DNA from: a virus
DNA: 23,591 bases
Virus record (IMG/VR): IMGVR_UViG_3300030107_001107
Coordinates: 1 to 23,591 of that record
Strand: one strand, 5' to 3'
Position numbers and translations under genes: made by a program. Within the stretch, counting starts at the first letter, position 1. The number at the start of each line of letters is the position of its first letter. This document shows positions 1 to 23,591 of the stretch, in pieces. Under the pieces are notes generated by a model, which did not search any database, was not told the DNA's origin, and saw only the letters and a program-made list of their open reading frames with translations.

Positions 1-152
1 TATTAAATTATTGAGAAAGAAGGCATTGGATTGTTGATATTTAATTTGTAGACAATGAGAGCAATTGCAGGGTTTATTTTTGTATGGCATATATTGATTT
101 AGTGAATAGATGAATTTATAAGGCAGAATAGGAGAAGTTTCATGGGGGAACT

Positions 153-302
153 ATGCCTTATCTCACAAATAACCAAAGACTTGAATTAGGTCTTGTTGGT
201 TCATGCGTCGTCAAAGACGAGACATTAGAAGCGGTTAAACCTGCTAATTATTATGTTCAGGATGCTCCAGTCGTAGAAGAGGAAAAAGAAGAAGAAGAAT
301 GA
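153..302 (+). CDS. small acidic hypothetical protein upstream of terminase
   Basis: A 49-codon ORF begins MPYLTNNQRLELG and ends in an acidic tail (EEEKEEEE). I do not recognise the family. Its stop overlaps the terminase start as ATGA, which suggests translational coupling and supports it as a real gene. The start is uncertain. AGGAGA at 130-135 sits 6 bases before another ATG at 142, which would read only 15 codons in a different frame. A G-run at 144-148 lies just before the chosen ATG. No membrane segment or signal peptide is seen. The charged tail could be a binding region, but no function can be assigned. Confidence 0.55.
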   Translation: MPYLTNNQRLELGLVGSCVVKDETLEAVKPANYYVQDAPVVEEEKEEEE

Positions 303-2074
303 AGGAACTTTGGGAACCGTTACCTCCACAGTTAAGAGATAGTTTTCCAAATTTCACTTGTTATCTGTTGCGAGAGTTGGGGTTAGCAGATGCTCCAACA
401 AAGCAGCAGATTTCTGTGTGTAAATGGATGCAAGAAGGGCCTGATAAAAGTCTGACTGTTGCATTCAGGGGATTAGGGAAAAGTATTCTTGCGTCTTTTT
501 ATGCGTTGTGGAGGTTAAGAGTAGACCCGAATGAAAAGATTCTTGTTGTCTCTGCAACTGCAGTGAAGTCAACTGACTTCTCGTCTTTCATGCTGCGTTG
601 TATTGGTGAAATAGATATTCTCCAGTGTCTTATGCCTGGGACGGAAAATAGATTTTCAAATGTAGCTTTTGATGTGGGCCCCGCCCAGGTGGAACAGTCT
701 CCGTCTGTTCGTTCGATGGGAATTATGGGTCAGACAACAGGACAAAGATGTACTTGTGCAATTCTTGATGACGTAGAAACACTTGCTAATGTAATTACAC
801 AGTTAAAACAAGATAGAGTTGCACACGCTGTTGAAGAAATACAAAGTATCATAAAGCCAGAGGAGGGGCAGGTTTTACCCCGTAAAATTTTATATTTAGG
901 AACGCCACATACGGAGACAAGTATATATTTAAGGCTTGTGAGAGAAAGGAACTATGCGGCTAGATATTGGCCTGCGTTGTATCCCGACGAGCTTGATTGC
1001 TACGAGGGCAACCTCGATCCGACGATCGAAGAGGAGGTCATCGCGAACAGCAGCCTCGTGAAACAACCGACGGACCCAGAAAGATTTGGTCATGAGGATA
1101 TTCTCCAGAGACAAGCATCAATGACCAAAGCCAGCTTTGAACTTCAGTTCATGCTGAATACGAGATTGGCAACCTTAGATAAGTTCCCAATTCGTCTTGG
1201 TGATTTGATGGTTGTTGATTTAGATGGAACAGCCCTACCTGAAACATGTGTTTGGTCTAATCAGCCTGATGTCAGATTGCAAGAATTAGTTTGTGTCGGA
1301 CTTGGTGCAGATCGTTATTACCATCGTCCTATTTTTCAAAATGGTTGGATTCCGAAATCTGATACTTGGCGGTGTGTCTTAGCTATTGACCCTGCTGGTC
1401 GTGGTGCTGATGAATTGGCTTGGGCTGTTGTAGCAGAGTTGAATGGAAATATGTTTTTACTGGAATCAGGTGGTTCAACTCTTGGTTATGCAGATGAAGT
1501 TCTGCAATATCTCGCTAAGACAGCAAAGAAATGGGAAGTGAATTATGTAGTCGCTGAAAGTAATATGGGTGACGGAATGTTTACTGCTTTATTGAAGCCC
1601 CATTTGCTTCGCGAGTATCCCGTCACTATTGAAGAAGTTAGACACAATATTCGAAAAGAGCAACGGTTATGTGACACGCTCGGCCCATTAATTCAGCAGC
1701 ATCGTCTTATTGTTAATAGTCGCGTTATTAAACAAGATTATCGATTAACGGATGAAGATCCTGAGCATGGATACGCTCGGTCTTTATTTTTCCAGGCTTC
1801 AAGGTTGACAGCAGAAAAAGGTTGTTTATCTCACGATGACAGATTGGATGCTTTAGCTATTGCTTGTGGTTTCTTTGTCGATTCTGCAGCACAAGACCAG
1901 GAGAAAGCTAGGAAATCTCGTGCTGATCAATTATTTGAAGATGAATTAGAAGCTTGGATGGATGAAACAGTTGGATCGATTGATTCAATTGCTATGGGTT
2001 GGGGTGGTCGTAAATCTAGAGGGAAGGTTCATGGCGGGGTGAAGAGGATGCAGGTGGGCGTTTCAAGGGAATAA
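299..2074 (+). CDS. terL: terminase large subunit (T7 gp19-like DNA packaging ATPase/nuclease)
   Basis: This is the packaging motor, which hydrolyses ATP to pump DNA into the prohead through the portal and cuts the concatemer. At 591 residues it is close to T7 gp19 (586). The Walker A motif is FRGLGKS (about 56-62, Lys61). Walker B is ILDDVE (about 155-160, Asp157/Asp158). The C-terminal RNase H-like nuclease shows an Asp in AIDPAGRGADELAW (Asp364), an acidic residue in VAESNMGDG, and a late HDDRLDALA motif (Asp513, Asp514, Asp517). The order ATPase then nuclease is normal. The gene overlaps the small ORF upstream by ATGA. Its last 59 bases overlap a minus-strand gene. In T7 this gene lies after the tail fibre; here it precedes the portal module. 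A GC-rich patch lies at about 981-1080, between the two domains. Confidence 0.95.
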   Translation: MKELWEPLPPQLRDSFPNFTCYLLRELGLADAPTKQQISVCKWMQEGPDKSLTVAFRGLGKSILASFYALWRLRVDPNEKILVVSATAVKSTDFSSFMLRCIGEIDILQCLMPGTENRFSNVAFDVGPAQVEQSPSVRSMGIMGQTTGQRCTCAILDDVETLANVITQLKQDRVAHAVEEIQSIIKPEEGQVLPRKILYLGTPHTETSIYLRLVRERNYAARYWPALYPDELDCYEGNLDPTIEEEVIANSSLVKQPTDPERFGHEDILQRQASMTKASFELQFMLNTRLATLDKFPIRLGDLMVVDLDGTALPETCVWSNQPDVRLQELVCVGLGADRYYHRPIFQNGWIPKSDTWRCVLAIDPAGRGADELAWAVVAELNGNMFLLESGGSTLGYADEVLQYLAKTAKKWEVNYVVAESNMGDGMFTALLKPHLLREYPVTIEEVRHNIRKEQRLCDTLGPLIQQHRLIVNSRVIKQDYRLTDEDPEHGYARSLFFQASRLTAEKGCLSHDDRLDALAIACGFFVDSAAQDQEKARKSRADQLFEDELEAWMDETVGSIDSIAMGWGGRKSRGKVHGGVKRMQVGVSRE

Positions 2075-2279
2075 CTTTCTCATCCATACTGGAAAAGTCT
2101 AATTTCTTAGCAAGTTTTCCAAGAGAGCTGCTACTGGTAGCAACAGCAGTCACATTGTTTTGTTTTAACAATGTCATTGCTTCTTGTCTTGCCTTGCGAT
2201 CACCATTTCTTAAGTCATCTAATACTTGTTCGATGACTTCTTCATGCATTTCTGCAAGTTTTGAATTTAAATCACTCAT
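2016..2279 (-). CDS. terS: probable terminase small subunit (T7 gp18-like), antisense to terL end
   Basis: An 87-residue minus-strand ORF begins MSDLNSKLAEMHEEVIEQV and is followed by LDDLRNGDRKARQEA, LLKQNNVTAV and LGKLAKKLDF. Small size, a helical N-terminal half, the 'LLK-NNV' block and the 'LakkLdF' block fit small terminase subunits of T7-like phages (T7 gp18 is 89 residues). Such a protein would recognise concatemeric DNA and regulate the large subunit. The assignment rests on pattern and position next to terL, not on an alignment, so it is moderate. It is the only credible minus-strand gene here. It converges on terL with a 59-base overlap and starts in the divergent gap before the 63-residue ORF. 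No Shine-Dalgarno sequence is visible before its start. Confidence 0.62.
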   Translation of the reverse strand: MSDLNSKLAEMHEEVIEQVLDDLRNGDRKARQEAMTLLKQNNVTAVATSSSSLGKLAKKLDFSSMDEKVIPLKRPPASSSPRHEPSL

Positions 2280-2290
2280 TTACGGGGTCG

Positions 2291-2320
2291 TTGAATAATA
2301 CTATTAGTATGGGCTATAAC
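2291..2320 (+). promoter_or_regulatory. candidate sigma70-type promoter in divergent gap
   Basis: TTGAAT (2291-2296) and TATAAC (2315-2320) match the bacterial -35 box at 4 of 6 and the -10 box at 5 of 6 positions, with an 18-base spacer. It would drive plus-strand transcription towards the small virion genes and portal. It sits between divergent genes, where a promoter is expected. Matches this weak are common in AT-rich DNA, so this is a candidate only. Confidence 0.3.
2298..2310. repeat. 13-base perfect palindrome in divergent gap
   Basis: ATACTA-T-TAGTAT is an inverted repeat with a single central base. It lies within the spacer of the candidate promoter, between the minus-strand terS-like gene and the plus-strand 63-residue gene. 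It could be an operator or a phage RNA polymerase element; neither is shown. Confidence 0.45.
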
Positions 2321-2342
2321 ACATATTATCGGTAGGCTATAA
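2312..2342. repeat. direct repeat GGCTATAA, two copies 23 bases apart
   Basis: GGCTATAA occurs at 2312-2319 and 2335-2342, start to start 23 bases, roughly two helical turns. Both lie in the divergent intergenic region. The first copy contains the candidate -10 box. They may be protein-binding sites or duplicated promoter cores. Confidence 0.4.
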
Positions 2343-2361
2343 AGGTCTACAGTCTTGGAGA

Positions 2362-2553
2362 GTGGTTTATTTTCCATCTATCGATGAACGACTTGTGACT
2401 GCACTTGCGGAACAATTTCCTGATCAATGTCCTGATTTAGGTCAGTCGGGAGATGAAGTTTGGTTTAAAGCTGGCCAAGCTTCTGTCGTGCGTTGGCTTC
2501 GTAGCAAATACGAAGAACAAGAAGATGATGCTTTGTCTATGGAGGTGATCTGA
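2362..2553 (+). CDS. small hypothetical protein, 63 aa
   Basis: The ORF begins with GTG and reads MVYFPSIDERLVTALAEQF, then a 'DEVWFKAGQASVVRWLRSK' segment and an acidic C-terminus. There is no in-frame ATG upstream before a stop at 2317-2319. GGAG at 2357-2360 is too close to the GTG to be an ideal ribosome site, so the start is not firm. The stop overlaps the next start as TGATG, which implies coupling. Composition and the amphipathic helical pattern look like real protein. I recognise no characterised family; a small virion or assembly role is only suggested by its place before the gp6.7-like genes. Confidence 0.7.
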   Translation: MVYFPSIDERLVTALAEQFPDQCPDLGQSGDEVWFKAGQASVVRWLRSKYEEQEDDALSMEVI

Positions 2554-2963
2554 TGTGTTTCGGAGGAGGTGGTGGAGGCGGCGCAACTATTGTTAAGCCT
2601 GACTACAACGCTTATGACAAGCAGTTTCAACTACAAAAAGATGCGATTGAAAGAACACTTGCAGGTAATACCAAGCTTGTTCAGCAACAGTTAAATACGG
2701 CACTTAAGGAAAAACAGTCCACGTTAGAAGAATTGACGAGTGTTCAGAAGCAATGGGCTGAAAATACAAATGCTCAAGCGATGCGTTTAGCACAAGTTAT
2801 TGGGCCTCCTCCTCCAGAAAAACATGCTCAAGCTCCTGTTATTGGTGCAAAAGCTAGAGGATTAAGAGGAAAAGGAAAAGGTGGTTTACGAATTGGTAGA
2901 GCAACTGCAAGTAAAGGGGGCAAAGGTTCTGGAACTCAGCTCACCCTTAGCAAAACTTATTAG
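2553..2963 (+). CDS. small virion protein, Met-Cys type, gp6.7/gp7.3-like (copy A)
   Basis: A 136-residue protein. It begins MCFGGGGGGG, has a Gln-rich helical middle (about 20-80), a short proline stretch (GPPPPE), and a basic Gly/Lys-rich C-terminus with GLRIGRA and GSGTQLTL. T7 gp6.7 also begins MCF and carries a GLKVER motif in a basic tail; gp6.7 and gp7.3 are small virion proteins ejected with the T7 genome. The position just before the portal matches T7. By analogy this is a head-to-tail or ejection accessory protein. It starts inside the stop of the preceding ORF. It appears paralogous to the next two genes, though its C-terminus is the most divergent. Confidence 0.72.
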   Translation: MCFGGGGGGGATIVKPDYNAYDKQFQLQKDAIERTLAGNTKLVQQQLNTALKEKQSTLEELTSVQKQWAENTNAQAMRLAQVIGPPPPEKHAQAPVIGAKARGLRGKGKGGLRIGRATASKGGKGSGTQLTLSKTY

Positions 2964-2974
2964 GAGGTTTAATC

Positions 2975-3376
2975 ATGTGCTTTGGTCGCGACATTAAAAT
3001 GCCTGACATTGTTTACCAAGGTCCAAGTGATGAGGATCTTGCGGCAAATCAGAAGGCTTTAGATGATTATGAGGCTCGTATTACTGAGCAACAAACTGAT
3101 TTCGATACGCAACTTCAAGCTCAAATTGATGCTGCAAATGCTGAAACAGCAGCTCTAAAAGACAGGCTTTCAAAAGATTCTGCTGCTGCTCAAGCCGCTA
3201 TTGCTGCACAACAAACAGGTGCTTATGCAGCTTCTGCTCAGATGACTGAGGGAGAGGTTGAAGGATCTCAAACAACTGCAGCAGTTACCAAGAAGAAGAA
3301 AGAGAAGTCCAACCTGAAAATTAATAGGGCTGGTCTTGTTGCTTCTGCAGGTGCAGGAACTAATTACGGAGTTTAA
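2975..3376 (+). CDS. small virion protein, Met-Cys type, gp6.7/gp7.3-like (copy B)
   Basis: A 133-residue protein begins MCFGRDIKMPDIVYQ. A predicted long helix (about 20-85, rich in Ala, Gln and Asp) is followed by a basic linker (KKKKEKSN) and the tail LKINRAG...AGTNYGV. The T7 gp7.3 C-terminus is similar in style (basic, then a '-SLSVAR' motif and a Gly-rich end). A strong Shine-Dalgarno site, AGGAGGT at 2962-2968, lies 6 bases before the ATG. The likely role is a minor virion protein near the tail vertex or in DNA ejection. No enzymatic motif is seen. Confidence 0.72.
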   Translation: MCFGRDIKMPDIVYQGPSDEDLAANQKALDDYEARITEQQTDFDTQLQAQIDAANAETAALKDRLSKDSAAAQAAIAAQQTGAYAASAQMTEGEVEGSQTTAAVTKKKKEKSNLKINRAGLVASAGAGTNYGV

Positions 3377-3378
3377 TT

Positions 3379-3957
3379 ATGTGCCCTAAAACTGTTATGA
3401 ATTTTGTGAAAGACACTGTGCAAACCGTGGTAGGTGGAGTAAACGATGTGGTTACTCCTGTTATTGGTGTTGTTGATGATGTTGTTGATTGGACTGCTGA
3501 GAAGGTTGAAAATACAGTAAAAGACGTTACTGGTATTACTGCAGCAGAGAACGAAGCAAAAGAAGCTTACAAGGCAGCCCAAGCTAAGGCTGATGCAGAG
3601 GCGAAAGCAAAACAAGAGGAATTAGATCGTCTTGCTAAAGAAAGAGAGGCACTTCTTGCACAACAACAAGCCACACTACAAGCACAGGAATTAAAACTTG
3701 TTCAACAACAAAAAGCTCAAAAGACTTTAGTTGAAGGTTTGAGAGAGGAACAAGCAACAAGAGTAGGTCAAGCTCGTGCTCGTGGTCAGGCAGTCACTAA
3801 TTCGTTAAGGATATTGGCTCAGGAATCGAAAAAAGCTCCTACTGCACAGGTCTCTAAGAAAAAAGGAAGAACACCTAGACCACGTAGCACAACTGCTGGC
3901 TTGCGTTTAGGTGGAGGCCAGTCAGGTGCTGGTGCTGGAACCAATTACTCGGTGTAA
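3379..3957 (+). CDS. small virion protein, Met-Cys type, gp7.3-like (copy C)
   Basis: A 192-residue protein begins MCPKTVMNFVKDTVQ. Residues about 5-50 form a Val-rich amphipathic region with 'VVDDVV' repeats, of a type that can associate with membranes. Residues about 55-150 are a strongly predicted Ala/Glu/Lys/Gln coiled coil. The tail is basic (KKKGRTPRPRS) and ends GLRLGGG...GAGTNYSV. The C-terminus and following spacer closely match copy B. T7 gp7.3, which is needed for adsorption and tail assembly and is ejected, has the same basic and Gly-rich end. Two bases separate this gene from copy B and three separate it from the portal gene. Confidence 0.72.
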   Translation: MCPKTVMNFVKDTVQTVVGGVNDVVTPVIGVVDDVVDWTAEKVENTVKDVTGITAAENEAKEAYKAAQAKADAEAKAKQEELDRLAKEREALLAQQQATLQAQELKLVQQQKAQKTLVEGLREEQATRVGQARARGQAVTNSLRILAQESKKAPTAQVSKKKGRTPRPRSTTAGLRLGGGQSGAGAGTNYSV

Positions 3958-3960
3958 ATT

Positions 3961-5595
3961 ATGCCAACTGCTGAACAACGGTATAGAGCTGGAGAGAGTG
4001 ATAGAAACTATCATCTCGAAAGAGCAAGAACGTCAGCTCGTCTGACAATTCCATATATTGTTCCTGCGAGTAATGATCCTGGAGCAAACAACAAAGACAC
4101 TTATTCAGTTCCTTGGAATGGAATCGGTGCTCGCGGTTGCTTGAACTTAGCGTCACGCATGTTGTTGGCATTGCTGCCCCCAACTCAGCAGTTCTTTAGG
4201 TTTTCGCTAGATGATGCAGAGTTAGTTAAGCAAGGTGTTCCTCCAGAGGAGAAGGCACAATTTGAGGAGGCGTTAAGCAAGATTGAGCGATTGGTTCTTC
4301 GAGAAATTGAAGCGAGTAATGATCGTGTGGTTTTTCATGAGGCGTTATTACATTTGGTCATTGCTGGTAATGCACTTTTATATGTTTCTCCTGAAGGATT
4401 AAGAGTTTTTCATCTCAATCGTTATGTGATGTTTAGAGATTCAATGGGTAATCCATTGGAATGTATTACATGCGAAGAGCTTCCTTATTACTCATTACCT
4501 GAAAAGGTTTTGGAAATGTTGCAGGAGGAGGAAGAAACTGAGTTAAAGGGAATACTTGATCCTTATGAAGGAACTTTGGATCGCAAAGAAGAAGAGAGAA
4601 CTTGCAAACTATATACCTACATCAAATGGAAAGGTGATCAAGTTACTTGGCATCAGGAGGTAAAAGGAAAAATTATTCCTGGTACTGAAGGCAGAGCACC
4701 CAAAGATGTTAGTCCTTGGCTTCCATTGAGGATGACCCACGTAGCAGGGCAACCTTACGGGGTTGGATATGTTGAATCTGCTGCCATTGCTGACCTTCAA
4801 ACAGTTGAAGCGTTATGTCAGGCAATCGCGGAAGGAGCTTTAGCGTCATCAAAAGTTTTATTTTTAGTTAAGCCATCAGGGGTTACGAAAGCAAATGACC
4901 TCGCAAAAGCACCGAATGGGGCATTTGTTACAGGAGATCCGAATGATGTGCTGGCATTACAAGTTCAGAAGAGTCAAGATCTATCTGTAGCGATGCAAGG
5001 TAAACAACAGATAGAAGCTAGGCTATCACAGGCTTTTATGCTCGCTGATCAACGTGATGCGGAAAGAGTTACAGCCGAAGAAGTTCGGTTACAGGCACTG
5101 CAAGTAGAGAACTCTTTGGGCAGTATCTATTCAATCCTTACGACTGAGTTTCAAGTTCCTTATGTAGCTAGAAAGCTGGATATTCTTCAACGAGAAGGGA
5201 AGGTTCCAAAGCTTCCGAAGGAATTAGTAAAAGTTGTAATGACAGTGGGTCTTGCAGCCGTTGGTCGTGGTAACGACTTAGAACAGCTAGTGCGGTTTAC
5301 TACGACCCTGGGGCAAACAATTGGCCCAGAAGGATTGGCTACTTACTTGAAGCCATCTGAATTGATCACCCGTCTCGCTTATTCAATGGGTATAGACACA
5401 CTTGGGTTGGTCAAGACAGAACAAGAGCTGCAAGCAGAACAGCAAGCAGCTCAACAAGCACAGCAGGCAGCACAGGAACAAGCGCAGCAAGAAGCCTTGT
5501 TGCGCTCAAAAATGGCTGACCCACAAAACCTAGCCAATGCTGCTGCAACAGCTCAGCAGATGCAAATGGCTGAAGAACAACCTACCGAACAGTAA
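3961..5595 (+). CDS. portal (head-tail connector) protein, T7 gp8-like
   Basis: A 544-residue protein, against 536 for T7 gp8. It forms the dodecameric ring at one capsid vertex through which DNA enters and leaves. The N-terminus (RYRAGESDRNYHLERARTSA, then a SVPWNGIGARGCLNLASRM segment) and the central HEALLHLVIAGNALLYV block are typical of T7-group connectors. The C-terminal 60 residues are Gln/Ala-rich (repeated QQAAQ), as in other connectors. It lies directly between the gp7.3-like gene and the scaffold gene, as in T7. No Shine-Dalgarno site stands out, and translation may be coupled to the gene upstream (TAAATTATG). Confidence 0.95.
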   Translation: MPTAEQRYRAGESDRNYHLERARTSARLTIPYIVPASNDPGANNKDTYSVPWNGIGARGCLNLASRMLLALLPPTQQFFRFSLDDAELVKQGVPPEEKAQFEEALSKIERLVLREIEASNDRVVFHEALLHLVIAGNALLYVSPEGLRVFHLNRYVMFRDSMGNPLECITCEELPYYSLPEKVLEMLQEEEETELKGILDPYEGTLDRKEEERTCKLYTYIKWKGDQVTWHQEVKGKIIPGTEGRAPKDVSPWLPLRMTHVAGQPYGVGYVESAAIADLQTVEALCQAIAEGALASSKVLFLVKPSGVTKANDLAKAPNGAFVTGDPNDVLALQVQKSQDLSVAMQGKQQIEARLSQAFMLADQRDAERVTAEEVRLQALQVENSLGSIYSILTTEFQVPYVARKLDILQREGKVPKLPKELVKVVMTVGLAAVGRGNDLEQLVRFTTTLGQTIGPEGLATYLKPSELITRLAYSMGIDTLGLVKTEQELQAEQQAAQQAQQAAQEQAQQEALLRSKMADPQNLANAAATAQQMQMAEEQPTEQ

Positions 5596-5597
5596 CT

Positions 5598-6530
5598 ATG
5601 ACCACGACCCCAACATCACAACCAGAGTCACAACTTCCTGATACTTCTCCGCAAATCACGATTCCCGAAGGTCAAGAGGGAATGGCGGCTCCTGGACAAG
5701 AAAATATTGTCGAGGACTACATCAAGGAACAAGAAGCTGCACAACAAGAGGCAAATATTCCTGAGAAATTCAGAAACGCTTCTAAGGAAGATCTGATCAA
5801 GGCTTATCAAGAGCTTGAGAGGATGAAGAATAAACCTCAAGAAAGCGAAGAAACAAAGGCTGAATCAGAGCCTGAGCAGACGAATGAGTTAAAGGCTCCT
5901 GAAACACGAGAGGAATACACTCCTGAATTAGCAAATCAAATTTATGGAGCTGAAGGAGTGGCGAAGTTGAAAGAGAAAGGAATTGATATGACTGAATTAA
6001 TGTGGAAAGGAGATCAAGGTGAAGATATAAGTGAGCACTATGACGCTTTAGCTGAATCTCTTGGTGTAACCAAACCAATGGTTGCAATGTTTATGCAGAA
6101 GGTACAAGCACAACAAGCAGCCGACGGAGGAGGCTTTGAGATCAGTGAAGCAGATGAAGCTGAGTTAATGAATGAAGCTGGAGGTAAAGAGCAGTTTGAG
6201 CAGCTTGCAGGGTGGGCTAAGGGGAATTTATCTGAAGACCTTGTGAAAGAGTTTGATGGTTTAGTTGATTCTGGCAATAAAGAAGCAGTGAGATGGGCTA
6301 TTCGAGCATTAAGGGCAGAACGCAATTCTCCTGATTCAGTTGTAGAACCAAAACTCTACGGGGGTGGTGATGCACCAGCCGAGTCAACATTCAAGAGTCA
6401 GCAACAAGTTCTTGATGCGATGAATAAAAAGAATGATCGAGGTCAAAAACTTTACGATGTTGATAGTGCCTACAGGCAAAAATTCGAGGAATTATTGAGA
6501 AATAGTCCTGATAATCTCTTTCCACGCTAA
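5598..6530 (+). CDS. capsid assembly scaffolding protein, T7 gp9-like
   Basis: A 310-residue acidic protein, against 307 for T7 gp9. The N-terminal third is disordered and rich in Pro, Gln and Glu. A helical core follows (about 110-230, including YTPELANQIYGAEGVAKL and a tryptophan-bearing ELMWKGDQG). The C-terminus (KLYDVDSAYRQKFEELL) is the conserved end that contacts the capsid shell in this family. It directs prohead assembly around the portal and then leaves before or during DNA packaging. It starts two bases after the portal stop. Its place between portal and capsid genes is diagnostic. Confidence 0.92.
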   Translation: MTTTPTSQPESQLPDTSPQITIPEGQEGMAAPGQENIVEDYIKEQEAAQQEANIPEKFRNASKEDLIKAYQELERMKNKPQESEETKAESEPEQTNELKAPETREEYTPELANQIYGAEGVAKLKEKGIDMTELMWKGDQGEDISEHYDALAESLGVTKPMVAMFMQKVQAQQAADGGGFEISEADEAELMNEAGGKEQFEQLAGWAKGNLSEDLVKEFDGLVDSGNKEAVRWAIRALRAERNSPDSVVEPKLYGGGDAPAESTFKSQQQVLDAMNKKNDRGQKLYDVDSAYRQKFEELLRNSPDNLFPR

Positions 6531-6630
6531 TATTTAGCCAGAACGCCCCTAAGCATCAGGCCCTTCAAGGAGGACAACCTGGGTTAGTGATGGATAAAGC
6601 GGTCTAATCGTAAATCTTATTTATTAACCA
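6531..6630 (+). promoter_or_regulatory. leader region before the capsid gene with possible hairpin and stranded ribosome site
   Basis: This 100-base gap is one of the few sizeable gaps in the gene run. It holds CTAA (6549-6552) and CAGG (6557-6560), which can pair with CCTG (6578-6581) and TTAG (6584-6587). The loop would contain AAGGAGG (6567-6573). That ribosome-binding sequence is too far from the capsid ATG at 6631, but lies before a tiny ORF MDKAV (ATG 6590, stop at 6605-6607). T7 has its strong phi10 promoter at this place, so a phage promoter is likely. I cannot define one with confidence. Confidence 0.4.
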
Positions 6631-7656
6631 ATGGCTGTTACTTTAAGCCGTTCGGGTCAAATTAAGGGCGCAGCAGCCACTTGGGGTGCTGGTGCTTCTG
6701 GATTAGATACCGATAGAGCCCTGATGCTCAAATTAGGATCTGCTGAGATCCTAGATGCCTTTATGACTAATACAGTTTTTAAAGGTAAAACTCGTGAAAG
6801 AAATATTCGTGGAGGGAAGAGCGTTGCTTTCCCAATCACGGGTAAAATGGTGGCTGCTTATCATCAACCAGGCACTGAACTTACAGGCACTATTAATGAT
6901 CCAAGTGATCTAAATGAGCGTGTAATTTCACTCGATGCGTTGATGGTAGCTGATGCCGCCATATACCAAGTTGATGAACTAATGTCATATTTTGACGTTA
7001 GACAAATCTATACAAAAGAACTTGGTAGAGCCCTTGCAGTGGAATACGATAAGCGTGTTGCAAGAATGATCTTTGCAGCCGCAAGTAACTCCACTGAGCC
7101 TTTAAATAAATCTACTAACTCAGGTAGAACTGGACAAGGAGTTACACTCGGTACTGATTACACAGCAGGCGGTGCTACTCGTCAGGCAAAAGGTGATGCT
7201 CTTGTTAACGCGCTCTTTGATTTAAGAGTTGGTTTTGAAGAGAAAGATGTGAGTATTGATGATATGTATGCTGTATTTACTCCAGCAGATTATTATCTAT
7301 TAACTCAATCAAGTAGAGCTATTAATGCTGACTTTGGTGGAGCTGGAACTATTGCTGATGGCCGTACATTACGTGTTGCTGGCATACCATGTTTCGCATC
7401 AAATCATGTCACTCAAGCTGATTACTCACTTGTAGCGGGTGATCATAATGCTGATTACGCTCAGAACCTTTCCAAGTGTAAAGCTTTGGTGTTCAATAAA
7501 GAGGCAGTTGGTGTTGTTACTCTTCTCTCTCCAAGTCTTCAAATGACAGGCGAAGAGTTCAGGGTGGTACACCAATCCGATTTACTTGTCGCAAGACAAG
7601 CTTTGGGTATGGGGGTTCTTAGATCAGAAGCTGCAGCGAAGATTGTTATCCCTTAA
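6631..7656 (+). CDS. major capsid protein, T7 gp10-like
   Basis: A 341-residue protein, against 344 for T7 gp10A, that forms the icosahedral shell with an HK97-type fold. Family features are GGKSVAFPITGK and AAYHQPG (about 60-80), ISLDALMVADAAIYQVDELMSYFDVR (in two conserved blocks, about 98-123), and the C-terminal end DLLVARQALGMGVLRSEAA, which matches the gp10 end. It follows the scaffold gene and is followed at once by a terminator, as T7 gene 10 is by T-phi. The ATG has no good Shine-Dalgarno sequence, so expression may rely on a strong transcript and an unstructured AT-rich leader. No slippery site for a 10B-type frameshift product was noticed. Confidence 0.95.
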   Translation: MAVTLSRSGQIKGAAATWGAGASGLDTDRALMLKLGSAEILDAFMTNTVFKGKTRERNIRGGKSVAFPITGKMVAAYHQPGTELTGTINDPSDLNERVISLDALMVADAAIYQVDELMSYFDVRQIYTKELGRALAVEYDKRVARMIFAAASNSTEPLNKSTNSGRTGQGVTLGTDYTAGGATRQAKGDALVNALFDLRVGFEEKDVSIDDMYAVFTPADYYLLTQSSRAINADFGGAGTIADGRTLRVAGIPCFASNHVTQADYSLVAGDHNADYAQNLSKCKALVFNKEAVGVVTLLSPSLQMTGEEFRVVHQSDLLVARQALGMGVLRSEAAAKIVIP

Positions 7657-7674
7657 GTTGGATACGGTCTGCTA

Positions 7675-7705
7675 AGAGGTCAGTAAAAACTGGCCTCTTT
7701 TTTTT
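7675..7705 (+). terminator. rho-independent terminator after the capsid gene
   Basis: AGAGGTCAGT (7675-7684), loop AAAA, and ACTGGCCTCT (7689-7698) form a ten-pair stem with one T-G pair. A run of eight T residues (7698-7705) follows. This is a textbook intrinsic terminator. It lies 18 bases after the capsid stop, matching the T7 terminator between genes 10 and 11, which raises capsid expression relative to downstream genes. Confidence 0.93.
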
Positions 7706-7710
7706 ATGTC

Positions 7711-7727
7711 TAATACAATATGTATTA
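7711..7727. repeat. inverted repeat TAATAC-AATAT-GTATTA after terminator
   Basis: A perfect six-base inverted repeat with a five-base centre sits between the terminator and the gp11-like gene. It starts with TAATAC, as does the sequence around the palindrome at 2296-2310. It could be part of a promoter that restarts transcription for the tail genes, or an operator. No firm -35/-10 pair was found. Confidence 0.35.
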
Positions 7728-7745
7728 CGTGGTTGTAGTGATCTT

Positions 7746-8405
7746 ATGGGTCTAGCAAATGAAAAGGTCACACCAGGAAGAAGTTCTCTTCTTGATGCTG
7801 TAAATGTCTTGTTGGAATGTATTGGCGAACAGCCGATAAACACACTTGATTTGACTCAAATTCAGGACGCTCGAATAGCTGAGAGAACGCTCCTTGAGTT
7901 TCATAAAGAAGGTCAAATTAAGGGCTGGAGTTGGAATACAGAACATTGTTATCCTTTCTCGAAAAATGACAATGGAGAGATTGAAATTCCGACAGATATT
8001 ATTGAGTTTGCCTTAGATCCTTATATCTATGCTAATCGTTATATTCAGCGTGGACAAAGGATTTACGACACAACAAATCGTTCTTATACGATGGAGACGA
8101 CTCTTACAAAGATTGATGCTGACATCATTAGGATGTTGTCATGGTCAGAGACTCCAGAGGCTTATAACAGGTGGATAATAATTAGATCTGCTCGTGTATT
8201 TGTTGCTCGTGTATTAGGTGATGAAGCTGCTTATAAATTCACCGCACAAGATGAAAGAGATGCACAGATGGCTTTAGAAAGAATGGAGCAAAGGCAGGAG
8301 CAACCAAATCTTTTAACAGGTGGTCGTGATCGATTGCCATTTAGAACATATGAACCTGCTAGTGGGTTAATGACTCGTCGTCTTAGTGCAGGTATCCGAC
8401 TCTAA
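7746..8405 (+). CDS. tail tubular protein A, T7 gp11-like
   Basis: A 219-residue protein (T7 gp11 is 196). It forms the ring that attaches to the portal and carries the nozzle and fibres. Features are the N-terminal LLDAVNVLLECIGEQPINTL, typical of gp11 ('vN-iL..ige.pv.sl'), then ERTLLEFHKEGQIKGWSWNTE and a C-terminal domain with IIIRSARVFVARVLGDEAAY. It is the first gene after the terminator. Its stop overlaps the next start as TAATG, so the two tail-tube genes are coupled. No strong Shine-Dalgarno sequence is seen. Confidence 0.93.
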   Translation: MGLANEKVTPGRSSLLDAVNVLLECIGEQPINTLDLTQIQDARIAERTLLEFHKEGQIKGWSWNTEHCYPFSKNDNGEIEIPTDIIEFALDPYIYANRYIQRGQRIYDTTNRSYTMETTLTKIDADIIRMLSWSETPEAYNRWIIIRSARVFVARVLGDEAAYKFTAQDERDAQMALERMEQRQEQPNLLTGGRDRLPFRTYEPASGLMTRRLSAGIRL

Positions 8406-10951
8406 TGGCTTTAGTTTCTTATCCAATTCCTAATCTTTCTCAGGGAATTAGTCAACAACCTGATGCACAAAGAGATCCATCTCAAGGTGAGATTCAGGTC
8501 AATGGAATGTCTTCCATTATGGAGGGACTTAGAAAGAGAGATGCAAGTGAATTATTAGCAGAAGTCTCAACTTCTTCTTTTGGAGATTGTTTTATTCATA
8601 GTATTTTAAGAGATAACGTAGAGGAATATTTAGCAGTTGTAGCGAGTTCATCAATCAAAGTCTATGACTTAGAAGGGAACTCAATGTCATTTTCTCATGG
8701 AGTCAATGCTCTTAACTACATAAGTTCACTTGCAGATGCGAAGCAAAATATTAGAGCTGTAACGATTGCCGATTATACGTTCATATCAAATACGACAAAG
8801 GTTCCTGCGATGAAGGCGGCGACGGCTCCAGCAACGGCCCGTCCTACGGCACATGAAGCAATGGTTTGGGTGAGGGCAGCTTCGTACGGAAACGAGTACA
8901 AATTAACGGTTAATGGTGTTTCAGCAACTGTTACAACGGCTGTTGCTCCAGTCATATCAGGGACAGATGGGGATGGTAATCCTACTGTTACAGAGAATAG
9001 AATTAGTTCTGCTGATATTGCTGAGAATTTAAAAACAGCATTAGCTTCTGCTGGTTTAAGTGGGGTAACGATTACGAGATCTGGTTCAGTTCTTTGGCTT
9101 CAATCATCTAGTTCAATTACATTGGCTGCTAATGATGCAAGAGCCAATGCTGATATAACTGCAATTCTTTCTAAGGTTCAAACATTTACAGAGCTACCAA
9201 CCATTGCTCCGAGTGGTTATCAGATAGAGATTGAAGGTGATCCTGGTAATAATTTTGACGGTTATTACGTTGAGTTTGTACCGAAGAGTGGAACATTTGG
9301 CGAAGGTCTATGGGTGGAAACTGTTAGCCCAGGCGTTGAGTATGAAATAGATCAAGACAAGATGCCTCATATTTTAGTAAGGCTTCCAGATAATAGTTTT
9401 TTCTTTGGACCTGCGGATGGATATGTTCTTACTGGTACTACGAATGGAGTTGCCTGGGAAGTTAAGATGCCGACTTGGGGGCAAAGGGCAGCAGGTGATT
9501 ATCAAACTGCTCCAGATCCAAGTTTCATAGGCCATGCCATTAACGATATTTTCATTTATAAAAATCGTCTTGGATTCTTAGCTGATGAGAATGTGATTCT
9601 TAGTCGAGTAAGAGAGTTCTTTAATTTCTGGCCTGAGACAGTTACAACGATTCTTGATTCTGATCCGATTGATGTAGTTGCTTCTAATAACAAAGTTTCA
9701 GTTCTTAGATATGCAGTGCCATATCAGGATGAGTTAATTCTTTTCAGTTCTCAATATCAATTTAGATTTAATGCAGCAGAAACGGTTTTAACTCCAGCTA
9801 CAGCTCAGATCACTGTGTTGACGCAGTTTGAAACAGATGTAGCTGTTAGGCCCCAACAATCAGGGGGAGGAATAGTTTTCGCTCAAAATAACGGTGATTG
9901 GGCTCAGTTTCGTGAGTTTAGTGTGCGAGGTGCTGGTACTGCTTTAACGGCTGATGCTGCAGATTTAACTGGATATGTATCTGCTTATGTCCCTAGTGGT
10001 TTATTCAAATTAACGGTCAATGATACGAGTAATGCCATATTTGGTATCAGCTCAAAGACAGGCCATAAGAATCGGATTTACGTTTATAAATATTTTGTTC
10101 GAAACACTGGACAAGGAGTTGAAAGGGCTCAATCGAGTTGGAGTCATTGGGAACTTAGTGGAGCTGATGAAATCCTTCAGGTTTTATGCGTAAGGGAGAC
10201 TCTTTATCTTTTAGTCAAGTATGGAAGCAAGGTTTATTTAGAGAAGATCCCAGTCATGGATCGTCTTAGTGAGCCTGTCGCAGGAGCCCCATATCCTTTC
10301 CTTTTAGATCGTCGTGTCTCAACTACTACTGCAACTCCTGCAGGGGTGAGAGTTTCAGCAGGTAGTTATGACGCAACAACAAAGAAAACAACATGGACAT
10401 TGCCTTATACGATTAAATCGAGAACAGAAGCGTGGTCAGGTTTCGACACAAGTGCAAATGGAGGTGTCCTTCTCGGATTTGCGACCAGTGGTAACACCAT
10501 TATTGGCAATGGTGATTGGTCTGGTTCTCCAGTTTGGTTTGGTGAGTCATATAACTTCCGATATAGATTTACCCGTTTCAAACTTTATAAAGAGATAGGA
10601 GGAGGAAAAGCAGCAGCGAACGTAGAAAGGACACAGGTTCGTAATGCGAAATTGCGTTATCACGAGACACATTATTTTGAAATACATGTGTTTCCTGAAG
10701 GAAGGGATACAGGTAAATATAAATTTGACGGAACAATTCTTGGATCTAGAAATTCGCTGATAGGAACTGCATTACCAGACGGATGGGATTCTGATGATGA
10801 AAGATTTTATGAGGGTGTATTTACTTTTCCAATCATGAGTCGAGGTGAACGATGTATGGTTGAAATTCATAACGATACTCCTCACCCCTGTAAGTTTTCT
10901 ACTTGTGAGTGGGTTGCATTAATTACAAGTAAGGCGAGGTCATTAAGATGA
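8405..10951 (+). CDS. tail tubular protein B, T7 gp12-like nozzle
   Basis: An 848-residue protein (T7 gp12 is 794) that forms the tail nozzle. The start MALVSYPIPNLSQGISQQPD is typical ('-slkgGiSqQPd'), as are VNGMSSIMEGLRKR and VTIADYTFISN. Central blocks FIGHAINDIFIYKNRLGFLADENVILSR and EFFNFWPETVTTILDSDPIDV are near-diagnostic of the family. A domain at about 155-290 is rich in Thr, Ser and Ala and partly accounts for the extra length. The DNA coding the start of that domain (about 8801-8900) is unusually GC-rich. The gene is followed by an ATGA overlap with the gp13-like gene. Confidence 0.95.
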   Translation: MALVSYPIPNLSQGISQQPDAQRDPSQGEIQVNGMSSIMEGLRKRDASELLAEVSTSSFGDCFIHSILRDNVEEYLAVVASSSIKVYDLEGNSMSFSHGVNALNYISSLADAKQNIRAVTIADYTFISNTTKVPAMKAATAPATARPTAHEAMVWVRAASYGNEYKLTVNGVSATVTTAVAPVISGTDGDGNPTVTENRISSADIAENLKTALASAGLSGVTITRSGSVLWLQSSSSITLAANDARANADITAILSKVQTFTELPTIAPSGYQIEIEGDPGNNFDGYYVEFVPKSGTFGEGLWVETVSPGVEYEIDQDKMPHILVRLPDNSFFFGPADGYVLTGTTNGVAWEVKMPTWGQRAAGDYQTAPDPSFIGHAINDIFIYKNRLGFLADENVILSRVREFFNFWPETVTTILDSDPIDVVASNNKVSVLRYAVPYQDELILFSSQYQFRFNAAETVLTPATAQITVLTQFETDVAVRPQQSGGGIVFAQNNGDWAQFREFSVRGAGTALTADAADLTGYVSAYVPSGLFKLTVNDTSNAIFGISSKTGHKNRIYVYKYFVRNTGQGVERAQSSWSHWELSGADEILQVLCVRETLYLLVKYGSKVYLEKIPVMDRLSEPVAGAPYPFLLDRRVSTTTATPAGVRVSAGSYDATTKKTTWTLPYTIKSRTEAWSGFDTSANGGVLLGFATSGNTIIGNGDWSGSPVWFGESYNFRYRFTRFKLYKEIGGGKAAANVERTQVRNAKLRYHETHYFEIHVFPEGRDTGKYKFDGTILGSRNSLIGTALPDGWDSDDERFYEGVFTFPIMSRGERCMVEIHNDTPHPCKFSTCEWVALITSKARSLR

Positions 10952-11406
10952 AGTTTATTAAACAGGAAGATGTTACTGGTGACATGGTTCTGGATATAGG
11001 ATTCAATTTAAGAGAAAGTGATGAAATTGAGGTTCAATTAAGTCATGGAATGTCTGGTCTAAACGCTTGTATGGACAGCTATTGTCATAGTTCTATGTTT
11101 CAGATTTTTGCTGGTGATGATGGAACGCCTGTTGGTATAACTGGAATGTGGCATAACTCAATTTGGTTATTAGCAACTGATGGATTAACTGCTACAAAAA
11201 GTCATCGTTGGCAATTATGCACTTTAGCTAGACAATGGGTAGATCTCTGCGTGGCCGAAGTGGGTGAAACTATTGGAAATTACGCTTATTCTGAGAACAA
11301 GAAATCTCTTAAGTGGTTGAAACATTTAGGATTCACGGTTGGAGAACCAGAACCTTACGGAGTTAAGGGTGCATTGTTCTGTCCGTTCTGGAGGAGTCCA
11401 TCATGA
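10948..11406 (+). CDS. gp13-like protein with acetyltransferase (GNAT) fold
   Basis: A 152-residue protein at the T7 gene 13 position (T7 gp13 is 138). The central VGITGMWHNSIWLLATDGL and the C-terminal NYAYSENKKSLKWLKHLGF resemble the GNAT strand and the 'N..s..fl..lGF' end of the fold that gp13-like proteins share. A complete acetyl-CoA loop (Q/RxxGxG/A) is not evident, so catalysis is doubtful. In T7, gp13 is needed for proper virion assembly of the internal core. The gene shares ATGA with both its neighbours, which suggests tight coupling. Confidence 0.82.
   Translation: MKFIKQEDVTGDMVLDIGFNLRESDEIEVQLSHGMSGLNACMDSYCHSSMFQIFAGDDGTPVGITGMWHNSIWLLATDGLTATKSHRWQLCTLARQWVDLCVAEVGETIGNYAYSENKKSLKWLKHLGFTVGEPEPYGVKGALFCPFWRSPS
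11390..11396 (+). promoter_or_regulatory. ribosome-binding site for the gp14-like gene
   Basis: GGAGGAG lies 6 bases before ATG 11403, inside the end of the gp13-like gene. It supports 11403 over the in-frame ATG two codons later. Confidence 0.7.
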
Positions 11407-12221
11407 CTATGGCTCCTTGGATGGCTGCAATGGGCGGTCCTATGGGACTTGCTTTAGGTGGAGCACAGATTGGATTAAGTCTTCTTGGTGGTGCTGAAAA
11501 GAGGAGAGGACAGAGACAAGACTATGCAAATCAGGTTGCGTTCCAGGATGCAACGTCTGAGTTCAACGCATGGCAAGCAAATCAAAATGCTCAGATACAA
11601 GATCTAAATAGTGATTATCAATATTTTGCTGAGACTGTTAATTACAACAATCAATTAGCTCAAGTTCAGTCCAATAGGAATTATGAATTTGCCAGAGAAT
11701 TAGCTCAAGCTGAAGTTGTTACTCGTACTAGAACAGCAGCTCAAGCTGAATATATGGTTGATGCTGATGCAATATCAGCTCAATTACAAGAAAGAGGGAT
11801 GCAAGAAAGCATGGCAATCATGCAGCAAAAACGTAGAGCTTTACAGGCAAGTTCTGCTGTACGAGCAATGGATACAGGAGGACAAGGTTTAGCAAGAAGA
11901 GAACGTGATTTTGCTTTCCAATTAGGTGAGTACACAGCTATATCGCAGATCAATGAAGGGATTAGGAATAGACAGTATCGAAGAGATCAGTATGCAAATA
12001 TCGCTAAATATCTAAGTCGTTATAACAGTCAGCAGTTTTATCAACGTCAAAAATACATTGATCCAATTGCACCATTTGCACCATTACCAACTCTGGTCAA
12101 TGCACCGCCGCCTTCTATGCGAGGTGCAGGTCCAGCGAATACAGCGTTGCTTGATACAGCGACTTCTGTTCTTGGTGGTGTCAACACTGCTCTCAATTTT
12201 GGTGCAAATCTTAATCGATAA
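11403..12221 (+). CDS. internal virion protein, T7 gp14-like
   Basis: A 272-residue protein (T7 gp14 is 196). The N-terminus MTMAPWMAAMGGPMGLALGG is hydrophobic and Gly-rich, matching the gp14 membrane-inserting start (T7 begins MCWMAAIPIA). Coiled-coil-like helices follow (about 40-170), then the region QGLARRERDFAFQLGEYTAI with YRRDQY, which parallels the T7 gp14 pattern. The C-terminus is Pro-rich, then Ala/Gly-rich. In T7 gp14 forms the pore in the outer membrane after ejection. The position between the gp13- and gp15-like genes agrees. Confidence 0.87.
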   Translation: MTMAPWMAAMGGPMGLALGGAQIGLSLLGGAEKRRGQRQDYANQVAFQDATSEFNAWQANQNAQIQDLNSDYQYFAETVNYNNQLAQVQSNRNYEFARELAQAEVVTRTRTAAQAEYMVDADAISAQLQERGMQESMAIMQQKRRALQASSAVRAMDTGGQGLARRERDFAFQLGEYTAISQINEGIRNRQYRRDQYANIAKYLSRYNSQQFYQRQKYIDPIAPFAPLPTLVNAPPPSMRGAGPANTALLDTATSVLGGVNTALNFGANLNR

Positions 12222-12226
12222 ATTTC

Positions 12227-14752
12227 ATGGCTGATCCCAAACGTCTACCAGAGGGCCAAGTTAATCCAGGTGCAAAACCTGTATCGGCCTTTGTTAATCC
12301 AGGTTCTATTCAGGTTGCTGCACCAACTAAATTTCCTGGTGTTCCTCAACCAAAAGGAGTTAGAGCTGTTTCGACTGGTGGAACAACTTATGTTCAGGGA
12401 TATAACCAAGCGAAACAACTAGCAGAGGCTTTGGTTCCTTTTACGAATCAGGTAATGCAAACTGCTACGACAGCAGGTTTGAAATATGTCAGTTATAAGA
12501 TTGAAGAAGGAGAAAGGAAAGCTTGGGAGGCAGAAGCACAGGCAACTGCAGCACAGATGAAAGTTGATGAAGCAACTGAAGTAGCAGAGAAGACAGCAGC
12601 ACAAGCAAATAGAAAGTTATCGAAGAAAGATCCTCAAGCTGCATTATTAGCTAACGAGTTAAATCCTTATACAAAAATAGGGATACAAAGAGGAAGAGCA
12701 AAGATTGCGGCGGCTGAAGTTCCTTTAGGCATGAGGGCTTTTGTTAGTCAAAGTGCTGACAAGATTGATTTCAATGATGGTACAAATGGTTTAAAAGGAT
12801 TACAGGGAATAAGAGCACAATATGTAAATAGTGTTTTTCAAAAACATGGTTTAACAAAGAATGGTCCAGGTGTAGATAAATATTTAATGCCTGCTATTGA
12901 AAAGACTTCAGAGAAGATTGCTAATGATATTTTTTCGAGATCTATAAAATTTAATGATGAAGTTAAACCTGGATTATTAGCTACAAAAATAAAGTTAGCA
13001 GTTAAGCAGATCAATGGAGCTGGTGTTTTTGAGTATGGAGAGAATGAGTATATAAAAGAGAAGATGGATGAGAAGGATTATAAAGCGGCTGCAAGACAAT
13101 ATTTAGCATCAATTATTCGAGAAGATGTTGCTGATGCGATGTTTAATAAAGGTGGCGAAGTAAGAATGGGAGAAGCTTATAAATTGTTAATGGGGGATAC
13201 AGAATTTAATACTGAGGCTAATAGAAATCTTTTAGATTCAGTTGATTCTTCTTCTCAAATAGAGTTTGGTGGTAAGAAAATTACATTAAATATAGGCCAG
13301 AGATATGGAGGTTCAGGTATTACTAAAGCTGATTTTGAAGCTAAAGCTGTTAAACAAAATACAGCCGCCGCGAAATTAGCAGGAGAAGATTTTCAGGTTA
13401 AATTAGATCAAGCTTTAAATAATATTGGAGAGGATGAGACTGTAGAACAGGCGGTCAGTAGAGTTTATGCTGAATACGTTGAATCTCTTGGTGGAGAAGA
13501 AAATATTAATTCTTTTGTCTTGAATAAGTTAAAAGAAGTAGTATCAAAAAACCAGCGTAGTGCTAATGAAGGTGGATTAATTATTGAAGGTTTAAACCCA
13601 GAAGAAAGACTTAATATTAATAAATTAATTAATAACTTAAATGGAAAAGATTTATTAGAAAGGTCTTCTGAAATTAGAGATAGAATATTTAAAATTGCAA
13701 GTGGAATGAGTGCTGATGATGCTGATAAATATACAAGAAGTCAACTTAAATTATTAGGTGACAAGGTAAGTTCTGCAGTTCAATTGAGTAGATATTCAGA
13801 CACTATTGATGAATTAATAGAAATGAGAACTGGTTATTTCTTAAAAAGTATTTATGGAAGTAGTAGAAATGCTCCCCTTGATTGGCCTACTTCAGAAGGT
13901 CGTTTGCAAGTTCGATTTAAAGAAATAGTTATAGAAGCTATTCAAGGTGAAATGATTAACAAAGGAAGAGAAATTAGTACGGTAGAAGCACAGAAAGTTG
14001 GAAATGAAGCTATTGCTAGTTATATAAAAAATAATGCTTCTGATTTCTCTGATTTGTTTCCAGGTGCTTCTCAAGAAAAGTTAGATACATTGAACTTAGG
14101 ATTAACTGAAACAGAATCAACAGATCCTACGAAGAGGAAAGAAATAGTTATTCCTGAAGGAGAGAAAGAGGGTAAGAAAGTAATCAGATTATATGAAGTT
14201 GATCAGCTTGATTCTTTCCCTAATCGTGGACCAGTTCTTAGACGCTACCGTGACAGACCTATTCTTCCTCTTGAGGCATTAAGAGAAGAGATTTCAAATA
14301 TTATTAGCGGTGGTGAAATTCCTTTGTCTTTAAAGAAAGCAAGAGTGGAGGCTCAGGCCCCAGATCTATTTGATTTCTTGATGAAGCAAGTTGATCAATA
14401 TCCTAATTACGATCTCCAGAAGGACTTTAGTTTAGATGACCTTGAGAAGTTAAAAACAGAATTAGTGTCTATGGGTAGTGCAGAAAATAGCTTGGTTGCG
14501 ACTCGTTTATTAGAAGACACTCATCCTAATCTTGCTTCTAGAAATGAATGGTTAGACCCCTTTAAAGAGGTTCAGACAGCAGGGATAAGATTGTCTGGTG
14601 ATCGGTATCTTTATAATTATGAGATAAAAATTATTAAAGATGGTTTCAATAGAGATAAAGCAGCAGGTAAAAGCTTGGATCATTATTTCAAATTTTATCC
14701 TGAGCTTTTTAAAGGAGTTGATGCTGGTAATCCGTTTAAAAGTGTGGGCTAA
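12227..14752 (+). CDS. internal virion protein, T7 gp15-like
   Basis: An 841-residue protein (T7 gp15 is 747) that is mostly helical. The first 80 residues are Pro/Gly-rich and disordered. A basic/acidic coiled coil follows (about 80-130, KIEEGERKAWEAEAQATAA). The NELNPYTKIGIQRGRAKIAA and MRAFVSQSADKIDFND segments fit the family's conserved N-terminal region. In T7 gp15 forms the periplasmic tube of the ejection apparatus with gp16. The call rests on position, size and style rather than an enzymatic motif. The gene starts five bases after the gp14-like stop. No clear ribosome site is seen (AAATTTCATG). Confidence 0.85.
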   Translation: MADPKRLPEGQVNPGAKPVSAFVNPGSIQVAAPTKFPGVPQPKGVRAVSTGGTTYVQGYNQAKQLAEALVPFTNQVMQTATTAGLKYVSYKIEEGERKAWEAEAQATAAQMKVDEATEVAEKTAAQANRKLSKKDPQAALLANELNPYTKIGIQRGRAKIAAAEVPLGMRAFVSQSADKIDFNDGTNGLKGLQGIRAQYVNSVFQKHGLTKNGPGVDKYLMPAIEKTSEKIANDIFSRSIKFNDEVKPGLLATKIKLAVKQINGAGVFEYGENEYIKEKMDEKDYKAAARQYLASIIREDVADAMFNKGGEVRMGEAYKLLMGDTEFNTEANRNLLDSVDSSSQIEFGGKKITLNIGQRYGGSGITKADFEAKAVKQNTAAAKLAGEDFQVKLDQALNNIGEDETVEQAVSRVYAEYVESLGGEENINSFVLNKLKEVVSKNQRSANEGGLIIEGLNPEERLNINKLINNLNGKDLLERSSEIRDRIFKIASGMSADDADKYTRSQLKLLGDKVSSAVQLSRYSDTIDELIEMRTGYFLKSIYGSSRNAPLDWPTSEGRLQVRFKEIVIEAIQGEMINKGREISTVEAQKVGNEAIASYIKNNASDFSDLFPGASQEKLDTLNLGLTETESTDPTKRKEIVIPEGEKEGKKVIRLYEVDQLDSFPNRGPVLRRYRDRPILPLEALREEISNIISGGEIPLSLKKARVEAQAPDLFDFLMKQVDQYPNYDLQKDFSLDDLEKLKTELVSMGSAENSLVATRLLEDTHPNLASRNEWLDPFKEVQTAGIRLSGDRYLYNYEIKIIKDGFNRDKAAGKSLDHYFKFYPELFKGVDAGNPFKSVG

Positions 14753-14784
14753 TATCTACAGGGGTGGAAAAGTCCTGCATAATA

Positions 14785-14815
14785 GAGGAGACTGACTATG
14801 GATAAAGAGTTCTGA
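14785..14815 (+). promoter_or_regulatory. ribosome site plus five-codon minicistron before the gp16-position gene
   Basis: GAGGAG (14785-14790) is followed after 7 bases by ATG 14798, which opens ATG GAT AAA GAG TTC TGA (MDKEF, stop at 14813-14815). Three bases later comes ATG 14819 of the 1363-residue gene, in the same frame. The only good ribosome site thus serves the minicistron, and the large gene would be reached by reinitiation or read-through. Alternatively the TGA is a recent mutation or a sequencing error, and the true start is 14798. Confidence 0.55.
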
Positions 14816-14818
14816 GAA

Positions 14819-17800
14819 ATGACATTACGACCTTTAACTTCAGAAGAAGCAACTCCTAGTAACGTATTTGAGGTTGAAACTGAAGAGAAAGAAGAGGAGA
14901 AAGGTTTCTGGGGTCATGTCGGTGACTGGTTCAGTAACGTAGGGAAAGTCACTGAAAACTTTAATAAGGGATATACATACGATCCTCAAGGATCATTAGA
15001 CGCTTCCTATGGAATGGCTGCATTTGGAGGTCCAGTAATGCATATCAATCGATATAAAGACCGTGACGGTAAATCTGTTTCATCTATTCCCAGTCAGACA
15101 CAAGCATATAAAGCTGCGACTGTTGATGTTGTTCACGACACGATATTAAATGCCACGGCTCTCGTTTTAGAGTCACCTAGAGTTTTTAGTCCTCTCAACA
15201 AAGTACTTCCTAAAGATAGAAATATTGATCCAAAAGAAACTGCAATTGGAAAATTGACGGTTGGAGCAAGAGAGAAATTAACAACATTAATGGGAGCCAA
15301 GCAAGATTGGGAAATGTCCCTGGAGGAGAAACAACTTCTGAATGATCCTTGGGCCAGTATTTCTGCCAATATTCTTGCAGCAACTGCAACTGGTGGTGCA
15401 TCTGCAAAATGGAAACTTGGTTCCAAATTGGGGATGGTTCCTGGTTATGACTATTTGCCTAAAGGTGCTCAAGGAATATTTCGTTGGGCTGCATTTCTTG
15501 CTGCAGAGGAACATTTAGCTTCGTTTGGAGAAGGAAGAGATAAGCAAGGAAGTTTATTTGATCTTTCACCAAACACTCCATTTTCTATTCAGCCAGAAGA
15601 TACATATATGCAAGCTTGGAGAAAAGCTGCATTAGGAAATTCTTTTACAGTGGGAGGTTTAGGTACTGGATTAAGAGCTGGTGCTGAAATTCCTAATATC
15701 CTGCGTTATACGTTTAACAAGCAACGTATTAAGGAAATAAATAGTGCAAAAGATTGGTTATTTAAAAATAGATTCCAGACAGAAGATGGGTCGAGTTTTG
15801 TTAAAACAGCAGAGCCAGAGGTAAAAGTTGATAAGGCAGTTGAAGTAGATGATGAAGCTGCTTTTCAAGAGTGGTTGAAGAATCCACCAGAGGAATACAG
15901 AGAAATATTTAAAGAAATTGAAAAATTACAAGGCTCAACTGATGAAGCTTTTGCTAGGCAAAGAGAGCTTTTTGATCGAATGAAGAGTGGATTAGATGAG
16001 ATGGATACCCTTTTAAAAGAAGGAAGTCAATACGATGAGTTATCTCCCATAGATCAAAAGAAAGTTGATCTAGAAGTGGGGATGATGAGAGATAAAGCAA
16101 AGCCTAAAAATGTTAATGAGGCGATAGAAAATCTTATTGATAAACCAGAGGCAGATGTTGTTGTTAGAGCTATTGATGAATTAGATGATGTTAGTGCAGA
16201 AAAGATTGCTAATTCAGAAGGTAAGGTTCTTGATCAACTTGAGCTGGAAATAGAAAATCAAACCAAGGCTGTTGATGATCCATTAGATGAAGCAAGAAGA
16301 GACATAACAATGGAAGGAATGCCTGAAAGTAATTTATATTTTGGAGGGCCAGAAGATCTTGAGACAGAAGTAAATAAGATAAAAAGAATGACGGATGAGA
16401 GATTAACTGCTGAAATTGAAAGTAATAAAAAGTTTGAATTAACAGAAAAAAAATTAAAGAATAGACAGAAGAAACTAGATGATTTTAAGCCTAAAAGTGA
16501 AAGATATAATCAGATACATAAAGATTTAGATCTGGGATTTGGTGCTGGTCAGGATGGAAATAGAAAATTAACTGCTGCAGAAGATCTTGAAATGGAGCGA
16601 ATATCTTTTGAGGCCAGAGATATAGTGATTGAATCTGAGAATTTGGGAATTAATAAGGCACAAAACGAAGTTTATAAGCACAATTTTTATCAAGAACTTT
16701 TAAAGGAACAAGCAAAAAGACTTGAGCCCAAACTTAATTTTGGAGAAGCAGCATTTATTCCTGATGATTTGCTTTTAGGCAAGACAACTTATGGAATGGC
16801 AGAACTTGAATTTGGTTCTCGTATTGATCAAGCAGCTTGGCTATTAAGACCAGGAAGAAAAAGATACCCTCCTGTCGTAAAACAAATTATTGAGTTAGCA
16901 CAGAAGAATGGAATTGATATAAATGAATTTAGAGCACATGGTACGAAAGTACATGAATCAATTAAGGCTCAAGTTAAAGATAAAACAGGTAGTGCTAAAG
17001 CAAGTCCAGACAATACAGCAGGTTTAACTTTTAAGGTCCAGGACCAGAAGTTTGGTCGTGTTGTTGCTACTGAGAAAGCTCCTGATCCTGTTGTCTCTTA
17101 TGTAGATCAATGGGAGTCAATGTCTTTCAGAGATCTGAAGAAATTAGCTAGTCCTAAAACAAATAAAGAATTATTTGATTTAATTAAAAATCGAACAGGT
17201 AAAGACTTTAGGCAGTTCACTAGGAAAGATGTTATTGCAGGGTTACAGGAGTTAAGAGAAAAAGGTATTACCGTTCGACCTACAAATACAAGACCAAAGT
17301 TAAAAGCTCAAAGAGAAGAAACTAAGAAGTTAATTGTTCAAAAAGCAATAGATCAAGGAGAAGTAAGACCATCATCTACAAAAGTTTCAGAACCAGATGA
17401 TCTACCAATTGATCTTGATGATCCTAAATTAGATGCACAAAGTTTACTTGCTCAAGAATATAATTTAGCTAAGAAATTTGAAGCAGAAGATGCAGCAAAA
17501 CAAGCAGCATTAAAGGAAGCAGATCGAGATGAAATTGGTTATTACGATATGTCGTTAGAAGATAAGAAGCAGCATGGTCTTCTTGATGGATGGGAAAGAC
17601 AAACAGAAGCTGAGATGAGGATAGAAGATTTAAACAGAGAAATTGAATATATAAATGATGATCTAAATATTGCAGAAAGTCTGAATAATGAAAGATTATC
17701 TCGTGGTTTAGGTTTTAGCGAAGAGATAGATCAAGGTATAGAAACTTTAAATTTAAAGAAACAAGAATTAGAAATTGAATTAGCGAGATTGAAAGGAGAT

Positions 17801-18910
17801 GATTCAGTTGAATTTAAGTCATTAAAGAACATTAAACAGGAAGTAAGGATTATGAATTTTGATCCTCACATGGCTCGTGTAATGAAGAATAGAGAGGATT
17901 TATCACAGATGCTTGGAGATTTAATCTGGAGGATTGGTGGTGATGATACTAAATTTAAGTTTAAAGATGATGTGAAGATTATTAAGGAAGCACCTGCTGA
18001 ATGGGGAGGAAAAACTAACTTTGAAGCTGGTAAAGAAGCTGGTTTTTATGATACTTTAAATGACCATATAACTATTTATGAAGTAACTAATGGATTGAAG
18101 ATTAGTGAAATTCAAGAGAGAATGGCAACCGCAGTACATGAACCTTTCCATCGTATTCAGTTTGGATATATGACATTAGAAGAGATGAAGATTTTCGATA
18201 CAATTGATGGTCAGAAACGAATTAAATTGTTTAGTCAATTAAACCCAAATATCAAAACAGAGTTCAGTCAGAAGGCAACAGCGACAATAGAAAAGATGAC
18301 AGTAGGTTTTCAGGAATACTCAATGTTGAGATTAAGTGGAATGGACCCTTTTGAGTTTGCTGTTACAAATAAAATAGGAACATGGTTAGATGCTAATTTC
18401 CCTAGACCTGATGGCAACTCATGGCAATTAGGTAAGTTTCATAATACTTTGACCACGATTGCAACGGTATGGGATCGAATATTTGAAGTTGTTAGAGCGT
18501 TTGGTAATTATGCAAAAGGTAGAGGATTTAAGACAGTAGATAGTATTTATGAGGACGCATTTTCTGGATTAATAGCAAAGAAAAGAAAGTTTAATAGTGC
18601 AGTAAATATTATTTATGCTGAGATGGAATCTGCAAGATTTGTTGATAAGATTAATAAGAGAATAGATCAGTTGGAAATTGCTCAAGGTGATCCCAAAGCA
18701 CTAAAAAGAGTTAATGAGTTATATCAGAAAGATGTTTCTGAATTTGAAGCATTTAAAGCTAGAACTGATGATTTAGTTGCAAGGGCTAATGTTCTCGAAA
18801 GGTGGAAATCAGATAACGAAGGATTCTTGAATTTCGTAGATGATGCGATAGCGAAAAAGAAAAAACGAATTGACGATTTAAAAACTTTAGCCCTACAAGG
18901 AGGTTGCTAA
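14819..18910 (+). CDS. giant internal virion (ejection) protein at gp16 position, with HEXXH metallopeptidase-like domain
   Basis: A 1363-residue protein, close in length to T7 gp16 (1318), directly after the gp15-like gene. Domains that can be seen: an N-terminal acidic stretch, then an amphipathic GFWGHVGDWFSNVG segment (about 29-42); an Ala/Gly-rich region (about 150-320); a very acidic helical or coiled-coil middle (about 340-650); a small 'FRDLKKLA...FTRKDVIAGLQEL' module (about 765-815) resembling SAP/Rho-N helix-turn-helix folds (weak); another coiled coil (about 930-1000); and a C-terminal AVHEPFHRIQFGYM (His1107, Glu1108, His1111), an HEXXH zinc-binding motif, with a possible third ligand Glu1166 in VGFQEYSM. 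No lysozyme or SLT catalytic motif was recognised. The start at 14819 depends on the TGA at 14813-14815 being real. Confidence 0.82.
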   Translation: MTLRPLTSEEATPSNVFEVETEEKEEEKGFWGHVGDWFSNVGKVTENFNKGYTYDPQGSLDASYGMAAFGGPVMHINRYKDRDGKSVSSIPSQTQAYKAATVDVVHDTILNATALVLESPRVFSPLNKVLPKDRNIDPKETAIGKLTVGAREKLTTLMGAKQDWEMSLEEKQLLNDPWASISANILAATATGGASAKWKLGSKLGMVPGYDYLPKGAQGIFRWAAFLAAEEHLASFGEGRDKQGSLFDLSPNTPFSIQPEDTYMQAWRKAALGNSFTVGGLGTGLRAGAEIPNILRYTFNKQRIKEINSAKDWLFKNRFQTEDGSSFVKTAEPEVKVDKAVEVDDEAAFQEWLKNPPEEYREIFKEIEKLQGSTDEAFARQRELFDRMKSGLDEMDTLLKEGSQYDELSPIDQKKVDLEVGMMRDKAKPKNVNEAIENLIDKPEADVVVRAIDELDDVSAEKIANSEGKVLDQLELEIENQTKAVDDPLDEARRDITMEGMPESNLYFGGPEDLETEVNKIKRMTDERLTAEIESNKKFELTEKKLKNRQKKLDDFKPKSERYNQIHKDLDLGFGAGQDGNRKLTAAEDLEMERISFEARDIVIESENLGINKAQNEVYKHNFYQELLKEQAKRLEPKLNFGEAAFIPDDLLLGKTTYGMAELEFGSRIDQAAWLLRPGRKRYPPVVKQIIELAQKNGIDINEFRAHGTKVHESIKAQVKDKTGSAKASPDNTAGLTFKVQDQKFGRVVATEKAPDPVVSYVDQWESMSFRDLKKLASPKTNKELFDLIKNRTGKDFRQFTRKDVIAGLQELREKGITVRPTNTRPKLKAQREETKKLIVQKAIDQGEVRPSSTKVSEPDDLPIDLDDPKLDAQSLLAQEYNLAKKFEAEDAAKQAALKEADRDEIGYYDMSLEDKKQHGLLDGWERQTEAEMRIEDLNREIEYINDDLNIAESLNNERLSRGLGFSEEIDQGIETLNLKKQELEIELARLKGDDSVEFKSLKNIKQEVRIMNFDPHMARVMKNREDLSQMLGDLIWRIGGDDTKFKFKDDVKIIKEAPAEWGGKTNFEAGKEAGFYDTLNDHITIYEVTNGLKISEIQERMATAVHEPFHRIQFGYMTLEEMKIFDTIDGQKRIKLFSQLNPNIKTEFSQKATATIEKMTVGFQEYSMLRLSGMDPFEFAVTNKIGTWLDANFPRPDGNSWQLGKFHNTLTTIATVWDRIFEVVRAFGNYAKGRGFKTVDSIYEDAFSGLIAKKRKFNSAVNIIYAEMESARFVDKINKRIDQLEIAQGDPKALKRVNELYQKDVSEFEAFKARTDDLVARANVLERWKSDNEGFLNFVDDAIAKKKKRIDDLKTLALQGGC
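18897..18903 (+). promoter_or_regulatory. ribosome-binding site deciding the start at 18913
   Basis: AAGGAGG ends directly against a TTG (18904) that would extend the ORF by three codons, but is 9 bases from ATG 18913. The ATG is therefore the better start. The site lies inside the last codons of the 1363-residue gene. Confidence 0.8.
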
Positions 18911-18912
18911 CC

Positions 18913-21900
18913 ATGTCTAATTGCGACGACACTTTCCAGGAAATTCAAAAGCTTCACGGTGAAATCGAGAAGCTTGATTCATCAAGAACTTTCCTTAAAA
19001 AACTATCTTCTATCGAGAATAGAAAACCTAACACTTTTAAAGTTAGAGGTGTTGATGGAAATCAATTAGAGATTGATTTTGATCAATGGTGGTATCGAAT
19101 GGCTAATGATCCTGAAGGGGTTGATGCTTGGGCTGAACGTGCAGTGGGTCAAAGATCAAAGCCTGCAGGTGCAGAAGGAATGTTTGAAAATATTGATCAG
19201 TTAGTAAGAAATTTAGGAGAAGTTAATGCACAAGAAATGCTTGCAATGCTTCAAAGACAGACAGGAGATTGGCAATTTTATAATGAGCGAGACTTTAATC
19301 TTTACACAAGAAAAACACCAGATCATAAATTAAAAGCATTACTAGAAGAAGGGTTTAAAGAAGCTGGTGTTACTTTAGAAAAAGGCTCGTTAGATGCTGC
19401 AATTGCACAAGAAGTTGGACCATTTTTAGGCATCTTAAATAATCAGACCAAACTGCAAATCTACGCAGATCACATGTCTAAAGTGCTCAGATCACGAATA
19501 ATAGAAATAGCAAATGAAATCAGATCAAAAGGTAGTGTTCCTAGATCAACCAAGCAGGATCTTTTAAAGACCTGGGCCTCTGCTATCTTTGCTCATCGTT
19601 CTCGCAGTATTGCTAAAAGAAGGTGGGGCCAAATGGGTCTTAATCTTCAGTTCTTAGGTAAACAAAATCCTGCTGAAATTGATAGCGTTTATAGAACAAC
19701 AGGAAAGGCTGCAGTAGAAGAAGCAGAACAAATGGCAGATGAAGTTCTTACTGCAACAACTGATGATTTTATGAAGGAAGGATCGTTGATAACAAAAGTA
19801 ATTGAGGCAATAGATAAAGGTCCGAAAGGATTAGATGAATTAGATGAGATTCAGAGGGCAATTAGACTTGATGGTGTTGATCCAAATATGCCTTTAGAAA
19901 ATGGATGGGAAAGTGCATGGAAACGGACAAGAAATGCTGCATGGAAAGACAATATTTTCTTTGCAATTAGTTCTCAACTTAGAAGTAATTGGCTTTCTCA
20001 GAAAATAGTTTATGCAGTGGAAGGAATGAAGTCGTTTTACGGAACGACAATGGAATTAACTGATTGGCCATTTAAAAAATACACTCAACGAAATTTAGAT
20101 TTACCTGAGATAGCAATACAAGGTGATTTATTTAAACCTTACGGAACAGAAGCAACAAGAAATTATTTCAAAGCAATGTGGGATTCAGGAAGAATGCACA
20201 TTAAAAGTCATTTTGCAGCCGAATCTCAAATGAGGTCTGTATTTACAGAATTTCCAGAGATAATGGATCAACATTTCTTTAAAGGTGATACTCCTTTTGC
20301 TGGAGCAGTCGACAAGATAAATAATCCGCGAGGAATGATGACTGTTGATGAGCAATATAAAACTGCTGAGAAAACTTTAAATGAACCAATGGAATGGTTT
20401 TCTGTTGATTATCTTCCTATGCAAATAAGAAACAAAGTTAGTTGGGCTTATAAAGTTTTTGCTAATCGTTTAATTGAGAAAGAAACAGGTGTTCGTTTTC
20501 CTGTCTTATCTGCTTTGCAGATGTTCGCTGCTGTTGATCATCGTGCAGGTAAAAGAGCATTTTTAAGTCAACGTCACATGGATATGTCCTTGCAAGCTGC
20601 CAAGGCAAATCCTCATTTAGGACCAAAAGAATGGGCTGAAATTGCTAGTGAACAGTTAGAAGATCAGCTATATCAAGCAACCCCTAGTAAGCAAAATATC
20701 TCTGATTATAGAAAACAATATAAATTAGGAGATGAAATTAGTGATGATGAAATTGAAGCAGTAATAACGCTGGATAAAGTTGGGGCTCCTGTATTAGCAG
20801 AACCAGGACAGGTTAAAGCGTATGAAAAATCTTTTGCAATGCGAATGCAAAATAAATTAGAAGGTCCAGTGGTGTTTGGAAAAGATCTTGGTACTGGTCA
20901 ATTTGTAGACGAAATAATGGGAAGGATCAGGTCTACTGATTATGGAGATGCGTTAGTGCCTGTTTGGAGAAGTGCTTCAGCTCAAACAATGTATGACATT
21001 GCTTTAGGTAATCCAGCTTTCTTAGCAGGCAAGCTTGTTAATGCTATTTATCACGGAGCACAAGGGAAACTAACAACCAAGATGATGGTTGATGCTCATT
21101 CTCACGCATTGACTTTTGCTTCATTAGCAGCTTTGTGGTACACCTTGTCAGATTCGGGAAACATCGTAGGCAATGGGCCTCCTCCAGGAACTCCTGCTGC
21201 TAGGAATTGGAGAGAGAGATTAAGGAATGAAGGGAAGGTTCCAAATAGTGTTCTTGGTATTCCTTGGAATATGGGCGGTGTTCCTTTATTGAATACTTTA
21301 TTTTTGTATGAGGATCTTATTCAATATATGAAAGATGGACATGCCAATAAATACGACAAACAAACTATTCACGAGGCTTTATTAGTTGTAGGAACTGGTC
21401 ATTTAATGAGGATGCCTGGATTTAAGCAATTCCAAATGATTTCTGAAGCTATAGCCGATCAAAGTCCAAGCAAAATGAAAAGAGCATTTTCATTTTTAGC
21501 AATGGCACAAGCTCCTGTTATTGGACTTGGAGCTGGAGTTGGTAGAACTTTGGAAGGAATGACAGGCACAAGTCGTAGTGATCTTTATGCACCAACAGGA
21601 AATAAAACTCCTATGACAAAGAAATTAGAAGAACAGGTTTGGGATCCTCAAGATGTAGATCATCCTATTAGTAAATTGGAGAATTGGTTAAGGACTCTTG
21701 TTTATGATGCCTCTCCTTTGATTGCAGCAGCAACAGGAGCACCAAAGAAAGAATTTACTTGGTTAGGTCGTGACGTTATTAGACCTGATAATCATGCAGG
21801 GGAATGGTTGATTGGTCAGCCTGGTTTATGGGGTAAAGAAGGTACTTATAAGGTTGAAAAGGTTCTTGATCAACTTGGTCTATTAGAAGTTCCTGAAGAA

Positions 21901-22467
21901 ATAACAAATCAAAGAGTTGGTGATATTCCTATAACTGTTGATCTTGTCAAGGAGCTTAATTATGAAATTGGTCATATCAAAGGTGATAAAGATTTTGCTT
22001 ATTCAGGTGATCCTGCTGCAAAACTTTCTGGTAAAGATAAATATGGATTTGAGGTGAAACTTTTAAGTTTTACTGGTAAGAGTCTTGATGGGCTTGAGAT
22101 CATCAACGAATCAGAAACGATTGATATTCTTGGATTATTAAATGCAGCAGTTGCAGGAAGAACAGTAAGAGAATCAATGAATTATGTAATAGAAAGTCCC
22201 ACTTGGCAAAAGCTGGAAACAAATGAAGAAGGTCGATTCTCTATTAACAATAGAGATTTAACTCGTGAAGAAATTCGTAACTTACCAGGACCAAAGATCT
22301 TAAAAATATTGAAGGAGTTTTATACAGATAAAGCTAAGAATAAAGTTCTTAGTTCTGAACATGATCACGCTAAGAGTTATAGAGAAAGACTGAAAGCAAT
22401 GGTTGAGTCTCAGTCAATTGATCAGATGCAGAAAGATCTAGCTATTGCAGAAAGTGCCTTTTACTAG
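18913..22467 (+). CDS. second giant ejection-type protein, 1184 aa
   Basis: The protein begins MSNCDDTFQEIQKLHGEIEKL and is largely helical. I recognise no enzymatic motif. Near residues 727-745 (SHALTFASLAALWYTL) and 860-885 (AQAPVIGLGAGVG) are hydrophobic helices that could insert in a membrane. The C-terminus is charged and helical. The place between the gp16-position gene and the tail fibre suggests either a C-terminal half of a split gp16-type protein or an additional internal virion protein. Length, Trp-rich N-terminal region (FDQWWYRMAND) and late hydrophobic segments resemble the large, multi-domain 'polyvalent' proteins of phages, which is only an inference. The start is ATG 18913, set by AAGGAGG. 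The stop of the upstream gene lies two bases before this ATG. Confidence 0.75.
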   Translation: MSNCDDTFQEIQKLHGEIEKLDSSRTFLKKLSSIENRKPNTFKVRGVDGNQLEIDFDQWWYRMANDPEGVDAWAERAVGQRSKPAGAEGMFENIDQLVRNLGEVNAQEMLAMLQRQTGDWQFYNERDFNLYTRKTPDHKLKALLEEGFKEAGVTLEKGSLDAAIAQEVGPFLGILNNQTKLQIYADHMSKVLRSRIIEIANEIRSKGSVPRSTKQDLLKTWASAIFAHRSRSIAKRRWGQMGLNLQFLGKQNPAEIDSVYRTTGKAAVEEAEQMADEVLTATTDDFMKEGSLITKVIEAIDKGPKGLDELDEIQRAIRLDGVDPNMPLENGWESAWKRTRNAAWKDNIFFAISSQLRSNWLSQKIVYAVEGMKSFYGTTMELTDWPFKKYTQRNLDLPEIAIQGDLFKPYGTEATRNYFKAMWDSGRMHIKSHFAAESQMRSVFTEFPEIMDQHFFKGDTPFAGAVDKINNPRGMMTVDEQYKTAEKTLNEPMEWFSVDYLPMQIRNKVSWAYKVFANRLIEKETGVRFPVLSALQMFAAVDHRAGKRAFLSQRHMDMSLQAAKANPHLGPKEWAEIASEQLEDQLYQATPSKQNISDYRKQYKLGDEISDDEIEAVITLDKVGAPVLAEPGQVKAYEKSFAMRMQNKLEGPVVFGKDLGTGQFVDEIMGRIRSTDYGDALVPVWRSASAQTMYDIALGNPAFLAGKLVNAIYHGAQGKLTTKMMVDAHSHALTFASLAALWYTLSDSGNIVGNGPPPGTPAARNWRERLRNEGKVPNSVLGIPWNMGGVPLLNTLFLYEDLIQYMKDGHANKYDKQTIHEALLVVGTGHLMRMPGFKQFQMISEAIADQSPSKMKRAFSFLAMAQAPVIGLGAGVGRTLEGMTGTSRSDLYAPTGNKTPMTKKLEEQVWDPQDVDHPISKLENWLRTLVYDASPLIAAATGAPKKEFTWLGRDVIRPDNHAGEWLIGQPGLWGKEGTYKVEKVLDQLGLLEVPEEITNQRVGDIPITVDLVKELNYEIGHIKGDKDFAYSGDPAAKLSGKDKYGFEVKLLSFTGKSLDGLEIINESETIDILGLLNAAVAGRTVRESMNYVIESPTWQKLETNEEGRFSINNRDLTREEIRNLPGPKILKILKEFYTDKAKNKVLSSEHDHAKSYRERLKAMVESQSIDQMQKDLAIAESAFY

Positions 22468-22472
22468 CAGAA

Positions 22473-22500
22473 AATCACGATTCAAGGCAGAATGGTGATT
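22473..22500 (+). promoter_or_regulatory. RNA hairpin between the giant gene and the tail fibre
   Basis: AATCAC (22473-22478) pairs with GTGATT (22495-22500) and ATTC (22480-22483) with GAAT (22490-22493), with one G-G mismatch and a six-base loop AAGGCA. No T-run follows, so it is not a standard intrinsic terminator. In T7-like phages such intercistronic hairpins can be RNase III processing sites or stabilise the mRNA. Confidence 0.5.
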
Positions 22501-22527
22501 ACGGGCTTGTAGATCTCGCGTAACGTA

Positions 22528-23591
22528 ATGGCTTTTTCATACGAAGAGAAAACTGGGAACGGTAGCACCCATACATATACCTTTAATTTTGACTATATCC
22601 TGAAGGCTCATGTCAAATTATTTTATACGAGAGATATACTCCTCAATACCCAGGCATCGACTCTTGTTTTAGGAACCGATTATAACTTCACTGCAGATAA
22701 AAGTATTCAATTAATAGGTTCAACACTTAACTCAGGAACAACAGCAGGACAACCATATAACTTGCCGAATGGAACCAAGTTAATGATTGAGAGGCAGACT
22801 CCTGATAGTTCTCAGCTTTCTGCTTGGCAAGATGGATCAAACTTAACGGCTGAAGCTTTAAATAATGCTGACTTACAAAATCTATATGTTGTCCAGGAGA
22901 CGCAAGATAGACAAGATCTATCTGCAGCAAAATCGGAGACTGCAAAGACAACATCTGAAACAGCTACAACCAATGTTGCCACGCTGACAGCTTCCCAGGT
23001 TAATAAGGATGGAAGTGTTGCCATGACAGGCAACCTACAGCTAGGAACAAATCGAATCACTGGAGTAGGAGATCCTAGTGGTGCTCAAGATGCTTCGACG
23101 AAAAATTACGTTGATACAAGGCCAGGCGTTACAGGAATCTTTGGATCTACGTCGATTGATCTTGATGATAATGCACAAATAAAATTAGGAACTGGTGATG
23201 ATGCTTCTATCTATTGGGATGGGACAGGTGATGAGCTAGGACATGAATTGATAATCACCTCTGCTGGATCAATGAAGTTGTCCACAGGTAGCAATAGAAA
23301 TATTCAATTTGCACCTGGCGGTACGCTAGAAGCATATATTAGTAGTTCTGCTTTTACTTCTAAAGTTAATATTTTACCTAATGCAGATGGTGATCTTGAT
23401 TTAGGATCTAGCAGTAAAGAATGGAAAGACCTATACGTTGATGGAACAGGTTATATAGATACTGTAAGCGCAGATGATATTACAGGTAGTGCCATTGTTA
23501 CCTCTGGGACATCAACCAGTGATACCAAGGTATATTCAGCTAAACGATGTGATGAGCTTTTTTATAATTTAGCAAGCGCAGAAGAAATCCA
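22528..23591 (+). CDS. tail fibre protein, T7 gp17-like N-terminus (partial, runs off window)
   Basis: From ATG 22528 an open frame continues for 354 codons to the window end with no stop. The first 150 residues (MAFSYEEKTGNGSTHTYTF, VLGTDYNFTADKSIQLIG, LMIERQTPDSSQLSAWQDGS, LNNADLQNLYVVQETQD) match the T7 gp17 N-terminal domain that joins the fibre to the tail ring. Then come MTGNLQLGTNRITGVGDP and AQDASTKNYVD, a common fibre linker. The shaft has repeats of the 'IDLDDNAQIKLGTGDDASIYWDG' and 'LDLGSSSKEWKDLYVDGTG' type, frequent in marine podovirus fibres. The C-terminal receptor-binding tip is missing. No good Shine-Dalgarno site precedes the start; an RNA hairpin lies 27 bases upstream. Confidence 0.92.
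   Translation, partial: MAFSYEEKTGNGSTHTYTFNFDYILKAHVKLFYTRDILLNTQASTLVLGTDYNFTADKSIQLIGSTLNSGTTAGQPYNLPNGTKLMIERQTPDSSQLSAWQDGSNLTAEALNNADLQNLYVVQETQDRQDLSAAKSETAKTTSETATTNVATLTASQVNKDGSVAMTGNLQLGTNRITGVGDPSGAQDASTKNYVDTRPGVTGIFGSTSIDLDDNAQIKLGTGDDASIYWDGTGDELGHELIITSAGSMKLSTGSNRNIQFAPGGTLEAYISSSAFTSKVNILPNADGDLDLGSSSKEWKDLYVDGTGYIDTVSADDITGSAIVTSGTSTSDTKVYSAKRCDELFYNLASAEEI

What the first reader, a model, noticed from the sequence alone, without database searches (positions are those of the whole stretch)
18083..18580. HEXXH metallopeptidase-like domain in the gp16-position ejection protein
Residues 1102-1120 contain AVHEPFHRIQ, an HEXXH motif, with Glu1166 in VGFQEYSM 59 residues later as a plausible third ligand, and then a 'GRGFKTVDSIYEDAFSG' segment (about 1236-1252) like those near metallopeptidases in multi-domain phage polyvalent proteins. 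T7 gp16 instead carries an N-terminal transglycosylase. A zinc protease ejected with DNA could cleave virion partners, envelope proteins or host defences.
Basis: partly seen in the sequence, partly recalled or inferred. Interest (0 to 1): 0.65.

Follow-up and report, generated by a model that had tools for sequence, protein, structure and literature searches.

The report
Zincin domain in phage ejection-block protein
A giant protein that a marine T7-like virus probably packs and injects with its DNA carries a real, conserved zinc-protease domain of a kind already known from other phage 'polyvalent' proteins; it is an optional add-on in this virus group and its target is unknown.

Summary
The HEXXH at residues 1107-1111 (DNA 18137-18151) of the 1363-aa ORF 14819-18910 is real and marks a zincin (gluzincin-type) domain, about residues 1028-1268. 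In relatives at 16-27% identity, H1107, E1108, H1111 and a glutamate are invariant. Loci found without using HEXXH all keep HEXXH and this Glu. The AlphaFold core has the zincin order; its enzyme matches (ArdC, lethal factor, IrrE, minigluzincins) are zincins but weak. Profile comparison links it to the HEXXH domain of N4 virion RNA polymerase. The same domain occurs in two classic polyvalent proteins (InPase/LPD38; DarB-like). No Pfam, NCBIfam or PHROG model covers it. The protein is the first of two large genes in the gp16 position; the second (18913-22467) is the conserved one. Three close relatives keep the second gene and a short first gene without the zincin, so the domain is an accessory module. 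It most likely acts after delivery, cutting its own polypeptide or host proteins; activity and substrate are untested. New member of a known kind.

The parts
14819..18910 (+). 1363-aa mosaic ejection-block protein ('gp16a'), first gene in the gp16 position
   Evidence: domain order differs from relatives
17900..18622 (+). zincin (gluzincin-type) domain plus following element, residues ~1028-1268
18137..18151 (+). HEXXH (HEPFH), residues 1107-1111
   Evidence: invariant H, E, H
18290..18292 (+). Glu1158, predicted third metal ligand (E-K-M-T = gluzincin Exx(A,F,T,S,G) pattern)
   Evidence: invariant; near the start of the second helix in the model
18314..18316 (+).
18449..18607 (+). conserved helix plus GRGF...V..[IL][FY]E.A..G element after the zincin core
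16712..17068 (+). module residues ~632-750 (YG..F.SDLD.AAY...HG..V), found at other positions in relatives and in P-SCSP2
18913..22467 (+). 1184-aa conserved downstream protein ('gp16b'); start ATG 18913 with SD AAGGAGG at 18897-18903
12227..14752 (+). 841-aa gp15-position protein

Best explanation
The feature is a catalytically plausible gluzincin-type zincin domain (His1107, His1111, Glu1158 binding a divalent metal; Glu1108 as general base) carried as an optional module near the C-terminus of a multi-domain protein encoded in the ejection-protein block of a T7-like marine phage. Shown: motif, conservation, predicted topology, kinship with polyvalent-protein metallopeptidases, presence/absence in close relatives. 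Inferred: the protein is packaged and delivered with the DNA, and the domain is active after delivery. The single most likely use is cutting its own polypeptide to free accessory modules from the rest (as proposed for P1 DdrB), about 0.4; cutting host proteins is nearly as likely, about 0.3. The confidence given here is for the identity as an accessory zincin domain, not for the substrate.
For: H1107, E1108, H1111 and E1158 invariant at 16-27% identity; 4 further lineages found through the downstream gene and one through the C-terminal element keep HEXXH and the Glu. Model: helix, three strands, HEXXH helix, Glu helix, the layout given for polyvalent MPTases in PMC5512222. The Glu fits the gluzincin 'Exx(A,F,T,S,G)' motif quoted in PMC7213743. 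Structural neighbours ArdC Z 7.2, LF Z 6.9, IrrE Z 6.5 over 92 residues, selecase/abylysin in Foldseek. hhalign to the N4 vRNAP HEXXH family scores 33.7 against at most 20.4 in 100 shuffles and 22.3 in unrelated windows. Same domain in InPase/LPD38 and DarB-like polyvalent proteins. Accessory: S37C6, S-SRP02 and S38C3 keep gp16b but have a 941-1016 aa gp16a without it. In fused relatives the zincin sits between variable N-terminal modules and a C-terminal part of about 1000-1400 aa.
Against: No protease assay and no proteomics; neither protein is shown to be in the virion. Foldseek E-values to solved structures are all above 0.1 and VIA Z-scores are middling, tied with coiled-coil rows. The N4 preprint PMC12633501 reports no evidence of degradation of vRNAP, and PMC5512222 says N4 vRNAP is packaged uncut. 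ArdC works in conjugation without its metalloprotease activity. In the window the C-terminal part is already a separate gene, so that junction needs no cutting.
Confidence: 0.8

Rival explanations
1. Host-directed effector: the delivered zincin cleaves one or a few host (or resident-element) proteins early in infection, as IrrE/PprI-like gluzincins cleave a repressor.
For: Accessory presence/absence among close relatives, typical of host-interaction modules; IrrE among the structural neighbours; company of DarB-like antirestriction modules in L062.
Against: No substrate or host known; position next to the large C-terminal part in fused relatives fits self-processing as well.
Confidence: 0.3
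2. Self-processing protease: the domain cuts the polyvalent protein that carries it, before packaging or after delivery (the substrate version favoured in the best explanation).
For: PMC5512222 cites processing of P1 DdrB, which has a C-terminal MPTase; the zincin lies at module boundaries in fused relatives; relatives without it also have the shortest gp16a, without the extra modules.
Against: N4 vRNAP is packaged uncut and no degradation was seen; the zincin is kept where the C-terminal part is a separate gene.
Confidence: 0.4
3. Non-proteolytic use: a metal-binding or folding module needed for packaging or passage, with the HEXXH kept for structure.
For: The N4 region that includes the MPTase is needed for encapsidation (PMC5512222); ArdC E229A still works in conjugation (PMC7213743).
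Against: Invariance of the general-base Glu1108 as well as the metal ligands favours catalysis; absence from three relatives argues against a general packaging need.
Confidence: 0.15
4. Chance HEXXH in a helical region, not a zincin.
For: No significant Pfam, NCBIfam or PHROG match; weak Foldseek E-values.
Against: Invariant H/E/H/E in lineages found independently of HEXXH; zincin topology.
Confidence: 0.03

Closest known systems
Polyvalent-protein zincin-like MPTases of phages and plasmids (Iyer et al. 2017, PMC5512222)
   Same: HEXXH helix plus Glu helix, three-strand core, in giant mosaic proteins; the same domain family lies in InPase/LPD38 and DarB-like polyvalent proteins
   Different: Not matched by PF18818 or any other curated model tried; sits in a T7-like ejection block next to a separate conserved gp16b gene
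C1 domain of coliphage N4 virion RNA polymerase (PMC12633501)
   Same: HEXXH zincin-like domain in a giant ejected protein, followed by a long C-terminal part; profile match well above shuffles
   Different: No RNA polymerase here; C-terminal parts not detectably related
ArdC of plasmid R388 (C-terminal metalloprotease domain)
   Same: Gluzincin HEXXH and Exx(A/T) motifs; structural neighbour Z 7.2
   Different: No ArdC-N ssDNA-binding domain detected; phage ejection-block context
Orphan 2571-aa protein of MPP-C cyanophage P-SCSP1 (and the 1484-aa protein of Nohivirus S31C1)
   Same: Carry the same domain with HESFH / HESWH and the Glu
   Different: P-SCSP1 form is fused to a C-terminal ~1200-aa part; published as an unannotatable putative internal virion protein (PMC9860041)
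T7 gp16
   Same: Genome position after the gp15-position gene, before the tail fibre
   Different: No detectable similarity; T7 gp16 has an N-terminal transglycosylase (established knowledge), none detected here

Membership tests
Zincin / gluzincin fold | HEXXH on an active-site helix, conserved in relatives | tested here: met
Zincin / gluzincin fold | third ligand Glu in Exx(A,F,T,S,G) on the next helix | tested here: met
   Glu1158 (EKMT), invariant; motif definition from PMC7213743
Zincin / gluzincin fold | helix, three-stranded sheet, HEXXH helix, Glu helix in that order | tested here: met
   AlphaFold model, order of elements as required, pLDDT mostly 70-93 in the core blocks
Zincin / gluzincin fold | significant structural match to solved zincins | tested here: inconclusive
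   ArdC, LF, IrrE, minigluzincins are the recurring enzyme matches but E >0.1 and Z 6-7
Zincin / gluzincin fold | metal binding and peptidase activity | not testable with these tools
   needs biochemistry
Polyvalent-protein MPTase (Iyer 2017) | zincin MPTase inside a large multi-domain phage/plasmid protein with shuffled partner domains | tested here: met
   domain order shuffled between window and S31C1; same domain with InPase, LPD38, DarB-like modules
Polyvalent-protein MPTase (Iyer 2017) | match to the one Pfam model PF18818 MPTase-PolyVal (not a defining feature of the whole group, which has 12 clades) | tested here: inconclusive
   no match at E 10
Polyvalent-protein MPTase (Iyer 2017) | delivery into the host at infection | not testable with these tools
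   only genome position supports it
T7 gp16 | sequence similarity or N-terminal transglycosylase | tested here: inconclusive
   no Pfam/PHROG match for either gp16-position gene; structure of gp16b not predictable

The most novel reading that the evidence does not exclude
T7-like marine phages swap in and out, between close relatives, a virion-delivered zinc protease inserted in the ejection apparatus, which cleaves a specific host protein at the first step of infection; natural pairs with and without it would make the role of polyvalent-protein metallopeptidases directly testable.
Probability: 0.25. Interest if true: 0.7.

Novelty: new member of a known kind. Interest (0 to 1): 0.45.

Why it matters
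It gives a first functional label to large orphan proteins of marine T7-like phages, including the MPP-C cyanophages infecting Prochlorococcus, whose internal virion proteins were published as unannotatable. It ties T7-like ejection blocks to the polyvalent-protein metallopeptidases and to the HEXXH domain of N4 virion RNA polymerase, whose role is unsolved. Because close relatives have or lack the module, the question of what these proteases do can be asked with natural pairs.

Tried and rejected
Glu1166 as ligand: rejected, not conserved and not in an Exx(A,F,T,S,G) context. Simple gene split of a fused 2571-aa protein: not supported, since the C-terminal half of the fused form is not detectably related to gp16b (hhalign probability <6%), nor to N4 C2 or the LPD38 end. 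Single-sequence N4 C1 comparison gave nothing; a family alignment was needed. Profile search of PDB sequences: no zincin except a sub-threshold FtsH. gp16b structure: pLDDT 39, unusable, not searched. The conserved C-terminal 'GGC' of gp16a is best explained as the Shine-Dalgarno of gp16b, not as a peptide motif. Intergenic 14753-14818 as an RNA structure: no better than shuffles. The 9-sequence alignment of the C-terminal element was too divergent for a collection scan; four sequences worked. HEXXH conservation is partly selected by the search pattern, so for it I rely. P-SCSP2 was checked and has no HEXXH and no match to the domain.

Full report
What is there. The window is a fragment of a T7-like (Autographiviridae-type) phage: terminase 299-2074, portal 3961-5595, scaffold, capsid, tail tube proteins, gp13-like internal virion protein 10948-11406, then 272-, 841-, 1363- and 1184-aa proteins, then a tail fibre. 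Its portal is closest to uncultured marine phages S37C6 (77%) and S31C1 (72%) and to Synechococcus phage S-SRP02 (59%).

Conservation. The protein finds relatives in marine phages: S31C1, the 2571-aa protein of Prochlorococcus phages P-SCSP1, and 34 viral contigs. In 13 sequences under 85% mutual identity, and in the 23-row alignment A2 (16-25% identity to the window for all rows but one), the invariant residues include H1107, E1108, H1111 and E1158. Some of these loci were found with an HEXXH-containing pattern, so I repeated the test through the downstream gene. Every locus with the upstream gene present keeps HEXXH (HEPFH, HESWH, HEAWH, HESVH, HEAIH), and a locus found through the C-terminal element keeps it too. 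The Glu is present in all of these. Glu1166 is not conserved.

Fold. AlphaFold with A2 gives mean pLDDT 74.6. Core elements are a helix (residues 1025-1040), strands at 1045-1049, 1075-1078 and 1083-1087, the HEXXH helix 1095-1117, and a helix 1156-1172 that begins two residues before Glu1158. This is the layout Iyer et al. give for polyvalent-protein MPTases (PMC5512222). The Glu lies in E-K-M-T, fitting the gluzincin 'Exx(A,F,T,S,G)' rule (PMC7213743). Matches to solved structures are weak, but the metalloenzymes among them are all zincins: ArdC (Z 7.2), lethal factor catalytic domain (Z 6.9), IrrE (Z 6.5, 92 residues, 3.3 A), selecase and abylysin. Long-helix matches of similar Z come from the C-terminal helices of the model. 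I could not measure distances in the model.

Kinship. Pfam, NCBIfam and PHROGs do not recognise the domain and PF18818 does not match the window. Against an 11-member family of N4-type vRNAP HEXXH domains, hhalign gives probability 44-70% and score 33.7, versus at most 20.4 in 100 column shuffles, 13.0 reversed, and at most 22.3 for 22 unrelated windows. The same domain occurs in two alphaproteobacterial giant proteins: one with InPase, phosphoribosyltransferase and LPD38, one with DarB-like methylase/helicase modules. These are the architectures described for polyvalent proteins.

Mosaic and accessory nature. Window and S31C1 proteins share modules in different order. Most relatives carry a ~430-aa stretch with a module related to PHROG 21 (portal C-terminus) that the window lineage lacks. 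The next gene (true start probably ATG 18913) is collinear and conserved. S37C6, S-SRP02 and S38C3, close relatives by portal, have this second gene (E 6e-32 to 1e-13) and a 941-1016 aa first gene with weak matches to window 389-477 and 772-871, but no HEXXH and no zincin match. So the zincin is optional in this phage group.

How it probably works. Genome position implies an internal virion/ejection protein (PMC9860041 infers the same for the P-SCSP1 protein); this is inference. I favour action after delivery, cutting its own polypeptide (0.4) or host proteins (0.3). Precedents point both ways: P1 DdrB is processed, N4 vRNAP is packaged whole, and ArdC does not need protease activity for its conjugation role.

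Verdict. It is a new, uncatalogued member of the polyvalent-protein zincin family in T7-like marine phages, of moderate interest.

Noticed in passing
window 14753-14818: Intergenic stretch before the 1363-aa gene is nearly identical in two relatives (L008, L009) although the coding DNA after it has diverged in L009; it holds an SD and a 5-codon mini-ORF (MDKEF*, MDKGI* in L009) just before the start ATG. No RNA structure above shuffles and no second copy in the window.
   Followed up: partly
window 18897-18915: The Shine-Dalgarno (AAGGAGG) of the downstream gene overlaps the last codons (GGC) of the 1363-aa protein; conserved in five lineages. The listed TTG start of the next ORF is probably wrong; ATG 18913 fits.
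   Followed up: yes
L014:6976-8253 (residues ~518-943); P-SCSP1c protein 451-763: A module matching the C-terminal ~300 columns of PHROG 21 ('portal protein') lies inside the relatives' ejection-block protein and is cleanly missing in the window lineage.
   Followed up: partly
window 16712-17068: Module with YG..F.SDLD.AAY...HG..V pattern sits at a different position in S31C1-type relatives and also occurs in P-SCSP2's 1596-aa protein, which has no zincin.
   Followed up: partly
L007:8383-16098 (P-SCSP1c): Fused 2340-3019 aa forms have a C-terminal ~1200-aa part that is conserved among themselves but not detectably related to the window's separate downstream protein.
   Followed up: partly
window 18143-18145: The window lineage has Pro at the first X of HEXXH (HEPFH) where the other 12 sequences of the 13-row set have Ser and a few further relatives have Ala.
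   Followed up: no
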